A stretch of DNA of 64,000 bases, from assembly GCF_003628145.1 (NCBI RefSeq), contig NZ_RBZV01000013.1, positions 1 through 64,000 on the forward strand. Direction: 5' to 3'. This stretch comes from Trinickia fusca. GTDB lineage: Bacteria > Pseudomonadota > Gammaproteobacteria > Burkholderiales > Burkholderiaceae. The translations under genes were made by a program, and so were the position numbers. Below, piece after piece: positions 1 through 64,000 of this stretch. Numbering within the stretch: the first letter of the stretch is position 1; each line of letters begins with the position of its first letter. The notes below the pieces were generated by a model, which was not told where the DNA came from, made no database searches, and was given only the letters and a program-made list of their open reading frames with translations.

Positions 1-41
1 GCTACCGTCTTGCGTCGCTGCGTCAGCAGCAGAGAAACGAG

Positions 42-70
42 ATTATGCAGACTTCGTTTTCATTCGTCAA
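42..70 (-). promoter_or_regulatory. Strong sigma-70 promoter, rRNA-operon type, firing leftwards out of the window
   Basis: On the minus strand a TTGACG -35 box (65-70) and a CATAAT -10 box (42-47) are separated by exactly 17 bases. The DNA upstream of the -35 box (about 71-100) is A-rich on the minus strand, like an UP element. Downstream, the minus strand reads CTCGTTTCTCTGCTGCTGAC, which resembles the leader of Burkholderia 16S rRNA operons as I remember it. I infer that an rrn operon starts just left of the window, but no rRNA gene lies inside it. Confidence 0.6.
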
Positions 71-248
71 CTGTTTTTTTCGCTTCGCTTCGTTTTACTT
101 CACTCAGCGTTCAAAACCAGTCTTCGATCAAACGTGCCGCGCGCTCTACTTCAACTCCCGCGCAGCCCTGCTCTCACTTCGTCCCTCGTTAAGAGGAGGC
201 GAATAATAGACCAAGCAGACGCGCATGACAAGCCTATGACGCACTTTT

Positions 249-1526
249 TTAAGAACCGCGTCCGGAGGCCGTCAGCCAAGCGAGCGGCACCGCGACTGCC
301 ATCGCCGCATAGCCATCATCGTTCGGATGAATGCGGTCGCCGCTGTCATAGTCGCGCCGCAGCTGACCGGGCTGCGCGGGATCGCGGAGCACTGCATCGA
401 AGTCGACTACGCCGTCGAACGCACGGCCCGTGCGAATCCATTCGTTGACCGCAGTACGGATGCGCTCACGCTCCGGCGGCAGCGCCGCCGGCGTCATGGT
501 CGCGCCGATCACGCGCACGCCGCGACGATGCGCGGCATCGACGAGGTGCCGGTAGCCCGCGATCAAGTCGCCAGCGGTCACAGTCGTATGGGGGGCGTCG
601 CAGTCGAGCCCAACCCGTGGCGGCATCGCCGCGAAATTGATGTCGTTGATGCCGATCATGAGCACGATCGTCTTCACGCCCTGCTGGCTCAGCGCGTCGC
701 GGTCGAAGCGACGCTCGAGCGCTTCGCCATAACAAGGCGAATCGCTGAGTAGCCGGTTGCCACTGATGCCAAGGTTCAGCACGGCCGTCGTGCGATCCCC
801 TGCTTCACCGATACGCCGCGCGAGTACGTCAGGCCAACGTCGATTGCGATTCAGGCTCGAGCGCAACCCATCTGTAATGGAATCGCCGATCGCCACGACC
901 GCGGCGGCCGGCGCGACGGCATCCACCGTCAGCGCGCTCACCCATGCGTGCTCCGTGAATCGCTTCGAAAACGCGCCGGCGCCGATGTCGGTGGTATGGT
1001 CGCCCTGCGTGGAAACGTAATTGATCTGATTCGCCACGCGATGCCAAGCCGTGACGCGTTGCTGCGCGCCCGCCAATATACTGATCGCGTACGGCACACC
1101 GGCATGCATGTCGATCGCTATAGGGTCGCTGTCGACCTCACGCCCAGGGGCGACGACGATTGAAGTACGCCCGCCGAACGTGACAGGCATCGACGTGCCG
1201 GACCGCACCGACGCACCACCCGCCGACTGCGCGATACGGACGTCGGCGACCTCGAGCGGCGTGCGTCCATAAATATTACTCATACGGATTCGCACAGCCC
1301 GCCCCGACAACGTCGGATAAACGATTTCGCGTACGGTGCGCCCGCCGACGTCGGGCGCTCGATAAAGCATGGGCGGATCGGTCAGTTCGGGAATCGACTG
1401 CAACCCGGTGGCCCACGACGTCACCCAGCCTGTCGGGGCCGAGAGGGCGCCGGTCGCCGCGCCTCCGAATATCAACGCAGCGCCGCACAGGGCAGCGACC
1501 GACGTAACGAGCGCTCGCACAGTCAT
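249..1526 (-). CDS. Secreted SGNH/GDSL-family hydrolase
   Basis: A 425-residue protein with an N-terminal signal peptide (hydrophobic run, likely cleavage near residue 30 at ALSA-P). The SGNH family hydrolyses esters or acetyl groups on lipids and carbohydrates. Block I is seen as VVAIGDSITDG with the nucleophile Ser near residue 216. A block III-like GIND follows, and the C-terminal Asp/His block is DRIHPNDDGY near residue 397. The upstream half is a beta-rich region common in the 400-residue GDSL subfamily. The start at 1526 was preferred to the longer frame (1580) because the signal peptide begins there and an AGGAA lies upstream. Substrate unknown. It converges on the outward promoter at 42-70. 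Confidence 0.85.
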   Translation of the reverse strand: MTVRALVTSVAALCGAALIFGGAATGALSAPTGWVTSWATGLQSIPELTDPPMLYRAPDVGGRTVREIVYPTLSGRAVRIRMSNIYGRTPLEVADVRIAQSAGGASVRSGTSMPVTFGGRTSIVVAPGREVDSDPIAIDMHAGVPYAISILAGAQQRVTAWHRVANQINYVSTQGDHTTDIGAGAFSKRFTEHAWVSALTVDAVAPAAAVVAIGDSITDGLRSSLNRNRRWPDVLARRIGEAGDRTTAVLNLGISGNRLLSDSPCYGEALERRFDRDALSQQGVKTIVLMIGINDINFAAMPPRVGLDCDAPHTTVTAGDLIAGYRHLVDAAHRRGVRVIGATMTPAALPPERERIRTAVNEWIRTGRAFDGVVDFDAVLRDPAQPGQLRRDYDSGDRIHPNDDGYAAMAVAVPLAWLTASGRGS

Positions 1527-1871
1527 GCCAGTGTTCCGAGTTCCTAAATCAATGCTTCGAACAGGACTACGATCGCGCACGCTCCTATACGTTCAAAAAA
1601 TCTCGTCTGCGTCCGCAGTCGTCACGACCACTGCGATAGATCGACGGCCGCCGAGCGTCCGTCAACGGAACGCCAGGCGGAAACCTAACTCGCCGATGAT
1701 GGGTCACTAAATAGTAAGAATGACTAATTATCATCAGCGGATAAGCGCCCGCTCCTCAACAGAATTGTCTGAGCAAATCGACTTGCTCGTTTTCCCGGTA
1801 TTTCTCGCGAACCGGGGTAAATCATTTGGGACTCCTTGCCGATAAAGCAGTTCTCAGTGCAGGAGACAACC
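1527..1871. other. Divergent intergenic region, promoters for both flanking genes
   Basis: About 345 bases separate the SGNH hydrolase (leftward) from the lipoprotein gene (rightward). The stretch from roughly 1700 to 1760 is clearly more AT-rich than its surroundings (for example ACTAAATAGTAAGAATGACT), which fits promoter DNA. I could not assign -35/-10 boxes with confidence, and I see no RNA gene or long inverted repeat. Confidence 0.4.
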
Positions 1872-2249
1872 TTGAAACTGTTCACCAGTCTCATCATCGT
1901 GGCCGCTCTATCCGGGTGCGCTCAGTTGCAAGCCATGCGCTCGGACGGCAGCCCGCGTCCGGATACGCAGGCCGGATCGACCAAGATCGCCGACTTCGTC
2001 ATTCCGGCCGATGCGCTCGGGGCGCATGACCCGCACCTCACGGAAGTGCTCGCGAAAGCCGGCGCCATCGCCGCGAAACAGCCGCGGCCGGCCACGGTCG
2101 TCATCGCGGCGCTCGCGCAGGACTTTCCCTATCTGAACCAATCGGTGCGGCGCGGTATTCCGGCCGGGCGCACCGGCAATGTGCACCTCGAGAACGTGAC
2201 GGTCGGTAGCTGCCAGCCATACAGCGTTCAGGTTAGGGCTAGCGACTAA
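1872..2249 (+). CDS. Small lipoprotein, function unknown (first gene of an envelope trio)
   Basis: A 125-residue protein starting at TTG (1872), chosen because AGGAG (1861 onward) precedes it at good spacing and the frame then begins KLFTSLIIVAALSGC. This is a classic lipoprotein signal with lipobox Cys at residue 16. The mature part is small, with no fold I recognise. It lies 15 bases before a second exported protein and about 0.5 kb before a lytic transglycosylase, all on one strand. Such trios occur in secretion and pilus loci (type III, type IV pilus, conjugation), but no other apparatus gene is in the window. Function is therefore inferred only as envelope-associated. Confidence 0.6.
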   Translation: MKLFTSLIIVAALSGCAQLQAMRSDGSPRPDTQAGSTKIADFVIPADALGAHDPHLTEVLAKAGAIAAKQPRPATVVIAALAQDFPYLNQSVRRGIPAGRTGNVHLENVTVGSCQPYSVQVRASD

Positions 2250-2264
2250 CCTCGGAGACGACTC

Positions 2265-2693
2265 ATGCTTCGCTTCACAACCGCTCTCGTCGCCGTGGTC
2301 GCATGCGGTAGCGCCTATTGCGCGCCAGCGTCCGACGGGCAGGCCTTCTCGCTCGCCACCTCGAAGGCTTTGACCGCCAAGCCGACGGAATCGGCCGCGC
2401 CCAACCAACTGTTTCCGCCGTTGCCGTCGCTCGCATCGCTGCCGGGCTCCGGCGCGGACGAAGCCGATGACGGCCCCGCCACACCGGCCACCACCCGCCA
2501 CGGCTCGAAGAAGTCGCGTCGCGGGCCCGCGCACAAAGTGGCGGTGGTGGAAACCTCCGTGCGCGTGGTCGTCAGCGACGAATCGCATACCTACCTCGCG
2601 ACCGTCGAGCGCAAGCTGGACGAGGTCATGCAAGGCTCCACCCGCGAAGCGCGCGTACCCACCGACGCCGTATCGCTAGCCATGACGCGCTAA
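2265..2693 (+). CDS. Secreted protein of unknown function
   Basis: A 142-residue protein opening with a short signal peptide (MLRFTTALVAVVACGSAYCA). The middle is rich in Ala, Ser and Pro and probably disordered. A basic patch (KKSRRGPAHK) near residue 85 precedes a better ordered tail with VVVSDESHTYLATVERKLDE. I do not recognise the family. An RBS-like GGAGACG lies just upstream, and the gene sits between the lipoprotein and the lytic transglycosylase, probably in one operon. A periplasmic accessory role is a guess from context. Confidence 0.55.
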   Translation: MLRFTTALVAVVACGSAYCAPASDGQAFSLATSKALTAKPTESAAPNQLFPPLPSLASLPGSGADEADDGPATPATTRHGSKKSRRGPAHKVAVVETSVRVVVSDESHTYLATVERKLDEVMQGSTREARVPTDAVSLAMTR

Positions 2694-2725
2694 GGCGCCC
2701 AACCGCCAGAAAGGACCCGCTCGCC

Positions 2726-3211
2726 ATGATGAAGCGTCCGACATCGCCCGAGCAGCACGCTCACCGTGCCCGCCCCGGGCTTGCCCTGCTCATGGCCGCC
2801 TGCCTCGCGGGGCTGCCGGTGGCCGCACACGCTTCCGACGACGACTGCTTCGCGCGCGCGGGCGCCTACCAGGGCGTGAACCCGACGATCCTGCGCGCCA
2901 TCGCCTGGTTCGAATCGAAGGGCAACCCCGATGCCGTCCATCGCAACGCGGACGGCAGCATCGACGTAGGCCAGACTCAGATCAACTCCGTTCACTTCAG
3001 TGAACTGCGTCGCTACGGTGTGCCGCCCAGCGCGCTCAAGGACGCCTGCGTGAACATCTACGTCGCCGCGTGGATGGTCAAACAAAAGATGATCCGCTAC
3101 GGCAACACGTGGCAGGCCATTGGCGCTTATCACTCCGAGACACCTACGCTGCGCGACCAATACGCACGCAGCATTCACGGCGTGCTCGTCTCGTGGGGCA
3201 TGGCGAAATAA
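2726..3211 (+). CDS. VirB1/IagB-like lytic transglycosylase
   Basis: A 161-residue protein with an N-terminal signal sequence (about residues 18-36, ending VAAHA) and a short SLT (goose-lysozyme-like) domain. The catalytic Glu sits in AIAWFESKGNP, followed by GQTQINS, the counterpart of the usual GLMQINS, and later QAIGAYHS. These enzymes cleave peptidoglycan glycan strands to open a passage for secretion systems or pili. Length matches the specialised IagB/VirB1 group rather than housekeeping Slt/Mlt enzymes. The start follows AAAGGA; a second ATG follows immediately (2729). It is the third gene of an orphan trio with no neighbouring secretion machinery. Confidence 0.85.
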   Translation: MMKRPTSPEQHAHRARPGLALLMAACLAGLPVAAHASDDDCFARAGAYQGVNPTILRAIAWFESKGNPDAVHRNADGSIDVGQTQINSVHFSELRRYGVPPSALKDACVNIYVAAWMVKQKMIRYGNTWQAIGAYHSETPTLRDQYARSIHGVLVSWGMAK

Positions 3212-3236
3212 CGATCGCCCTGGCCCCAGCCGCTTT

Positions 3237-3440
3237 TTAAGCTTTTCCCAGCGGCCCCTGTTCCAGGATCGTGGTGATGATTTGGTAGCCGGGGTCGGCG
3301 TGCTCGCGCGCTGCCCGCTCTGCCTCCTCATACGAAAGAAAATGCCCGGCTTCTTCGATCGAGGGGGTGATGCCGACATCGCCGTCCTCTCCGGGACAGA
3401 GGTAGTGCGCGCCGGTCTTCACGAAGTAGATGGTCGTCAT
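3237..3440 (-). CDS. Small hypothetical protein
   Basis: A 67-residue protein (MTTIYFVKTGAHYLCPGEDG...) convergent with the transglycosylase gene. It looks cytoplasmic, with no signal peptide. It holds a single Cys, and the second half is helical and acidic (SYEEAERAAREHADPG). I do not recognise a family. The ATG at 3440 has only a weak RBS; a TTG about 24 bases further upstream behind AAAGGA is an alternative, adding a few residues. Codon usage is ordinary for the replicon. Confidence 0.5.
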   Translation of the reverse strand: MTTIYFVKTGAHYLCPGEDGDVGITPSIEEAGHFLSYEEAERAAREHADPGYQIITTILEQGPLGKA

Positions 3441-3622
3441 GATCACGTTGTGAGGCAACAAGGGCGGTCCTTTCAGTCTAGTCAATAGCCGTCGCGCCGG
3501 CGGCCCGCTCCGTAATCGCCTGAAAAGAAAACTCCTCCGGACGTCTACCGTGTTTTGACTATGCTATGCGTGGCAGCACGGTTCCATCCTCCCTGTTTGC
3601 GTGGGCTCACTGGAGGTACCCC

Positions 3623-5248
3623 ATGGTTCCACAGGAGAAATCCCGACGCAGCCTGAGCGCGTCCATCGGATTGATCGTATGTGCGGCGTTGAGCGCCATT
3701 CCCCAAGCCGTCAATGCCACGGATATCTGGCTTGCCCCGGTTGATCCCGTTGTCCGCGAGGCGCATCGATGGGACGCAAGCGCCGATTACATGGATCTGT
3801 TCCGCCCCGACGCGCCTTGGCCTACGGTGGCCAGGCAAACGCGCGTGTTCAAGATCGGGCCCGGTTTCGCCTCACAAGGGCGCGAGGAGGACTTGCGGCA
3901 ACTCTTCGCCAACCTGCGTGAACGCCATATCGCGCTCGCGCTGGAAATCGGCATGTTGAGCATCTCCGATCATTGCCGCGAAAAAACGGAGGCATATGGC
4001 GAGCCCGGCTTGGTCGAGCATATTCTGCTGCGCATCAAGCGGTTGGGGGGCAATCTAGACTACCTCGCGATGGACGAACCGTTCTATTACGGCCATCAAT
4101 ATGCCGGCCCCGATGCCTGTAAGCTGCCGGCCGCACAACTCGCGCAAGACATCGCGCCCAACATCGTCACCGCCAGGCGCATCTTCCCCGGCGTCAAAAT
4201 CGGCGACGTGGAGGTAGTCTATTACTCGACTGATTTCGTCGATGCCACTCAGGAGTGGGTCGACGCGTTCGCCAAATCGACGGGCACACCACTCGCGTTC
4301 TTCCACGCGGACGAGAGCTGGTCGCCGCAAGCCATGAGGAACCTCGTCCCGCTTGCCGGGTTTCTCAAACGTCGACACGTTCGCTTCGGGGTGATTTATA
4401 ACGCGGGCCCGCAAGGAACGAGCGACGCATCGTGGGCGCAAGCAGCTATCCGACATGCCGACGCGGCGGAAACCGAACTTGGCTTGCATCCCGACGATGC
4501 GCTGTTCCAGACCTGGGAAAAATTTCCGACTCGCGTGTTACCCGAAACGGCAAGCGACACCCTCACCCACATCGCGCTGCGTTACCTTCAGCCGCGAACC
4601 AGTCTCACCTCGAGGCGCGATGGTACGCAGCTCGTCGGGCGGCTAATCGATCTCGACGGTGCGCCGGTTGCCAACGTTGCCATTCTGTTCAGCACGATCG
4701 GCGACACCCAAGATGACGCGACGGTTCAACAGCGCATCAGCGGCCGTGTGCCGGCCAGCGCGCATGCGGCAGTGCTCGCGATACGCGCAAATAGAGAGTT
4801 GAACTGCGCGACCTGTGCGGGCGCTGTCACGGCGCGTCTCGGATCGGCTCTCTATAGTGAGGGCAGTGACAACGTACGGCGCTTCCCCCCGAGCCGGGTC
4901 GATGTGACGGCCGTACAGTCCGTTGCGACGAACTCCCCCCAATTTCCGGTGCAACCCGGGGCTTCGTTCACCTTCGAGATTCCGCTGGCAGTGAGCACGC
5001 AAGCCGAACGCGCGGGCTCCGTGGGCGTGCTCTTCGTCGATGCGGCAGGACACGAAGTGCAGCGTCGGATGATCAGTCTCGAGCCGACCGAACTGATCCT
5101 CGGCGCCGCGCAGACCGATGCCGACGGCCGGTTCTCTTACACGTTGAGCAATACATTCGCGGGCGGAGCGAAGCCGACCATCCGGGCTCGCTTCACGGGG
5201 AACGAACGGCTACGCGGTGCTTCTGTGCTGCTTCCTCCGCAGGGCTGA
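3623..5248 (+). CDS. Large secreted protein with a TIM-barrel-like N-terminal domain; tandem paralogue A
   Basis: A 541-residue protein with a signal peptide (about residues 10-34, ending QAVNA). Start chosen at 3623 because TGGAGG precedes this ATG. Residues 35 to about 330 alternate strands and helices. They carry an acidic motif YLAMDEPFYYGH and later GDVEVVYY, an arrangement resembling the catalytic acids of glycoside-hydrolase-type barrels. Residues from about 340 onward form a beta-rich tail with GRLIDLDGAPV and DADGRFSYTL, like carboxypeptidase-regulatory or Ig-like modules. The next gene is a homologue of the first domain without the tail. I do not recognise a named family; glycan binding or hydrolysis is an inference. 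Confidence 0.6.
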   Translation: MVPQEKSRRSLSASIGLIVCAALSAIPQAVNATDIWLAPVDPVVREAHRWDASADYMDLFRPDAPWPTVARQTRVFKIGPGFASQGREEDLRQLFANLRERHIALALEIGMLSISDHCREKTEAYGEPGLVEHILLRIKRLGGNLDYLAMDEPFYYGHQYAGPDACKLPAAQLAQDIAPNIVTARRIFPGVKIGDVEVVYYSTDFVDATQEWVDAFAKSTGTPLAFFHADESWSPQAMRNLVPLAGFLKRRHVRFGVIYNAGPQGTSDASWAQAAIRHADAAETELGLHPDDALFQTWEKFPTRVLPETASDTLTHIALRYLQPRTSLTSRRDGTQLVGRLIDLDGAPVANVAILFSTIGDTQDDATVQQRISGRVPASAHAAVLAIRANRELNCATCAGAVTARLGSALYSEGSDNVRRFPPSRVDVTAVQSVATNSPQFPVQPGASFTFEIPLAVSTQAERAGSVGVLFVDAAGHEVQRRMISLEPTELILGAAQTDADGRFSYTLSNTFAGGAKPTIRARFTGNERLRGASVLLPPQG

Positions 5249-5280
5249 AGCATCGTGAACATGATCAGGCGAGGGAAAGG

Positions 5281-6261
5281 ATGCACGGCAGAGCGATTTG
5301 GCTTGGTGTCATCGCGGCATTGATGTTCTCTTCGGCGTGCCGGTCGCAACAAGTCTGGTTGTCCGGGGTCGATCCGGTGGTAGCGGCCGATCGCGCGGCG
5401 TCGACACAAGTTCCTGCACGAACGGTCGCCGGAAACGATTTCATGGACCTATTCCACCCGGATGCCGCGTGGCAAAGGTCCGCCGCTTCGATACAGATAT
5501 TCAAGGTCTCTACGCAGTTTCTGCACCGGGCCAGCGACTCGCAATTGAGGGCCGTGATTGAAGATCTGCGTCGCCGGCACATCGCGCTTGCGATGGAGGC
5601 GGAGATCCTGACGACCAGTGTGAAGTGCGGTAACGGCGTGCCAGGCTATACGACCGCAGCAGTTATCCAGAAGGCCGTGCGCCGTGTCTCGCAGATGGGC
5701 GGGGAAATCGCGTACGTCGCCTTCGACGAGCCCATGACATGGGGACACTTCGCCCATCGCGCGGGCGCTTGCCAATACACCGCCGAGGAAGTCGTAGACA
5801 ACATCACCCCCAATATCGAGGTCTTCGTGGCTGCCTTTCCCGCCGTCAAGTTCGGTGACATCGAACCCGTCTCGGATCAAACCCCCGGCCGGTTCGCGGA
5901 AATTCTTCGATTTGCCGAGCTATTCGGCGAGAAGACGGGACGGCGGTTGTCGTTCCTGCAGGCCGATCTGATCTGGCAGAACAATTGGAAACCGCAATTG
6001 GCCGTTTGGAAGACTCGGTTGCATGAGGCCGGTATCGCTTATGGCGTCGTCGTCGACGGCGATCCAGGCGACCACACCGACATTCAATGGACAGACCATG
6101 CCGTCGAACGATACCGCGAACTGGCGGGTGACCCAACCGTGCGGCCGGATGAATTCGTCGTCCAGAGTTGGCAACCTCGGCCGACGATGTTTCTGCCAGA
6201 AAACAAGCCAGGTACGTTGACCTCCGTCATTGTCCGAACGGTCGCGCAGAGTCCACGTTAG
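5281..6261 (+). CDS. Secreted TIM-barrel-like protein; tandem paralogue B
   Basis: A 326-residue protein homologous to the N-terminal domain of the preceding gene. Shared landmarks include WLxxVDPVV near the start, DFMDLFHPDAAW versus DYMDLFRPDAPW, RRHIALAMEAEIL versus ERHIALALEIGML, VAFDEPMTWGH versus LAMDEPFYYGH, and FGDIEPV versus IGDVEVV. It has a signal sequence (MHGRAIWLGVIAALMFSSAC); the Cys could be a weak lipobox, though the preceding residues are not ideal. It lacks the beta-rich C-terminal tail. An AGGCGAGGGAAAGG stretch gives the RBS, and the 32-base gap suggests co-transcription with paralogue A. Confidence 0.6.
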   Translation: MHGRAIWLGVIAALMFSSACRSQQVWLSGVDPVVAADRAASTQVPARTVAGNDFMDLFHPDAAWQRSAASIQIFKVSTQFLHRASDSQLRAVIEDLRRRHIALAMEAEILTTSVKCGNGVPGYTTAAVIQKAVRRVSQMGGEIAYVAFDEPMTWGHFAHRAGACQYTAEEVVDNITPNIEVFVAAFPAVKFGDIEPVSDQTPGRFAEILRFAELFGEKTGRRLSFLQADLIWQNNWKPQLAVWKTRLHEAGIAYGVVVDGDPGDHTDIQWTDHAVERYRELAGDPTVRPDEFVVQSWQPRPTMFLPENKPGTLTSVIVRTVAQSPR

Positions 6262-6336
6262 TCCAGCCCCGCCATTCGACCCGCAGCGCCTCGATCGTGC
6301 ATGCCACCCCTCGATACATCCCCATAAAATAATTTA

Positions 6337-6364
6337 TTAACCGACCGGTCGGTTGGTTTATACT
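6337..6364 (+). promoter_or_regulatory. paa promoter with perfect 16-bp palindromic operator
   Basis: AACCGACCGGTCGGTT (6339-6354) is a perfect inverted repeat 50 bases before the paaA start. A -10-like TATACT (6359-6364) and a -35-like TTAACC (6337-6342) flank it at 16-base spacing, so a repressor bound here would block RNA polymerase. In Burkholderia and other betaproteobacteria, TetR-type PaaR represses paa genes through conserved palindromes, relieved by phenylacetyl-CoA. The TetR gene at 11238-11843 is the obvious candidate. The binding itself is inferred. Confidence 0.75.
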
Positions 6365-6403
6365 TCGCGATAACGTACAACTTCGGACCAAGAGAGCGTT
6401 CCC

Positions 6404-7402
6404 ATGTACACGCAATCCCTCGACATTCCGGGCAATGTCGCACCGCTCGAGCCCGGCGCCGATTCGGCCGAGCAAGCCCGCTTCGACGCAGTCATGGCCG
6501 CCGACGGCAAGATCGAGCCGCAGGACTGGATGCCCGACGCCTATCGCAAGACGCTCGTGCGTCAGATCTCGCAGCACGCGCACTCGGAAATCGTGGGCAT
6601 GCTGCCCGAAGGCAACTGGATCTCGCGCGCGCCGAGCCTCAAGCGCAAGGCGATCCTGCTCGCCAAAGTGCAGGACGAAGCCGGCCACGGTCTCTATCTA
6701 TATAGCGCAGCGGAAACGCTCGGCGTCTCGCGCGATCAGCTGATCGAAGCGCTGCACAGCGGCAAGGCCAAGTATTCGAGCATCTTCAATTACCCGACGC
6801 CGACCTGGGCGGACGTCGGCGTGATCGGCTGGCTCGTCGACGGCGCCGCGATCATGAACCAGATCCCCCTGTGCCGCTGCACGTACGGCCCCTATGCGCG
6901 CGCGATGATCCGCATCTGCAAGGAGGAATCGTTCCACCAGCGCCAAGGCTTCGACGCGCTGCTGGCGATGATGCAAGGCTCCGAAGCGCAGCGCGCGATG
7001 GTGCAGCAGGCCGTGAACCGCTGGTGGTGGCCCGTGCTGATGATGTTCGGCCCGAGCGACAAGGACTCCGTGCACAGCAATCAGTCGGCCAAGTGGGGCA
7101 TCAAGCGCATTACGAACGACGACCTGCGGCAGAAATTCGTCGATGCGACGGTCGAGCAGGCCAAAGTGCTCGGCGTCACGCTGCCGGACCCCGATCTCAA
7201 GTGGAACGAGGCGCGCGGCCATCACGATTACGGCGTGATCGACTGGGAAGAGTTCTGGCGCGTCGTCAACGGCGACGGCCCCTGCAACAAGGAGCGCCTC
7301 GCCACGCGGGTCAAAGCCTACGACAACGGCGCATGGGTGCGCGAAGCCGCCCTTGCCCACACCGAAAAACAGCGCCAGCGCGCGCAGCAACAAGCCGCGT
7401 GA
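6404..7402 (+). CDS. paaA: Phenylacetyl-CoA 1,2-epoxidase subunit PaaA (catalytic)
   Basis: 332 residues, the normal PaaA length. PaaA is the di-iron oxygenase subunit of the PaaABCE complex, which epoxidises the aromatic ring of phenylacetyl-CoA in the cytoplasm using O2 and electrons from PaaE. The ferritin-like fold carries two visible iron-ligand pairs, [10 protein letters not shown] (near residue 90) and [12 protein letters not shown] (near residue 173). First gene of paaABCDE, behind a palindromic operator, 46 bases ahead of paaB. The family match is unambiguous in sequence style and gene order. Confidence 0.97.
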
Positions 7403-7448
7403 TTGCCCGCGGCATCCGCGCTTTCGCAAGGTATTCAGGAGAGATTCG

Positions 7449-7733
7449 ATGAACAAGGAATGGCCGATCTGGGAAGTGTTCGTGCGCAGCAAGCAAGGCC
7501 TCGACCACAAGCACTGCGGCAGCCTGCACGCAGCCGACGCGTCGATGGCGCTGCGCATGGCGCGCGACGTCTACACGCGCCGTCAGGAAGGCGTGAGCAT
7601 TTGGGTCGTGCCGTCGTCGGCGATCACCGCCTCCGATCCCAACGAGAAGGCCGAGCTGTTCGAGCCGGCCGGCGACAAGATCTACCGCCACCCGACGTTC
7701 TACACGCTGCCCGACGCAGTCAACCACATGTAA
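7449..7733 (+). CDS. paaB: Phenylacetyl-CoA 1,2-epoxidase subunit PaaB
   Basis: A 94-residue protein beginning MNKEWPIWEVFVRSKQGLDH, the characteristic PaaB opening. The family contributes a small subunit required for a functional epoxidase, bridging PaaAC heterodimers. The ATG at 7449 follows an AGGAGA RBS; the longer open frame upstream lies inside paaA and is not used. Only seven bases separate its stop from the paaC start, so the two are surely co-transcribed. Confidence 0.95.
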   Translation: MNKEWPIWEVFVRSKQGLDHKHCGSLHAADASMALRMARDVYTRRQEGVSIWVVPSSAITASDPNEKAELFEPAGDKIYRHPTFYTLPDAVNHM

Positions 7734-7740
7734 GCCCGTC

Positions 7741-8544
7741 ATGACGACCACGCCCGAACATCTCGCCTACGTGCTGCGCCTGGCCGACAGCGCGCTGATC
7801 CTCGGTCAGCGCAATGCGCAATGGTGCGGCCACGGCCCCGTGCTCGAAGAGGACATCGCGCTCGCCAACATGAGCCTCGATCTGATCGGTCAGGCACGGC
7901 TGCTCTACACGCACGCGGCGACGCTCGAGGAAACGCTGACCGGCACCAAGAAGACCGAAGACGACTACGCGTACTTCCGCACCGAACGCGAATTCGCCAA
8001 CTACACGCTCGCCGAGCTGCCGCATTACGGGCCGCTCTGCGGCACCGCGCAGACCAACCTCGACTACGCGGTGACGATCGTGCGCAACTTCCTCTACGCG
8101 GCGCTGATGGCGCACGTCTGGACAGCGCTCGAGACGTCGCAAGATACGCAGCTCGCGGCAATCGCCTCGAAATCGATCAAGGAGACGCGCTACCACTGGC
8201 ACCACGCGCGCGAGTGGCTGGTGCGCTTCGGTGACGGCACCGACGAGTCGCATCGCCGGGCTCAAGCCGCGCTCGACTATCTGCTGCCCTACACGCGTGA
8301 GTTCTTCGCGGCCGATGCCGTCGAAGATGCCGTTGTGCAAGCGGGCCTCGGTGTGCGTGCCGCCGATTTCGAAGCGGCCTGGCTGGACGATGTGAAGGAA
8401 GCGCTCGCCGAAGCGACGCTCTCGCTGCCCGAGCCCGTCAAGCACGTCAGCACCGGCAAGCACGGCGAACACTCCGAGCATATGGGCTTCCTGCTCGCCG
8501 AAATGCAAAGCCTGGCGCGTCAGCATCCGGGCGCGACCTGGTAA
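7741..8544 (+). CDS. paaC: Phenylacetyl-CoA 1,2-epoxidase subunit PaaC (structural)
   Basis: 267 residues, a ferritin-like homologue of PaaA that forms the structural partner in the PaaAC core. Family signatures include LGQRNAQWCGHGP, EDIALANMSLDLIGQARLL and KETRYHWHHAREW. In characterised systems PaaC does not carry the active di-iron centre but shapes the complex. It is located directly after paaB with a seven-base gap and before paaD in the conserved order. Confidence 0.96.
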   Translation: MTTTPEHLAYVLRLADSALILGQRNAQWCGHGPVLEEDIALANMSLDLIGQARLLYTHAATLEETLTGTKKTEDDYAYFRTEREFANYTLAELPHYGPLCGTAQTNLDYAVTIVRNFLYAALMAHVWTALETSQDTQLAAIASKSIKETRYHWHHAREWLVRFGDGTDESHRRAQAALDYLLPYTREFFAADAVEDAVVQAGLGVRAADFEAAWLDDVKEALAEATLSLPEPVKHVSTGKHGEHSEHMGFLLAEMQSLARQHPGATW

Positions 8545-8608
8545 GGCCATGCCCGCCGACATCGTGCGGCGGGCGCCGCGACCATTACCGACAACGAACT
8601 GTCAGACG

Positions 8609-9163
8609 ATGAACGCCCTCGCAGCTCACCCACTAAGCGCCGACGAGACGCTGACTCGCGCCTGGTCGGTGCTCGAGGCGGTGCCGGACCCCGAGATCCC
8701 CGTCGTATCGATTCGCGAGCTCGGCATCTTGCGCGCCGTCAACCGTGCGACGGACGGCGCGCTCGAAGTCGTCATCACGCCGACCTACTCGGGATGCCCG
8801 GCGATGTCGCAGATCGCCGAGGACATCGCCCGCGCGCTCGACGATGCCGAGCTCTCGCCGTATCGCATCGAGACCGTCCTCGCGCCGGCCTGGACGACCG
8901 ACTGGATCACCGACGAGGCCCGCGAGAAGCTGCGCGCCTACGGCATTGCGCCGCCCAGCGGACGCTGCGCGAGCGCATCGCCAGCATCAAACGGCAACGT
9001 GCAGCCCATCCGCTTCGTGCCGCGTCCCGTTGCGGCGCCGGCCTGCCCGCGCTGCGGCTCGGCGCACACCGAACGCCTCGCGCAATTCGGCTCGACGGCA
9101 TGCAAGGCGCTCTATCGCTGCATCGACTGTCGCGAACCCTTCGACTATTTCAAACCCTACTGA
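8609..9163 (+). CDS. paaD: PaaD, Fe-S maturation-type accessory protein of the epoxidase
   Basis: 184 residues with an N-terminal MIP18/SufT-like domain (VPDPEIPVVSIRELGI, then TYSGCPAM) and a C-terminal four-Cys zinc-ribbon-like tail (CPRCGS...CIDCREPF). PaaD is needed for phenylacetate oxidation in vivo and is thought to help assemble metal centres rather than being part of the complex. The start at 8609 gives a protein beginning MNALAAHPL. The alternative ATG at 8549, four bases after paaC and behind TAAGG, would add 20 residues and cannot be excluded. The stop lies one base before the paaE start. Confidence 0.93.
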   Translation: MNALAAHPLSADETLTRAWSVLEAVPDPEIPVVSIRELGILRAVNRATDGALEVVITPTYSGCPAMSQIAEDIARALDDAELSPYRIETVLAPAWTTDWITDEAREKLRAYGIAPPSGRCASASPASNGNVQPIRFVPRPVAAPACPRCGSAHTERLAQFGSTACKALYRCIDCREPFDYFKPY

Positions 9164-9164
9164 T

Positions 9165-10253
9165 ATGGCCACCCCGCAATTTCACTCGTTGCGCATCCGC
9201 GACGTGCGGCCCGAAACCGCAGACGCAGTCTCCGTCTCGTTCGAAGTGCCAATGGAGCTGCGCGAGCAGTATCGCTTCACGCAAGGTCAGTTCGTCACGC
9301 TCAAGACGCATATCGAGGGCGTCGAGACACGCCGTTCGTATTCGATCTGCATCGGCGTGACCGATTACGACCGCGACGGCGAACTGCGGATCGGCATCAA
9401 GCGCGTGCGCGGCGGGCGCTTCTCGAACTTCGCGTTCGATACGCTCCAGCCGGGCCACATGATCGAGGTGATGACGCCCGACGGGCGGTTCTTCACGCAT
9501 CTGAACGCCGAACAAGGCCAGCAGTACGTCGCGTTCGCGGGCGGCTCGGGCATCACGCCCGTGCTCGCCATCATCAAGACGACGCTCGACGTCGAGCCGC
9601 GCAGCACGTTCACGCTGATCTACGGCAACCGCAGCGTCGACGCGATCATGTTCGCGGAAGAGCTCGAGGACCTGAAGAACCGCTACATGGACCGGTTCGT
9701 GCTGTATCACGTGCTGTCGGACGACCTGCAGGACGTCGAGCTCTTCAATGGCGTGCTCGATCAGCCGAAATGCGCAGCGTTCCTCGATACGCTCGTGCCG
9801 GCCGCCGGCATCGACGAAGCGTTCATCTGCGGCCCCGCGCCGATGATGGACGCCGCCGAGGCAGCGCTGCGCGCAGCAGGCGTGGCCAGCGAGAAGATTC
9901 ACGTCGAGCGTTTCGGCACGCCGCTGCCGCAAGCGGGCGCGCCTGCCGTCGAAATCGATGAGTCGGCGCCAGCCGCCGACCTCGAGATCGTCCTCGACGG
10001 CAAGCGCCGCAAGCTGCGTCTGCCCTATCAAGGCGTGAGCCTGCTCGACGTCGGCCTGCGCGCGGGCCTCGCGCTGCCTTATGCATGCAAGGGCGGCGTG
10101 TGCTGCACCTGCCGCGCGAAGGTGGTCGAAGGCGAAGTGCGCATGGAGAAGAACTACACGCTCGAAGAACAGGAAATCCGCGACGGCTTCGTGCTGACGT
10201 GCCAGTGCCACCCCGTCAGCGATCGTGTCGTCGTCAGTTACGACGAGCGATAA
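9165..10253 (+). CDS. paaE: Phenylacetyl-CoA epoxidase reductase subunit PaaE
   Basis: 362 residues. The N-terminal two thirds is a ferredoxin-NADP reductase-type module (FAD motif RRSYSICIG, NAD(P) motif GGSGITPVLAI). The C-terminal part is a plant-type 2Fe-2S ferredoxin with CKGGVCCTCRAK and a distal LTCQCHP. It passes electrons from NADPH to the PaaA di-iron centre. The ATG at 9165 follows the paaD stop by one base; the longer open frame upstream lies within paaD in another frame and was not used. Last gene of the tight paa cluster. Confidence 0.96.
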   Translation: MATPQFHSLRIRDVRPETADAVSVSFEVPMELREQYRFTQGQFVTLKTHIEGVETRRSYSICIGVTDYDRDGELRIGIKRVRGGRFSNFAFDTLQPGHMIEVMTPDGRFFTHLNAEQGQQYVAFAGGSGITPVLAIIKTTLDVEPRSTFTLIYGNRSVDAIMFAEELEDLKNRYMDRFVLYHVLSDDLQDVELFNGVLDQPKCAAFLDTLVPAAGIDEAFICGPAPMMDAAEAALRAAGVASEKIHVERFGTPLPQAGAPAVEIDESAPAADLEIVLDGKRRKLRLPYQGVSLLDVGLRAGLALPYACKGGVCCTCRAKVVEGEVRMEKNYTLEEQEIRDGFVLTCQCHPVSDRVVVSYDER

Positions 10254-10301
10254 GCCGGCGAGCCGCATGTTTCGCGTAAACTAGCGCCCGCGTAACGTCC
10301 G

Positions 10302-10374
10302 CAACGCGCGAGCCAAGCACGCGCGTTGTCGGGCGTATCCATTGACGACGCAAGACGCAAGACGCAGGACGCGA
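10302..10374. repeat. Perfect 9-bp hairpin followed by four tandem 7-bp repeats
   Basis: CAACGCGCG (10302-10310) pairs with CGCGCGTTG (10320-10328) across a nine-base loop. Then GACGCAA, GACGCAA, GACGCAG and GACGCGA run head to tail from 10347 to 10374. The hairpin lacks a T-run, so it is not a textbook terminator after paaE. The repeat tract ends 20 bases before the next start codon, where copy-number change could alter leader spacing. Confidence 0.6.
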
Positions 10375-10394
10375 TCCGCGACAGCGGCAAACCG

Positions 10395-11231
10395 ATGAGC
10401 ACCCAACACATCACGCCTGGCGGCGCCGCCGCCGACTCCTTGCGCGAGGCCCTCGCGCGAGCCAAACGCCCCGATCAGGTGGTCGAGCTTCGCGACGATC
10501 TGGCCGTCGGCCCGCTGCGCGGCGCAGACGAACTACCGAGCGTACGCGCGACGTTCTGGCAGAACGTCCTTGGCGACTCGGACATCGACTTCGCCCGCGA
10601 ACTCGAAGACGAGGCCGCCCGCCTCGAAGCGCTCGTCGACTCCGATGCGCCCGTCGTCATCTGGCATGGCCAGAGCGCGGCCAATCAACTGATGTTGCGC
10701 CGTGTGGCCTATCACCTGCGCAACGAGCCGCAGCGCCTCAACGAAGTCCGGCTTTCGTCCGACGATCTGCCGCCCGAGGCCCGCGCTTCGGCGCGCGCGG
10801 ACAGTGCCACGGCGGTCGGCATGTTCGCGCCCGAGGTACTGCTCGCCAAGCTCGCCGATGCGGCGCCGATCTCGGTGCTGCGCATCGGTCGGCTGGCGCT
10901 CGAGTGGCAGGAAGTCAAGCAGGTCAATGCCGAAACGCGTGCCTGGCGCGACAACACGTTCAAGCGCGGCACCTTCGCCGAGCTCGACGCGCTCGTGGCC
11001 GAACATGCGAGCACGGAGTGGCGCAACGCGGCGCGCGTGGCCGGCGAGCTCATGGTGGCCGATGTCGGCTTTCTGGTTAGCGACACGATCGCCTTTTGGC
11101 GGTGCCGGCAAGCGGCAGCGGCCGGGCTCGTCGAACTGAGCGGCGAGCCGGACGGCTACGGCAGCTGGCGCACGCTGCAAATTCGCGCCACCGAGGCGAA
11201 CGTCAAGCGCGGCCCGGCGCGCGCTTTTTAA
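10395..11231 (+). CDS. DUF1835-like protein
   Basis: A 278-residue cytoplasmic protein starting MSTQHITPGGAAADSLREAL. The sequence has the look of the DUF1835 family: an N-terminal alpha/beta region with VVELRDDLAVGPL and VVIWHGQSAANQLMLRR, then a helical C-terminal half. Members are widespread but without an assigned activity. The start at 10395 begins the conserved region but has a weak RBS. The stop is six bases ahead of the TetR gene, so the two are probably one transcript, which ties this unknown protein to paa regulation by context only. Confidence 0.7.
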   Translation: MSTQHITPGGAAADSLREALARAKRPDQVVELRDDLAVGPLRGADELPSVRATFWQNVLGDSDIDFARELEDEAARLEALVDSDAPVVIWHGQSAANQLMLRRVAYHLRNEPQRLNEVRLSSDDLPPEARASARADSATAVGMFAPEVLLAKLADAAPISVLRIGRLALEWQEVKQVNAETRAWRDNTFKRGTFAELDALVAEHASTEWRNAARVAGELMVADVGFLVSDTIAFWRCRQAAAAGLVELSGEPDGYGSWRTLQIRATEANVKRGPARAF

Positions 11232-11237
11232 TTTGTC

Positions 11238-11843
11238 ATGGCCCGTACACGAGCACCCGATCACGAAACGCAGCGCGAGCAGATTCTCGATCTGGCTGCC
11301 GCCAAATTCGCCCAGACGAGCTATCCCAGCACGTCGATGGCCGAGCTCGCCGCGGCAAGCGGCACCTCCAAGGCGCGTCTTTACCACTACTACGAGAGCA
11401 AGGAAGCGATCCTGTTCGACCTGCTCGACCGCTACACGAAGCGGCTGATGCTGATCATCGCCGAGGTCGAAGGCTCGAGTCAGCGGCGCGGCCTGTCCGA
11501 GCGCGAGACGTTCGCGGAGCTCGTGCGCGCGTTCCTCGCCGAATACGAGACCTCGCACAGCCGGCACGTCGCGCTGCTCAACGACGTGAAGTACCTCGTC
11601 GAAACGCAGCGCGAGGTCATTCTCGATCGGCAGCGCGATATCGTCGCGGCCTTTGCGCGGCAGCTCGCACGCGCCTATCCCGAGCGCGCGGCCAAGGAGA
11701 GCCAGACCGCGCTCACCATGATGGTCTTCGGGATGATCAACTGGACCTTCACGTGGCTCAAGCCTGGCGGCCCGCTCAGCTATCGGGACTTCGCCGACCA
11801 AGTGGTCGCCGTGCTCGAACACGGACTGCGCACCGACACCTGA
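11238..11843 (+). CDS. paaR: TetR-family regulator, probable PaaR
   Basis: 201 residues with an N-terminal TetR helix-turn-helix (STSMAELAAASGTSKARLYHY followed by YESKEAILFDLLDRY) and a helical ligand-binding half. TetR-type PaaR proteins are the betaproteobacterial repressors of phenylacetate genes, responding to phenylacetyl-CoA. The location downstream of paaABCDE and the perfect palindrome in front of paaA support that role. The symbol is therefore assigned from context and not from a diagnostic motif. It forms a short operon with the DUF1835-like gene. Confidence 0.8.
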   Translation: MARTRAPDHETQREQILDLAAAKFAQTSYPSTSMAELAAASGTSKARLYHYYESKEAILFDLLDRYTKRLMLIIAEVEGSSQRRGLSERETFAELVRAFLAEYETSHSRHVALLNDVKYLVETQREVILDRQRDIVAAFARQLARAYPERAAKESQTALTMMVFGMINWTFTWLKPGGPLSYRDFADQVVAVLEHGLRTDT

Positions 11844-11897
11844 TCAATGCCGCAATGCAGCATGACACACCTACAGCAAGGTGTGCCTCAGGCTATG

Positions 11898-11966
11898 GTT
11901 GCACCGGTGCAACACCACCAACAAACCCTTACCTATCAATAGGTTGATCGATATTCAAGCGATCAA
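11898..11966. promoter_or_regulatory. Cluster of three inverted repeats upstream of the GNAT gene
   Basis: GTTGCACCGGTGCAAC (11898-11913) is a perfect 16-bp palindrome. ACCTAT/ATAGGT (11932-11945) and TTGATCG/CGATCAA (11944-11950 and 11960-11966) follow. None has a T-run expected of a terminator for the TetR gene. The spacing and perfection suggest dimeric regulator binding sites controlling the GNAT gene at 12080, but the regulator is unknown. Confidence 0.5.
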
Positions 11967-12079
11967 TAGAGGCCGCACTCCAGCATCGATTCGGGTTTTC
12001 CCTATAGTCAAACATGCGCTTCGGCTAAAATTGCACTGCGCTGCAACAGAGCACGCAGGACGAACAGGAGAACCCAACG

Positions 12080-12730
12080 ATGAACACGCACCGCCCCCAC
12101 GCCGCCGCCATGGTCGATGAGGATCTCGGCCGCACTTCCGTTCTCGTGCGGGAATTGACCGCCATCGACCGCGATCAACTGCTCGAGCATTTTCTCGCGC
12201 TCGGCGACGACGATCGCCTGCTGCGTTTCGGTCAAGTTGTGCGCAACGCCGTCATCGAGAACTACGTTCGCTCGATCGACTTCACGCGCGACACGGTGTT
12301 CGGCGTCTTCGATCATGAGCTCGAGCTCGCCGGTGTCGGTCACCTGGCCTATCTGCCGGCCGAGGGCGACAAGCGCACGGCCGAGTTCGGCGTCTCGGTG
12401 CTCGAGCGCTCGCGCGGCATGGGCATCGGCTCGAAGTTGTTCGAACGCGCCGCGATCCGCAGCCGCAATACGCACGTGACGACGCTGTATATGTACTGCC
12501 TGTCGCGCAATACGACGATGATGCACATCGCGAAGAAGGCCGGCATGAAGATCGAATACGCGTATGGCAACGCCGATGCGTACCTGACGCTGCCGCCAGC
12601 CGACCAGACCAGCATCATCGCCGAGATGTTGCAGGAACAGGCGGCCGTGTTCGATTACGCCATCAAGCGCCAGGTGCGCCGCACGACGCAGTTGGTCGAG
12701 GCAATGATGGGCGCTGAGGTGGCTGCCTGA
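12080..12730 (+). CDS. GNAT-family N-acetyltransferase
   Basis: 216 residues with a central GNAT domain. The acetyl-CoA-binding loop is seen as RSRGMGIGSKLFERA around residue 113, preceded by the beta-strand FGVSVLE and followed by a region with NTTMMHIAKKAG. Such enzymes transfer acetyl from acetyl-CoA to amines; the substrate cannot be told. A helical extension of about 35 residues follows the domain. An AGGAGA RBS precedes the ATG. The gene converges on the Lrp regulator with a ten-base gap. Confidence 0.8.
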   Translation: MNTHRPHAAAMVDEDLGRTSVLVRELTAIDRDQLLEHFLALGDDDRLLRFGQVVRNAVIENYVRSIDFTRDTVFGVFDHELELAGVGHLAYLPAEGDKRTAEFGVSVLERSRGMGIGSKLFERAAIRSRNTHVTTLYMYCLSRNTTMMHIAKKAGMKIEYAYGNADAYLTLPPADQTSIIAEMLQEQAAVFDYAIKRQVRRTTQLVEAMMGAEVAA

Positions 12731-12740
12731 GCGGCACCAC

Positions 12741-13232
12741 TCAAAGGATCGGCAACGCCGTCGTCTCCTTGAAGCTCTCGAGCGCGAAGCTCGTCTTCAC
12801 GTCGATCACCGACGGATGGTGCAGCAGTTGGTCCTGCACGAAGCGCGAGAAGTGCACCATATCCTCGACCTGCACGCGCAGCAGGTAATCCATTTCACCC
12901 GTCATCGCGTGGCACGCGACGACTTCAGGCCATGACTGCACGGCGGCGCGAAACAGCTCCGCGTGCGTCGTGCCGGCTCGTCCCGTCGCGCCGCCGCGCT
13001 TTTCAAGGCGCACGTTGACGTAGGCCAACAGCCCGAGCCCGAGCTTTTGCGCGTCGAGCAAAGCCACGTAGCCCCGGATCACACCGCTCTCCTCGAGCCG
13101 CCGGATACGCCGCAGGCATGGGCTCGGCGACAAATTCACACGCTCGGCGATTTCCTGATTCGACAGGCGTCCGTTCTCCTGAAGGATCGCGAGAATGCGG
13201 CGGTCTACGGCGTCCAGTTCGATCTCGGCCAT
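12741..13232 (-). CDS. Lrp/AsnC-family transcriptional regulator
   Basis: 163 residues, the standard Lrp length. An N-terminal winged helix (LSNQEIAERVNLSPSPCLRR, then LEESGVIRGY) is followed by an AsnC/RAM ligand domain, including WPEVVACHAMTGEMDYLL. Lrp-type regulators sense amino acids or their keto-acid products. It is transcribed divergently from hppD with about 160 bases between, so it may control tyrosine catabolism in response to an aromatic amino acid; that ligand is inferred only from position. Confidence 0.9.
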   Translation of the reverse strand: MAEIELDAVDRRILAILQENGRLSNQEIAERVNLSPSPCLRRIRRLEESGVIRGYVALLDAQKLGLGLLAYVNVRLEKRGGATGRAGTTHAELFRAAVQSWPEVVACHAMTGEMDYLLRVQVEDMVHFSRFVQDQLLHHPSVIDVKTSFALESFKETTALPIL

Positions 13233-13390
13233 TTTCTCACTCCAAAGCGGCAGTCGTTGGCAGTAAATTGCGCCATCGTATGTAGCCGCGGCCCACTTCG
13301 CAAGTTTTTATCAACGTCGCGGCTATACACTTGCGCTTATTCCCAAGGCCGGCAGGCGCCGAGCACAACGGGTCCATTCAGGAGACAAGC

Positions 13391-14485
13391 ATGCAGTTTC
13401 AAGGCTGGGACAACCCCGTCGGCACCGACGGCTTCGAATTCATCGAATACACGGCACCGGACCCGAAGGCGCTCGGCAAGCTCTTCGAGCGCATGGGCTT
13501 TACCGCCATCGCGCGCCATCGTCACAAGGACGTGACGCTCTATCGCCAGGGCGGCATCAACTTTATCGTCAACGGCGAAGTCGATTCGTTCGCGCAGCGC
13601 TTCACCCGCCTGCACGGCCCGTCGATCTGTGCGATCGCGTTTCGCGTGCAGGATGCCGCGAAGGCCTACAAGCACGCGCTCGAACTCGGCGCCTGGGGCT
13701 TCGACAACAAGACGGGCCCGATGGAGCTCAACATCCCGGCCATCAAGGGCATCGGTGATTCGCTGATCTATTTCGTGGACCGCTGGCGCGGCAAGAACGG
13801 CGCGGCGCCGGGCAGCATCGGCGACATCGACATCTATGACGTCGACTTCGTGCCCATCGAAGGCGCCGATCAGCACCCGGTCGGCCATGGCCTCACCTAT
13901 ATCGACCACCTCACGCACAACGTGCACCGCGGCCGCATGCAGGAATGGGCCGGGTTCTACGAGCGCCTGTTCAATTTCCGCGAAGTCCGCTACTTCGACA
14001 TCGAAGGCAAGGTGACGGGCGTGAAGTCGAAGGCGATGACCTCGCCGTGCGGCAAGATCCGCATCCCGATCAACGAGGAAGGCTCGGACACGCCCGGCCA
14101 GATCCAGGAATACCTCGACGCCTACCATGGCGAAGGCATTCAGCACATCGCGCTGGGCTCGGACGACATCTACGCGACCGTCGACGGTCTGCGTGCGTCC
14201 GAGATCAAGCTGCTCGATACGATCGACACCTACTACGAACTCGTCGATCGCCGCGTGCCGGACCATGGCGAGTCGCTCGAGGAGCTGAAGAAACGCAAGA
14301 TCCTCATCGACGGCGCCAAGGACGACCTGCTGCTGCAGATCTTCACCGAGAACCAGATCGGACCGATCTTCTTCGAGATCATCCAGCGCAAGGGTAACCA
14401 GGGCTTCGGCGAAGGCAACTTCAAGGCGCTGTTCGAATCGATCGAGCTCGATCAGATCCGCCGCGGCGTCGTCCAGGACAAGTAA
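13391..14485 (+). CDS. hppD: 4-hydroxyphenylpyruvate dioxygenase
   Basis: 364 residues, typical for bacterial HPPD. It converts 4-hydroxyphenylpyruvate to homogentisate with O2 and Fe(II), the second step of tyrosine degradation. Two vicinal-oxygen-chelate domains are visible. The metal ligands are His in YIDHLTHNVHRG, His in GIQHIALGSDDI and Glu in FFEIIQRKG. The start at 13391 follows AGGAGAC. A strong terminator sits 22 bases beyond the stop, so it is probably transcribed alone. Confidence 0.96.
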   Translation: MQFQGWDNPVGTDGFEFIEYTAPDPKALGKLFERMGFTAIARHRHKDVTLYRQGGINFIVNGEVDSFAQRFTRLHGPSICAIAFRVQDAAKAYKHALELGAWGFDNKTGPMELNIPAIKGIGDSLIYFVDRWRGKNGAAPGSIGDIDIYDVDFVPIEGADQHPVGHGLTYIDHLTHNVHRGRMQEWAGFYERLFNFREVRYFDIEGKVTGVKSKAMTSPCGKIRIPINEEGSDTPGQIQEYLDAYHGEGIQHIALGSDDIYATVDGLRASEIKLLDTIDTYYELVDRRVPDHGESLEELKKRKILIDGAKDDLLLQIFTENQIGPIFFEIIQRKGNQGFGEGNFKALFESIELDQIRRGVVQDK

Positions 14486-14507
14486 TCAACGCCGCCTCAG
14501 AAAGACG

Positions 14508-14544
14508 AAGGGCGAAGCGCCTCACCAGCGCTTCGCCCTTTTTT
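14508..14544 (+). terminator. Rho-independent terminator of hppD
   Basis: AAGGGCGAAGCGC (14508-14520) pairs with GCGCTTCGCCCTT (14528-14540), a 13-bp perfect stem with a seven-base loop. A run of T residues follows (14539-14544). Confidence 0.92.
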
Positions 14545-14561
14545 CAATTAGCGCGGCCCGA

Positions 14562-14765
14562 TCAACGGCGCGCGCGCAGCTTTCGTTCGTCTGCGGCCGG
14601 CGTGTCCGGCGCAGCGGGCTCGCCGCCTACGCCCACCGACTCCAGACGAGTCGTGTGCGACACCGCGGCCGCAAGGGTACTGGCGTCTGCCGAACGGACC
14701 GGCAGGTTCATCGCGAAGAATGCGGTGGACACCATGAGGAAACTCTGGACGTGTCGTGTATTCAT
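14562..14765 (-). CDS. Small exported protein, unknown
   Basis: 67 residues starting MNTRHVQSFLMVSTAFFAMN, an apparent signal peptide with likely cleavage after VRSADA near residue 26. The mature part is short, Ala- and Pro-rich, and ends with a basic tail (ERKLRARR). A very good RBS (AAAGGAG, eight bases before the ATG) supports this start over the longer frame. It converges on hppD and is divergent from the indolepyruvate oxidoreductase. I do not recognise a family. Confidence 0.6.
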   Translation of the reverse strand: MNTRHVQSFLMVSTAFFAMNLPVRSADASTLAAAVSHTTRLESVGVGGEPAAPDTPAADERKLRARR

Positions 14766-15144
14766 TCGGGCTCCTTTCAACAACTGCATCTACTGCGTGG
14801 ATCGCGGATGCAAACCACTGACAACGGCTCGCTTGTCAGACGAGTTACCGATTAGACCCCACGAGCGGGTCATGTTCCAGCTTTCACACATGACGTTACG
14901 CGCGTTACAGATCGCAACCGTCTGACTACAAATCGCAATCAGCTGACATTTTGTAAGCCTCCCAGCAGTTGGAATAGCTGGCCCTGTATCACAGCACAGC
15001 ATTTTTTTACTGGCTGCGACGGGTTTCTACCAGTGCTACCATCGCCCAAATACCGTCAATATGGCGGCCCCGGCTGACGTATTCAAAAGATGCCGATGCT
15101 CGGTAGCTTTGGTGATCCCAAACAGGGTTGGAGGAGTCCATACA
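14766..15144. other. Divergent intergenic region upstream of the indolepyruvate oxidoreductase
   Basis: About 380 bases between two divergent genes. It contains a perfect 7-bp inverted repeat, CTGACAA (14818-14824) with TTGTCAG (14833-14839), a possible operator. A T-rich tract (GCATTTTTTTACTGG, near 15000) may be promoter-proximal. No copy of the paa palindrome is present, and no RNA gene is recognised. Confidence 0.4.
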
Positions 15145-18100
15145 ATGAATGCCCCGCTAGACGCTGGCCAGCGAGCCTCGCTCGAAGCCGCGTTGTCTTC
15201 CGTCACGCTCGACGACAAATACACCCTCGAACGCGGCCGCGCTTATATGAGCGGCATCCAGGCGCTGGTCCGTCTGCCGATGCTTCAGCAGGAGCGCGAT
15301 AAGGCTGCAGGGCTCAATACGGCCGGCTTCGTGTCCGGCTACCGTGGCTCGCCGCTCGGCGGCCTCGACCTCTCACTGTGGAAAGCGAAGAAGCATTTGG
15401 CTTCGCATGGGGTCGTCTTCCAGCCCGGTATCAACGAAGACCTCGCCGCGACTGCGGTCTGGGGCAGCCAGCAAGTGAATCTGTACCCCGACGCCAAGTA
15501 CGACGGGGTGTTTTCGATGTGGTACGGCAAAGGGCCCGGTGTCGACCGCAGCATCGACGTCATCAAGCACGCCAACTCGGCCGGCACGGCGCAGCACGGC
15601 GGCGTCCTCGTGCTGGCCGGCGACGACCACGCCTGCAAGTCCTCGACGCTCGCGCACCAGTCCGAGCACGTCTTCAAGGCATCGGGCGTGCCGGTGCTGT
15701 TCCCCTCGAACGTGCAGGAATACCTCGACTTCGGTCTGCACGGCTGGGCGATGAGCCGCTACTCGGGCCTGTGGGTCGCGATGAAGTGCGTGACCGACGT
15801 GGTCGAATCGTCGGCCTCCGTCGACATCGATCCGCATCGCACGGAAATCGTGCTGCCGACCGACTTCGTCCTGCCCGAGGGCGGTCTGAACATCCGCTGG
15901 CCCGACCCGCCGCTCGTGCAAGAAGCCCGGCTGCTCGACTACAAGTGGTATGCGGCGCTCGCCTATGTGCGCGCGAACAAGCTCGACCGCGTCGAGATCG
16001 ACTCGCCGCATGCGCGCTTCGGCATCATGACGGCCGGCAAGGCCTACCTCGACGTGCGCCAGGCGCTCGCCGACCTCGGCCTCGACGACGAAACCTGCTC
16101 GCGCATCGGCATCCGCCTCTACAAGGTCGGCTGCGTCTGGCCGCTCGAAGCGCAAGGTGCGCACGCGTTCGCGCAGGGGCTCGACGAAATTCTCGTCGTC
16201 GAGGAAAAGCGTCAGATCCTCGAATACGCCATCAAGGAAGAGCTGTACAACTGGCCCGACGGCCAGCGCCCGCGCGTATTCGGCAAGTTCGACGAAAAGG
16301 ACGGCGCCGGCGGCGAATGGTCGGTGCCGATGGGCAACTGGCTGCTGCCCGCGCATTACGAGCTGTCGCCGGCGCTGATCGCGAAGGCGATCGCGACGCG
16401 GCTCGAGAAATTCGACCTGCCCTCGGACGTGCGCGAGCGCATCGCGGCGCGTATCGCCATCATCGAAGCGAAGGAAAAGGCGCTCGCCAAGCCGCGCATC
16501 ACGGCCGAGCGCAAGCCCTGGTTCTGCTCGGGCTGCCCGCACAACACGTCGACGAACGTGCCCGACGGCTCGCGTGCGCTGGCCGGCATCGGCTGTCACT
16601 ACATGACGACCTGGATGGACCGCAACACGAGCACGTTCAGCCAGATGGGCGGCGAAGGCGTGCCCTGGACGGGCCAGGCGCCGTTCACGAACGAAAAGCA
16701 TGTGTTCGCGAACCTCGGCGACGGCACCTACTTCCACTCGGGCCTGCTCGCGATCCGCGCCGCCATCGCGGCGAAGGTCAACATCACCTACAAGATTCTC
16801 TATAACGATGCGGTCGCCATGACGGGCGGCCAGCCTGTCGACGGCGTGCTGACGGTCCCGCAGATCACGCATCAACTGGCATCGGAAGGCGCGAAGAAGA
16901 TCGTCATCGTCACCGACGAGCCGCAGAAGTACGCAGGCACGACGCTGCTCGCACCGGGCGTGACCGTGCATCACCGGGATCAGCTCGACGATATCCAGCG
17001 CCAGCTGCGCGAGATCGAAGGCACGACGATCCTCATCTACGACCAGACCTGCGCGACCGAGAAGCGCCGCCGCCGCAAGAAGGGCGAATTCCCCGACCCG
17101 GCACGGCGCGTCGTCATCAACGACGCCGTCTGCGAGGGCTGCGGTGATTGCTCCGTGCAGTCGAACTGCCTGTCGGTCGAGCCGCTCGAAACCGAGTTCG
17201 GCACGAAGCGTCAGATCAATCAGTCGAGCTGCAACAAGGACTTCTCGTGCCTGAAGGGCTTCTGCCCGAGCTTCGTCACCGTCGAAGGCGGCCAGTTGCG
17301 CAAGCCCAAGGCAGTCGGCGCCAAGGCCGAGGCGGACCTGCCGCCGATTCCCGAACCGCAACTGCCCGAGATCACCCGCCCGTATGGCGTGCTCGTGACG
17401 GGCGTAGGCGGCACCGGCGTCGTGACGATTGGCGCGCTGCTCGGCATGGCTGCGCACCTCGAGCAAAAGGGCGTGACGGTGCTCGACGTGACGGGCCTCG
17501 CGCAAAAGGGCGGCGCGGTCATGAGCCACGTGCAGATCGGCAATGCGCCGACCGAGATTCACGCGACGCGTATTGCGATGGGCGAAGCGAATCTCGTGAT
17601 CGGCTGCGACGCGATCGTGACGGCCAGCGACGAGTGCACCTCGCGCATGAAGTTCGGCCAGACGCGCGTGGTCGTGAACAGCTCGAAGACGCCGACGGCC
17701 GAGTTCATCAAGAATCCCAACTGGACGTTCCCGGGCTCGAGCACGGAGAACGACGTCCGCGCAGCGGCCGGCGAGCACGTCGACCTCATCGACGCGAACC
17801 TGTTCGCCACGGCCCTGCTCGGCGACGCGATCTACACGAACCCGTTCGTGCTCGGTTACGCGTGGCAACGCGGCTGGCTGCCGCTGTCGTACCGCTCGCT
17901 CACGCGCGCGATCGAGCTCAACGCCGTGCAGGTCGAGAAGAACCTCGCCGCGTTCGAATGGGGCCGCCGCGCAGCGCACGATCCGGCCAGCGTCCGTCGT
18001 GCCGCCACCCCGGCCGCCGCGCAAGCAGGCCAGGACGGTGCAGGCGCCGCAGTGATTTCGCTGCATACGAAGAAGTCGGTCGACGCACTGATCGCCAAGC

Positions 18101-18738
18101 GGGTCGAGTCCCTGACCGCCTATCAGAACGTGCAATACGCGCAGCGCTATCAGACGCTCGTCGAGCAAGTGCGCGCTGCCGAACGCGCCCTCGATCGCGA
18201 TGCGGCGCAGGAGTCGCTCACGGAGGCCGTGGCGCGCAACCTGCACAAGCTGATGGCGTACAAGGACGAGTACGAAGTCGCCCGTCTGCAGACGGATCCG
18301 GCCTTCCTCGCCAAGCTGCAATCGCAGTTCGAAGGCGACTGGAAGCTGAACTTCCATCTCGCGCCGCCGCTGCTCGCGAAGAAGGACTCCAAGGGCCATC
18401 TCGTGAAGAAGCAGTACGGTCCGCAGATGCTGACGGCGTTCAAGCTGCTCGCGAAGCTGAAGTTCCTGCGCGGCACGGCACTCGATGTGTTCGGCAAGAC
18501 CGAGGAGCGTCGCACCGAGCGGGCGCTGATCAACGAGTACGAAGCGCTCGTGCATGAGCTGATCAAGGGGCTCAAGGCCGAGAACCTCGCGCTTGCGATC
18601 GAACTCGCGACGCTGCCCGACGGCATTCGCGGCTACGGCCACGTGAAGGAGAACAACCTCAAGGCCGTGCGCGTGAAGTGGAACGATCTGCTGGCGCGCT
18701 GGCGCACGCCGGGCGGTGCGACGCGGCATGCGGCCTGA
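15145..18738 (+). CDS. Indolepyruvate ferredoxin oxidoreductase, fused alpha-beta form
   Basis: 1197 residues, the fused aerobic-proteobacterial type. It oxidatively decarboxylates arylpyruvates (indole-, phenyl-, hydroxyphenylpyruvate) to aryl-acetyl-CoA. An N-terminal pyrimidine-binding domain (GYRGSPLGGLD) comes first. A thiamine-diphosphate-binding region follows (CSGCPHNTST, then NLGDGTYFHSG with ILYNDAVAMTGGQPVDG). A Cys-rich Fe-S section (CEGCGDCSVQSNC, then CNKDFSCLKGFCPSF) precedes the gamma-type domain with GVGGTGVVTIGALLGMAA, and a helical tail (DUF6537-like) ends the protein. Start at 15145 after GGAGGAG. The neighbourhood of paa and hppD fits an aromatic amino acid catabolic role. 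Confidence 0.93.
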   Translation: MNAPLDAGQRASLEAALSSVTLDDKYTLERGRAYMSGIQALVRLPMLQQERDKAAGLNTAGFVSGYRGSPLGGLDLSLWKAKKHLASHGVVFQPGINEDLAATAVWGSQQVNLYPDAKYDGVFSMWYGKGPGVDRSIDVIKHANSAGTAQHGGVLVLAGDDHACKSSTLAHQSEHVFKASGVPVLFPSNVQEYLDFGLHGWAMSRYSGLWVAMKCVTDVVESSASVDIDPHRTEIVLPTDFVLPEGGLNIRWPDPPLVQEARLLDYKWYAALAYVRANKLDRVEIDSPHARFGIMTAGKAYLDVRQALADLGLDDETCSRIGIRLYKVGCVWPLEAQGAHAFAQGLDEILVVEEKRQILEYAIKEELYNWPDGQRPRVFGKFDEKDGAGGEWSVPMGNWLLPAHYELSPALIAKAIATRLEKFDLPSDVRERIAARIAIIEAKEKALAKPRITAERKPWFCSGCPHNTSTNVPDGSRALAGIGCHYMTTWMDRNTSTFSQMGGEGVPWTGQAPFTNEKHVFANLGDGTYFHSGLLAIRAAIAAKVNITYKILYNDAVAMTGGQPVDGVLTVPQITHQLASEGAKKIVIVTDEPQKYAGTTLLAPGVTVHHRDQLDDIQRQLREIEGTTILIYDQTCATEKRRRRKKGEFPDPARRVVINDAVCEGCGDCSVQSNCLSVEPLETEFGTKRQINQSSCNKDFSCLKGFCPSFVTVEGGQLRKPKAVGAKAEADLPPIPEPQLPEITRPYGVLVTGVGGTGVVTIGALLGMAAHLEQKGVTVLDVTGLAQKGGAVMSHVQIGNAPTEIHATRIAMGEANLVIGCDAIVTASDECTSRMKFGQTRVVVNSSKTPTAEFIKNPNWTFPGSSTENDVRAAAGEHVDLIDANLFATALLGDAIYTNPFVLGYAWQRGWLPLSYRSLTRAIELNAVQVEKNLAAFEWGRRAAHDPASVRRAATPAAAQAGQDGAGAAVISLHTKKSVDALIAKRVESLTAYQNVQYAQRYQTLVEQVRAAERALDRDAAQESLTEAVARNLHKLMAYKDEYEVARLQTDPAFLAKLQSQFEGDWKLNFHLAPPLLAKKDSKGHLVKKQYGPQMLTAFKLLAKLKFLRGTALDVFGKTEERRTERALINEYEALVHELIKGLKAENLALAIELATLPDGIRGYGHVKENNLKAVRVKWNDLLARWRTPGGATRHAA

Positions 18739-18802
18739 GGCGTCAGGCTTGTAGCGTCGAAGGCGTAAAGGTCACCGTCCTAGGGCGGTGGCCGAGTTGA
18801 AA

Positions 18803-18836
18803 AAAAGGCGGCTGTCTGTGAGGACAGCCGCCTTTT
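18803..18836. terminator. Bidirectional terminator, repeat copy A
   Basis: AAAAGGCGGCTGTC (18803-18816) pairs with GACAGCCGCCTTTT (18823-18836) over a six-base loop, with A-run on one side and T-run on the other. It serves both the oxidoreductase gene and the convergent thioredoxin-like gene. Together with about 25 bases on its right it is nearly repeated at 23540-23596. Confidence 0.9.
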
Positions 18837-18868
18837 GCTTTATCGGGCCGATGCGCGGCCGTGCGCGT

Positions 18869-20467
18869 TCAAGCCTTGAGCGGCTGAATCAACCCCTTGC
18901 ACGTCGCCACCTGCGGATCGCCGGCCGGCAGCTTGGCGCACGTTTGCTCGAACTGCTTGGCCACTTCCTTCACCGTCGCTTCGTGCGCGCCGCCCTTGTT
19001 CCATTGCGCGAGCCGCGCGACGACCCTCGCCAGCGCGCCGCGATTGGAACCATAAAACGCGTTGGGCGTCTGGCCGACCTGGGTCAGCAGACTCGTCGCG
19101 ATGCCTTGCACGCGTGCCGTGTCGTCCGGCGACAATTCGATCACACCGCCGATATAGGCGGCCCCCCAACGCAGCCGGGTGGCCGGGCCGCTCGACGCGT
19201 CATAAGCCTGCTTGTACCAGGCAAGTGCCCCCGCCTTGTCGCCGCGCGCCTTCGCATTCAACGCGAGCCTCGACATCAGGTAGTAAGGTGCAGGCGACCG
19301 AGCCAGCGATGCCTTCACCAACGCATCGGATTCGTCGATAAGCCCTGCGTCGGTCAGCAAGTCCGCGGCTTCGCTGACCACCGACTGCCGCTCATACACG
19401 TTGGTCGTCGCCTTGTCGGCGGCGGCCGTCTGCCGGCGAACTTCATCGATGAGCGGCTTGGCAAGCGGCGCCCCCTTCGGTCCATCGAGCCGCGCCAGAT
19501 CCACGCGGCCTTGCACGGCCGAGAGTCGATCCGTCGTCGACAGCGAGGCGTCCGTGGCCAGGCGCGCGAGCGCGTCGGTCCACGTCTTGGCCAAACGAGC
19601 ACGCTCCGGCGAGCCTTGGCCGCCCAGGTAAGCGGTAACGTCAGCCGGATTCGCGACGAGTATGTCGAAGTTGTCGCGACTCAGCTTCGCATCCTGCAAC
19701 ACCTGATGAAGAGCGGCCAGCGCACTGGCCTTGTCGAGCGTCCCGCTTTGCTTGGGATCGTTCGAGGCCGCCGACTCGATCGCCTTCAGTTCAAGACGCA
19801 ACGCCTCGGCGCCGGCATGGTCGGCCTTCGCGTGAGCGGACAGCGTCTGCAACGTCGTAGCGATCCGGTCGCCTGGCACAGGCAGATCGCCGTCGGTGTC
19901 CCACGAGTAGTCGGCCAGCATGCGCCACTCATCGCGCTTGAGCTGCGCGTTGCCCTGCAGCGCTGCCGCCAATGTCTGCTTGAATGGATGTGCCGCGTTC
20001 AAGCCCAACGACAACGCCTGCATGTATCGGTCGATATCCACTTCACCCGGCAGCCGCGTGATTTCCGTGCCGTCGGGCGTGAACAGGATCATCGTCGGAT
20101 AGCCGCGCACCTTGAATCGTTCGCCGAGCTTCTGCGCGCTCTCGGTGTCGCCGTCCAGATAAACCGGCACAAAAAACGAGGAGCGATCCTTGAACGCCTG
20201 ACGGCTGAAGATCGTCGCTTTCACCTGGTTGCAGGGCGGACACCAGACGGCCCCCCAGTACAACAGCAACGGCTTATTGGATGCCTTCGCCAACGCGAAC
20301 GCGGCATCCACGTCCCCCTGCTGCCACGCGATGCCGGGCGGCAAGTGGACGCCCGATGCGGCGGGCGTAGCCGGTGTAGCGGATGTTCCGGGTGCTGCGG
20401 CGGCAAAACCGGCCGCCGATACGGTGAGCAGCGTCGCCAGTGCGAGCATGCGAGACCGAGTCTTCAT
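18869..20467 (-). CDS. Periplasmic thioredoxin-like protein with helical repeat C-terminus (paralogue 1)
   Basis: 532 residues. A signal peptide (about residues 1-25) is followed by a thioredoxin fold with active site WCPPCNQ (Cys76 and Cys79) and cis-Pro motif GYPTMILF. Some 350 residues of helical, TPR-like sequence follow (for example ALAWYKQAYDASSG). CxxC thioredoxins of this kind reduce or isomerise disulfides in the periplasm. The start was chosen at the ATG opening the signal peptide. It lies 70 bases downstream of the TonB receptor gene on the same strand, so probably in one operon. Closely similar to the gene at 50762-52321. Confidence 0.75.
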   Translation of the reverse strand: MKTRSRMLALATLLTVSAAGFAAAAPGTSATPATPAASGVHLPPGIAWQQGDVDAAFALAKASNKPLLLYWGAVWCPPCNQVKATIFSRQAFKDRSSFFVPVYLDGDTESAQKLGERFKVRGYPTMILFTPDGTEITRLPGEVDIDRYMQALSLGLNAAHPFKQTLAAALQGNAQLKRDEWRMLADYSWDTDGDLPVPGDRIATTLQTLSAHAKADHAGAEALRLELKAIESAASNDPKQSGTLDKASALAALHQVLQDAKLSRDNFDILVANPADVTAYLGGQGSPERARLAKTWTDALARLATDASLSTTDRLSAVQGRVDLARLDGPKGAPLAKPLIDEVRRQTAAADKATTNVYERQSVVSEAADLLTDAGLIDESDALVKASLARSPAPYYLMSRLALNAKARGDKAGALAWYKQAYDASSGPATRLRWGAAYIGGVIELSPDDTARVQGIATSLLTQVGQTPNAFYGSNRGALARVVARLAQWNKGGAHEATVKEVAKQFEQTCAKLPAGDPQVATCKGLIQPLKA

Positions 20468-20537
20468 TATGTTTTGCTCTCGAGAGGTCCATTTATGTCT
20501 GAGCCGATGCCGATCCGTCAACGTCGGCCGTGTCGCT

Positions 20538-23375
20538 TCAGCGGAAGCGGTAATCGAACTCCAGCCACCACGTGCGTCCATACGGCATGTAATAGCCGAC
20601 ATCGTAGTATGGCCAGCCACCCGAGTCGTCGTGCTTGATCGTGTTCATCAAGTTATTGACGATCAGCGTCAACGACGCGTTCTTCGTGAACTCATGCGAC
20701 ACGCTCAGGTTCGCCAGCGCGGTCGGCGAGAGATACGCCGTCTGTTCCGCGTTCGGCACCTTGCCGTAGCGCTCGACCTGAAGCGTCGAGGTCCATTTGG
20801 GAATCGACCAGGTCAGACTCACCGCCAGCTTGTCGGGGAACTCGGGATTGCCCGTGGGATTCTGCAACGAGTGCAGCAAATCCTGCGTGGGACCATTCGC
20901 GAATTGCTGATACTTGTGGCTCAGGACTTTCGTGTAATTCAGCGTCCAGAGGAACGTGCCGTATCCATGCGTGCGCCAACGCCACTTCCCGCCCAGGTCG
21001 AAGCCGCTCGTGCGCTCCATGGCCGCGTTGATCGGATTGACCAGAAGCACGTTGATCGCGCCGGGGTCCAGCACCGCGGTGAGGGGATTACGCACCACGC
21101 GGCGCAGCGCATCCTGGCAATCGGGCGAGTTGATGTTGAGCTGCCCCGTGCGGCATGCCGACTCCGTTCGCAGCAGATTGTCCGGGTCGATCACCGTCAC
21201 GAGATTGTCGATGCGGATGTTGTAGTAGTCCGCCGAAAAATCGAGATCCGGTGTCGGCGAGAAGACGAAACCGTAACCCCACGAGGTGCCTTTCTCGGGC
21301 TTCAGGGTATCGTTGCCGGATTGAATGTAGTTGGCGCCCGGCGAGACGTTTGCAAACTCGCAGTTGCCGATCGGCTCGCCGGCCTGATTGCATCGGTAAT
21401 AGTCCGTCGTGCTCGGATAGTAGCCTTTCGTCTGCCCCTGAAAGAGGTAGTTCATGTCCGGCGCGCGAAAGCTCGTGCCATAGTAGCCGCGCGCCAGAAA
21501 GGTATTCACCGGCCGGAATTCGAGCCCCGCGTTGTAGGTGAACTGCGCTTCGTTTTTCCCGCTGAACGCGTAATCGTCGTAGCGGCCCGCCAGCGTGGCA
21601 TTGAGCTGCCGGATGATCGGCACGTCGAATTCCAGCGCGGCGGCGTAGCGTTTGCGCGAACCACTCGCGTGTTCTGCATCGCTCGAGTTGTAGTACGCGC
21701 CTTGATTGATCAACGGATCAGGCGAATTGCTGAAGCCCTGGGTGCCGAATTCGAGCGTCCCTGCCGCCTTGAGCATGCCGGCCGGCAGCTTGAACAGATC
21801 GCCGTTGGCGCTGAGGGTCACATTCTGCGTCCACGAGTTGTCCTGGCTCGCCGATTCGCCATACATCGACGCGAACTGCCCCGGTGTGAGCGGCGTGGCG
21901 AAGCGGTCCGGGTTCGGTGCGTAGATCGGCGTTCCGCCCGCCGTGAGGCCGAGTTGCGGCCCGAGATAATACGTATCGATGCTCGAGAGCAGACGCGGCG
22001 TGGTCTGACGGCTCTGGTAGCCCGACGCGTTATAAGCCGCTTCGTAGTTCCAGCTGCTGTTGCCGATCGCCCCGCGCACGCCGACCGTGATATTGCCGAA
22101 CGCGTCGTTCCATTCCTTGTTCCACGTCGACGCGCCGCCAATCTCCTCCGGCGCAAAGCGCTTCATCCACTGCTCGTTGGCGCCGGTCGTCTGATCGAAG
22201 AAGAAACCCGTCGTCGCCTTCGCGGAGGTCCAGCTCGGCCCGCGTGTGTTGTTCTGCGTCTGATCCCATGCCGCCGAGACCGAACCGAACAGCGTCGTCT
22301 TGTCGTTCAGGCGATATTCGAGGCCGCCGTAGAGGTTCTCGCTCGTGTTGTTCGTTTGCACGGTCCAGAAGTCGGGCTGTGCCTTGCCGCTACCGCAGTA
22401 GGAGCCAGCCTGCTTATTGACGGTCGAAACCGTCCCGCCGAATGCGCCGATGCCGGTGAGGGCACCGCAGGCGCCGGGTGCACCGAGGTATTGCCCCGAG
22501 TCGAGATTTTGGCGCGACCAGATGGTGGTCGGCACCTCGCCCTCGAGCGTCGACGACGACATGAAGTCGCGCTGGCTGGCCCAAATCGGATTGGTCTTGC
22601 TGAGCTCGATGCCGAACACCGTGCTCAGGTTGCCGATCTCTTTGCCGCCCGAAATCTGCACACGGGCATTGGCGCCGCCGCCGCGTTCGGTCGTGCCGCC
22701 CTTCACATTGAACTCGAGGCCGTCGATGTGCTTCTTCATGATGATGTTGACGACACCCGCGATGGCGTCCGAGCCGTAAACGGCCGACCCTGGCCCATTC
22801 AGGATCTCGATCCGATCGATCATCTCGGAAGGAATATTCGCGAGATTGACGAAGTTGACGTTCCCATCGTATGGAACCGGATAATCGGCGACGCGGCGCC
22901 CATCGACCAATACCAGCGTATGGTTCGGTCCCAACCCTCGCAAGCTGATCGTATTCGCGGCCGGCGTAAAGGTATTGCCAAAATCGGCCCCTTGCGTAAA
23001 GCCGGTATTCTGAGTCTGCTGAGCGATGGCATCGAAGACGTTTCTGTACCCCTTCGCCTCGATGTCCTTGGCGGTAATGACGGTAACGCTCGTCGCCCCT
23101 TCTTTTTCCGAGCGGGGAATACGGGAGCCCGTCACAACGACTTTTTCGAGGCCGATCGTCCCATTGTGGGCGAGCTCTTTCTCTTTGACCGCACCCGCAG
23201 CACTGGCGGCGCTCGGTGCGCTCGCGACTTCAGCAGGGGGCGGATTGACCGAACTTGCCCCGGAAGGAATGGCCTGGGCACAGACGGAATTCGCAGTGAT
23301 CGACGACAAGCCAACTAGACTTAGCAGTACGAATGCTTTTCTTATCGAAGGGATGTATTCCATCTCGCGGCTCAT
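20538..23375 (-). CDS. TonB-dependent outer-membrane receptor
   Basis: 945 residues with signal peptide (cleavage near SVCAQA) and a TonB-box-like LEKVVVTGSRI near residue 75. A plug domain follows, with ISLRGLGPNHTLVLVDGRR and ILNGPGSAVYGSDAIAGVVN. The long beta-barrel ends in YRFR, with aromatic terminal residues. It resembles the Oar/vitamin-B12-like large receptors found in Burkholderia and Xanthomonas. Such proteins import siderophores, cobalamin or carbohydrate/peptide substrates using energy from TonB-ExbBD. No siderophore genes are adjacent. The partner gene is a periplasmic thioredoxin-like protein. Substrate unknown. Confidence 0.92.
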   Translation of the reverse strand: MSREMEYIPSIRKAFVLLSLVGLSSITANSVCAQAIPSGASSVNPPPAEVASAPSAASAAGAVKEKELAHNGTIGLEKVVVTGSRIPRSEKEGATSVTVITAKDIEAKGYRNVFDAIAQQTQNTGFTQGADFGNTFTPAANTISLRGLGPNHTLVLVDGRRVADYPVPYDGNVNFVNLANIPSEMIDRIEILNGPGSAVYGSDAIAGVVNIIMKKHIDGLEFNVKGGTTERGGGANARVQISGGKEIGNLSTVFGIELSKTNPIWASQRDFMSSSTLEGEVPTTIWSRQNLDSGQYLGAPGACGALTGIGAFGGTVSTVNKQAGSYCGSGKAQPDFWTVQTNNTSENLYGGLEYRLNDKTTLFGSVSAAWDQTQNNTRGPSWTSAKATTGFFFDQTTGANEQWMKRFAPEEIGGASTWNKEWNDAFGNITVGVRGAIGNSSWNYEAAYNASGYQSRQTTPRLLSSIDTYYLGPQLGLTAGGTPIYAPNPDRFATPLTPGQFASMYGESASQDNSWTQNVTLSANGDLFKLPAGMLKAAGTLEFGTQGFSNSPDPLINQGAYYNSSDAEHASGSRKRYAAALEFDVPIIRQLNATLAGRYDDYAFSGKNEAQFTYNAGLEFRPVNTFLARGYYGTSFRAPDMNYLFQGQTKGYYPSTTDYYRCNQAGEPIGNCEFANVSPGANYIQSGNDTLKPEKGTSWGYGFVFSPTPDLDFSADYYNIRIDNLVTVIDPDNLLRTESACRTGQLNINSPDCQDALRRVVRNPLTAVLDPGAINVLLVNPINAAMERTSGFDLGGKWRWRTHGYGTFLWTLNYTKVLSHKYQQFANGPTQDLLHSLQNPTGNPEFPDKLAVSLTWSIPKWTSTLQVERYGKVPNAEQTAYLSPTALANLSVSHEFTKNASLTLIVNNLMNTIKHDDSGGWPYYDVGYYMPYGRTWWLEFDYRFR

Positions 23376-23539
23376 TGTTTTTATTGAGCAGAGTTACCCC
23401 CTCTGCTTTTAATATGGGTCTGCATTTTTATGCAGAACTCATAATGTAAGAGCCGCAACGAAACAACGTCCAATGATAGTTACTCATATCAATGTGACGA
23501 TTTCTGAAGTTGCCACCAACGGTCGGCAGCCCAGATAAA

Positions 23540-23572
23540 AAAGGCGGCTGCCCTTTACGGACAGCCGCCTTT
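23540..23572. terminator. Terminator, repeat copy B (end of maeB)
   Basis: AAAGGCGGCTG (23540-23550) pairs with CAGCCGCCTTT (23562-23572). A-run precedes it on the plus strand, so it terminates the leftward maeB transcript. The stem arms match the terminator at 18803-18836 almost base for base, and both are followed by GCCGATGCGCGGC at 40-41 bases from the first stem G. Confidence 0.88.
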
Positions 23573-23618
23573 CGGTGGGTCGTGCCGATGCGCGGCACGC
23601 ATGGCTACGCGTGCACGA

Positions 23619-25886
23619 TCAGGCGCCCACGTTGGCCGCTGCGACGGCCGTCATGTTGATGATGCGTCGCACCGTAGCCGCCGGCGTGAGGATATGCACC
23701 GGCTTGGCCGCACCGAGCAGGAACGGCCCGACCGTCACCCCTTCGCCGCCGACCATCTTCAGCAGGTTGTAGGTGATGTTGGCCGCCTCGACGTTCGGCA
23801 TCAACAGCAGGTTCGCCTCACCCGTGAGCGTGGTGCCTGGGAAAGACTGCTTGCGGATTGCCTCCGACAACGCGGCATCGCCATGCATTTCACCGTCGAC
23901 TTCGAGCTCGGGGGCACGCTCGGCGATCAGCTTGCGTGCGGCGGCCATGCGTTGCGACGAGGACGTCGGCGCACTGCCGAAGTTCGAGTTCGACAGCAAG
24001 GCGATCTTCGGCACGATGCCGAAACGCTCGATTTCGCGCGCCGCGAGGATCGCCATTTCGGCGAGCTGCTCGGCGCTCGGCACCTCGTTGACATACGTGT
24101 CGCAGATGAAGAGGTTGCGACCCGGCAGCATCAGCAGGTTCATCGCGGCGAAGTGGTCGGCATCGTGCGCACGGCCCAGCACTTGATCGATGTACTTCAG
24201 ATGGCTGTGGTACGAGTCGATCATGCCGCAGATCAGGCCGTCGGCATCGCCCAGGTGCACGAGCATCGCACCGATCAGCGTGTTCGACTTGCGCATCGCG
24301 GCCTTGGCGACCTCGGGCGTCACGCCGTCGCGCGCACCGATCTCGTGATACGCCTGCCAGCACTGTTGGAAGCGCGGATCGTCCTCGGGGTTCACGATTT
24401 CGAAGTCGACACCGCACTTGAGCTTCGAGCCCATCTTCTTCAGACGCATTTCGACGACGGCCGGACGCCCGATGATGATCGGCTTGGCGATGCGCTCCGT
24501 CAGCACGAACTGCGCGGCGCGCAGCACGCGCTCGTCCTCGCCCTCGGCGAACACGATGCGCGCGGCCTTGCCCTTCGCCGCGGCGAACACCGGGCGCATG
24601 ACCATGCCCGTGCGATAGACCGTGGCGCCGAGCTGCTCGCGGTAGGCGTCCATGTCCTGGATCGGGCGCGTCGCCACGCCGGAGTCCATTGCCGCTTGCG
24701 CGACGGCCGGCGCGATCTTCATGATCAGACGCGGATCGAACGGCTTCGGAATCAGGTAGTCGGGACCGAATTCGAGCGAGTGACCTTCGTACGCCTTCGC
24801 CACTTCATCGCCCTGATCGGTTTCCTCGGCCAGCTCGGCGATCGCGCGCACGCAGGCGAGCTTCATCTCCTCGGTGATCGTCGTCGCGCCGACGTCGAGC
24901 GCGCCGCGGAAGATGAACGGGAAGCACAGGACGTTGTTGACCTGGTTTGGGTAATCGGAACGGCCCGTGGCGATGATCGCGTCGGGGCGTGCGGCCTTGG
25001 CGTCCTCGGGGCGGATCTCGGGCTCGGGGTTCGCGAGCGCGAGAATCAGCGGCTTGGTACCCATCTCCTTGACCATCTCGGGCTTGAGCACGCCCGCGCT
25101 CGAGCAGCCGAGGAACACGTCGGCGCCCTTGATCGCATCGCCGAGCGTGCGCGCGTCGGTCACGGCGGCGTAGCGCTGCTTCGACGGATCGAGATTGCCG
25201 CGGCCTTCATAGATGACACCCTTGGAGTCGGCGACGAGCACGTTTTGCTTCGACAGACCGAGCTTGACCAGCAAGTCGAGACACGCGATGGCCGCCGCGC
25301 CGGCGCCCGAGCACACGAGCTTGACGCTTGCCAGATCCTTGCCGACGACCTTCAGGCCGTTCAGGATCGCGGCCGAGGCGATGATCGCGGTGCCGTGCTG
25401 GTCGTCGTGGAAGACCGGAATCTTCATGCGCTCGCGCAGCTTCTGCTCGATGTAGAAGCACTCGGGCGCCTTGATGTCCTCGAGGTTGATCCCGCCGAGC
25501 GTCGGCTCGAGCATCGCGATGGCGTCGACGAGCTTGTCGGGATCCGATTCGGACAACTCAATATCGAAGACGTCGATGCCGGCGAACTTCTTGAACAGGC
25601 AGCCCTTGCCTTCCATCACGGGCTTGGCTGCGAGCGGGCCGATGTTGCCGAGACCGAGCACGGCCGTGCCGTTCGTGATGACGCCGACGAGGTTGCCGCG
25701 CGAGGTGTACTTCTGCGCGTCGAGCGGGTCGGCGTGGATCGCTTCGCACGCGGCGGCGACGCCAGGCGAGTACGCGAGCGAGAGATCGAGCTGGTTCGAC
25801 AGGGGCTTGGTCGGCGTGACCGAGATCTTGCCGGGCTTCGGATTCTGGTGATACGCGAGGGCGCTTTGCTTCAGTTGTTCGTCCAT
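23619..25886 (-). CDS. maeB: NADP-dependent malic enzyme with phosphotransacetylase-like domain
   Basis: 755 residues, the MaeB length. It converts malate to pyruvate and CO2 with NADP. The malic domain occupies about residues 1-420 ([61 protein letters not shown]). The C-terminal part (about 430-755) is a phosphate-acetyltransferase-like domain, which in MaeB is regulatory and binds acetyl-CoA rather than being catalytic. Single gene with its own terminator, and about 400 bases of upstream DNA. Confidence 0.95.
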
Positions 25887-26295
25887 GATTGACCTGCGAG
25901 ACGTAATGAATTTGGGCCGGCACGCTCGCGCCGGGGCCGCTCCTGGCTAGTCAGATGTCAGATAAGTGTCGACTGCAGCAGCCTTTTTTCACGCCGTGTG
26001 GGCGCGCTGCGGCGTCTTCGCGGGTAGCGAGACGGCGCGTGAGCGTTTTGCGGGGGTGCTAGTGTACACCCCCTAATCTTTGTTGCCTTACACCAGCATA
26101 TCTGTGCTTGTCCGACCGGGCGCCGCTCCCGCGGGACAGCGCGCTATCGATCACCACTTGCTGGCCGGCTATCGCTTCTCTGCCCAGCCTACGTTAGTCC
26201 GAATTTCCGGGGGGAGTCCTCCGCGATATCAACCGCCATCACAGCATCACGGGACAGTTCTGCCGATCCACACCGCGTTATGGAGAACGACACTC
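25887..26295. other. Divergent intergenic region between maeB and a hypothetical gene
   Basis: About 410 bases. The maeB-proximal half has a G+T/T-rich tract (CAGCCTTTTTTCACGCC near 25980) and a GC-rich centre. Promoters for both neighbours must lie here but I cannot place boxes with confidence. The weak open frame running through it (from 26080) is in frame with the next gene but lacks a ribosome site. Confidence 0.35.
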
Positions 26296-27102
26296 GTGAT
26301 TGCTCTACATGAAGTCACCGTGGGACTTCGAATCAGCAGCTACCACATCGGCGCACATACCCCAAGCTTGCCCCGAGTTCAGACCGACTCGGGTCTTGAC
26401 GCAGCCGAAATCACTCCCCCATCCGCCACCACCGGCAACCGTGAGGTCACCATTTCGACGCTGGCGCAGAGATTGAGTGAAGCCACCTTGCGCGCGGACT
26501 CGCGAGACGCCAGCCTCGATCGCCAAGCGCTCGCGCGGAAGGCCCGCGCGCTCGCCAATCAAATCATGGGCACGCCCTGGCGTTCCAATCGGCCGGAACA
26601 CGACGCTGAGGCTCCGAAATCCGACGCTCCACAGTCCGCAGCCTCGGCGAAACAAGCCACAGCCTTTGCTCACGGTCTGGCCGAGAACCCGTTCAAAGGG
26701 ATGACGCGCCATCAACTCCTGATCATTGCCTACGACGAAGGTGGCGCATTTACCGTCAACGAACGACATGCCGCGTGGCAGGAAGCCTTCGACCAGGAAG
26801 AAACCTGGCGTAGACAGGCCATCGCACGATCCGGCCCTGAGTATGCAACGACCGGCAAACACACGCGCTTTTTCGTCGAGTGCATCGAGCACTACCAAGG
26901 CTTGCCGGCGATCGAACAGGCGCAGTACCCGGTCACCTACGTTTCAAGCTTGCGGCACGCCATCGCAACGGAACGGCCCACTCAACCGCAGGGAAGCCAG
27001 TTCGTGACGCTGCTAGAACTTTTGCTCCGCCACGGCCTGGCTCGAAATAGAAGGCTCGCGGCTCTTGCCATGCGGGCCACGCCGTCAACCGCATCATCGT
27101 AG
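26296..27102 (+). CDS. Hypothetical protein, probably cytoplasmic
   Basis: 268 residues using a GTG start at 26296, chosen because TATGGAGAACG sits at RBS distance; the open frame extends upstream to 26080 without an RBS. Residues about 55-95 read EVTISTLAQRLSEATLRADS and a helical continuation. The central part carries NPFKGMTRHQLLIIAYDEGG and FTVNERHAAWQEAFDQEE, which looks like a conserved block found in uncharacterised Burkholderia and Pseudomonas proteins. No signal peptide, membrane span or catalytic motif is visible. It stands alone between maeB and pyrE. Confidence 0.55.
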   Translation: MIALHEVTVGLRISSYHIGAHTPSLPRVQTDSGLDAAEITPPSATTGNREVTISTLAQRLSEATLRADSRDASLDRQALARKARALANQIMGTPWRSNRPEHDAEAPKSDAPQSAASAKQATAFAHGLAENPFKGMTRHQLLIIAYDEGGAFTVNERHAAWQEAFDQEETWRRQAIARSGPEYATTGKHTRFFVECIEHYQGLPAIEQAQYPVTYVSSLRHAIATERPTQPQGSQFVTLLELLLRHGLARNRRLAALAMRATPSTASS

Positions 27103-27228
27103 CCCCACGCTCAGTGACCGCCGGCCGGCCGGCCAACTCGGGTAAAATACTTCGTTACGCGTGCAGCCCCCGTGCCTGCACCACGGGCGCTCCCGCCCGC
27201 CTCCCGCTTATCACCGAAGGATTTGCCC

Positions 27229-27915
27229 ATGACAGGCTTCGATCGCCAAACGATCTCCGATATCACCGCCAAGATGCTGCTCGAAGTGCAGGCGGTGCAC
27301 TTCAACGCCGAGAAGCCGTTCATCTTCACCTCCGGCTGGGCAAGCCCGGTCTATATCGACTGCCGCAAGCTCATTTCGTATCCGCGCGTGCGTCGTGGCC
27401 TCATGGAGATGGCCGAAACGACGATCCTGCGCGACGTCGGCTACGAGCAGATCGACGCCGTCGCCGGTGGCGAAACGGCCGGCATCCCGTTTGCGGCCTG
27501 GATCGCCGATCGCCTGATGGTACCGATGCAATACGTGCGCAAGAAGCCGAAGGGCTTTGGCCGCAACGCGCAGATCGAAGGCCATCTCGAGGAAGGTTCG
27601 CGCGTGCTGCTCGTCGAGGACTTGACCACCGACAGCCGCAGCAAGATCAACTTCATCAATGCGCTGCGCACGGCGGGCGCGCACGTGAACCACTGCTTCG
27701 TGCTGTTTCACTACAACATCTTCAAGGAAAGCGTGTCGGTGCTCAAAGACATCGACGTCGACCTGCACGCGCTCGCGACGTGGTGGGATGTGCTGCGCGT
27801 AGCCAAGGCCTCGGGCTACTTCGATACGAAGACGCTCGACGAAGTCGAGAAGTTCCTGCACGCGCCGGCAGAATGGTCGGCCGCACACGGTGGGGCTACG
27901 GCTACGCCGCAGTAA
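27229..27915 (+). CDS. pyrE: Orotate phosphoribosyltransferase
   Basis: 228 residues. It makes orotidine 5'-phosphate from orotate and PRPP in pyrimidine synthesis. The N-terminal [16 protein letters not shown] contacts orotate, and the PRPP loop is [32 protein letters not shown] provides the flexible catalytic loop. The ATG at 27229 has only a weak upstream GAAGGA. A terminator follows about 70 bases after the stop. Single-gene unit. Confidence 0.95.
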
Positions 27916-27984
27916 CGCAGTAGGTCGGTCAATGACGGCGGGCCCGCGCGAAACGGGCTGCCCGATCCGCTATGAATCGACAAA

Positions 27985-28020
27985 AAAGCCGCTTGTCCTG
28001 GGACGAGCGGCTTTGTTTTT
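27985..28020. terminator. Terminator between pyrE and the LuxR-type regulator
   Basis: AAAGCCGCTTGTCC (27985-27998) pairs with GGACGAGCGGCTTT (28001-28014), one G-T pair, followed by GTTTTTTTT. The A-run to the left lets it work for the convergent regulator gene too. Confidence 0.9.
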
Positions 28021-28062
28021 TTCAGACATAAGCTCAACGCGCGTCGCGGCGCGCTGCCTCAC

Positions 28063-28767
28063 TCACGGCTCGCCGCTGCCCCCTGCCGGCACCGCCCCCT
28101 CTGCCGACGAGAGATTCATGAGCCCTGCGCTCTGCGCGTACTGAAACAGTTGTGAGTCGCGCTCGAGCCCCAGCTTCTGCAGCGCGCGCGTCTTCTGCGA
28201 ACTGATCGTCTTGATGCTGCGATTCAAATGGACCGCAATCTCCTTGACCGTCAGCCCGGATACGAACAGCCGCACGACCTCGATCTCGCGCGGCGACAGC
28301 AGCATGTCATCGACCCGGCCGCCCGCGTTGGCGCGCAGCATGTCGAACACCGCACGCACAGCCGGGCTCGCATACTCCACCCCTTGCGTCACATAGCGGA
28401 TCGCCAGCCCGATATGGGCGAGATCGTCGGACTTATTGACGACGCCAATCACGCCTATGTCCTTCAGACGCTTCAGCAGCGCCGCATTTTCAAGCATCGT
28501 CAGCACGACGATCCCCAGCGCCGGAAAGTGACGCCGGATATAGCCGACGAGCGGCAGGCCGTCGCCGTAGCGGCCACCTGGCATGGCCAGATCGGTCACG
28601 AGCACGTCGCACGGCACGCGGGTCAGCACATCGACGAGCTCCGTCGACTGGCGCGCCTGCGCGACGACCTCGACGTCGGGAAACTGCGCGAGCGCATGCT
28701 GCGCGCCGAGCAGGATCACGGGATGGTCGTCGGCAATGACGACACGAATTCGGCGACCGTTGCTCAT
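28063..28767 (-). CDS. NarL/FixJ-type response regulator
   Basis: 234 residues. A receiver domain (acid pair Asp13/Asp14, phospho-acceptor Asp59 in VLVTDLAMPGG, Thr90, Lys102) is followed by a LuxR-type helix-turn-helix (LSPREIEVVRLFVSGLTVKE, then KTISSQKTRALQKLG). It controls transcription after phosphorylation by a partner kinase, but no kinase is adjacent. The start is uncertain. The ATG at 28767 begins the receiver fold but has no clear RBS. AGGAAAGGAG lies some 20 bases upstream in the same frame and may serve a TTG there, and ATGs at 28824 and 28836 would extend the protein. Confidence 0.88.
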   Translation of the reverse strand: MSNGRRIRVVIADDHPVILLGAQHALAQFPDVEVVAQARQSTELVDVLTRVPCDVLVTDLAMPGGRYGDGLPLVGYIRRHFPALGIVVLTMLENAALLKRLKDIGVIGVVNKSDDLAHIGLAIRYVTQGVEYASPAVRAVFDMLRANAGGRVDDMLLSPREIEVVRLFVSGLTVKEIAVHLNRSIKTISSQKTRALQKLGLERDSQLFQYAQSAGLMNLSSAEGAVPAGGSGEP

Positions 28768-29050
28768 GGCCGGGGAACAGGCAGACAACTCCTTTCCTGA
28801 AAGTTCGTTCGCGCAAACCGACATTGATTTATCCATACTTGTATCGCTCGACCTTCCCCGCCGATAGCCTCGAACGCCCCACACTATGCCTCGCCTCGCT
28901 CGCCTATGGGCGTACGCCACGCGATATCCAACCCGACCGCACAAAAAATTGCAATGCTAGACTCGATCATAGCGTCGGACAGCCGGCTGAAAGGCTAATT
29001 GCGACAGCGGCGGCGCGCTCTTCCTGTTTTCATCGACAAGGAACCGGCTC

Positions 29051-29644
29051 ATGCACAAGCACGGCTCGGCTGTGACATCGGCATCTTCGGCTTTCAAGCG
29101 GCGTCCGGCACGCCAAGCCGCAATGGCGGCATGCCTGGCCACGCTCGCCGCGCAGGCGGCGGCACAGTCGTTCACGGTCACGAGCACGAGCCTGCAAGGC
29201 GGCCGGGTCGACGCGCAGCAGGTCTACGACAAGGACGGCTGCACGGGCGGCAACCGCTCGCCGCAGCTATCGTGGAGGAATCCGCCACCGGGCACCAGGA
29301 GCTTCGCCGTGACGATGTTCGATCCCGACGCGCCGGGCAAAGGCTGGTGGCATTGGGCTGTGGCTGGCATCCCCGCCAGCGTCACGCAACTGCCCGAGAA
29401 CGCCAGCGCTTCGGGCTTTCTGAAACGCATCCATGCATTCGAGGCGCGCAACGACTACGACGCCGACGGCTATGGCGGCCCCTGCCCGCCGCCCGGCAAA
29501 CCGCATCGCTATGTGATCACCGTCTACGCGCTCGGCACGACCGACTTGCGGCTTGCGCCGGACCGCCCGCCGGTGATGTTCGACCACGAAATCCAAACGA
29601 CGGCGCTCGGCTCGGCCAAGCTGACGGTCGAATACGGTCGTTGA
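29051..29644 (+). CDS. YbhB/YbcL-type PEBP protein, exported
   Basis: 197 residues of the phosphatidylethanolamine-binding/Raf-kinase-inhibitor-like family. An N-terminal signal segment ends near AAQAAAQS (about residue 40). The ligand-pocket motifs are MFDPDAPGKGWWHWAVAGIP and GGPCPPPGKPHRYVITVYAL. Bacterial members are of uncertain function; small-ligand binding in the periplasm is the usual suggestion. AAGGA precedes the ATG. It is divergent from the response regulator gene and upstream of argC. Confidence 0.88.
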   Translation: MHKHGSAVTSASSAFKRRPARQAAMAACLATLAAQAAAQSFTVTSTSLQGGRVDAQQVYDKDGCTGGNRSPQLSWRNPPPGTRSFAVTMFDPDAPGKGWWHWAVAGIPASVTQLPENASASGFLKRIHAFEARNDYDADGYGGPCPPPGKPHRYVITVYALGTTDLRLAPDRPPVMFDHEIQTTALGSAKLTVEYGR

Positions 29645-29809
29645 CGACCGCGGCGGGCTGCTCACGGTGGGCTGTACACGCTCGCTTTTCACGGCAACTT
29701 GCTGCGACGCACCGCAATTTTCTCGTCATCTCTCACGAAAGCCGTAAAATCACGGTTTCGGCGCCCTGCGCGCGCCATTTGTCAATCCGAGTAACCCAGC
29801 GAGATCGAA

Positions 29810-30760
29810 ATGAGCACGAAAGTTTTCGTCGACGGACAGGAAGGCACAACGGGCCTGAAGATTTATGAATACCTGTCGCGACGAGCCGACGTCGAGATCC
29901 TGCGGATCGACGAAGCCAAGCGCAAGGACCTCGACGAGCGGCGTAAGCTCATCAATGCCTCCGACGTCACGTTCCTGTGCCTGCCCGATGTCGCCTCGCG
30001 CGAATCGGCGAGCCTCGTCGAGAACGACAAGACAGTCCTCATCGATGCGAGCACCGCATTCCGCACGAGCCCCGACTGGGCCTACGGCCTACCCGAACTC
30101 GCGCGCGCGCAGCGCGAACGGCTGCGCACGGCCAAGCGCATCGCGGTGCCGGGCTGCCATGCGTCCGCGTTCGTACTGGGGATGCGTCCGCTCGTGGAAG
30201 CCGGTGTCGTGGCGCCCGACTTCGCCGCGCATTGCTACTCCATCACGGGCTATAGCGGCGGCGGCAAGAAGATGATCGCCGACTACGAAGCCGCCACACG
30301 CGATGCCAAGTTGGACAGCCCACGCCCCTACGCGCTCGCGCTTGCGCACAAGCACTTGCCGGAGATGGCCGCGCATACGGGCCTCGCACACGCGCCGGTA
30401 TTCACGCCGATCGTCGGCAGCTTCTACAAGGGCTTGGCCGTCACGACCTACTTCTCGCCGAACCAGCTTGCCAAGCGCGTGACGCCGCGCGACGTGCAAG
30501 CGCTGTATGCCGAGTACTACGCGGGCGAAGCGTTCGTGCGCGTGATGCCGTTCGATGCGGAGCAGAACCTCGACGCCGGTTTCTTCGACGTGCAGGCCAA
30601 CAACGAGACGAACCGCGTCGACCTGTTCGTGTTCGGCAATGAGGAGCGCTTCGTGACCGTCGCGCGGCTCGACAACCTCGGCAAGGGCGCCTCGGGCGCG
30701 GCCATCCAGTGCATGAACCTCGCGATCGGCGCGGCCGAAGACACGGGCTTGCAACGCTGA
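29810..30760 (+). CDS. argC: N-acetyl-gamma-glutamyl-phosphate reductase (type 2)
   Basis: 316 residues, the shorter type 2 ArgC. It reduces N-acetylglutamyl phosphate with NADPH in arginine biosynthesis. The NADP loop is [19 protein letters not shown]. The catalytic Cys is in [14 protein letters not shown] (near residue 117), and [10 protein letters not shown] and [13 protein letters not shown] follow. Start at 29810 with a weak AGCGAGA-type RBS. Stands alone, ending in a terminator. Confidence 0.95.
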
Positions 30761-30788
30761 CTGGCTCTGCCCAGCATTGGTCACAACA

Positions 30789-30816
30789 AAGCCGGTGCAT
30801 CAGCCGGCTTTTTTAT
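30789..30816 (+). terminator. argC terminator
   Basis: AAGCCGG (30789-30795) pairs with CCGGCTT (30804-30810), followed by TTTTTT. Confidence 0.88.
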
Positions 30817-30820
30817 TGCG

Positions 30821-30849
30821 AAAAAAAAGCCCGCCTTGTGAGGCGGGCT
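30821..30849 (-). terminator. Terminator of the leftward receiver gene
   Basis: AGCCCGCCT (30829-30837) pairs with AGGCGGGCT (30841-30849). The eight A residues at 30821-30828 become a T-run on the minus strand, so it ends the transcript of the receiver gene at 30970-31422. Confidence 0.85.
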
Positions 30850-30969
30850 GAATCCATATCAGAGGAGACATGGAGGAGACGCTTCGGACTTTAGCAAACG
30901 ACTTGGTGCAACGCAACAAGACCAAGCAACAGCGTCCATCACGTTGCCTTCCCGCAACAAATATCACTG

Positions 30970-31422
30970 TCACACCAACGTCATCGACAGCAAAAAGCTG
31001 AGCTGATCGACGCCGATAGGCTTCACGAGATGCACATCGAAGCCGGCCGCAAGCGCCATCTGCCGATACTGCGGCTGGCCCCAGCCCGTCAGCGCAATCA
31101 ACAGCAACGGGCTGCCGCCCGCGAGCTCGCGAAGCGGTCGCGCTGCATCGAGGCCCTCTAGCCCCTCTAGCTGCTGCGCGGCGATCTCGACAAGCACTGC
31201 GTCGGGCAAATGCTGCTGCGCGAATTCCAGTGCTTGCTCGACACTGTGTACGGCAATCGTTTCGTAGCCCAGGCTGTCGAGCAGATTCACTAGTTCCGTG
31301 AGCGCTTCGTCATCAGGGTCGGCCACGAGAACCTGCTTGCGGACAGCGGAGTGCGCCACAGCGCGCTGCGTTGCCTTCACCGCCGTTGGACGCGGCTCCT
31401 TTCCATGCCAATCCGTCTTCAT
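30970..31422 (-). CDS. Stand-alone receiver-domain protein with Glu in place of the phospho-acceptor Asp
   Basis: 150 residues, a single CheY-like domain after a 28-residue basic lead. The acidic pocket (Asp35, Asp37/Asp38 in VADPDDEALT), Thr112 (LTGW) and Lys134 (VKPI) are in place. The position of the phospho-acceptor reads DAVLVEIAA, giving Glu79 where Asp is normal. Such a change often mimics constitutive phosphorylation or marks a phosphorylation-independent adaptor. The ATG at 31422 was chosen as the start. No kinase or output domain is adjacent. Confidence 0.75.
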   Translation of the reverse strand: MKTDWHGKEPRPTAVKATQRAVAHSAVRKQVLVADPDDEALTELVNLLDSLGYETIAVHSVEQALEFAQQHLPDAVLVEIAAQQLEGLEGLDAARPLRELAGGSPLLLIALTGWGQPQYRQMALAAGFDVHLVKPIGVDQLSFLLSMTLV

Positions 31423-31927
31423 CGTTTCGTCAAACCTCGCTGCGGGCCACACGTGTCAAATGAAGCTGAAGGGTCGCAACGAAAAATTTCATCGGACTCC
31501 GAATTTTTGTATTAAACGCCTGTTCGCATGCCGATGTTCAGCGAATAATTAAAAATAAGGCGATTTTCCGATCCTTTGCAAAGATTTTTTTCGCGCTCTG
31601 CCAATGCGCTATGCCGTCGTTCGTTTCAAACGCAATAAAACGTCGAAACCGCGCGCCTAGCGCCAATAATCAACGCTTTCCTTGCATATGTCGAACGGTC
31701 TATAGCCAATCATTCGTTCGACCTTGTACGCAAACGTTTGGCATTCCCCTCTTCTTTCATGCCTTTCAGCCGGTGGCGCCGCTAAAGTTCGCGCGTCCTT
31801 GCTCCGTAGACGCGGCTGTAGCTCGCAGGGGTCGCAGCCTGGTGCCGTTTGAACCGTGCGCCGACATGCGTCTTCCGTTGTGCGCCGACGTGTTTCGTCT
31901 GCGCTTTTGATTGCAAGGAAATCTGCC
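31423..31927. other. Long AT-rich divergent intergenic region
   Basis: About 500 bases, clearly less GC-rich from 31490 to 31790 than the rest of the window (for example AATAATTAAAAATAAGG near 31545). It separates the receiver gene (leftward) from the DUF2844/DUF3443 pair (rightward) and must hold both promoters. The leftmost open frame upstream of 31928 has no RBS. I see no convincing small RNA or terminator, but an unrecognised sRNA is possible. Confidence 0.4.
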
Positions 31928-32383
31928 GTGAAACCGAGTCTTTATACGGGCATTGCTATGGCATTGCTCGGTGCGGCGTGCCTCGCGCCGCAAGCTCATG
32001 CAACGCTAGGGCAAACCGCCGCCTCCGTCTCGCAAGACGAATCCAACATGCGCGCCATACGACATGTCAGCGCCGTGCAAGCCGCCTACACCGTCCATAC
32101 GATCGAACTCCCCTCGGGCACGGTCGTGCGCGAATACGTCGCGCAGACCGGCATCGTGTTCGGCGTGGCCTGGAACGGGCCGACATTGCCCGACCTCAAG
32201 GCCACACTGGGCGCGGCGTTCGACCGCTACGTGAACGCGAACCTCATCCGCCGCGCCAACCCGCTCGCCGTCGCCGACAGCGACCTCGTCGTTTATTCGG
32301 CCGGCCATCTGCGCGCGTTTGCCGGCCACGCGTACCTGCCGTCGGCGGTGCCGGCCGGCGTCGACGTCAGCGTCATTCAATAA
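31928..32383 (+). CDS. DUF2844 exported protein
   Basis: 151 residues with GTG start at 31928, chosen for the AAGGA just upstream and the signal peptide it opens (KPSLYTGIAMALLGAACLAP, cleavage at AHA). The mature part carries the family's YTVHTIELPSGTVVREYV and VFGVAWNGPTLPDL motifs. DUF2844 proteins are small exported proteins of unknown function, often adjacent to DUF3443 genes in Burkholderiaceae, as here (13-base gap). Confidence 0.85.
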   Translation: MKPSLYTGIAMALLGAACLAPQAHATLGQTAASVSQDESNMRAIRHVSAVQAAYTVHTIELPSGTVVREYVAQTGIVFGVAWNGPTLPDLKATLGAAFDRYVNANLIRRANPLAVADSDLVVYSAGHLRAFAGHAYLPSAVPAGVDVSVIQ

Positions 32384-32396
32384 AGGGGAACGAAGC

Positions 32397-33653
32397 ATGC
32401 GTCACTTCTCTCGCGTCGCCTCGGCCACCCTCTTCTGCTTGAGCGCGATCCTTCTCGCGGCCTGTGGCGGCGGAGGTGGAGGCGGCTCGGCCGCGCCGGC
32501 GTCTACCACCAACACCACCAGCAATACGACTAACTCGACGACCAACTCGGTCGCGCCGATAGCCAACACCGCGGCCATCGTCGTCGATGGCGGGGTGTCG
32601 GGCACACCCAACATGCCATTCGTCAGCATCACGGTGTGCACGCCAGGCACGGCCAATTGCCAGACCATCGACCATGTACTCGTCGATACGGGCTCGTGGG
32701 GCCTGCGTGTATTCGCCTCGCAATTGCCGGCGTCGGTCCCCCTTCCGCAGGAAACCGACGGCAGCGGCAATCCGTTGGCCGAGTGCATGCAGTTCTTCGA
32801 CGGCTACACGTGGGGCGCCGTGCGGACAGCCGACGTGAAGATCGCGGGCGAGACTGCGCACTCGCTACCGGTTCAGGTCATCGATCCGAACTACTCGAGC
32901 ATTCCCGCAGGCTGCGCCAACACAGGGGTGGCCCGCAATACACCGAGCCTGCTCGCCGCGAACGGCATCCTCGGCATCGGCGTGTTCAAGCACGACTGCG
33001 GTGCGGCCTGCGCACAACAGCCCATCGCGGGCACCTACTACACGTGCGCGGGAACCTGTACGTCGATTGCCGTGGCCGAGACGCTGCAAGTGGCCAACCC
33101 CGTGCCGTATTTCAGCACCGACAACAACGGCGTGATCGTGAGCCTGCCGTCCGTGCCGAGCGGCGGCGCGCAAACGGCCAGCGGAGAGTTGATCTTCGGC
33201 ATCGGCACGGCGGCCAACAATGCACTCGGCAACGCGCAGGTGATCGGCGTCGATCCACGCAAAGGCGTGTTCACGACGACGCAGAACGGCACGAGCTATA
33301 CGAACAGCATCATCGACAGCGGCTCGACCGGCCTGTTCTTCGCCACGACGCAGATCCCGACGTGCGCGAGCCCGAATAGTTCGTACTACTGTCCGTCGTC
33401 GACCGAGCAATTGGACGCCACCAACTTCGGCGTGAACGGCACGACGAGCGCGGTCACGTTCAGCGTCGGCAATGCGAGCGCCCTCGCGCAAAGCTCGGCC
33501 GGCGATGCGGCGATGCCGCTGCTGGCCGGTCCCGCGTTCGTCGGCTCGACGGTGTTCGATTGGGGCTTGCCCTTCTTCTATGGCCGCAACGTCTACGCGG
33601 CTATCGAGCAGCAGAGCACGCCGGGCGGCGCCGGACCGTATTTCGCTTACTGA
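32397..33653 (+). CDS. DUF3443 lipoprotein with pepsin-like DTG/DSG motifs
   Basis: 418 residues. A lipoprotein signal ends at LLAACGGGG (Cys23), followed by a Thr/Asn/Ser-rich linker. The body has two strands bearing VLVDTGSWGLRV and SIIDSGSTGLFF about 220 residues apart, the two-lobed arrangement of pepsin-type aspartic peptidases. DUF3443 has no assigned function; peptidase activity is an inference from these motifs. Four or more Cys residues between them could form disulfides. RBS AAGGGG. Co-transcribed with the DUF2844 gene. Confidence 0.85.
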   Translation: MRHFSRVASATLFCLSAILLAACGGGGGGGSAAPASTTNTTSNTTNSTTNSVAPIANTAAIVVDGGVSGTPNMPFVSITVCTPGTANCQTIDHVLVDTGSWGLRVFASQLPASVPLPQETDGSGNPLAECMQFFDGYTWGAVRTADVKIAGETAHSLPVQVIDPNYSSIPAGCANTGVARNTPSLLAANGILGIGVFKHDCGAACAQQPIAGTYYTCAGTCTSIAVAETLQVANPVPYFSTDNNGVIVSLPSVPSGGAQTASGELIFGIGTAANNALGNAQVIGVDPRKGVFTTTQNGTSYTNSIIDSGSTGLFFATTQIPTCASPNSSYYCPSSTEQLDATNFGVNGTTSAVTFSVGNASALAQSSAGDAAMPLLAGPAFVGSTVFDWGLPFFYGRNVYAAIEQQSTPGGAGPYFAY

Positions 33654-33659
33654 GACTGC

Positions 33660-33695
33660 GAGCGCACGCCGCCGCGCCTGGCGCGGCGTGCGCTC
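33660..33695. terminator. Strong hairpin between convergent genes
   Basis: GAGCGCACGCCGC (33660-33672) pairs perfectly with GCGGCGTGCGCTC (33683-33695) over a ten-base loop. There is no T-run, so it may act as a Rho-dependent or transcript-end stabilising hairpin after the DUF3443 gene. Confidence 0.55.
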
Positions 33696-33765
33696 GTCAC
33701 GCGCTACCAGGGTCCCGCCCGGCGGCCCGGCGCTGGTAACCCGCCCTTTCCCGCCTTACCTTACC

Positions 33766-34692
33766 TTACCTTTCCTCCCGCGCGAGCACGTCGACCAACG
33801 CGTCGCGCAGCATGGCGATCGGCCGCATGAGCCGCCCAGGCAACGTTCCGTGCACGAGCCATACGTTGAGCCCGCCCGCGAATTGCGGCACCTCGACGAT
33901 CCGCAACGAGTCACGATGCGCACTGCGCTCGAGCGCGCCCGGCGTGACGACGCCAAGACCGACACCGCGCGCGACGAGCGAAAGCTGCAACTCGGAGCCG
34001 AACGCCTCGACGGCCACCTCGAACGGCAAGCCGGCCGTCTGTAGCGCGCGTGCCAGCGCCGAGCGCATGCCGCAGCCATCCTGGTTGAGCACCCACGGAT
34101 AGCGCGACAGTTGCTCGAACGTGAGGCGCGTCACCGCCTGCTTGCCACGCTCGACACCGGGCAGATCGAACGTGCGAGGCGCGACGATCAGCGTTCGCTG
34201 CACGGCCAGTAGCGTCCCCGCCACCCCATCGGGCAGCGTGAAGGACGCCGGCATCATCACCACCGACGCGTCGACTTCGGCGCGCAGCGCGCGCTCGAGC
34301 AGCGCCGGCGACCAACCCGCCGTCACGCGCAGCGTGAGATTCGGGAACGCCGCGCGCAGCCGATCGATCGGCGCTTCAAGCGCCAAATCGGACAAAAACG
34401 GCGGCACGCCGATCTTGAGTTCGCCGGCCGGTTCGCTGTCGGGCGCGGCGACGGCCATCAAATCGTCGACCGAGCGCAGCACCGCGCGCGCGAGCGCATA
34501 CACCTCCTTGCCCGTGCCCGTCGGCTTCAGCGGCTTGCTTTGCCGGTCGAGCAGCGGCACGCCGAGTGCCGTCTCGAGGTTCTGCACACGACGAGTCAAC
34601 CCCGGCTGCGTCAAATGGAGCTTGGCTGCCGCACGCACCATCGAGCCGCTGTCGATCACCGCCACGAACGCCTGCAAATCACGCGTATTCAA
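33766..34692 (-). CDS. LysR-family transcriptional regulator
   Basis: 308 residues. The winged helix (SGSMVRAAAKLHLTQPGLTR, then LETALGVPLLDR) is followed by a substrate-binding domain from about residue 90. LysR proteins usually regulate the divergent neighbour, here the MFS transporter at 34788. The short intergenic DNA (about 95 bases) contains AT-rich stretches such as AATCAATATAGACATATT suited to a LysR box. Ligand unknown. A CTTAC tandem repeat overlaps its stop codon. Confidence 0.92.
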   Translation of the reverse strand: MNTRDLQAFVAVIDSGSMVRAAAKLHLTQPGLTRRVQNLETALGVPLLDRQSKPLKPTGTGKEVYALARAVLRSVDDLMAVAAPDSEPAGELKIGVPPFLSDLALEAPIDRLRAAFPNLTLRVTAGWSPALLERALRAEVDASVVMMPASFTLPDGVAGTLLAVQRTLIVAPRTFDLPGVERGKQAVTRLTFEQLSRYPWVLNQDGCGMRSALARALQTAGLPFEVAVEAFGSELQLSLVARGVGLGVVTPGALERSAHRDSLRIVEVPQFAGGLNVWLVHGTLPGRLMRPIAMLRDALVDVLAREER

Positions 34693-34787
34693 AACAATCT
34701 CGCATAATCAATATAGACATATTTCAATTGTCGCATAGATGTCCAAACCCTACGATGAGTGTTCCGCCACGCTTATGGACATGCTTG

Positions 34788-36041
34788 ATGAATCACCCTG
34801 CCGAACTGACCCACGCCACCGCGGCGGCCGCCGAGCCGGCGCGCCCGCTGACGACGCCGCTCACGATCTTGTTCGCCACCTCGATCGGCGTGATCGTCAT
34901 GAACCTGTTCGCGGCCCAGCCGTTGACCGGACCGATCAGCCACGCTCTGGCGCTGCCGCCCGGTCTCACGGGCCTGATCGCCATGCTGCCGCAGCTCGGC
35001 TACGCGCTTGGCCTCGTCCTGCTGGTGCCGCTCACCGATCTGATCGAGAACCGACGGCTCGTCGTCCGCACGCTCGCCGCTTGCTCGGCCCTGCTCGCGA
35101 TCGCGATGCTCGCGCACTCCGGGATGCTGTTCCTCGCGGCCGTCTTCCTGGCCGGCGCGAGTTCGAGCGTGATCCAGATGCTCGTGCCGATGGCCGCGTC
35201 GATGGCACCCGAAGCGCGCCGCGGCAGCGCGGTCGGCAACGTGATGAGCGGGCTCATGCTCGGCATCCTGCTGTCGCGTCCGCTCGCCAGCCTCGTGGCC
35301 GGCTCGATCGGCTGGCGCGCGTTCTACGGTATTGCAGCCACAGCCAATGCCCTGCTCGCCTGCGTGCTCGCCGCGCAGCTGCCGCGCCGCGTTCCGCTCG
35401 TGCACACGCGCTACTCGACACTACTGCGTTCGCTAGCGACACTGCTCCGCACCGAGCGCGTGCTGCAACGGCGCTCGCTGTCGGCCGCGCTGGCGATGGG
35501 CGCGTTCAGCGCATTCTGGACGGCGATCGGTTTGCGGCTGGCTCAGGCGCCGTTCGGGTTCAGCTTCTATGACCTCGCATGGTTTGCACTGGCTGGTGCA
35601 GCCGGCGTCGTCGTCACGCCCTTGGCTGGCTATTGCGGCGATCGCCAACAGGGGCCGGCCGCGTTGCGGCTCGGTCATGCGAGCATGCTGGCGGCCCTGC
35701 TCGCCGCCGGCATGGCAGGCGCGGACTGGTTCGGCTTCGACGCGCATGCGCACCGCGTGCTCGCCCTCGGGCTGCTCGTCGCGAGCGCGGCCACGCTGGA
35801 CGCGGGAGTCGTCACCGATCAAACGCTGGGCCGGCGCGCCATCAACCTGATGAATCCAGCCGCGCGTGGCCGGCTCAACGGTTTGTTCGTCGGGATCTTT
35901 TTCGTGGGTGGCGCACTAGGGGCGTCGCTGGCAGGTATGGGCTGGGCCTGGTACGGGTGGAGCGGCGTGTGCGGCGTCGCGCTCGCGTTCGCGGCCAGTG
36001 CATTTGTGCTCGGCCTGCTGCCGGGGGCGCACGACGAATAA
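34788..36041 (+). CDS. Major facilitator superfamily transporter
   Basis: 417 residues with about 12 hydrophobic segments and MFS loops such as PLTDLIENRRLVVR after TM2. It looks like the sugar/drug exporter type of 12-TM MFS permeases. Start chosen at 34788 (MNHPAELTHA); an in-frame ATG at 34755 is possible. Neither has a strong RBS. Divergent from the LysR gene, which probably controls it. Substrate not predictable. Confidence 0.85.
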   Translation: MNHPAELTHATAAAAEPARPLTTPLTILFATSIGVIVMNLFAAQPLTGPISHALALPPGLTGLIAMLPQLGYALGLVLLVPLTDLIENRRLVVRTLAACSALLAIAMLAHSGMLFLAAVFLAGASSSVIQMLVPMAASMAPEARRGSAVGNVMSGLMLGILLSRPLASLVAGSIGWRAFYGIAATANALLACVLAAQLPRRVPLVHTRYSTLLRSLATLLRTERVLQRRSLSAALAMGAFSAFWTAIGLRLAQAPFGFSFYDLAWFALAGAAGVVVTPLAGYCGDRQQGPAALRLGHASMLAALLAAGMAGADWFGFDAHAHRVLALGLLVASAATLDAGVVTDQTLGRRAINLMNPAARGRLNGLFVGIFFVGGALGASLAGMGWAWYGWSGVCGVALAFAASAFVLGLLPGAHDE

Positions 36042-36142
36042 GCAGGAGATAGCAGGCGTATTGAGGTATCGCAAAACAGCGAGGGCGGCCGGTCATGCCG
36101 TGCCGCCCTCGTCATTTCAGGCTGATCGGACAAGAAGTCGCG

Positions 36143-36784
36143 TCAGTGCCGCACGAGCGCCATCATCGCGCCAAAGCCGACGAATACGCCGCCCGTCAGG
36201 CGGTTGAACGCGCGAGCCACGCGCTCGCTCTTGAGCGTTGCGCCGATGCGCGCGCCAAAACCCGCGTAGACCAGATACCAACTGACTTCGATCACCGCGA
36301 ACGTCGAAACGAGGATGCCGAACTGCGGCAACGTCGGCTCGGCCGCGTTGAGGAACTGCGGCAGCAGCGCGGCCGCGAAGAGGATCGCCTTCGGGTTGCT
36401 GCTCCCAACGAGAAAACCGTTGCGATAGAGCGCCCACGGGGAGCGCACGACCTTGAGACCACCGGCCGCTTCGTCCGATGCCTCGGGTGCCGCGTCCTGA
36501 ACGTTCGCCCGCCACGATTTCACGCCGAGGTAGACGAGATACGCGGCACCGATCAGGCGCAACGCATCGAACATCGTCGGCCATGCTTTCAGGAACACGC
36601 CGAGGCCCGCTGCCGAAACGCACAGCATCAGCACGACGGCCGACAGACAGCCCGCCATCGTGGCCGTTGCACAGCGCAGGCCGTGCCGCGCGCTATGGGT
36701 CATCACGACCAGCATGTTGGGGCCGGGAATCGCGCAAACGACAAAGACAGTGGCAACGAACAGCCACCAGGTGTGCAGACTCAT
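36143..36784 (-). CDS. LysE/RhtB-family exporter (1 of 3 in the window)
   Basis: 213 residues, six predicted membrane segments, with the family motif AIPGPNMLVV near the N-terminus and NPKAILFAAALLPQF in the middle. These proteins export amino acids or their derivatives from the cytoplasm. The ATG at 36784 follows AGGAGA. It converges on the MFS gene and lies 120 bases downstream of the dehydrogenase gene on the same strand. Substrate unknown. Confidence 0.9.
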   Translation of the reverse strand: MSLHTWWLFVATVFVVCAIPGPNMLVVMTHSARHGLRCATATMAGCLSAVVLMLCVSAAGLGVFLKAWPTMFDALRLIGAAYLVYLGVKSWRANVQDAAPEASDEAAGGLKVVRSPWALYRNGFLVGSSNPKAILFAAALLPQFLNAAEPTLPQFGILVSTFAVIEVSWYLVYAGFGARIGATLKSERVARAFNRLTGGVFVGFGAMMALVRH

Positions 36785-36904
36785 AAACTTCAGTTCTCCT
36801 GTTCTTTCGTGGCGTGGCGGGATGAAGCATGGATTATGCGCCCGATCGGCAGCCCCCGTCGGGCACACTCGTATTGCCGCATCCCACCCTGCCAGCGCCC
36901 GCCA

Positions 36905-37777
36905 TCACTCCCGGCCTGCGCGTCGCGCCGCCACCTTGCCGAGTACGGCGAAATCCTTGTCACCGTCGCCGTGCGCCATCGCCTCGAGCAGGCTGTCGCG
37001 CACGACGCTAGCCACGGGCAGCGGCGTCGAGCACGCGTCGGCGGCCGCCAGCGCGAGCCGCACATCCTTGAGGCCGAGCCGAGCCTTGAACATCGCCGGT
37101 TCGTAGCGCCCTTCGGCAATCATCCGGCCGTAGCCCGAGTACACCGGGCCCGGAAAAACACTCGACGTGATGACATCGAGAAAATCCGCCATCGCGACGC
37201 CGTGCCCGGCCAGTAGCGCGGACGCCTCGCCCATCGTCTCCACCGCGGCGGCCAGCGTGAAATTCGCCGCCAGCTTCACGACGTTCGCGTGCTGCGGCAG
37301 CGAACCGATGCGCCAGGTCTTCTGGCCGATCACATCGAAGATCGGCTGGACGCGGTCGATCGCTTCGGCCGAGCCCGCCGCGATGACCGTGAGCTTGCCC
37401 GCAGCCGCCACGTCGGGGCGCCCCATCACGGGCGCAGCCACATAGTGGATGCCGCGTACTGCATGTTCGTGCGCGAGCGTCTCGGCCAGGGCGACCGACA
37501 CCGTGGCCAGGTTCACATGCACGAGATCGCGCGGCGCGTGCTCGAGCAGCGCCGCATCGAACACCTCGCGCGCGGCCGCATCGTCAGCCAGCATCGACAG
37601 CACGGCATCGCCCGAGAACGCGCCAGCCGGCTCGTCGACGATCGTGGCACCGAACGCCGCCAGCGGCTCCGCGCGTTCGCGCGTGCGATTCCACACGCGC
37701 ACCTGGTGTCCTGCCTTCAGAATGTTTTCCGCCATCGCGTGGCCCATGCCGCCGAGGCCGATAAAGCCGATATCCAT
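36905..37777 (-). CDS. 3-hydroxyisobutyrate-dehydrogenase-family oxidoreductase
   Basis: 290 residues of the beta-hydroxyacid dehydrogenase family. The N-terminal Rossmann loop is IGFIGLGGMGHAMAENI and the cofactor selector is VRVWNRTRERAE (Arg suggests NADP). The catalytic Lys is in HANVVKLAANFTL. The family reduces or oxidises small hydroxy acids or semialdehydes; the exact substrate is unclear. ATG at 37777 after CAGGAG. Upstream of the LysE exporter on the same strand and divergent from the Mut7-C gene. Confidence 0.9.
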   Translation of the reverse strand: MDIGFIGLGGMGHAMAENILKAGHQVRVWNRTRERAEPLAAFGATIVDEPAGAFSGDAVLSMLADDAAAREVFDAALLEHAPRDLVHVNLATVSVALAETLAHEHAVRGIHYVAAPVMGRPDVAAAGKLTVIAAGSAEAIDRVQPIFDVIGQKTWRIGSLPQHANVVKLAANFTLAAAVETMGEASALLAGHGVAMADFLDVITSSVFPGPVYSGYGRMIAEGRYEPAMFKARLGLKDVRLALAAADACSTPLPVASVVRDSLLEAMAHGDGDKDFAVLGKVAARRAGRE

Positions 37778-37895
37778 CGATCGCTCCTGTCCGGTTCGCA
37801 AGAACTGTGGAGTAGAGCACGGATGCGCGAAGCTCGCCGGGCACCGCGCAAACGGGTCCTGAACGCATCGCGCGCCGCGGTGCGATACTGCAGCG

Positions 37896-38669
37896 ATGCA
37901 GCCCGTTACCGCGACTTTCCGCTTCTACGAGGAGCTCAACGATTTTCTCGCCCGGCCGCTGCGCCGGCGCGCGTTCAGCTGCGTGTGCGCCCGCGCCGCC
38001 ACGGCCAAGCACATGATCGAAGCGCTCGGCGTGCCGCACACCGAAGTCGAGTTGATCCTCGTGAACGGTGAATCGGTGGGATTCGATCGCGTCCTCGAGG
38101 ACGGCGACCGCGTGGCCGTCTACCCGAAGTTCGAGACGCTCGACGTGACGCCGCTGCTGCGTGTGCGGGCCGAGCCGCTGCGCGCGATACGGTTCGTCGC
38201 CGACGCCCATCTCGGTGGCCTCGCCAATCTGCTGCGGCTGGCCGGCTTCGACACGCTGTATGACAACCACTTCGCCGACGAGGCAATCGAAGCACTCGCC
38301 TCGGCCGAAGGCCGCATCGTGCTGACACGCGATCGCGAGTTGCTCAAGCGCCGCACGATCACGCACGGCTGCTATGTGCGCGCGCTCAAGCCAGAAGTGC
38401 AATTGCGCGAGCTGTTCGACCGGCTCGATCTCGCACGCAGTGCACATCCGTTCCGGCTCTGCCTGTCGTGCAACGTACCGCTGCGACGCATCGACAAAAG
38501 CGACGTGATCGGCCGTGTGCCCGAAGGCGTGCTGGAGCGGCAGGCGCAGTTCGTCACGTGCGACGTCTGCCGGCGCATCTTCTGGGAGGGCTCACACTGG
38601 AAGCGCATGCGCACGCTCGTCGATTCGGTCGTTCGGTCATCGCGGACGGCTCACGCACTTGACCCGTAG
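37896..38669 (+). CDS. Mut7-C RNase-like protein with ubiquitin-like N-terminus
   Basis: 257 residues. Residues 1-90 form a ThiS/MoaD-like ubiquitin fold (FRFYEELNDFLARPL, ILVNGESVGFDRVLEDGD). Residues from about 94 are the Mut7-C PIN-like RNase domain (RFVADAHLGGLANLLRLAGF, LTRDRELLKRR). A zinc-binding four-Cys module (CLSCNVPL and CDVCRRIF) follows. The family is thought to act on RNA but bacterial members are not characterised. Divergent from the dehydrogenase gene. Confidence 0.9.
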   Translation: MQPVTATFRFYEELNDFLARPLRRRAFSCVCARAATAKHMIEALGVPHTEVELILVNGESVGFDRVLEDGDRVAVYPKFETLDVTPLLRVRAEPLRAIRFVADAHLGGLANLLRLAGFDTLYDNHFADEAIEALASAEGRIVLTRDRELLKRRTITHGCYVRALKPEVQLRELFDRLDLARSAHPFRLCLSCNVPLRRIDKSDVIGRVPEGVLERQAQFVTCDVCRRIFWEGSHWKRMRTLVDSVVRSSRTAHALDP

Positions 38670-38704
38670 GGTAAGCGCCGCGTTTCTTCGCCCGCTTGCT
38701 GCCG

Positions 38705-38893
38705 TTATGGCGCGGGTGCCCGTTCAGCCTCGATCATGCCGCGCGAAGCAGCCCGATCGGTGCGCGACACGCGCGACGCGTCGGCTGGCACGTGCAACGT
38801 GAGCTCCGTATCGGATGTGAGGTACGTCCGCGTCGCGGCAAGCGGCGCGAACAAATAGACGCGCGATTCGCGCAGAAAGCGTTCGATATGCAT
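38705..38893 (-). CDS. Possible small protein
   Basis: A 62-residue ORF (MHIERFLRESRVYLFAPLAA...) with a good RBS (CGGGAG, eight bases before the ATG). It has no signal peptide or recognised fold; the second half is polar and possibly disordered (DASRVSRTDRAASRG). It converges on the Mut7-C gene. Support is the RBS and plausible codon use only, so it may be a spurious frame. Confidence 0.35.
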   Translation of the reverse strand: MHIERFLRESRVYLFAPLAATRTYLTSDTELTLHVPADASRVSRTDRAASRGMIEAERAPAP

Positions 38894-39974
38894 GATGCAA
38901 CTCCCGTTGAGTCCGCCTGCAGGCGGACAACGTTCAAGGGCGACGCGCACACACGCGGCAAACCATGCGCGCAGGCGGTCGTCTGTCTTGGGAGCGGGCT
39001 GGACTAGGCAGGCCCGTTGAGCCTGCAAAGGGAAGCGCGCTGACCCGGCAATGCGGGTCGGCGGCGGAAAGGAAACCGGTCGCTAACGCGCGATTGCGAA
39101 GTGGGTGCCGGCACGAACCGGCATCGAAGGTCGACTACAAGAAGGTGTGTCCAAGAAGGACTCCGTCGATTGAAACCAGCGCGGATTCTATGCCTGCCAC
39201 CTTTCATCAGACAAGAGGAAATTCGTCACTTCGATCCCGCCGCGAACTTGTGACCCATGCCACAACCCAATGCCGCGACGTTTTGCATACCGAAACGGTG
39301 CCCAGCGCGCACTTCGTGGAGGAAAGCGCCACAGCATCTCAAATTAGTGTTGACTCGTATTGAAGCGGGCAACTAGAATTCAGCCAATTCCACAAATGGG
39401 GCATATGCCTTGGACAGTTGCAGTAGTCGACCTTCGAACAGTTTTTCTGCCTGAGTCGCAAGACGTCCGAGCTGATTTCCCCATAGCCGCCGTCTCGCCA
39501 ATCAGGCAGACGGTGCGCGTCGCAGTATTTCTTCTGTAGCACCTCCCGCGCATCTCTTCGAATGGCCGCCGTTTAGACACGTGCGCCACCGTGCTCACGT
39601 TCGTCCGAATGGTCTGGCGTTGCGAGCCTTCGGGCTTGCGACGCCGCTCGTTCGCGCCGCTTTGCATGCCTTGCGTCCAGCACGCCCGGCAGGCTGGGCG
39701 ACGCGCGTCAAAACCCATTGGGCTGCGCTTTGTACGCGAATCCCGATGCGAAAACGAAAAGGAGCTCGCCGTGTCCGACCCCGACCCTAGTCGATCTCCG
39801 ACCTGGCGTGCCCGCACGCCACGGCCGGTCCACTTCGCCTGACACCAAGGCCGCATGCGTTCCTTTGCGTCACGCCGATCAATCGGCCTGATGCGAACCG
39901 AAACCGACGAGCCAAGGCCCCTCAGGCGCCCGCTCTCGGAATTTTTCGCTTCGCCAACGCACAAGGAAATCGCC
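38894..39974. other. Gene-poor kilobase upstream of the atypical NRAMP
   Basis: This stretch contains no confident gene. It holds short inverted repeats (GCAGGCC/GGCCTGC-like near 39010-39030), a decayed ORF at 39373-39501 and the leader of the NRAMP gene. The DNA from 39140 to 39560 is more AT-rich than the flanks. I looked for a manganese or magnesium riboswitch before the NRAMP gene and could not identify one. Confidence 0.4.
39373..39501 (-). pseudogene. Decayed C-terminal gene fragment
   Basis: On the minus strand, 42 codons before a TAG read with protein-like codon use (NQLGRLATQAEKLFEGRLL, then SKAYAPFVELAEF). The adjacent frame immediately upstream reads AREVLQKKYCDAHRLPDWRD and would join with a single frameshift near TATGGGGAA. 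An in-frame TGA (39502-39504) and a TAA upstream break the frames. This looks like the tail of a once longer gene, family not recognised. Confidence 0.35.
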
Positions 39975-40124
39975 ATGCAATTCGCTCTGCTCGTTTCATC
40001 GCTGCCCCACGTCGACGACGCTCGCGCGCAATACAACGTCATGGTCTCGCACCGCACGCATACGCCGCTTGCCGCTCGTCTCGTTGCCGCGCTGCGCACG
40101 GCCCTCGCCGCATTCACGCGCTGA
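39975..40124 (+). CDS. Possible small protein or leader peptide before the NRAMP gene
   Basis: A 49-residue ORF (MQFALLVSSLPHVDDARAQY..., ending AALRTALAAFTR) with a good AAGGAA RBS, ending 99 bases before the NRAMP start on the same strand. The C-terminal half forms a basic amphipathic helix. Its position resembles that of small metal-homeostasis peptides (E. coli MntS) or leader peptides. No family is recognised, so this is tentative. Confidence 0.4.
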   Translation: MQFALLVSSLPHVDDARAQYNVMVSHRTHTPLAARLVAALRTALAAFTR

Positions 40125-40223
40125 AGACGCCGAATCGATCACCCGTACGGCCTGTCGCGCTGCGCTTGCGCGCATAGCAGGCAGGTCGTACGAGGCATCA
40201 AGCATCACCAGGACAACTAGAAC

Positions 40224-41879
40224 ATGTCAACCACACCAGCAAACCTCGCCCAGGCACGCACCGCCGTGCTCGACGAAGCCCATGTCGGCGATATTCAAGG
40301 CGCCTTCGGCACGATCGCGCATCACGATACGGCGCCGCGCGGCAATTGGATGGCGCGCCTGCGCACGCTGCTCGCGATCCTCGGCCCCGGCCTCATCGTG
40401 ATGGTCGGCGACAACGATGCCGGCGCATTCGGCACCTACACGCAGGCCGGCCAGAACTACGGCACGACGCTCCTCTGGACGCTCGCGCTGCTCATTCCGG
40501 TGCTGTACGTCAATCAGGAAATGGTCCTGCGTCTCGGTGCGGTGACCGGTGTGGGCCACGCCCGCCTGATCTTCGAACGCTTCGGCAAGTTCTGGGGGGC
40601 GTTCAGCGTCATCGACCTGTTCCTGCTCAATGCGCTGACGATCGTCACCGAGTTCATCGGCATCACGTTCGCGCTCGACTACCTGGGCGTCTCGAAGGTG
40701 CTCGGTGTCTGCATCGCCGCCGTCCTGACGATGGCTGCGGTGAGTACCGGCAATTTCCGGCGTTTCGAGCGGTTCGCCATCGTGCTGTGTCTGCTGAGCC
40801 TGCTGCTCGTGCCGGTGCTCGTCTCGATCCACCCGCCCGTGCACGCGATCGCTCGCGACTTCTTCGTGCCGACCTGGCCGAAGAACTCGAAGCTCTCCGA
40901 CGTGATGCTGCTCGTGATCGGCATCGTCGGCACGACCGTCGCGCCGTGGCAGCTGTTCTTCCAGCAAAGCTATGTCGTCGACAAGCGCATCACGCCGCGC
41001 TTCATGAAGTACGAAAAGGCCGACCTGTGGATCGGCATCGTGTTCGTGATCATCGGCGGCGTCGCGATGATGGCGTTCTCGGCCGCGCTGTTCGCAGGCC
41101 GTCCGGAGTTCGGCAACTTCACCGATGCAGGCGGCATCATCGCCGGGCTGCACAAGTACGTGGGCCAGACGTCGGCGACGATCTTCGCCGTGGCGCTGCT
41201 CGATGCGTCGATCATCGGCGCGGCTGCGGTCTCGCTGTCGACGGCCTATGCGATCGGCGACGTGTTCCGCATCCGTCACTCGCTGCATCGCGGCGTGCTC
41301 GATGCAAAGGGCTTCTACCTCGTGTACTTCGCGATCATCGCGCTGGCCGCCGGACTCGTGCTGATGCCTGGCAGCCCGCTGGGCCTGTTGACCGAAGCCG
41401 TGCAGACGCTCGCGGGCGTGCTGCTGCCGAGCGCGACGGTATTCCTGCTCCTGCTGTGCAACGACAAGGCTGTGCTCGGGCCGTGGGTCAATTCGAAGCG
41501 GCTCAATCTGTTCACGGGCGCTGTGATCGCCGTGCTCGTCGTGCTGTCGATCATTCTGACCGCAGCCACGGTCTACCCGGACATCTCGGGCGCTGCCATC
41601 GTCAAGATCCTCGTAGGGGGCATCGCGGTGTTCGCGGCCGGCTATGCGGCCACCGAATTGCGCCGCCGCGCCACGCGCGAACACACCGCATCGAACGATG
41701 GTCTCGACGCGGCCAAGCGCGCCAAGCTGCGCACCCACTGGCGCATGCCGCCGCTCGAAGAGCTCGAAGCGCCGAATGTCACGCTGGCGACGCGCGTATG
41801 GATGGGGGCACTGCGCGGCTATCTCGTGATCGCAGTCGGACTCGTCATCGTCAAGGTCGTGCAGATGGCGATGCACTAA
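40224..41879 (+). CDS. NRAMP-family metal transporter, non-canonical binding site
   Basis: 551 residues with about 11 membrane segments, longer than typical MntH. TM1 carries VGDNDAGAFGTY (Asp63, Asn64, Asp65, Ala66, Gly67) where NRAMP transporters have DPGN. TM6 carries TTVAPWQLFF (Ala240, Pro241, Trp242, Gln243) where they have MPH. The missing Met and altered acid motif argue against simple Mn2+/Fe2+ selectivity. NRAMP-related proteins lacking the TM6 Met include magnesium transporters. It may therefore move another metal or substrate. A 99-base leader follows a 49-codon ORF. A terminator lies downstream. Confidence 0.85.
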   Translation: MSTTPANLAQARTAVLDEAHVGDIQGAFGTIAHHDTAPRGNWMARLRTLLAILGPGLIVMVGDNDAGAFGTYTQAGQNYGTTLLWTLALLIPVLYVNQEMVLRLGAVTGVGHARLIFERFGKFWGAFSVIDLFLLNALTIVTEFIGITFALDYLGVSKVLGVCIAAVLTMAAVSTGNFRRFERFAIVLCLLSLLLVPVLVSIHPPVHAIARDFFVPTWPKNSKLSDVMLLVIGIVGTTVAPWQLFFQQSYVVDKRITPRFMKYEKADLWIGIVFVIIGGVAMMAFSAALFAGRPEFGNFTDAGGIIAGLHKYVGQTSATIFAVALLDASIIGAAAVSLSTAYAIGDVFRIRHSLHRGVLDAKGFYLVYFAIIALAAGLVLMPGSPLGLLTEAVQTLAGVLLPSATVFLLLLCNDKAVLGPWVNSKRLNLFTGAVIAVLVVLSIILTAATVYPDISGAAIVKILVGGIAVFAAGYAATELRRRATREHTASNDGLDAAKRAKLRTHWRMPPLEELEAPNVTLATRVWMGALRGYLVIAVGLVIVKVVQMAMH

Positions 41880-41956
41880 CGAACTAACAAGCTGTTGTTT
41901 GACCAGGCCCAGCCGCCCTATCCCAGAGCGGCCCCGGCCTGACCCGGTCAAAAGTT

Positions 41957-41992
41957 GGGCGCGGCACTCTTACGAATGCCGCGCCCTTTTTT
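41957..41992 (+). terminator. Terminator of the NRAMP-family gene
   Basis: GGGCGCGGCA (41957-41966) pairs with TGCCGCGCCC (41977-41986), followed by TTTTTT. The opposite side lacks an A-run, so it mainly serves the rightward transcript. Confidence 0.92.
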
Positions 41993-42041
41993 ACGTCTGT
42001 AGCGACGCGCGGCTTCATCACCGCCGCGCGCGATCCATCAC

Positions 42042-43586
42042 TCAAGCCATCGCCGCGCCCGCAAGCCTGAAGCGGCTCAGCGTCTGCTGGAGGCGCGTGG
42101 CCTGCTCCGACAACGACTGCGCAGCGGCGGCGGCCTCTTCGACGAGCGCCGCGTTCTTTTGCGTGACCTGATCCATCTGCGTCACGGCGATGCTGACCTG
42201 GCTGATGCCCTTGCTCTGCTCGTCCGACGCGCCCGCGATTTCGGCGATGACACCGCTCACCCGCACGACGTCATCACGAATGGCAGCCATCGTGTCGCCC
42301 GTCCTGCGCACGAGATCGGCCCCCACGCCGATGCGCGACACCGACGCCGAAATCAGATCGCGAATCTCACGCGCGGCCGTGGCCGAACGCTGCGCGAGCG
42401 TCCGCACCTCACCGGCCACCACCGCGAAGCCGCGACCCTGCTCACCTGCACGCGCCGCTTCGACGGCCGCATTGAGCGCGAGGATGTTGGTCTGGAATGC
42501 GATGCTCTCGATCGTGGTGATGATGCCTTCGACGTCCTTCGAGCTGTCGGCGATGCCTTGCATCGTGACGACGATCTCCTGCACCGCGTTCGTGCCGGCC
42601 CCCACGTCACGCGAGACGCGGGCGGCCATGTCGTTGGCCTGATTCGCGTTGCCGGCATTGTTGTGCACCGTGCCCGTGATCTGCTCCATGCTCGCGGCCG
42701 TTTCCTGAAGCGCCGCGGCCTGCTCTTCGGTCCGGCGCGACAGGTCAAGGTTGCCCGTCGCGATCTCGCGCGAGGCCATCGTGACCGCGGACGACACTTC
42801 GGCGACATCGCGCAGCACGCCCGCGAGGTTTTGCGTCATACGATTGAGCGCATTGAGCAGCTCGGCGATTTCGTCACGCCCGTCGGCCCGCAGCTCGGCC
42901 GTCAGATCGCCCGACGCCACGCGATTGGCCACCGACACCGCGCTGGCGAGCGGCTTCGTAATGCGGCGTGTCACGGTCCAGGCAAGCGCGGTACCGGCCA
43001 GCACCGCGAGCAGCGTGGCGCCGATCATCACGCCGCGGGAAAACGAGGCAAGGTGGTCATTGTCGTCGACGGTCACGCCGGCCTGCTTCGCTTCGTAATC
43101 GCTCAGGGCACGCAGCTTGTCCGCAAAGCTGTGCAGCTTGACGTACGCATCGCCGTAAGCGACCTTGGCCGCTTCGTCGCGATTGCCGCCGTCGGCCAGC
43201 TCGATGACCTTGGCGGCCGCCGCGTCGTACTCGGCGCCGGACGCACGCGCATCGGCCAGCACGGCCTGCCCCTGCGGCTGGGTCATGAACGGCGCGAGCT
43301 TGTTCAGCGCGTCGTTGTATTCGGTCTGGTTCTCGCGCAGACGATCGTGTGCTTCGTGCATGCGCTCCGGCGAGGGATCGGAGGCGATCTGGAAGATGCG
43401 TGCGACGCTGCCGCGCTCGTTGTCGATCGCGCGCGTCACCTGCTTGTCGGCGGCCCAGTCATGCGAAACGAGCCAGGCACTGCCCGCCGCCATCCGCGAC
43501 ATGTTGACGACGGCCACTACGCACATCGCAAAGATAAGACAAATAAGAACTGCGAAACTAATCGCGAGGCGCTGCCCGATTTTCAC
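42042..43586 (-). CDS. Methyl-accepting chemotaxis protein
   Basis: 514 residues. TM1 is about residues 10-30, then a periplasmic four-helix sensor domain (30-185, with [17 protein letters not shown]). TM2 is about 188-208, and a HAMP domain follows ([20 protein letters not shown]). The cytoplasmic signalling hairpin has the tip [20 protein letters not shown] and [16 protein letters not shown]. It couples an unknown periplasmic ligand to CheA and flagellar control. Single gene, convergent with the NRAMP gene across the terminator. Confidence 0.95.
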
Positions 43587-43735
43587 TATGACTCCAGATT
43601 CTCACGTTGACGTGCTAAGACCGATACGGCGTACGACAGCTTTATCGGCAAGCACACCTGAGCTCTTTATCGGTGTTTTGGAGTATTGCCTTGATCGGGC
43701 AGCAGGCTCTCATATGAGCCTGGCGCCTTGATACA

Positions 43736-44755
43736 TCAGACTATTTCTTCGTTCGCGTCGTAGCATCCCAACGAAGCGGCCGCATTGAGTCGCGCACGCT
43801 TGAGCAGCGCAAGCTGTGCCTCTCGTACGTTCTGCGGCTGGCCGCACCATGTGTCGAGCGGCGACTCCTGCAACGCGCGGCCATACGAAAAGCTGAGCGG
43901 CCAGGGCCGACGCCCCGTGCGATTGATGGCATCGAGGTTCGCGGTAGCCTCTTCAGGCGTCTGGCCTCCCGACAGGAAGAAGATGCCCGCGACAGCCGGA
44001 GGCACCGTGCGCCCGAGTACCGCGACGGTATGTGCCGCGACCTGCTCGACGCTCGCGTGCAGCGCGTGTCCCTTGCCGGCGATCACCATGCTCGGCTTGA
44101 GCAACATGTGCTCGAGTACCACGGCATGGCGGTTCAGCGCGTGAAAGACTTCGTGCAGCACGGCTTCGGTCACGACCGCGCAACGCGTGAGCGAGTGATC
44201 GCCGTCCATCAGCACTTCGGGCTCGACGATCGGCACGACGCCCGCTTCCTGGCAGATCGCCGCATAGCGCGCGAGCGATTCGGCATTCGCCTCGATCGCC
44301 AGGCGGCTTGGCAGCGTGTCGCTGACGTTGTAGACGGCGCGCCACTTTGCAAAGCGCGCGCCTTGCGCTTTATAGCCTTCGAGGCGCTTGGCGAGCCCAT
44401 CGAGCCCCTGCGTGATTTCATCGCCGCTCGCGTGTGCAAGCGGAATCTTGCCTGTGTCGACCTTGATGCCCGGCACGATGCCTTGGTGTGCCGCGAGCTG
44501 CGGTAGCGGTTCACCATCGTCGGCTTGCTGGCCCAGCGTTTCTTCGTACAAAATCACGCCACTGATGAATTCGCCGAGGCCTGGTGTCGACAGCAGCAGC
44601 GTGCGCCATGCCCGTCGGTTTTCTTCAGTCGATTCGACACCGATAGTCTTGAATCGCTTGGCGATCGTCGGGCCGCTTTCATCGGCCGCGAGCAAACCCT
44701 TGCCTGCTTGCGCGAGCGCATCGACGGTTGCCTGGAGTTCGTTTTGTGCACTCAT
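43736..44755 (-). CDS. Class I fructose-bisphosphate aldolase
   Basis: 339 residues of the Schiff-base (class I) type. It interconverts fructose-1,6-bisphosphate with glyceraldehyde 3-phosphate and dihydroxyacetone phosphate. Visible motifs are LLAADESGPTIAKRFKTIG, VPIVEPEVLMDGDH, EHMLLKPSMVIAGKG (Schiff-base Lys) and FFLSGGQTPEEATANLDAIN. The ATG at 44755 follows CGGAGGAG. A long-chain class I enzyme of eukaryotic style; many Burkholderia also have a class II enzyme elsewhere. Stands alone. Confidence 0.95.
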   Translation of the reverse strand: MSAQNELQATVDALAQAGKGLLAADESGPTIAKRFKTIGVESTEENRRAWRTLLLSTPGLGEFISGVILYEETLGQQADDGEPLPQLAAHQGIVPGIKVDTGKIPLAHASGDEITQGLDGLAKRLEGYKAQGARFAKWRAVYNVSDTLPSRLAIEANAESLARYAAICQEAGVVPIVEPEVLMDGDHSLTRCAVVTEAVLHEVFHALNRHAVVLEHMLLKPSMVIAGKGHALHASVEQVAAHTVAVLGRTVPPAVAGIFFLSGGQTPEEATANLDAINRTGRRPWPLSFSYGRALQESPLDTWCGQPQNVREAQLALLKRARLNAAASLGCYDANEEIV

Positions 44756-44911
44756 GGCTTGCTCCTCCGAGAAGGCGTCTCGCACGATTGTCTCGGTCGC
44801 GCGAGCGACGGTACCGATCGGTAGTCTGCGCGGCCTCGACGCAATGCGCTAGCCGCGATCCGCCAGCGTGCGATGCGCGAGTAACATAGCGCGCGCAAAT
44901 TCGGTGCCCGA

Positions 44912-47900
44912 TCAGGCAGCGGCAGGTGGCGGTGGCGCCCCGCCCGTAAGGTGCGCGAGCAGCGCTTGCAGCGATGCCAGCCATTGCCCGGCATCGGCGA
45001 AGCCATGCTTCCCCAGATGAATTCGCCAGTCCTCGCAGCATTGGCTCGCTTCGCGTTCGCCGAGCACGAGCAGCGCTCCTTTCACGCGATGCAGGCATCG
45101 CTCGAGTGCGTCGGCATCAGCCTGCCCGATAGCCTGCTGCAAAGCGACCGCATCGGCACGCCAGCTTGCCGCGAATGCCGCGCGCATGGCATCGGTCACC
45201 GATACGTCGTCTGCCACGCGTGGCGGCACGCTGCCGAACAGAGCTTCGAGCGCCAGGCGCAAACGCTCGATGGATACGGGCTTGCGCAGTACCTCGACGA
45301 ATCCCTCACGCTTCGCTTGGCTGGCATCGCACGAGGCGGCCGTGTTCGCCAGCACCGGCACACCGATGCCCTGTTCGCGCAACGCCGCCACCAGCGCTGC
45401 GCCATCCATCACCGGCATGCACAGATCGGCCACGACGAGGTCATAAGGATTGCGAATCAATACATTCAATGCCTCGAGCCCATCGCTCGCGCAATCGACG
45501 TGCGCATAGCCGAGCGCCTCGAGTTGATGCGCGAGCAAAGCGCGATTCACCGGATCGTCGTCGACGACGAGAATGCGCGCACGGCGATGCTCGGGCTGCG
45601 CCTGTGGCAAGCGGCGCGGTGTCGGCGCGCCGGGCAGCGCTTCGGCGACGCCGCATGCGGTCAACGCAAGCGCGAGCTTATCCACCGAAAACGCGGTGAC
45701 GTGCCACGCCTCGCCGCGACGCTGCGGATGCAGCGGTCCACGCTCGGACACCACCAGCGCGTCGATGCATGTCGCACGCCAGGTCTGCCAAGCCGACGGC
45801 AGCACGTCGTCATGCGCGCCGAACAGCGCCACGGTGCGCGCCTTCGGCGCAATGACCGGCTGCTCGACGAGGCCATCGACGATCGTCGTCGCGGGAAATC
45901 GGCTGTGCGCCCACGCCAGCATGGCCGTGTGCCACGCCTCATGTTCGCAGGCGACGACGATCGTATCGAACGCCGGGGGCGACGGGACGCATTCGTCGTC
46001 GGCGGCCTTGCCTGCACGCTCGAGCGGCAATCGCACCGTCAGCGTGGAGCCCCGCCCTTCCATGCTGCGCACGCCGACGCGGCCGCCCATCAGTTCTACG
46101 AGCCGCCGGCACAGCGAGAGCCCCAGCCCGCTGCCGCCGAAGCGCCGCGCGATCGACCCGTCAGCCTGCTCGAACGGCTCGAAGATGTGTGCCTGGCAAT
46201 GCGCCGCGATGCCGATGCCCGTGTCCTCGACGGCAATCTCGACGACTTCGCGCGCGTCGTCCGTCGACAGCGCCGCACGCACGACGATCGCGCCGCGTCG
46301 CGTGAACTTGCACGCATTGCCGACGAGGTTCGCCAGCACCTGCGCCACGCGATGATGGTCACCACGCCACCAGCCGGCCAGACGCGGGTCGATCGCGCAG
46401 ACGAAGCGCACCCCTTTCGCCGTGATCGCGGGTGCGAATGTCTGGGCGCAACGCTCGATGACCTCGTCGAGCCGGAACGGCGCGATCTGCAAGCGCAGCT
46501 CACGCACCTCGACCTTGGTCAAATCGAGCACGTCGTCGACGAGCATCAGCACCGTATCGAACGCACGCCTGACGGTATCGACGCGCGCCGCCTGCGCGGG
46601 CGCGAGCGGCTCCGCGGACAGCAGCTCGAGGTTGCCGAGTGCGCCGGACAGCGGCGTGCGGATCTCGTGGCTGATCGTCGCAACGAGCATCGACTTGGCG
46701 CGGTTGGCGTCGTCGGCCGTCTGCCGGGCCCGGCGCAACAAGCGCATCGTCTCCTTCTGCCGGCTGATGTCGGTCAGGCTGAACAGCACCACGCGTTGCT
46801 GCCGATAGCGCGCATGCGCGAACGCCACCGAGAGCGTGCGTCGGCGGCCGTCGGGCGTTGCGACCGATACGTCGTCCGTGAGCACCTGGCGTGGCAGCAT
46901 CCCCGAGCCGCGGCGGCGGCTCGCGCTTCGCCGTTTGTCACGGCACCCGCGCCGGCGGCCTTCGAGCAGACGGCGATAGAGGCCGACCTCGTCGGGCGAG
47001 GCCGACAGCATGGCGCGTGCGATGCCGTTCTGCATGACGACGCGTTGCGTGGCCGGATCGAAGACGGTCAGCCCCACGGGGGCAGTAGCGAGCACGGTGC
47101 GATTGAACGCTTCGCTTTCGAAGACCTGCCGGGCACGCGCACGCAGTGGCTTGAGCACGAGCCGGTCGATCAGGATGACGAAAGTCCACTGCACAATCAG
47201 CAGGACACCAACCAGCGTGACCGTGAGCGACACCGACTCGCCGAGGTTCGCGACGATCGTGCGCCAGTCGAACGCATGGACCGCCACCCAACTGGGCCCC
47301 ACGATACGCTGCATGACGAAGAACTCTCGGCCACGGCGAATCAGCTGCACGCGTTCGTCGGCCGCATCGAAGAGACCCGTGCTCGCGACCTGCGTCCAGC
47401 GCGCGGCGCGCGGATTGGACGGGTCGAGCCCCAGCACATGGCGTCTGTCGCGTGAGACGACGAAAAAATCGGGATCTTTGACCGCAGGATGAAAGAGCCG
47501 CGGGAACTGGGCCGACGGCACCGTCACCACGAGCACGGCAATCCGCTCCTTGCCACGATAGATCGGCGCCGCGTAGTGCTTGACGGACACGCCGTAGACA
47601 TCGGAATCGTAGAGCGAGACCCAGAACACGCGCTGCTCGCGCAGCGGCTCGTCACCTTGCTTGCGCAACTCGGCATCGACGTTCGCCACGTAGCGCTCGA
47701 TCAGGGCACCGGTGCCGACGTTGCGCGCCGCATCGAGCGTAGCGCCGCGCGGCGGCCAGGTGGCGAAGAAGCGGCGATCATCGGTGTACAGAAACCCGGC
47801 GACAGAGGCTCCGGTGTGACGCCCTTGCGCATCGTGCGTCACACCGGGCAGATACAGCAGCGAGCCCGACGGAATCTCGCGAATCAGCCGCAGCAAATCG

Positions 47901-48307
47901 GCCAGCCGCGGCCGGTCTTCGGCTCGGGTCAGCGTGGAGAGAATCGTGAACGGCTCTGCCGTGATGTCGTTGTCGGTGACGACGACGCCGTTTTGCTGCT
48001 CGAGCAGCTGCCGATAGCGTTCGACGGGCACCGGGTCTTGCTGGTGCAGGTCGCACAGTGCCTCGTAGGCTTCGACGACCTGCCTCAGGCGTGCCTGACT
48101 GCGCTCGACCTTCGACTTCACGAAGTCGCGCTCCATCAGGAACTTGGCGCGCCATTCGTCGACGCCGCGGTCGAAACGATGCGCGATCGAGACTGCCCCA
48201 GCAGCAATGAGCGAGACGGACAACACGATGCCACCGCCGAACAGCAGCAGGCGGTCGTAGCCGCCAGGCAGCGTGGCGCCGCGGCGTCGAGCGCGGCTTG
48301 CTTTCAT
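44912..48307 (-). CDS. BvgS-like hybrid sensor histidine kinase (unorthodox, with Hpt)
   Basis: 1131 residues. TM1 is about 20-42 and TM2 about 360-380, with a large periplasmic sensor between. A PAS-like region (402-510) follows. HisKA has His547 in ATISHEIRTPLSGALGN, and the ATPase domain shows NLVGNACKFT, VEDTGIGI and FGGSGLGLSLC. A receiver (about 930-1045; ILVVDDDPVNR, phospho-acceptor in VVADLCMPVMDG) and an Hpt (LERCLHRVKGALLVLG) complete a phosphorelay. An Arg-rich insert (GRRRGCRDKRRSASRRRGSG) interrupts the PAS region. No cognate response regulator gene is adjacent. Start chosen at 48307. Confidence 0.92.
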   Translation of the reverse strand: MKASRARRRGATLPGGYDRLLLFGGGIVLSVSLIAAGAVSIAHRFDRGVDEWRAKFLMERDFVKSKVERSQARLRQVVEAYEALCDLHQQDPVPVERYRQLLEQQNGVVVTDNDITAEPFTILSTLTRAEDRPRLADLLRLIREIPSGSLLYLPGVTHDAQGRHTGASVAGFLYTDDRRFFATWPPRGATLDAARNVGTGALIERYVANVDAELRKQGDEPLREQRVFWVSLYDSDVYGVSVKHYAAPIYRGKERIAVLVVTVPSAQFPRLFHPAVKDPDFFVVSRDRRHVLGLDPSNPRAARWTQVASTGLFDAADERVQLIRRGREFFVMQRIVGPSWVAVHAFDWRTIVANLGESVSLTVTLVGVLLIVQWTFVILIDRLVLKPLRARARQVFESEAFNRTVLATAPVGLTVFDPATQRVVMQNGIARAMLSASPDEVGLYRRLLEGRRRGCRDKRRSASRRRGSGMLPRQVLTDDVSVATPDGRRRTLSVAFAHARYRQQRVVLFSLTDISRQKETMRLLRRARQTADDANRAKSMLVATISHEIRTPLSGALGNLELLSAEPLAPAQAARVDTVRRAFDTVLMLVDDVLDLTKVEVRELRLQIAPFRLDEVIERCAQTFAPAITAKGVRFVCAIDPRLAGWWRGDHHRVAQVLANLVGNACKFTRRGAIVVRAALSTDDAREVVEIAVEDTGIGIAAHCQAHIFEPFEQADGSIARRFGGSGLGLSLCRRLVELMGGRVGVRSMEGRGSTLTVRLPLERAGKAADDECVPSPPAFDTIVVACEHEAWHTAMLAWAHSRFPATTIVDGLVEQPVIAPKARTVALFGAHDDVLPSAWQTWRATCIDALVVSERGPLHPQRRGEAWHVTAFSVDKLALALTACGVAEALPGAPTPRRLPQAQPEHRRARILVVDDDPVNRALLAHQLEALGYAHVDCASDGLEALNVLIRNPYDLVVADLCMPVMDGAALVAALREQGIGVPVLANTAASCDASQAKREGFVEVLRKPVSIERLRLALEALFGSVPPRVADDVSVTDAMRAAFAASWRADAVALQQAIGQADADALERCLHRVKGALLVLGEREASQCCEDWRIHLGKHGFADAGQWLASLQALLAHLTGGAPPPPAAA

Positions 48308-48460
48308 GACGCGACATTCCCGCCGCGCTCGCGACGAGCGCCGGCTAGCGTTGAGAAGCGGCTAGGCTAGCGGCGCACGTCGCCGGACCGGGCGCAGACA
48401 GGGAAAGATAGGACGAGCGCTGTCGCAGACGCTCATCCCGCCCGACGGAGCGGCAGACTG

Positions 48461-49375
48461 TTATTCGAGCGCGCGCCCGGCGCGGCGCCCCGTCAGCCAT
48501 GGCAAACGGCGCAGAACGTTGAAGGCGACCAGATTGCCGGCCACGACGAGCAGCAGTCCGACGACGGCAGGCGTCGACCACTGATACCCCTCAAACACCG
48601 TCGACGCGGCCAGCGCCACGAACGGGAACAGCACCGTGCAGTAAGCCGCGCGCTCCGGCCCCATCCGGCCGACCAGCATCAGGTAGGTCGTAAAGCCGAT
48701 CACCGAGCCCGGTACCGCCAGATAGGCGAGCGCCCCGAGGTAGCGCACGGTCAGCTCGGGCTTGAACGAGAGCCCCGCGGCGAGACTTCCGACCGTCAGC
48801 ACGCTCGCGCCGATCGCCATCGCCCAGAAGTTGGTGACCATCGGATGCAGGCCCATCGCTTGCATACGGCTCGAGAGCAGGTTGCCGGCCGAAAAGCACA
48901 TCGTGCCGACCAGCGCGACCGCCAGGCCCAGCCACATGGTGCGGTCCGCCGAGTGTCGGAGCATCTCCGGCGCAAACAAGAACAGGATGCCGGCGAGACC
49001 CAGCACCGCCCCCGCGATCGCACTCGGCTGCAGCGTACGGCCTAGAAACAGGCGCCCGTTCACGGCATTGAACAGCGGCGCCGTCGAGAATACGACCGCG
49101 ACGAGCCCGCTCGGCACGATGCTCTCCGCATAGTAGAAGCACAGGAAGTTGCAGCAAAAGAGCGCCAGACCTTGTGCGACAAGCAGCGGCCAGGCCGCGC
49201 GCGGCGGACGCATCGGGCGCCGCGCGATGCGCAGCACGACGAGCAGCGCGAGCGCGGCAAAGATGAAGCGCAGCGCAATCGAGACGGGCAGCGCCACCAC
49301 GCCGACCTGCCACTTGATGGCGAGCCACGTCGTGCCCCAGATCAGCACGGTCGTGAAATAAAGCAAGAGGTTCAT
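48461..49375 (-). CDS. EamA/DMT-family transporter
   Basis: 304 residues, ten hydrophobic segments in two EamA repeats (for example TTWLAIKWQV in the first and GFTTYLMLVGRMGPERAAY in the second). DMT permeases export metabolites such as amino acids. Transcribed divergently from an AraC gene. If that gene used its most upstream ATG, the two would overlap by 2 bases; the alternative starts downstream leave a proper promoter. Substrate unknown. Confidence 0.9.
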   Translation of the reverse strand: MNLLLYFTTVLIWGTTWLAIKWQVGVVALPVSIALRFIFAALALLVVLRIARRPMRPPRAAWPLLVAQGLALFCCNFLCFYYAESIVPSGLVAVVFSTAPLFNAVNGRLFLGRTLQPSAIAGAVLGLAGILFLFAPEMLRHSADRTMWLGLAVALVGTMCFSAGNLLSSRMQAMGLHPMVTNFWAMAIGASVLTVGSLAAGLSFKPELTVRYLGALAYLAVPGSVIGFTTYLMLVGRMGPERAAYCTVLFPFVALAASTVFEGYQWSTPAVVGLLLVVAGNLVAFNVLRRLPWLTGRRAGRALE

Positions 49376-49462
49376 GGCAAATATCCGGTCAATCGGTCAA
49401 CGAACAATCACGGCTCCGACTTTGCCGCACACGGAGTGGCTGCACTTGTCTACGTTTGCGGT

Positions 49463-49507
49463 TTTGTTGGGGCGCACCAAACGCAAAACGCATATCGCCC
49501 CTATACT
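49463..49507 (+). promoter_or_regulatory. Possible AraC operator and promoter
   Basis: An imperfect inverted repeat, TTTGCGGTTTTG with CCAAACGCAAA (within 49454-49494), is followed by a -10-like TATACT (49502-49507). These lie inside the open frame only if the AraC gene began at 49374, which supports a downstream start. The arrangement is a suggestion and not proven. Confidence 0.35.
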
Positions 49508-49544
49508 CGAAGCTCCTCAACGATCGCCATTGCTTGCCTGTCCC

Positions 49545-50483
49545 GTGACCGCCAGCCCGTTCGCCCCCGAGAGCCTTGCCGAAGCCGCAGCTGCCGACGA
49601 CGACACGCCGTTCGGCCTGCATTCGGTCGGCCGTACGCTGGCGCAAGCCAATGCGACGCTCGAGCGCTTCGCGTGGCTCGGCGACCATCTGGCTGCGGCC
49701 GTGTGGCGGCGCGACATCATCGAGGAAGAAACGGCCTACGATCAGCCGGGTCATCACACGTTCTCGTGCTATCTGGACGGCGGCCATCGGACCGAGCGGC
49801 AAAAGCTGCCGGGCCAATATGGCGCACCGCAGCGGCTGTGCACGCTGCCGGGCGACCACGAATCGCGCTGGTGGGTGCGCGGGCACATGCACTTTCTGCA
49901 TCTGTACTTCCTGCCCGAGCATTTCACGCGTCGCGCCGTCTATGAACTCGATCGCGAGCCGCGCGAACTCACGCTCGCCGATCGCACCTATTTCGAAGAT
50001 GCGCAGCTGGCCGAGCTTTGCGGCAAGCTGGCCGCGCAACAATGGGATGCCCCCGACGACAAGCTGCGCGCGAACGAGACGGCCCACGAGATGCTGAGCC
50101 TGCTGTTGCGCAGCCAGGGCGTGCGCCGCGGCGACGTCCTCGTCAAAGGAGGCCTGGCCCCCGCGACGCGACGGCGCCTGCGCGACTATGTCGATGCGCA
50201 TCTGGACAGCTCGCTGACGCTGGGCGATCTGGCCGACGTCGCGTGCCTGTCGGAATTCCATCTCTCGCGCATGTTCCGCACCTCGTTCGGCCTGCCGCCG
50301 CACGCCTGGATCGCCGCACAGCGTGCCGAGCGCGCACGGGCGCTGCTGCGGACGACCGCGCTGTCGGTCGAGGACATTGCCGCGCGCTGCGGCTATGCGA
50401 ACGCGAGTCACTTCGGCCATCGCTTTCGCGCCGCCGTCGGCGCGTCGCCGCTCGCGTACCGGCGCGCCATGCAAGCGGCCTGA
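49545..50483 (+). CDS. AraC-family transcriptional regulator
   Basis: About 312 residues if started at GTG 49545. The open frame reaches back to an ATG at 49374, which would overlap the start of the divergent EamA gene, and a TTG at 49530 is another option; no option has a clear RBS. A variable sensor region precedes a C-terminal AraC domain (SSLTLGDLADVACLSEFHLS, then TTALSVEDIAARCGYANASH). It probably regulates the divergent EamA exporter. Ligand unknown. Confidence 0.82.
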   Translation: MTASPFAPESLAEAAAADDDTPFGLHSVGRTLAQANATLERFAWLGDHLAAAVWRRDIIEEETAYDQPGHHTFSCYLDGGHRTERQKLPGQYGAPQRLCTLPGDHESRWWVRGHMHFLHLYFLPEHFTRRAVYELDREPRELTLADRTYFEDAQLAELCGKLAAQQWDAPDDKLRANETAHEMLSLLLRSQGVRRGDVLVKGGLAPATRRRLRDYVDAHLDSSLTLGDLADVACLSEFHLSRMFRTSFGLPPHAWIAAQRAERARALLRTTALSVEDIAARCGYANASHFGHRFRAAVGASPLAYRRAMQAA

Positions 50484-50761
50484 GCCGCTGCGCCACGCAG
50501 GCTACTGATATCCCTGCTCACGACGCCGCTATTCGGCCCGTAATAAACTGCAATTAATGTCGGGTTGAAGCGGCACACACGGCTTTCTAGAATCAAAAAC
50601 CCGTGGCCGGCGATTTTCCGCATTTTCATTTCAGCGTATTCGCCGATACTGCTTCCCCGTCTTACCGAAGTTCGCGGCATTTGGCATTCGACTTTTGCCG
50701 CTCACGTCGCTCGCAGCGTCGAATTCGCATTCCGCATTCATCTTCGAAAAAAAGGGAAGTC

Positions 50762-52321
50762 ATGAATTCTCGTCTCGTCGGTATGATCGGTGCCCTCGCG
50801 CTCACCGCTTCGGTGTGGGCATCGCCGGCTCCTCCCGCACCCGCCCATGCGCTGCCGCCGGGCATCGCATGGCAGCAGGGCGATGTCGATGCCGCATTCG
50901 CGTTGGCCAAGACGCAGCACAAACCGCTGTTTCTATACTGGGGCGCAGTGTGGTGCCCCCCTTGCAACCAGGTGAAGGCGACGATCTTCAATCAGCAGGC
51001 GTTCAAGGAGCGAGCGTCGTTTTTCATCCCCGTTTATTTGGATGGCGATAGCGAAAGCGCGCAGAAGCTCAGCGAGAGGTTCAAGGTGCGCGGCTATCCG
51101 ACCATGATTCTATTTAGCCCCGACGGCACCGAAATCACCCGGCTGCCCGGCGAAGTCGATGCCGCGCGCTATTTGCAGGCGCTTTCACTGGGCATGAATG
51201 CCGCGCATCCGGTCAAGCAGACGCTTGCCGCAGCCTTGAAGGATGGCGCGCATCTGGGACACGACGAATGGCGCATGCTGGCCGATTACGCGTGGGACCC
51301 AGCCGAGCCGCAGCCCGTCGCCAACGAGAAAGTCGCACGCACACTGCAAACGCTGGCTCGCCATGCGCGCGCCGACCATGCCGACGACGAGGCGCTGCGC
51401 TTCGAACTCAAGGCCGTCGCGGCCGCGGCAACCGAACCGCGCAGCGAGCCGATCGACAAGGCCGCCGCGACCCAGGCTGTCGAAGCCGTACTCGCCGATC
51501 GTGGCCGCGCCCGGGCGAACTTCGACGTGCTGGTCGCCTATGCGAACGACATCGTCCGCTACCTGAGCGCGGCGGATACCCCGGAGCGCCGCCGTCTCGT
51601 CGATGCCAGCGATAGCGCGCTGACCGCCCTCGCCGCCGACGCGACGCTGTCGACGACCGATCGCCTGAGCGCGCTGCACGGCCGCGTGACGCTGGCGCGT
51701 CTCGATGCGCCGAAAGGCGCGCCGCTGCCGCCCGCGCTGCTCAATGCCGTGCGCGAGCAGGCCACGGTCGCGAACACGGTCACGACGAACGGCTACGAGC
51801 GCTTGGCAGTCGTCGACGCAGCGGCCGATGCGCTGACCGCCGCGGGTCTCATCAACGACTCCGACCGTATGCTGCACGCGGAGCTCACACGCTCGGTCAC
51901 GCCCTACTACGTGATGTCGGAACTCGGAGCCAACGCCAAGGCGCGCGGCGACTCGGACTCGGCGCTCGACTGGTACAAGCGTGCCTATGACGCATCGGTC
52001 GGGCCGGCCACACGGCTGCGCTGGAGCGTCAGCTACTTCAGCAACGTCGTCGAGCTCGCGCCACAGGACGAGGCACGCGTGCAGCAGGCGGCCAGCGCGG
52101 TGCTGACCGAGGTCAGCGCCACGCACGATGCGTTCTATGGCCGCAATCGCGCCAACATCGAGCGGCTCGTGACGCGCCTGAGCGACTGGAACCGTGGCAA
52201 GCAGCATGACGCGGCCGTCAAGCATGTGCTCGCGCAACTCGACGGTGTCTGCGCGAAGCTGCCCGCCGACGATCCGCAGCGCGCAACCTGCCACACGCTG
52301 GCCAAGCCTACCAGCGCCTAG
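50762..52321 (+). CDS. Periplasmic thioredoxin-like protein with helical repeat C-terminus (paralogue 2)
   Basis: 519 residues, clearly related to the gene at 18869-20467. Both share PPGIAWQQGDVDAAFALAK, WGAVWCPPCNQVKATIF and GYPTMILF, and the helical-repeat tail (here ALDWYKRAYDASVGPATRLR). Active site Cys65 and Cys68. A signal peptide ends near VWASPAP. The ATG at 50762 follows AAAGGGAAG. Here no TonB receptor lies beside it. The gene stands between the AraC regulator and mntH and is probably a single transcript. Confidence 0.75.
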   Translation: MNSRLVGMIGALALTASVWASPAPPAPAHALPPGIAWQQGDVDAAFALAKTQHKPLFLYWGAVWCPPCNQVKATIFNQQAFKERASFFIPVYLDGDSESAQKLSERFKVRGYPTMILFSPDGTEITRLPGEVDAARYLQALSLGMNAAHPVKQTLAAALKDGAHLGHDEWRMLADYAWDPAEPQPVANEKVARTLQTLARHARADHADDEALRFELKAVAAAATEPRSEPIDKAAATQAVEAVLADRGRARANFDVLVAYANDIVRYLSAADTPERRRLVDASDSALTALAADATLSTTDRLSALHGRVTLARLDAPKGAPLPPALLNAVREQATVANTVTTNGYERLAVVDAAADALTAAGLINDSDRMLHAELTRSVTPYYVMSELGANAKARGDSDSALDWYKRAYDASVGPATRLRWSVSYFSNVVELAPQDEARVQQAASAVLTEVSATHDAFYGRNRANIERLVTRLSDWNRGKQHDAAVKHVLAQLDGVCAKLPADDPQRATCHTLAKPTSA

Positions 52322-52514
52322 TCGGTGCGGGCCGGCACGGGCCGGCACGGCTCGGTTCGATTCGACGTAACCAAACCGCGGCGCGGCCCGTACCCCGCGC
52401 CGCGCCCCTTTGGCAGACGGATAGTTATCGACACGATCAGAACGTTCAATTGTTCTTTTTTCGCGCAGCCCGTCACCATGCTTGCCATAGGGACAAAGCA
52501 GCAAGGGGGACGCG

Positions 52515-53852
52515 ATGACGACCGCGCAAATGCAGTTAGGGATGAGCGAGCGCACGACACGGGCGATCGGCGATGCGCTCGCGGGAAACGGTAGCGGTAG
52601 CAGTGCGTTCGCGGGTCGCGGTGCCAGCCTGCGCTCGGCGTTGCTGTTCGCGGGCCCTGCGGTCGTCGCATCGATCGCGTACATGGACCCCGGCAATTTC
52701 GCCACCAATCTGCAAGCGGGATCGAAGTACGGCTATGCGTTGCTCTGGGTCGTCGTCGCAGCCAATGCGATCGCGATGCTGTTTCAGGCGCTGTCGGCCA
52801 AGCTCGGTATCGTCACGCGGCGCAATCTCGCCGAATTGAGCCGCGAGCAGTTTCCGGCGCCGGTCGTCTACGCCATGTGGGCCGTCAGCGAAGTGGCTGC
52901 GATGGCGACCGATCTCGCCGAATTCCTCGGCGGCGCGCTCGCCCTGGCGCTGCTGTTCCACTTGCCGCTGCTCGCAGGCATGGTGATCACCGGCCTCGTC
53001 ACCTATGCGATTCTGATCGCCGAAAGGCGCGGCTTTCGGCCACTCGAGCTCATCATCGGCGGGCTCATCGCAGTCATTGCGCTCGCGTATGTCGCCGAGC
53101 TTGCGATCGTCGACGTCTCGTGGAGCGACGTCACTTACGGCAGCCTCGTGCCGACGCTGCCCGATTCGGGCGCGCTGACCGTGGCCGTCGGCATACTCGG
53201 CGCAACGGTCATGCCGCATGCGATCTATCTGCACTCGGGGCTCACGCAACATCGCTCGCCGGCGCGCAACGACGAGGGCCGCCGCAAGCTGCTGCGCTTC
53301 TCGAACATCGAGGTCGTGGTCGCGCTCTCACTCGCCGGTCTCGTGAACATGGCGATGATCGTGATGGCCAGCGGCGCGTTTCACCCTGCACATGCCGACA
53401 TCGCCACGATCGACACTGCCTATCGCAGCTTGACGCCGTTGCTCGGCGCGGGGGCGGCCGGCATCTTCCTGATCTCGCTGTTGGCGTCGGGCATCTCGAG
53501 CTCCGTCGTCGGCACGATGGCCGGGCAGATGGTGATGCAAGGGTTCGTCGGTTTCCGAATCCCGGTCGGCGTGCGGCGCCTCGCGACGATGGTGCCGGCG
53601 TTCATCGTCGTCGCGCTCGGCGTCAATGCCAACGATGCGCTCGTCTACAGCCAGATCGTGCTGAGCTTCGCGCTGCCCGTGCCGATGATCGCGCTCGTCA
53701 TATTCACATGCCGACGCGACATCATGGGACCGTTCGTCAACGGCCCCCTCATGAGCGTCGCGGCAATCGGCGGCACGGTAGCCGTCGTCGTGCTCAACAC
53801 GGTATTGCTGCTGCAAAGCTTCGGCGTCAATGTGCCAGGCTTTGGAGCCTGA
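52515..53852 (+). CDS. mntH: Canonical NRAMP manganese/iron transporter
   Basis: 445 residues. It imports Mn2+ (and Fe2+) with protons across the inner membrane. TM1 has the invariant DPGN (58-61, in AYMDPGNFATNLQAG) and TM6 the MPH motif (233-235, GATVMPHAIYLHSG). About 11 membrane segments. The ATG at 52515 follows AAGGGGGACGCG. A nearby GAACGTTCAATTGTTC in the upstream region may be regulatory. Contrast with the divergent NRAMP at 40224. Confidence 0.93.
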   Translation: MTTAQMQLGMSERTTRAIGDALAGNGSGSSAFAGRGASLRSALLFAGPAVVASIAYMDPGNFATNLQAGSKYGYALLWVVVAANAIAMLFQALSAKLGIVTRRNLAELSREQFPAPVVYAMWAVSEVAAMATDLAEFLGGALALALLFHLPLLAGMVITGLVTYAILIAERRGFRPLELIIGGLIAVIALAYVAELAIVDVSWSDVTYGSLVPTLPDSGALTVAVGILGATVMPHAIYLHSGLTQHRSPARNDEGRRKLLRFSNIEVVVALSLAGLVNMAMIVMASGAFHPAHADIATIDTAYRSLTPLLGAGAAGIFLISLLASGISSSVVGTMAGQMVMQGFVGFRIPVGVRRLATMVPAFIVVALGVNANDALVYSQIVLSFALPVPMIALVIFTCRRDIMGPFVNGPLMSVAAIGGTVAVVVLNTVLLLQSFGVNVPGFGA

Positions 53853-53876
53853 TACCCGCGCCGCCGCTCAAGTGGC

Positions 53877-54482
53877 TCAGCGGCTCAGAACCGAATAGAC
53901 GAGCAAGCCCGAGAAGGCTACGAGCACGAGCGACGCCAGGCGCAGCAACGTGCGCGTGCGCGCGGTGGACGCCGTACGGCCGCCGCTCATCAGCTTGCCG
54001 AGGCTGGCCCAGACGATGCCGATCGGTACCAGCACAGCGAGAAAAACGGCAGCGGTACGCGCGTACTGCGCAGCCGAGGTGAAGGCTTCGAGCGGAAACA
54101 GCGTGCTCGCGAACAGTAGCGCCTTCGGGTTCGTCAGCGTCGCCACGAACAAATCGCGAAAGCCGACGGGCCCCGCGGCAAGCTGTTGCGGTGAGCGGCT
54201 CGTGGCCCACATCTTGATCGCGAGCCACAGAATGTAGGCCGAGCTCAGCAGCTTGATCGCCGCGTACAGCCAGGGCCGGCCCGCTGCCAGCGCGCACAGG
54301 AAGAAGCCCCAGACCGCGATCGAGACGAGATAACCGAGCGCTTCAGCGACGAGTAGCGGCAGCGTGCGGCGCACGCCGACCTTGAGCCCCGACGACAACA
54401 GCAACGTATTGGTCGGTCCCGGCATGAGCAGCACGAGCGACACGTACAACGACATCTTCAACAAAGCGGCCTGCATGGGCAC
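53877..54482 (-). CDS. LysE/RhtB-family exporter (2 of 3)
   Basis: 201 residues with six hydrophobic segments, the family opening motif LLMPGPTNTLLLSSGLKVGV and TLTNPKALLFASTLFP. The export substrate is unknown, probably an amino acid or metabolite. It lies about 200 bases downstream of a second LysE gene on the same strand and converges on mntH. Confidence 0.9.
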   Translation of the reverse strand: MPMQAALLKMSLYVSLVLLMPGPTNTLLLSSGLKVGVRRTLPLLVAEALGYLVSIAVWGFFLCALAAGRPWLYAAIKLLSSAYILWLAIKMWATSRSPQQLAAGPVGFRDLFVATLTNPKALLFASTLFPLEAFTSAAQYARTAAVFLAVLVPIGIVWASLGKLMSGGRTASTARTRTLLRLASLVLVAFSGLLVYSVLSR

Positions 54483-54690
54483 GGTTTCTCCCGGGGGTCA
54501 GCGCCCTCGTCACCGGCGGCGCGCATGGGCGGCCGGGCAATTCAGAGCGAGCGGCAACGGTCAATCGCGTTGCGTTGCGGTGTGGTCCGCGCACGATCGA
54601 TCGGCGCCGCATGAAGCGGCGCGCGCGACTTTACCTCAAGTCGGAAGATGGCGGGAAGGGTGTGTGGTACGTCGGCTGACGAACGCGCAC

Positions 54691-55329
54691 TCAGACGCCG
54701 ACTTTGTTCGCCGCGAAGATGAGCCGCAGCCCGAGCGCAGCGATGGCGGTAGCGGCCACGCGGTCGACCCATTTTTTGGCGCGCAGGTACAGCTCGCGCG
54801 GGCGCCGGCTCGAAAAGCACAGCGCGACGACCGTGTACCACCCGGCTTCGACGGCGAACACGAGCGGCGGCAGCACGAAGTAGCACCACAGCGGAGGGTG
54901 TTGAGGCAGCAGCGCGGCGAAGATGCTGCCGTACCAGATCGCCGTCTTCGGATTGCTGAGCTGGGTGCTGAGCCCGATCCAGAACGACTTGCGCGCATTG
55001 AACGAACGCGCTTGCATGTCGACGTCGGCCGTCATTGGTTGAGCCGCGCCGCGCCAGATTTTCGAGGCCATGTAGACGAGATACGCACCACCTGCGAGCT
55101 TCAACGCGATATAGAGCCATTCGACCGCTTGCAGCAGCGTATAAAGGCCGGCCAGCGCGAGGCTGCCGAAGAGGATGCCGCCTGCGCCCATCCCAAGCGC
55201 GGTGGCGAGCCCAGCGGTACGCGAAAGGCTGATGGAATTGCGCGCGACGAGCACGAAGCTGGGCCCCGGAATCATCGCGCCGAGCAGCAAAGCAACGAGG
55301 ATGGCCATCACGGCGGCGGAAGCGGTCAT
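54691..55329 (-). CDS. LysE/RhtB-family exporter (3 of 3)
   Basis: 212 residues, six hydrophobic segments, with AMIPGPSFVLVARNSISLSR near the start and STQLSNPKTAIWYGSIFAAL in the middle. ATG at 55329 follows AGAGAGGA. Same strand as the preceding exporter but clearly diverged from it, so they are not recent duplicates. Substrate unknown. Confidence 0.9.
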   Translation of the reverse strand: MTASAAVMAILVALLLGAMIPGPSFVLVARNSISLSRTAGLATALGMGAGGILFGSLALAGLYTLLQAVEWLYIALKLAGGAYLVYMASKIWRGAAQPMTADVDMQARSFNARKSFWIGLSTQLSNPKTAIWYGSIFAALLPQHPPLWCYFVLPPLVFAVEAGWYTVVALCFSSRRPRELYLRAKKWVDRVAATAIAALGLRLIFAANKVGV

Positions 55330-55500
55330 CGGTTTTTCCTCTCTCTGGCGGGAAAACGGGGGCGATGCGGCGACGTTGCTATCTGATCGACGCATGATGC
55401 TGCCGATGCCGCAAAACATAGCACGAATGCATACAAGCGGGATTTGGGGTGCGCATTTGGCGTCGTCGCGGTGGCGCATGCGCTCTTTGCTGGAAAGCAA

Positions 55501-55541
55501 AACGCCGCACCGACGCCTGATCGCGTCGCCAGTGCGGCGTT
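55501..55541 (-). terminator. ohr terminator
   Basis: AACGCCGCAC (55501-55510) pairs with GTGCGGCGTT (55532-55541), with an inner GACGC/GCGTC pairing. On the minus strand a T-run (GTTTTGCTTTC) follows, ending the ohr transcript about 75 bases beyond its stop. Confidence 0.85.
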
Positions 55542-55614
55542 CGGTGGCGGTGAGCAGCACTGCCGGCAAAGATGCCCGGAGCCCGACCACCGTTCACGTG
55601 CTATCTATGCGCCG

Positions 55615-56040
55615 TCAAACGAGCGTGAGCTTCACGTCGATGTTGTTGCGCGTGGCGTTCGAGTACGGGCACACGATGTGCGCCTTCTCGACTAGCGACT
55701 CCGCGGCGGCGCGATCCATGCCCGGCAGCGAGATCTTCAACTCGACTTCGATGCCGAAGCCGTTCGGGATCGGACCGATGCCCACGGTGCCGTCAATCGA
55801 CGCGTCAGCCGGCATGGCGATCTTGTCGCGGGCCGCGACGAACTTCATCGCGCCGATGAAGCACGCGCTGTAACCCGCGGCGAACAACTGCTCGGGGTTC
55901 GTACCGTCACCACCAGCGCCGCCGAGGTCGCGCGGCGTGGTCAGCTTCAGATCAAGCTTGCTCTCGGGTACAACGGCGCGTCCATCGCGGCCACCCGTGA
56001 CGTGGGCGTTAGCACGGTAGAGAACTTTTTCGATCGACAT
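55615..56040 (-). CDS. ohr: Organic hydroperoxide resistance protein Ohr
   Basis: 141 residues, the normal Ohr length. It reduces organic and fatty-acid hydroperoxides with a Cys pair. Cys60 is in [15 protein letters not shown] and Cys124 in [13 protein letters not shown]. Glu50 (TNPEQLF) and an Arg also belong to the active site. ATG at 56040 after CAGGAG. An OhrR gene is not adjacent; an inverted repeat CTAC/GTAG (near 56080-56095) lies upstream and could be its operator. Single gene. Confidence 0.93.
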
Positions 56041-56127
56041 GACAAGGCTCCTGTTAGTAGAACGGCCAACCAACATCTACCTACTTGTAGCTAAACCACT
56101 GTACGAGACGAATAAGACAAGCTGCGT

Positions 56128-56808
56128 TCAATCGGTGGCGGAATTGACCTGGATCTCGGCGTCGCCGCCCGCGTCGCCCCGTGTGGGTCGACGGACCGCT
56201 CTTACCTTCCCGCTGTTCCCGCCACCGCAGAAGAATTGATCGGCACCATTGGACTCAAGCCCCGAGACGCCAACACCAGACGGCATCGCAAGGCTCTCCA
56301 GCACCTCTCCCGTGCGGGGATCGATGTGCCTGAGCTCGCTTTCCTCACCTTCCCACGTGCCGTGCCAGAGCTCTCCGTCGACCCAGGTCACGCCGGTGAC
56401 GAAGCGATTGGACTCGATCGTGCGAAGAATCGCGCCGCTCTGCGGGTCGATTTGATGGATCTTCCGGTCCTGATATTGGCCCACCCAGAGCGCTCCTTCC
56501 GCCCATGCGAGCCCCGAGCTACCGCTTGCAGGCGTCGGAATCGTCGCGAGCACGCGGCCGGTCTGCGGATCGATCTTCTGGATGCGATCTCCGGCGATCT
56601 GGAATAGATGTTGGCCGTCGAAGGCTGTTCCCGCTTGCGCGGCAACGTCGAGCGAGCGCTGTGTCTTGCCGGTCGTCGGATCGAAGGCGGTCAGTTTGTC
56701 GCCGGCGGCGAACCATACTTGCTGACCGTCGTAGGTGACCCCATGCACCTGGTCGGCACCGGCAAAAGGTCCGTACTCGCGAACGATTTCGGCAGGTGAG
56801 CGATTCAT
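56128..56808 (-). CDS. Beta-propeller (YncE/glutaminyl-cyclase-like) protein
   Basis: 226 residues with five or so WD/NHL-like blades, each showing a pattern such as FDPTTGKT, IDPQTGRVL, IDPQSGAIL and IDPRTGEVL. No signal peptide; likely cytoplasmic. The fold is shared with glutaminyl-peptide cyclotransferases and YncE. The start at 56808 follows AGAGGAAAG. The upstream gene ends eight bases away, so they are co-transcribed. Function unknown; ligand or protein binding is usual for propellers. Confidence 0.7.
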   Translation of the reverse strand: MNRSPAEIVREYGPFAGADQVHGVTYDGQQVWFAAGDKLTAFDPTTGKTQRSLDVAAQAGTAFDGQHLFQIAGDRIQKIDPQTGRVLATIPTPASGSSGLAWAEGALWVGQYQDRKIHQIDPQSGAILRTIESNRFVTGVTWVDGELWHGTWEGEESELRHIDPRTGEVLESLAMPSGVGVSGLESNGADQFFCGGGNSGKVRAVRRPTRGDAGGDAEIQVNSATD

Positions 56809-56816
56809 CTTTCCTC

Positions 56817-58034
56817 TTAGCTCGGTAGTGGCATGGGGAGTAATAACGTTGTCGTGAATCCGGGCACTCGCTGGGTCACCCAACGACGCGCGCGTCCGCG
56901 ACCGAATGACTGTACCTTGCCCGCTGCGGCGAGCGAGTCGAGTGCCCTCTGCACCGTACGCTGACTGGCACCCAGTGCAAGCGCCAGGGCCGAGCTCGAC
57001 CAGGACTCGCCGTCGGAAAGGAAGGCCAGCATATCAGCATGTCGTTCTTCGACGGGGCGTGTCAGCACGGCGATCTCGCGTGTGCCGCGCGGTGCCAGCG
57101 CGAACCCCTGCTTCGTCGCGCTTACGTCGGCCAGCGTGCCAAGCATCGTGCGAAGGCGCCCGACTTCGACTCGCAATCTCGCGCGATGCGACTCATCGGC
57201 GTGCTTGGTGCGGAAGGCCTGCTCAATGAGTGTGCTCCTGGGCACGTCTTCGGGCCACGCTTGCGCCAGCAAGCGTGCGAGCTCGAATAGCACCGGACGT
57301 CTGGCAAGCGAGACCACCGTGCTAGCGGCACACACGGCATAACGACGCGCGTCGATCACGAGCACCTCAGACGCCAATAATGCCTCGACGTCGTCGAGCA
57401 GCAGGAGTCGCTGCTCGCCACGAGCAATCAGGCGAGCCGCTGGCGTGTTCAAGACAAGTGAGGCGTTTTCGACTTCCGCCATTAATGCTGGGATACCAGC
57501 GTGGCGCGCGGCCTGCTCGGCCCGGGCGAGCGCCGCGCGCGCCACGTTCGTTCGCAGACGACGTATCGCTATTCCCGCTACGAGTAGTTCACGGGCGGCA
57601 CGGATCGCAGGTGGGAGGGGAACGGGATGGGGTTCTGCGAGCGTGCACTCGGCTTCGTCGAGGCGACCGATCAGTAGCAAACGCCGGGCCTCCAGATACT
57701 GCGCATAGGCGGCGTTCACCCGGTCGCCATGCGCGTCGAGCGTGGCGCGCGCGGTATCGAGCGACTTTGCCGGCCAGCCCAAGTCGCGCGATGCGAGCGC
57801 AATCTCCGCTTCAGCGACGACACATCTTGCACGGGCTAAGGGCTCTTTCGGACCGAACGCGCGGGCGGCCCTTCGCACGAGTGCCTTTGCTCTCAGGAAG
57901 TCGCCCAGCTGAGCCATCGCGATGCCTCGAAGCGCGAGCGCAGGCGCGTCGTCGCGCAAGGCGACCCGGTTCAGCGCGCCGAGGGGATCACCAGCCGCGA
58001 GTGCACGCGCCGCGGCCGTGATCATCGAGTCCAT
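56817..58034 (-). CDS. Helix-turn-helix regulator with helical-repeat N-terminus
   Basis: 405 residues. The N-terminal 200 residues are Ala-rich helical repeats (TPR-like: ALALRGIAMAQLGDFLRAKA, AQYLEARRLLLIGRLDEAE). A winged-helix-like section with TLIEQAFRTKHADESHRARLR and VEVGRLRTMLGTLADV resembles OmpR-type domains. A further helix-turn-helix follows near residue 350 (SSSALALALGASQRTVQRAL). It is upstream of the propeller gene in one operon and divergent from the DUF899 gene. I infer transcriptional regulation of one or both; effector unknown. Confidence 0.65.
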   Translation of the reverse strand: MDSMITAAARALAAGDPLGALNRVALRDDAPALALRGIAMAQLGDFLRAKALVRRAARAFGPKEPLARARCVVAEAEIALASRDLGWPAKSLDTARATLDAHGDRVNAAYAQYLEARRLLLIGRLDEAECTLAEPHPVPLPPAIRAARELLVAGIAIRRLRTNVARAALARAEQAARHAGIPALMAEVENASLVLNTPAARLIARGEQRLLLLDDVEALLASEVLVIDARRYAVCAASTVVSLARRPVLFELARLLAQAWPEDVPRSTLIEQAFRTKHADESHRARLRVEVGRLRTMLGTLADVSATKQGFALAPRGTREIAVLTRPVEERHADMLAFLSDGESWSSSALALALGASQRTVQRALDSLAAAGKVQSFGRGRARRWVTQRVPGFTTTLLLPMPLPS

Positions 58035-58164
58035 CGGAATCCCGCCAAACTTGTCACTCCCACCGTTCGATGCCCCGGACCTAATCTAGCACACGGCTGC
58101 CTACCAAGACGTCGTATCGGGGACCGAACGACGACGGACATCTGAACATCTGACGGAGGGAACG

Positions 58165-58932
58165 ATGAGCACCAAACACATCACCGGGACACGCGAAGAT
58201 TGGCTTTCGGCCCGGCTCGAACTACTCAAAGCGGAAAAGGAGCTCACGCGGCGCAGCGACGAGCTGGCGCGGCAGCGTCAAGCATTGCCGTGGGTTCGGG
58301 TCGACAAGGCGTATCGATTCGAGACCGACGAAGGGGACGCCACGCTGGTGGATCTCTTCAGAGGGCGCTCGCAACTGCTCGTCTATCACTTCATGTTCGG
58401 GCCCGAGTACGCCGCAGGGTGCCCGGCGTGTTCGGCGATCGCGGATGGGTTCGACGGCTTTGCCATCCATTTAGCGCATCACGACGTCACGCTTTCGGCC
58501 GTGTCGCTAGCGCCGTTCGCGAAGCTGCAAGCGTACAAGCGACGGATGGGATGGACGTTTCCGTGGGCCTCGTCGCTCGGCAGCGACTTCAACTTCGACT
58601 TCAACATCTCGTTCACTACGGAGCAGCAACGCGCGGGGGAAGTTGAGTACAACTACGAACGTCAAGGGCACGCGATGGACATGACGTCGCCGCCCCAACC
58701 CGTCGCGCAGTTCGCTGCGGCATGCGGGACCGATGCGCCTACGTATGTGCGGGAAAGGCCGGGTATGAGTGCGTTTGTGCTCGAGGACGGCGTCGTCTAT
58801 CACACCTACTCCACCTACGCGCGGGGGCTCGATGGTCTCTGGGGCATGTATCAATGGCTCGACCGGGCGCCGCGGGGCCGCAACGAGACAGGCCCTTGGT
58901 GGCTTCGCCACGATGAATACGACAAGCGCTGA
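58165..58932 (+). CDS. DUF899 thioredoxin-like protein
   Basis: 255 residues, cytoplasmic. The family has a thioredoxin-type fold with a CPAC motif (AAGCPACSAIADGF, near residue 91), preceded by LLVYHFMFGPEY. The N-terminal EDWLSARLELLKAEKELTRR is the family opening helix. A conserved SDFNFDFNISF follows. Members are uncharacterised; redox or oxidative-stress roles are assumed from the fold. Divergent from the helix-turn-helix gene. An ACGGAGGGA RBS precedes the ATG. Confidence 0.88.
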   Translation: MSTKHITGTREDWLSARLELLKAEKELTRRSDELARQRQALPWVRVDKAYRFETDEGDATLVDLFRGRSQLLVYHFMFGPEYAAGCPACSAIADGFDGFAIHLAHHDVTLSAVSLAPFAKLQAYKRRMGWTFPWASSLGSDFNFDFNISFTTEQQRAGEVEYNYERQGHAMDMTSPPQPVAQFAAACGTDAPTYVRERPGMSAFVLEDGVVYHTYSTYARGLDGLWGMYQWLDRAPRGRNETGPWWLRHDEYDKR

Positions 58933-58983
58933 GCTTAGCTGCGTTGTGTGCACTGGTATGTGCAACTTTCGATGGGGGTTTCT

Positions 58984-59772
58984 ATGCTGACTTCGCAGCG
59001 AGCCTTCCTCGGTGTCTCGGTGCTGCTTTTTGCCGCGAGTGCGGCGGGCACGATTGTGTGGTGCGCGTCCATGTCAGCGATGGGCGCGATGCCAATGCCC
59101 GGCGGCTGGACGATGTCGATGGCATGGATGCGGATGCCCGGACAGACATGGCCCGATGCTGCAGGGGTGTTCCTTGGCATGTGGGTCGTAATGATGGTCG
59201 CGATGATGTTGCCATCGTTAGTGCCTATGCTGTGGCGTTACCGGCTTGCCGTTGGTCGGGTGGGTGAGCCTCGTCTGAGTCAGCTAACGGCGCTCGTGGG
59301 CGCGGGGTACTTCTTCGTGTGGGCCGTGTTCGGCCTCGCGGTCTTTGCGCTGGGTGTCGCGCTCGCAGCCGTCGAGATGCAGGTAGAGGCGTTCGCGCGT
59401 GCCGTTCCTGTTGTGACGGGCGTGGTCGTGCTGATCAGCGGCGCACTGCAGTTCACGTCGTGGAAGGCTCGTCACCTTGCGTGTTGCAGGGAAGCGCTAG
59501 GTTGCGGCCGTATGTTGTCAGCCTCGTCAGCTGATGCGGGCGCGGCGTGGCGATATGGCCTGCGACTCGGCCTACACTGCGTCCATTGCTGTGCCGGGTT
59601 GACAACGATCCTGCTCGCCATCGGAGTCATGGACTTACGTGCGATGGCGGTCGTGACAACGGCCATTACCGTAGAACGTCTCGCGCCGCACGGTGAGCGT
59701 GTTGCGCGAGTGATTGGCGCTGTTGTTGTTACGGCCGGTGTGTTTTTGATTGGGCGGGCTGTTGGACTCTAG
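58984..59772 (+). CDS. DUF2182 membrane protein, Met/Cys/His-rich
   Basis: 262 residues with about six or seven membrane segments. DUF2182 proteins are predicted metal-binding integral membrane proteins. An N-terminal Met-rich stretch (MSAMGAMPMPGGWTMSM) and MVAMMLPSLVPML precede a Cys/His-rich segment (CCREALGCGRML and LHCVHCCAGLTT) suited to copper or other metals. Start at 58984 follows GGGGG; GTG at 58948 is an alternative. Base use is more T-rich than the window average. Confidence 0.8.
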   Translation: MLTSQRAFLGVSVLLFAASAAGTIVWCASMSAMGAMPMPGGWTMSMAWMRMPGQTWPDAAGVFLGMWVVMMVAMMLPSLVPMLWRYRLAVGRVGEPRLSQLTALVGAGYFFVWAVFGLAVFALGVALAAVEMQVEAFARAVPVVTGVVVLISGALQFTSWKARHLACCREALGCGRMLSASSADAGAAWRYGLRLGLHCVHCCAGLTTILLAIGVMDLRAMAVVTTAITVERLAPHGERVARVIGAVVVTAGVFLIGRAVGL

Positions 59773-59867
59773 CTCGGGGGATCGACGTCGCTTCGGCATG
59801 TCGATTCCGCCGAGCCTCGTTCGTCGTGTGGGATCGGGGGGCTTTTCCTCCGCTTTCGGAGTTGATC

Positions 59868-60311
59868 ATGTCTACAAACACCGTCCGGCTTCATCGCGTC
59901 ATTCGTTCCACGCCTGAGCGGATTTATCGTGCGTTCCTTGATGCCGATGCCTTGACTAAGTGGCTTCCACCCAATGGTTTTATCGGCAAGGTTTATGAGC
60001 TGGACGCAAAGGTGGGCGGTGCCTATCGGATGTCGTTCACGAACTTCACCACCGGGGACAGTCACGCGTTCGGTGGGGAGTATCTCGAGTTGGTGCCCAA
60101 TGAGCGTATTCGGTACACGGGGAGGTTCGAGGATCCGAACTTGCCCGGTGTCATGCGGACGACGGCGTCTCTGCGGGCTGTGTTTTGCGGGACTGAGCTG
60201 AATGTCGTGCAGGAAGGGATTCCTGAAGCGATTCCTGTCGAAGGATGCTATCTCGGGTGGCAGGAGTCGCTTCGGTTGCTGGTCTCGCTTGTGGAGGCAG
60301 AGATTCGGTAG
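59868..60311 (+). CDS. SRPBCC/AHSA1-family protein
   Basis: 147 residues of the START-like fold (HRVIRSTPERIYRAFLDADA near the start, TKWLPPNGFIGKVYELD, then YRMSFTNF). AHSA1 proteins bind hydrophobic ligands or act in stress response; the function here is unknown. ATG at 59868 follows CGGAG. The codon use is noticeably T-rich (for example ends in GTT and CTT), different from core genes nearby. It is the last gene before tRNA-Ala. Confidence 0.85.
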   Translation: MSTNTVRLHRVIRSTPERIYRAFLDADALTKWLPPNGFIGKVYELDAKVGGAYRMSFTNFTTGDSHAFGGEYLELVPNERIRYTGRFEDPNLPGVMRTTASLRAVFCGTELNVVQEGIPEAIPVEGCYLGWQESLRLLVSLVEAEIR

Positions 60312-60410
60312 GGGGACAGGAGCGCGTGCCTCCTCCAAGGTTGGTACCTCGGGAGAAAATGCGAGATGGCTCGGAGAGGGCAATCTGCGGCCCAGGCCCG
60401 CAGAAACGCA

Positions 60411-60443
60411 AAAAGGTTACAGGCAAATCACCTGTAACCCTTT
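60411..60443 (-). terminator. Terminator of tRNA-Ala
   Basis: GGTTACAGG (60415-60423) pairs with CCTGTAACC (60431-60439). On the minus strand it is followed by TTTTTGCG, ending the tRNA transcript. Confidence 0.88.
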
Positions 60444-60451
60444 GAATTCAT

Positions 60452-60527
<76 letters not shown>

Positions 60528-60587
60528 AACCGAAGTTTTGATTCTAGCACAGCGTTTCTTCCCTCTGACAAGGCCCCTCGCCGACGG

Positions 60588-60947
60588 TTATTTCGACGGA
60601 GCCCTTGCCAGCACCCACTGCACGACGTCCTTGATATCGGCGTTGCTCATACGCGGGTGAGCCGGCATAGGAATCACACCCCAAACGCCGGAACCACCAT
60701 CACGCACCTTCTTCTCAAGCTTCCCTTGGGCCAGGCCATCACCCTTGTACTTAGCAGCGATCTGCTGAAACGAAGGCCCCACGAGCTTACGATCGACGGC
60801 ATGACACCCAAGACAAGCATTAGCCTGAGCAACCGAAAGCCCCTTAGGCTGCTCAGCCGCAAACGCCTGCCCACCAGCCAACGCCCAAACCAGCACCACG
60901 CCCCCAACCGCCAGCGGGCCCCTCATCAAACGACGACCCACCATCAC
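60588..60947 (-). CDS. Class I cytochrome c (c551/c552 type)
   Basis: 119 residues with a signal peptide (VVLVWALAGGQAFA) and a single haem site NACLGCHAVD (Cys45, Cys48, His49). The distal ligand is probably Met94 in VIPMPAHPRM. A soluble periplasmic electron carrier. The start overlaps the stop of the BON-domain gene by four bases, so they are translationally coupled. Confidence 0.93.
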   Translation of the reverse strand: MMVGRRLMRGPLAVGGVVLVWALAGGQAFAAEQPKGLSVAQANACLGCHAVDRKLVGPSFQQIAAKYKGDGLAQGKLEKKVRDGGSGVWGVIPMPAHPRMSNADIKDVVQWVLARAPSK

Positions 60948-61741
60948 TGCCCCGTCTTCGAATTAGGATTCCCGGGCCGCACCTGCGTCGCATTCGACAC
61001 CGGCGCCGGCGCTTGCTGCTCCAACGGCTGCGCATTAATCGACGAAGAAGGCACCGCCCCCACAGTCGGCTCAACCTGCTCACCCTGCACCGCTGGCGCA
61101 CCAGCCGCCGCCGTAGCCGAAGCCTGCAACGCCTGCGCAGCTTCCGGCTGAATATATTCAAACACCTTCACAACCTGCACAACACCCGGCACGCGGCTAG
61201 CCACATCCGTCCCACGACCACCCTCATCAACCGTCACGAGCCCCATCAAATAGATATTCCCGCGCTCGGCAACAACCTTGAAGTCGTTCGCCGAAATCCC
61301 CTTCTCCGCGATCAGCGCGGTCTTCACACGACCAAGAAGATAAGAGTCATTCGCGCGCGAAGAGAAATCCGACTGCGACTGCACGGCGATCTCATTGACG
61401 ATCACGTTGACGTTATTGATACCGCGCGTGATGTCTTCCGCACGCTGCCGCTTCGCCGCATCAGCCACCTCACCCGTCAGCAGAACGCGCCGGTTGAACA
61501 CCGTCACGTTAACGTGGGAGTCGGGAATCTCATTGGCGATCTGCGAAAACGCCTTGACCTGAATCTCGCGATCTTCCGTTTGCGTGCCGATCGTGCGTCG
61601 ATCGGTCGCGATCAGCGCGCCGCCACCGGCCGCCCCGGCCAACGCCAACACACAGCCTTGCAGCGATACGACCAAGGTCGCCGCCGATGCGGTCAAGAAC
61701 GTTGCCCGCACAAACGTCTTCATGACGCGATTTGCCCTCAT
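60944..61741 (-). CDS. Dual-BON-domain outer-membrane lipoprotein (DolP-like)
   Basis: 265 residues. Lipoprotein signal with lipobox VSLQGC (Cys30). Two BON domains (about residues 50-125 and 130-200), with VNVTVFNRRVLLTGEV in the first and NDFKVVAERGNIYLMGLV in the second. A Pro/Gln/Ala-rich disordered tail follows. Homologous in layout to E. coli DolP (YraP), which supports outer-membrane integrity and stands in the same order relative to diaA. ATG at 61741 after AGGGAG. Confidence 0.92.
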   Translation of the reverse strand: MRANRVMKTFVRATFLTASAATLVVSLQGCVLALAGAAGGGALIATDRRTIGTQTEDREIQVKAFSQIANEIPDSHVNVTVFNRRVLLTGEVADAAKRQRAEDITRGINNVNVIVNEIAVQSQSDFSSRANDSYLLGRVKTALIAEKGISANDFKVVAERGNIYLMGLVTVDEGGRGTDVASRVPGVVQVVKVFEYIQPEAAQALQASATAAAGAPAVQGEQVEPTVGAVPSSSINAQPLEQQAPAPVSNATQVRPGNPNSKTGQ

Positions 61742-61761
61742 CAACGAACTCCCTTTTGAAG

Positions 61762-62349
61762 TCAATCTTCACCAAGCAACATGGCATCGATGCCGTCGCA
61801 CAGACAATGAATGGTCAGCAAGTGCACTTCATGGATACGCGCCACGCGTCCCGACGGCACACTGATATGGATGTCGGTATCGGACAGCGCGTCATTCGCG
61901 CTGCCGCCACCATTGCCCGTCAAGGCAATGACGATCATCTCGCGCTCGTGCGCTTCGAGGATCGCCGCGAGCACATTGGGCGATTCGCCCGAGGCCGTCA
62001 CGGCGAACAGCACGTCACCGGCATGACCGAGCGCGCGGACCTGCTTCGCGTAGATCTCGTCGAAGCCGCCGTCTTCGCCGAACGCCGTCAGCACAGCCGC
62101 ATCGGCCGACAACGCGATAGCCGGCAAGCCCGGCCTCTCGCGCTCGAACCGCGAGATCAGCTGCGCGGCGAAGCGCTGCGCGTCGGCAGCCGAAGCGCCG
62201 TTGCCGCACGCGAGGATCTTGTTGCCGTTCGCCAGCGCGCCGAACATCGTATCGACGGCCGCGGCGATCGGCATCGACAACGCATCGAGCACTTCGAGCT
62301 GAAGCGCGGCGCTATCGCGGAAATGCTGTTGAATACGTTCGACTGACAT
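61762..62349 (-). CDS. diaA: DiaA-type SIS-domain protein (phosphoheptose-isomerase-like)
   Basis: 195 residues of the SIS fold (ILACGNGASAADAQRFAAQL and FAVTASGESPNVLAAI). DiaA binds DnaA and regulates the timing of replication initiation in E. coli. GmhA is the related isomerase; the order with yraN and BON lipoprotein favours DiaA. Start at 62349, the MSVERIQQHF methionine. The BON gene follows after 20 bases. Confidence 0.88.
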   Translation of the reverse strand: MSVERIQQHFRDSAALQLEVLDALSMPIAAAVDTMFGALANGNKILACGNGASAADAQRFAAQLISRFERERPGLPAIALSADAAVLTAFGEDGGFDEIYAKQVRALGHAGDVLFAVTASGESPNVLAAILEAHEREMIVIALTGNGGGSANDALSDTDIHISVPSGRVARIHEVHLLTIHCLCDGIDAMLLGED

Positions 62350-62496
62350 CGGGTCTCTACTGGATCGGCCTCGCAGCAAGCAAGCGAGCGAGCGCCGTTG
62401 CCGCCGTGATTGCTGCTATTACGTTTAGCGCGCAAGTTTACCGTACTCGCTTCGCGCAGCACGGCACTTTTGCTACAGGTTGTTGCTGCTGCTTCA

Positions 62497-62976
62497 CTAA
62501 ACGTAGACGTCGTCGGCGCGAAACGCGTCGCGCAGCCACACGACATGCACGCCGTCGAAGGCGATGACGTCAAAGCGGCACGGACTCGCCCCATCGCCAC
62601 ACCTCACGAGAAACTCGAGCGCAGCCCGCACGAGCCGCGCCTGCTTGTGTGCGCCGATGCTCGCGAGCGCTCCCCCAAAGCGACCCGCTGCGCGTGCACG
62701 CACCTCGACGAAGACGAGCGCACCGTCGCAATCGCGCATGACAAGATCGATCTCGCCGCCGCGGCACACGACGTTGCGGGCAACGAACCGCAGGCGTTGC
62801 CGCCTCAAGAAATCGAGCGCCCTCGCCTCGAAAGCGGCCCCGACGACACGCTTCGACGCAACGCGCCCCAAAAGGTTGTCCGCACCTGCCGTGCGCTTAA
62901 CCGCCGCCGACAGCGCGCTACCCGGCGCATGGCACAATGGCACCCTTGCTTTCGCAGCCCGCATCTTTCGCTTCAT
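62497..62976 (-). CDS. yraN: YraN/UPF0102 nuclease-fold protein
   Basis: About 159 residues of the UPF0102 family. Restriction-endonuclease-like motif [10 protein letters not shown] with a downstream FVEVRARA supports a nuclease-type fold, activity unproven. The ATG at 62976 overlaps the rsmI ATG (62975) on the other strand, so the true start may lie further inside (62964, MRAAKARV). No RBS is clear. Divergent from rsmI, as is common in betaproteobacteria. Confidence 0.88.
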
Positions 62977-63856
62977 GTCCGACCTCCTCGAACTCGCGCA
63001 CAAGCAGCACTATCCGACCGGCGCGCTATACATCGTGGCGACGCCGATCGGCAACACCGCCGACATCACGCTGCGCGCGCTGCACGTGCTGGGCCTCGTC
63101 GAGCGCATCGCCGCCGAGGACACGCGCAACACCTCGCAACTGCTGAGCCGCTACGGCATTTCGAAGCCGCTCGTGGCCGTGCACGAACACAACGAACGCA
63201 CGGCCGCCGCGCGCATCGTCGAGCACTTGCAAGCTGGCGAACGCATCGCTTACGTGTCGGACGCCGGCACACCCGGCATCTCCGACCCTGGCGCCAAACT
63301 CGTCGATGCCGTGCGCGACGCGGGCCTGCCGGTCATTGCACTGCCGGGTGCAAGTGCGGCCACGACGGCGCTATCGATCGCCGGTGACTGGGCGAGCACG
63401 TTCACGTTCCTCGGCTTCTTGCCGACCAAGACCAAGCAACGCGCGACCTATCTGCAGTCGCTCGCCGCCCATCCGCATGCAATGGTGTTCTACGAGGCGC
63501 CTCATCGCATCATCGAGACGGTGCAAGCACTCGCCGATGCGCTCGGCAACACACGACATCTGCTGATCGCACGCGAACTGACGAAGCTACATGAGAGCGT
63601 GCACCGCTGCACCCTGGCCGAAGGGCCAACGTGGCTCGCCGAAGACGCGAACCGTCAGCGTGGGGAGTTCGTGCTTGTCGTTGAAGGGGCAGCACCGGCT
63701 GAGGCCGGCGGAGATGCGAGCGCGCACGACGCACTGCTGTCGATGCTGCTGGAGGAGATGCCGGTCAGCGCGACGGCACGCGTGGCCGCCGCAATCACCG
63801 GCGTAGCGCGCGATGCGCTTTATGCGCGAGCGCTCACGCTAAAGAAGGACGCCTAA
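62975..63856 (+). CDS. rsmI: 16S rRNA (cytidine-1402-2'-O)-methyltransferase
   Basis: 293 residues of the tetrapyrrole-methylase fold. It methylates the 2'-OH of C1402 in 16S rRNA using S-adenosylmethionine. Motifs [49 protein letters not shown] and FYEAPHRI are all present. The ATG at 62975 begins [10 protein letters not shown]. Ends in a terminator. Confidence 0.95.
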
Positions 63857-63864
63857 AAAAGCAA

Positions 63865-63900
63865 AAGGGCTGCTCAGTTCACACTGGCAGCCCTTCTTCA
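63865..63900. terminator. Terminator between rsmI and the right-edge gene
   Basis: AAGGGCTGC (63865-63873) pairs with GCAGCCCTT (63887-63895). A-rich DNA upstream and TCTTC downstream let it serve both the rsmI transcript and the leftward gene. Confidence 0.8.
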
Positions 63901-63931
63901 TTCAGCGATACGCCTCGTCGCGGTCAACGGG

Positions 63932-64000
63932 TCAAGGCTGCGACGTTTTCGGCAAGTTGGCGTCAGCCACCAGTTCCGCACGCGCGGCCATCGCTTCCTG
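63932..64000 (-). CDS. C-terminal end of a gene cut by the window edge
   Basis: The minus strand reads 22 codons (QEAMAARAELVADANLPKTS QP) before TGA. The reading has ordinary codon use for the replicon, and it is followed by a shared terminator. Too short to assign; product unknown. Confidence 0.45.
   Translation of the reverse strand, partial: QEAMAARAELVADANLPKTSQP

Follow-up and report, generated by a model that had tools for sequence, protein, structure and literature searches.

A composite leader with a conserved RNA element and two small open reading frames ahead of a predicted NRMT-type magnesium transporter gene in Trinickia fusca

In E. coli and Salmonella, the Mg2+ gene mgtA is preceded by mgtL, a short leader ORF whose EPDP mechanism is described, together with pausing at DxE, in PMC11282234; RNA and leader translation are both still candidates for the Mg2+ sensor at mgtA (PMC11552253). 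The M-box (ykoK) magnesium riboswitch stands before NrmT genes (PMC4072509), and the M-box of M. tuberculosis is reported to be accompanied by a conserved small uORF and Rho control (PMC12810186). The main text of a study devoted to motif and uORF discovery (PMC6429828) names neither Burkholderia nor magnesium nor mgtA.

The locus analysed here lies in the first 64,000 nucleotides of a contig of Trinickia fusca (NZ_RBZV01000013.1; hereafter the window). To our knowledge, cytoplasmic Mg2+ sensing in Burkholderia relatives has been little studied, and a search of the openly licensed literature for a Burkholderia mgtA leader peptide or mgtL found nothing on topic. We consider it rather probable that the locus serves Mg2+ uptake, with the gene of an NRAMP-related magnesium transporter (NRMT) controlled by a composite leader responsive to low Mg2+, and it is the leader, not the transporter, that is the new part. 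This leader is like the M-box in placing an RNA element before an NRMT gene, and like the M. tuberculosis system in joining an RNA element to a small uORF in a Mg2+-related leader; it differs from the former in matching no Rfam cis-regulatory family and from the latter, which is built on M-box RNA in another phylum.

The transporter ORF (40224..41879, plus strand) encodes a 551-aa homologue of NRAMP proteins that is of the NRMT type (Pfam Nramp PF01566, E 8e-80); three further NRAMP homologues are encoded elsewhere in the genome. The first-pass annotation had described an atypical NRAMP homologue behind a small ORF, with a canonical MntH about 12 kb away; the Pfam match, alignment and conservation confirm the former, and the MntH is found at 52515..53852 (12.3 kb start to start) with both DPGN and ATVMPH present. 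In an alignment of 62 sequences, the 551-aa protein lacks the DPGN and MPH motifs of canonical MntH, and it scores 115 bits with the NCBIfam MntH model NF001923, below the cut-off of 430, while barely passing the broad model NF037982 Nramp_1 (51.7 vs a cut-off of 50). The same alignment places D65-A-G-A68 of TM1 (40416..40427, plus strand) at the position of DPGN and T237-T-V-A240-P-W242 of TM6 (40932..40949, plus strand) at that of ATVMPH, with residue 63 the first of DNDAGA and residue 237 the first of TTVAPW. The Asp of DPGN is retained as D65, the second D of DNDAG, and DPGN thus corresponds to DAGA; the earlier statement that DPGN becomes DNDAG is correct as text but two residues off as an alignment, whereas the exchange of the MPH methionine for Ala is seen as Ala240.

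Relative to MntH, Asn is replaced by Ala68, the A of ATVM by Thr237, Met by Ala240 and the first His by Trp242, and the five site positions read D/A/T/A/W here, D/G/T/A/W in EleNRMT and D/N/A/M/H in MntH. The NRMT signature DxxG-TxxA/T, in which Met and the histidines are replaced, appears as DxxA-TxxA with Trp for the first His, Ala for Gly being the sole mismatch. Of the NRAMP-related magnesium transporters EleNRMT and CabNRMT, the former served for comparison; it resembles the protein in TM1 (NDAG) and TM6 (GTT(I/V)APW), with the Asp kept, Met changed to Ala and His to Trp; besides DxxA for DxxG, the differences are about 100 extra C-terminal residues past the aligned part, the lack of an M-box in the window, and loci that (among the best 80 of at least 584 relatives, going by titles) are proteobacterial except for one Streptomyces. 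The closest solved relative is EleNRMT (7qia, 165.7 bits; next 74.8). In the tree, where EleNRMT is the characterised NRMT and is reached by long branches that drew a program warning, a query-like clade of 32 rows joins it in a 38-row clade with support of 99/94, and 15 DPGN proteins stand separately (100/99). The phylogenetic comparison with NRAMP-related magnesium transporters that had been suggested as a check thus puts the 551-aa protein on the EleNRMT side, apart from MntH, and a canonical Mn2+ transporter was rejected on site and tree. Judged by its sequence, the protein most likely imports Mg2+ as an NRMT would, though EcoDMT with its site switched to NRMT residues gained no Mg2+ transport (PMC8806188), which counts against this assignment.

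Upstream of the transporter, a sigma-70-like promoter, TTGACT-18-TAGAAT (39350..39379, plus strand, 10/12 matches), is the only site of its kind within 39250-40300 (shuffles, mean 0.2), and many relatives have TTGAC and TARAAT-like boxes at the same place when read by eye. The leader then starts with a conserved RNA element of 129 nt (39389..39517, plus strand, 132.4 bits with model R1). It is present in all 41 close NRAMP loci, with 44 of 44 matches on the NRAMP strand; these counts, like all those given for the 41 loci below, describe close relatives drawn from the best 80 of at least 584. In eight of 41 further loci, nearly all from other families (Chromobacterium, Paludibacterium, Aquitalea, Polaromonas, Pseudomonas), R1 matches lie ahead of NRAMP on the same strand (E 5.5e-13 to 2.9e-4); the R2 scores of these eight are circular because their sequences are part of R2, and the R1 scores are not. 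The initial motif scan had placed the RNA in 106 of 118 loci, to which the model adds L030, L173 and L174. An R2 scan of 274 genomes of the class matched the own genome alone; its filters were strict and no more than 12 candidates were scored in each genome, so that the RNA may be more widespread than this count suggests. A candidate second copy on the minus strand (39054-39174) reaches only 13.3 bits (E 0.007).

No Rfam cis-regulatory family matches anywhere in the window at gathering, and between 39300 and 40250, at E up to 10, the sole match is radC on the other strand (16 bits, E 1.5). The M-box and Mg-sensor (mgtA) riboswitch models likewise give no match in the window at gathering or in the leader at E up to 10, and a known riboswitch was rejected on this Rfam search. 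An ORF running through the element was rejected as its reading frame is not maintained across relatives (by eye), and so was a mid hairpin, CUGCC/GGCAG, missing from the Burkholderia sensu stricto rows (by eye, uncounted).

Covariation support for the RNA is modest. The two modelled helices hold 12 cells with paired changes vs 1.8 in shuffled alignments (0/500); the 3' hairpin accounts for 8 of these cells, spread over several lineages; alignment A3 is fitted to the model, and related rows inflate such counts. Four regex matches not being the RNA element were removed before alignment, and alignment A2 was made without L167 (the extended alignment omits L166 and L167). A2 has only two pairs changed on both sides, a number matched by 20/500 shuffles. 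The CGUC segment has two possible pairing partners, the alternative one reaching 97.9% pairing and 3 double-changed cells, although its pair count is reached by 273/500 shuffles, its cell count by 5/500, and a 2-column slide yields equally many double-changed cells. The most conserved core, UUGGACA..GCAGUAGUCGA, has no supported helices, and the RNAalifold consensus is weak (covariation term -0.22). Such a core would also fit a conserved stretch that gives rise to a trans-acting sRNA, or works as a DNA operator, instead of a cis-acting RNA, and 5'UTRs processed to short stable RNAs are described for B. cenocepacia (PMC5688073); the paired changes of the 3' hairpin in several lineages and the uniform strand of the matches make this quite improbable.

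The small ORF of the first-pass annotation, smORF2, is present as described, with 49 codons at 39975..40124 (plus strand) and AAGGAA ahead of its ATG. Homologues occur in 37 of the 41 close NRAMP loci (four of them weak, 23-31 bits) and, with a threshold of E <= 0.01, matches are found in 69 out of 249 genomes belonging to the family; pN/pS is 0.50 in frame vs 0.93 and 1.85 in the shifted frames. It is a conserved family with selection acting on the protein, and a chance ORF is ruled out by its homologues and in-frame pN/pS. The unique set comprises 110 copies of at least 38 bits; copies below this, at MgtA (L184), MipA (L182/L187) and NRAMP loci (L013, L014, L019, L029 and others), lie outside it, and the match at L179 (38.9 bits), which is within it, may be due to chance. 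The C-terminal 16 residues are amphipathic (mean moment 0.54 vs 0.291 shuffled, maximum of 200 shuffles 0.334; n=104), and beyond residue 26 the net charge is always positive (+1 to +8; n=110). No Pfam or NCBIfam model matches, and smORF2 has the look of a small protein that binds membranes rather than of an MgtL-like element. MntS of E. coli is a small protein of about 40-50 aa tied to metal uptake, controlled by MntR and inhibiting MntP. The suggestion of an MntS-like peptide finds no support in the family models, the sole basis of comparison with MntS, where size and the tie to metal uptake are the likeness and the missing family match the difference, or in the genes downstream, since copies precede MgtA and MgtC while the two DPGN-type genes of the genome have no copy of the leader RNA. 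The alternative suggestion of a leader peptide holds insofar as smORF2 is conserved within a leader, but the MgtL-like element is a shorter ORF 132 nt upstream.

This ORF, uORF1 (39771..39842, plus strand), has a GTG start, 23 codons (MSDPDPSRSPTWRARTPRPVHFA) and an AAGGAG ribosome site, and its predicted product begins MSDPDP, which resembles the ribosome-destabilising EPDP of MgtL. The features it shares with the mgtL type are its shortness, a ribosome site, an alternating acid and proline start (DPDP/DPEP vs EPDP) and a place in the leader of a predicted Mg2+ gene; the differences from mgtL are that most copies read DSDS, with Ser replacing Pro, that rare codons are involved, and that a second conserved small ORF follows and a conserved RNA without Rfam match precedes. 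Because DSDS prevails, the match to EPDP is partly one of analogy. Variants of the motif lie upstream of 97 of the 110 smORF2 copies vs 1 in 2200 shuffles; in 11 genomes of the genus, the uORF1 pattern gave seven matches (control 0), all seven preceding a smORF2. Of 53 matches to the DSDS pattern, 43 stand ahead of a smORF2 match (two weak) and 10 do not. Rare codons occupy positions 4, 6, 7 and 9, codon 9 being TTA for 46 of 47 Leu and ATA for 20 of 20 Ile (usage 0.3% and 0.9%). As a point against the analogy, no coding constraint is seen past codon 8 (pN/pS 0.92), the value for codons 2-8 is 0.47 in frame but 0.55 in one shifted frame, and over the whole ORF it is 0.69 vs 0.90 and 0.77 in the shifted frames. 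By analogy with MgtL, uORF1 would be translated and its ribosome destabilised depending on Mg2+.

The genes behind the 110 smORF2 copies are NRAMP (91), an ABC transporter (5), MgtC (3), TonB (2), MgtA (1) and ASRT+NRAMP (1), with none recognised in seven cases. RNA and smORF2 together, with strict uORF1 or a near variant, precede MgtA (L168, L184), MgtC (L095, L166) and the ABC transporter (L103, L158, L160, L178), and the RNA precedes MgtC without smORF2 at L313, L314 and L316-L318 (L317 by eye). Its recurrence ahead of other magnesium genes makes the leader a probable switch under magnesium control, and the earlier proposal of a different substrate, perhaps Mg2+, is strengthened by these copies as well as by site and tree, with Mg2+ transport itself a prediction. 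Against this, just 4 of the 110 copies stand ahead of MgtA or MgtC, and genes other than Mg2+ genes also occur: TonB (2) and, weakly, MipA behind smORF2, and an RND efflux-type system behind a complete-looking leader at L322. These TonB-ExbB, MipA and RND cases, and the transport of Mn2+ besides Mg2+ by EleNRMT (PMC8806188), would suit a broad divalent or Mn2+/Fe2+ importer with a leader that responds to some other metal, to iron stress or to general stress on the envelope. Such an importer appears unlikely, however, as neither the soft Met ligand nor the first His is present in the site, other full leader copies precede MgtA and MgtC, neither an RNA match nor a uORF1 was found at the TonB and MipA copies, and no copy of the RNA accompanies either DPGN gene of the genome.

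That smORF2 encodes a small membrane protein which regulates transporters, comparable in function to MgtR, MgtS or MntS, and that its place in the leader reflects mere co-expression, is a possibility to which we give somewhat less than an even chance. Its cationic amphipathic end and in-frame constraint favour this, as do copies without a recognised partner gene (C1:793660 of the own genome, for example) and copies without RNA and uORF1 (L157, L159, L169, L176); at MgtC copy L159 and ABC copy L157 smORF2 can thus stand alone. In the 41 close loci, on the other hand, every smORF2 is accompanied by the RNA and all but two by strict uORF1, and because it precedes unrelated transporters, no single protein partner fits it.

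For the preferred composite leader, transcription would start directly after 39379, the 5' part of the mRNA (39389-39517) would fold into the conserved RNA, and a ribosome would then translate uORF1. When Mg2+ is scarce, the Asp-Pro-Asp-Pro start may stall or dissociate the ribosome, as EPDP does in MgtL, a part that an Asp-Ser start in rare codons may play in many relatives. The downstream mRNA would thereby escape premature termination, probably Rho-dependent, allowing smORF2 and the transporter to be made, and the smORF2 protein, with its cationic amphipathic helix, would probably act at the membrane on Mg2+ homeostasis. Counting against this scheme, no intrinsic terminator was found and the C-over-G excess is only moderate. 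If this is correct, Burkholderia relatives have a defined, testable Mg2+ leader with an RNA missing from Rfam 15, a further and apparently unrelated MgtL-like leader ORF, and a small-protein family new to Pfam and NCBIfam, and a substrate is predicted for one proteobacterial branch of the NRAMP proteins. The leader targets would also point to the ABC transporter, whose substrate is unassigned and for which we know of no tie to magnesium, as a Mg2+-related system.

Strict uORF1 and smORF2 occur together in 35 of the 41 close loci, smORF2 without strict uORF1 in two and neither in four, and the gap from RNA to gene is 554-729 nt with smORF2 and 181-261 nt without. As those four loci keep RNA and transporter, the two ORFs cannot be essential, and the structured RNA alone might do the sensing, as a riboswitch that binds Mg2+ or some other ligand, with both ORFs a later-inserted module for tuning or delay. 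This is a serious contender, if one we would not quite back: the RNA begins at the promoter, is found in every close locus and ahead of NRAMP in more distant families, stands without any short ORF found at L314, L316-L319 and L324, and has paired changes well above shuffles and an alternative CGUC pairing, but the pair count of that pairing is reached by more than half of the shuffles, the core has no supported helices, and A2 has only two pairs changed on both sides. More tentatively still, the RNA of the composite leader could be a new class of Mg2+-sensing riboswitch in series with the MgtL-like ORF and a second regulatory small ORF, Mg2+ being read at two successive stages, RNA folding and ribosome stability, for a regulon of NRMT, MgtA, MgtC and the ABC transporter. 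Because close relatives have the RNA both with and without the ORFs, sensing by RNA and sensing by translation would be separable by experiment here.

The transporter at 40224-41879 (+) is a 551-residue protein with a single Pfam domain (Nramp, E 8e-80) and one of four NRAMP homologues in the 6.1-Mb genome. In a 62-sequence alignment, two of the others, encoded at 52515-53852 (MntH) and on contig C14, carry DPGN/MPH, and the third (L004; G000:C6:82919-83935, -) has yet another site type, DAGN with NPW. The query site reads D65-A-G-A68 and T237-T-V-A240-P-W242 in this alignment and that of EleNRMT, a characterised NRAMP-related magnesium transporter (NRMT; structure 7qia), NDAGG and TTIAPW. The first-pass annotation had described both key motifs as replaced; its reading of the motifs was correct, but the metal-binding Asp is retained. 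Relative to the NRMT signature DxxG-TxxA, as excerpted from PMC8806188, the query differs by a single residue, Ala for Gly, and shares with EleNRMT the replacement of His by Trp reported there. EleNRMT is the top solved relative (165.7 bits; runner-up 74.8). In a 61-row maximum-likelihood tree, whose long branches were flagged by the program, 32 query-like proteins form one clade (support 100/99), join EleNRMT in a 38-row clade (99/94) and are separate from 15 DPGN proteins (100/99). By its sequence, the transporter is a probable further member of the known NRMT kind.

The 49-codon ORF at 39975-40124 (smORF2) was found 5' of most close NRAMP genes by tblastn and HMM searches, and a profile of 26 peptides (alignment A1) matches in 69 of 249 family genomes (E <= 0.01; the final few weak). 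Its consensus is MNFGLLLSQLPHVxESRxHYDAMLxL..., with M1, L6, P11, and R17 invariant across the 26 rows. Over 645 pairs, pN/pS comes to 0.50 in the reading frame, and the two shifted frames give 0.93 and 1.85. The C-terminal 16 residues vary in sequence yet retain a strong amphipathic moment, 0.54 versus 0.291 when shuffled (104 peptides; highest of 200 shuffles, 0.334), and net charge beyond residue 26 is positive in 110/110. The pN/pS and the amphipathic, positive C-terminal part speak for a functional peptide rather than a ribosome-stalling device alone.

Alignment of the leaders revealed another, shorter ORF that has a good ribosome site and begins ~130-220 nt upstream of smORF2. This uORF1 (39771-39842, +) has a GTG start and encodes MSDPDPSRSPTWRARTPRPVHFA; relatives carry MPDPEP..., MNDSDSCPLCP... 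or MPDSDSYP.... The strict motif plus ribosome site is present in 97 of 110 unique leaders versus 1 of 2200 Markov-shuffled leaders, and across all loci, cut into 7012 windows of 300 nt, it occurs in 59, true sites included. Searched as a DNA pattern, the DPxP form had seven matches in 11 genomes of the genus (control 0), all ~200 nt upstream of a smORF2 from the 249-genome profile search; the DSDS form gave 53 in the 249 family genomes (control 0), 43 of them upstream of a smORF2 match. Rare codons recur: codons 4 and 6 are AGT or CCT, codon 7 is TGT, and codon 9 is TTA for 46/47 Leu and ATA for 20/20 Ile, codons that supply 0.3% of Leu and 0.9% of Ile in the NRAMP genes of the same loci. Constraint declines past codon 8 (pN/pS 0.92). 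According to excerpts, the EPDP of MgtL destabilises the ribosome at low Mg2+ such that mgtA is transcribed, EttA acts on early acidic repeats including DxE (PMC11282234), and control involving mgtL and corL operates in E. coli (PMC11552253). Alike in motif and position, uORF1 may by analogy be considered kin to MgtL. Other acidic short ORFs (MDEGPS[RC]PVA.., MDEDPSSWPV.., MPSDSDRCPS..) lie 5' of the gene for this NRAMP elsewhere, in Bradyrhizobium (L057, L061, L069, L083) and at L084 and L055, and are possible parallel leader peptides.

A sigma-70-like promoter (39350-39379, +) lies directly upstream of the leader RNA, its TAGAAT consistent with the TAnAAT -10 of B. cenocepacia promoters (excerpt of PMC4603805). 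The ~130-nt block that follows was found by motif scan in 106 of 118 smORF2 leaders, and R1, a covariance model built on 72 sequences, places the RNA at 39389-39517 (+; 132.4 bits; folding energy -47.9 kcal/mol, z -3.0). An Rfam search returned no family for it. In leader alignment A2, the two modelled helices together hold 14 double-changed cells versus 3.5 shuffled, 13 of them from one 3'-hairpin pair, and their two double-changed pairs were equalled in 20/500 shuffles. In A3, a wider alignment fitted to the model, 12 such cells fall in five pairs versus 1.8 cells shuffled (0/500), the 3' hairpin holding three pairs and 8/12 cells. No helix was supported in the RNA's most conserved core, and the RNAalifold consensus was also weak. 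CGUC, in the 5' arm of the 3' hairpin, can alternatively pair with a GACG further upstream (97.9% of cells paired, three double-changed), a hint that the RNA may adopt two exclusive folds. The control for this is weak: 273/500 shuffles equalled the pair count, and shifting the partner two columns gave as many double-changed cells. A weak opposite-strand match (39054-39174, -; 13.3 bits, E 0.007) has TAGAAT upstream.

Among 41 close NRAMP loci (L005-L043, L052, L072), drawn from the best 80 of at least 584 relatives, all have the leader RNA, 35 have strict uORF1 and smORF2, four have neither ORF, and two have smORF2 without strict uORF1, one with the variant MPGSDSYP. The RNA-to-gene gap is 554-729 nt with smORF2 and 181-261 nt without. 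The RNA is thus the constant component, with uORF1 and smORF2 behaving like a pair that was inserted. R1 also matches 5' of NRAMP genes, on the same strand, at eight of another 41 loci (L243, L258, and 39 that belong to other taxa; E 5.5e-13 to 2.9e-4), in Chromobacterium, Paludibacterium (2), Aquitalea (2), Polaromonas (2), and Pseudomonas. At E <= 0.001 the RNA matches in 97/249 family genomes; under strict filters, the T. fusca genome is the only one with a match among 274 sampled from the class.

The gene following 110 unique smORF2 copies is this NRAMP in 91, an ABC transporter with a PF00528 permease and a PF09821-bearing ATPase in five, MgtC (PF02308) in three, TonB in two, MgtA in one, and an ASRT gene then another NRAMP in one; seven have no recognised downstream gene. 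The MgtA genes (TIGR01524, cut-off 611) are at L168 and L184 (1278 and 1275 bits), the latter, with a weak smORF2, outside the 110. Where the partner gene is missing or a different one (22 loci), R1 detects the RNA in 13, namely MgtA (L168, L184), MgtC (L095, L166), ABC (L103, L158, L160, L178), ASRT (L097), and no partner (L096, L189, L173, L174); it found none at L157 (ABC), L159 (MgtC), L169 and L176 (TonB), L182 and L187 (MipA), L109, L188, or L179. Without smORF2, the RNA precedes MgtC at L313, L314, L316, and L318 (PF02308) and, by eye, L317, the ABC permease at L324 and L325, and NRAMP at L319. MgtA and MgtC are Mg2+ genes, and copies preceding them are the main reason for reading the signal as Mg2+. 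Against a purely Mg2+ regulon counts L322:632-2600, where the RNA, a uORF1-like ORF (MPDPDSCTSCC..), and a smORF2-like ORF precede an RND-type efflux system (PF00873, HlyD), as do, more weakly, the TonB and MipA copies. The ABC transporter, which has a double permease and an ATPase carrying AAA_assoc_C, recurs near the leader or its parts (L103, L157, L158, L160, L178, L186, L235-L238, L240, L241, L320, L321, L324, L325) and is predicted to be Mg2+-related. At L097:4225-6341, the smORF2 cassette is followed by an Anabaena sensory rhodopsin transducer gene (PF07100) and another NRAMP with ADNDPGG.

Within the T. fusca genome, RNA sites are the window locus and sites on C34, C1, and C4; its MntH genes gave no leader RNA match. 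On C34, RNA, uORF1 (MPDPEPGRSW), and smORF2 precede the MgtC gene (L095; G000:C34:95709-96390, -). On C1 (L096; G000:C1:793443-793797, +), RNA and smORF2 stand without uORF1 or downstream partner, the next ORF being convergent and acetyltransferase-like, possibly as a trans-acting small gene or a relic. The C4 match (L308; G000:C4:90270-90397, -) is weaker, at 62.6 bits, and recurs at L309-L312; by eye it consists chiefly of the 3' part, attached to a 5' part that differs. It precedes a conserved protein of 123 aa (MFE..K.YTRE.IHT.CGG; seen in L308, L309, L311) and is perhaps a shared platform with another sensor part.

Most likely, the leader mediates low-Mg2+ induction, all steps of which past the sequence facts we infer: low Mg2+ would weaken uORF1 translation, the leader RNA would thereby be free to fold, and transcription would continue into smORF2 and the transporter, with the RNA perhaps contributing direct Mg2+ reading. 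An intrinsic terminator was sought in the leader and none was found, making Rho or translation control more likely. The leader combines an RNA absent from Rfam 15, a putative MgtL-like ORF, and a family of small proteins that matches nothing in Pfam or NCBIfam, and a search of openly licensed papers found no earlier description of it. It is rated as a probable member of the Mg2+-responsive leaders, a known kind; a bolder reading would make the RNA a new riboswitch class.

Elsewhere in the window, a Betaproteobacteria toxic small RNA (RF02278, 73 bits) lies at 30821-30881 (-). The genes at 18869-20620 (-) and 50603-52321 (+), the latter immediately preceding MntH, encode similar thioredoxin-like proteins, each about 570-580 aa long, that by eye have GIAWQQGDVDAAFALAK...WCPPCNQVKATIF in common.
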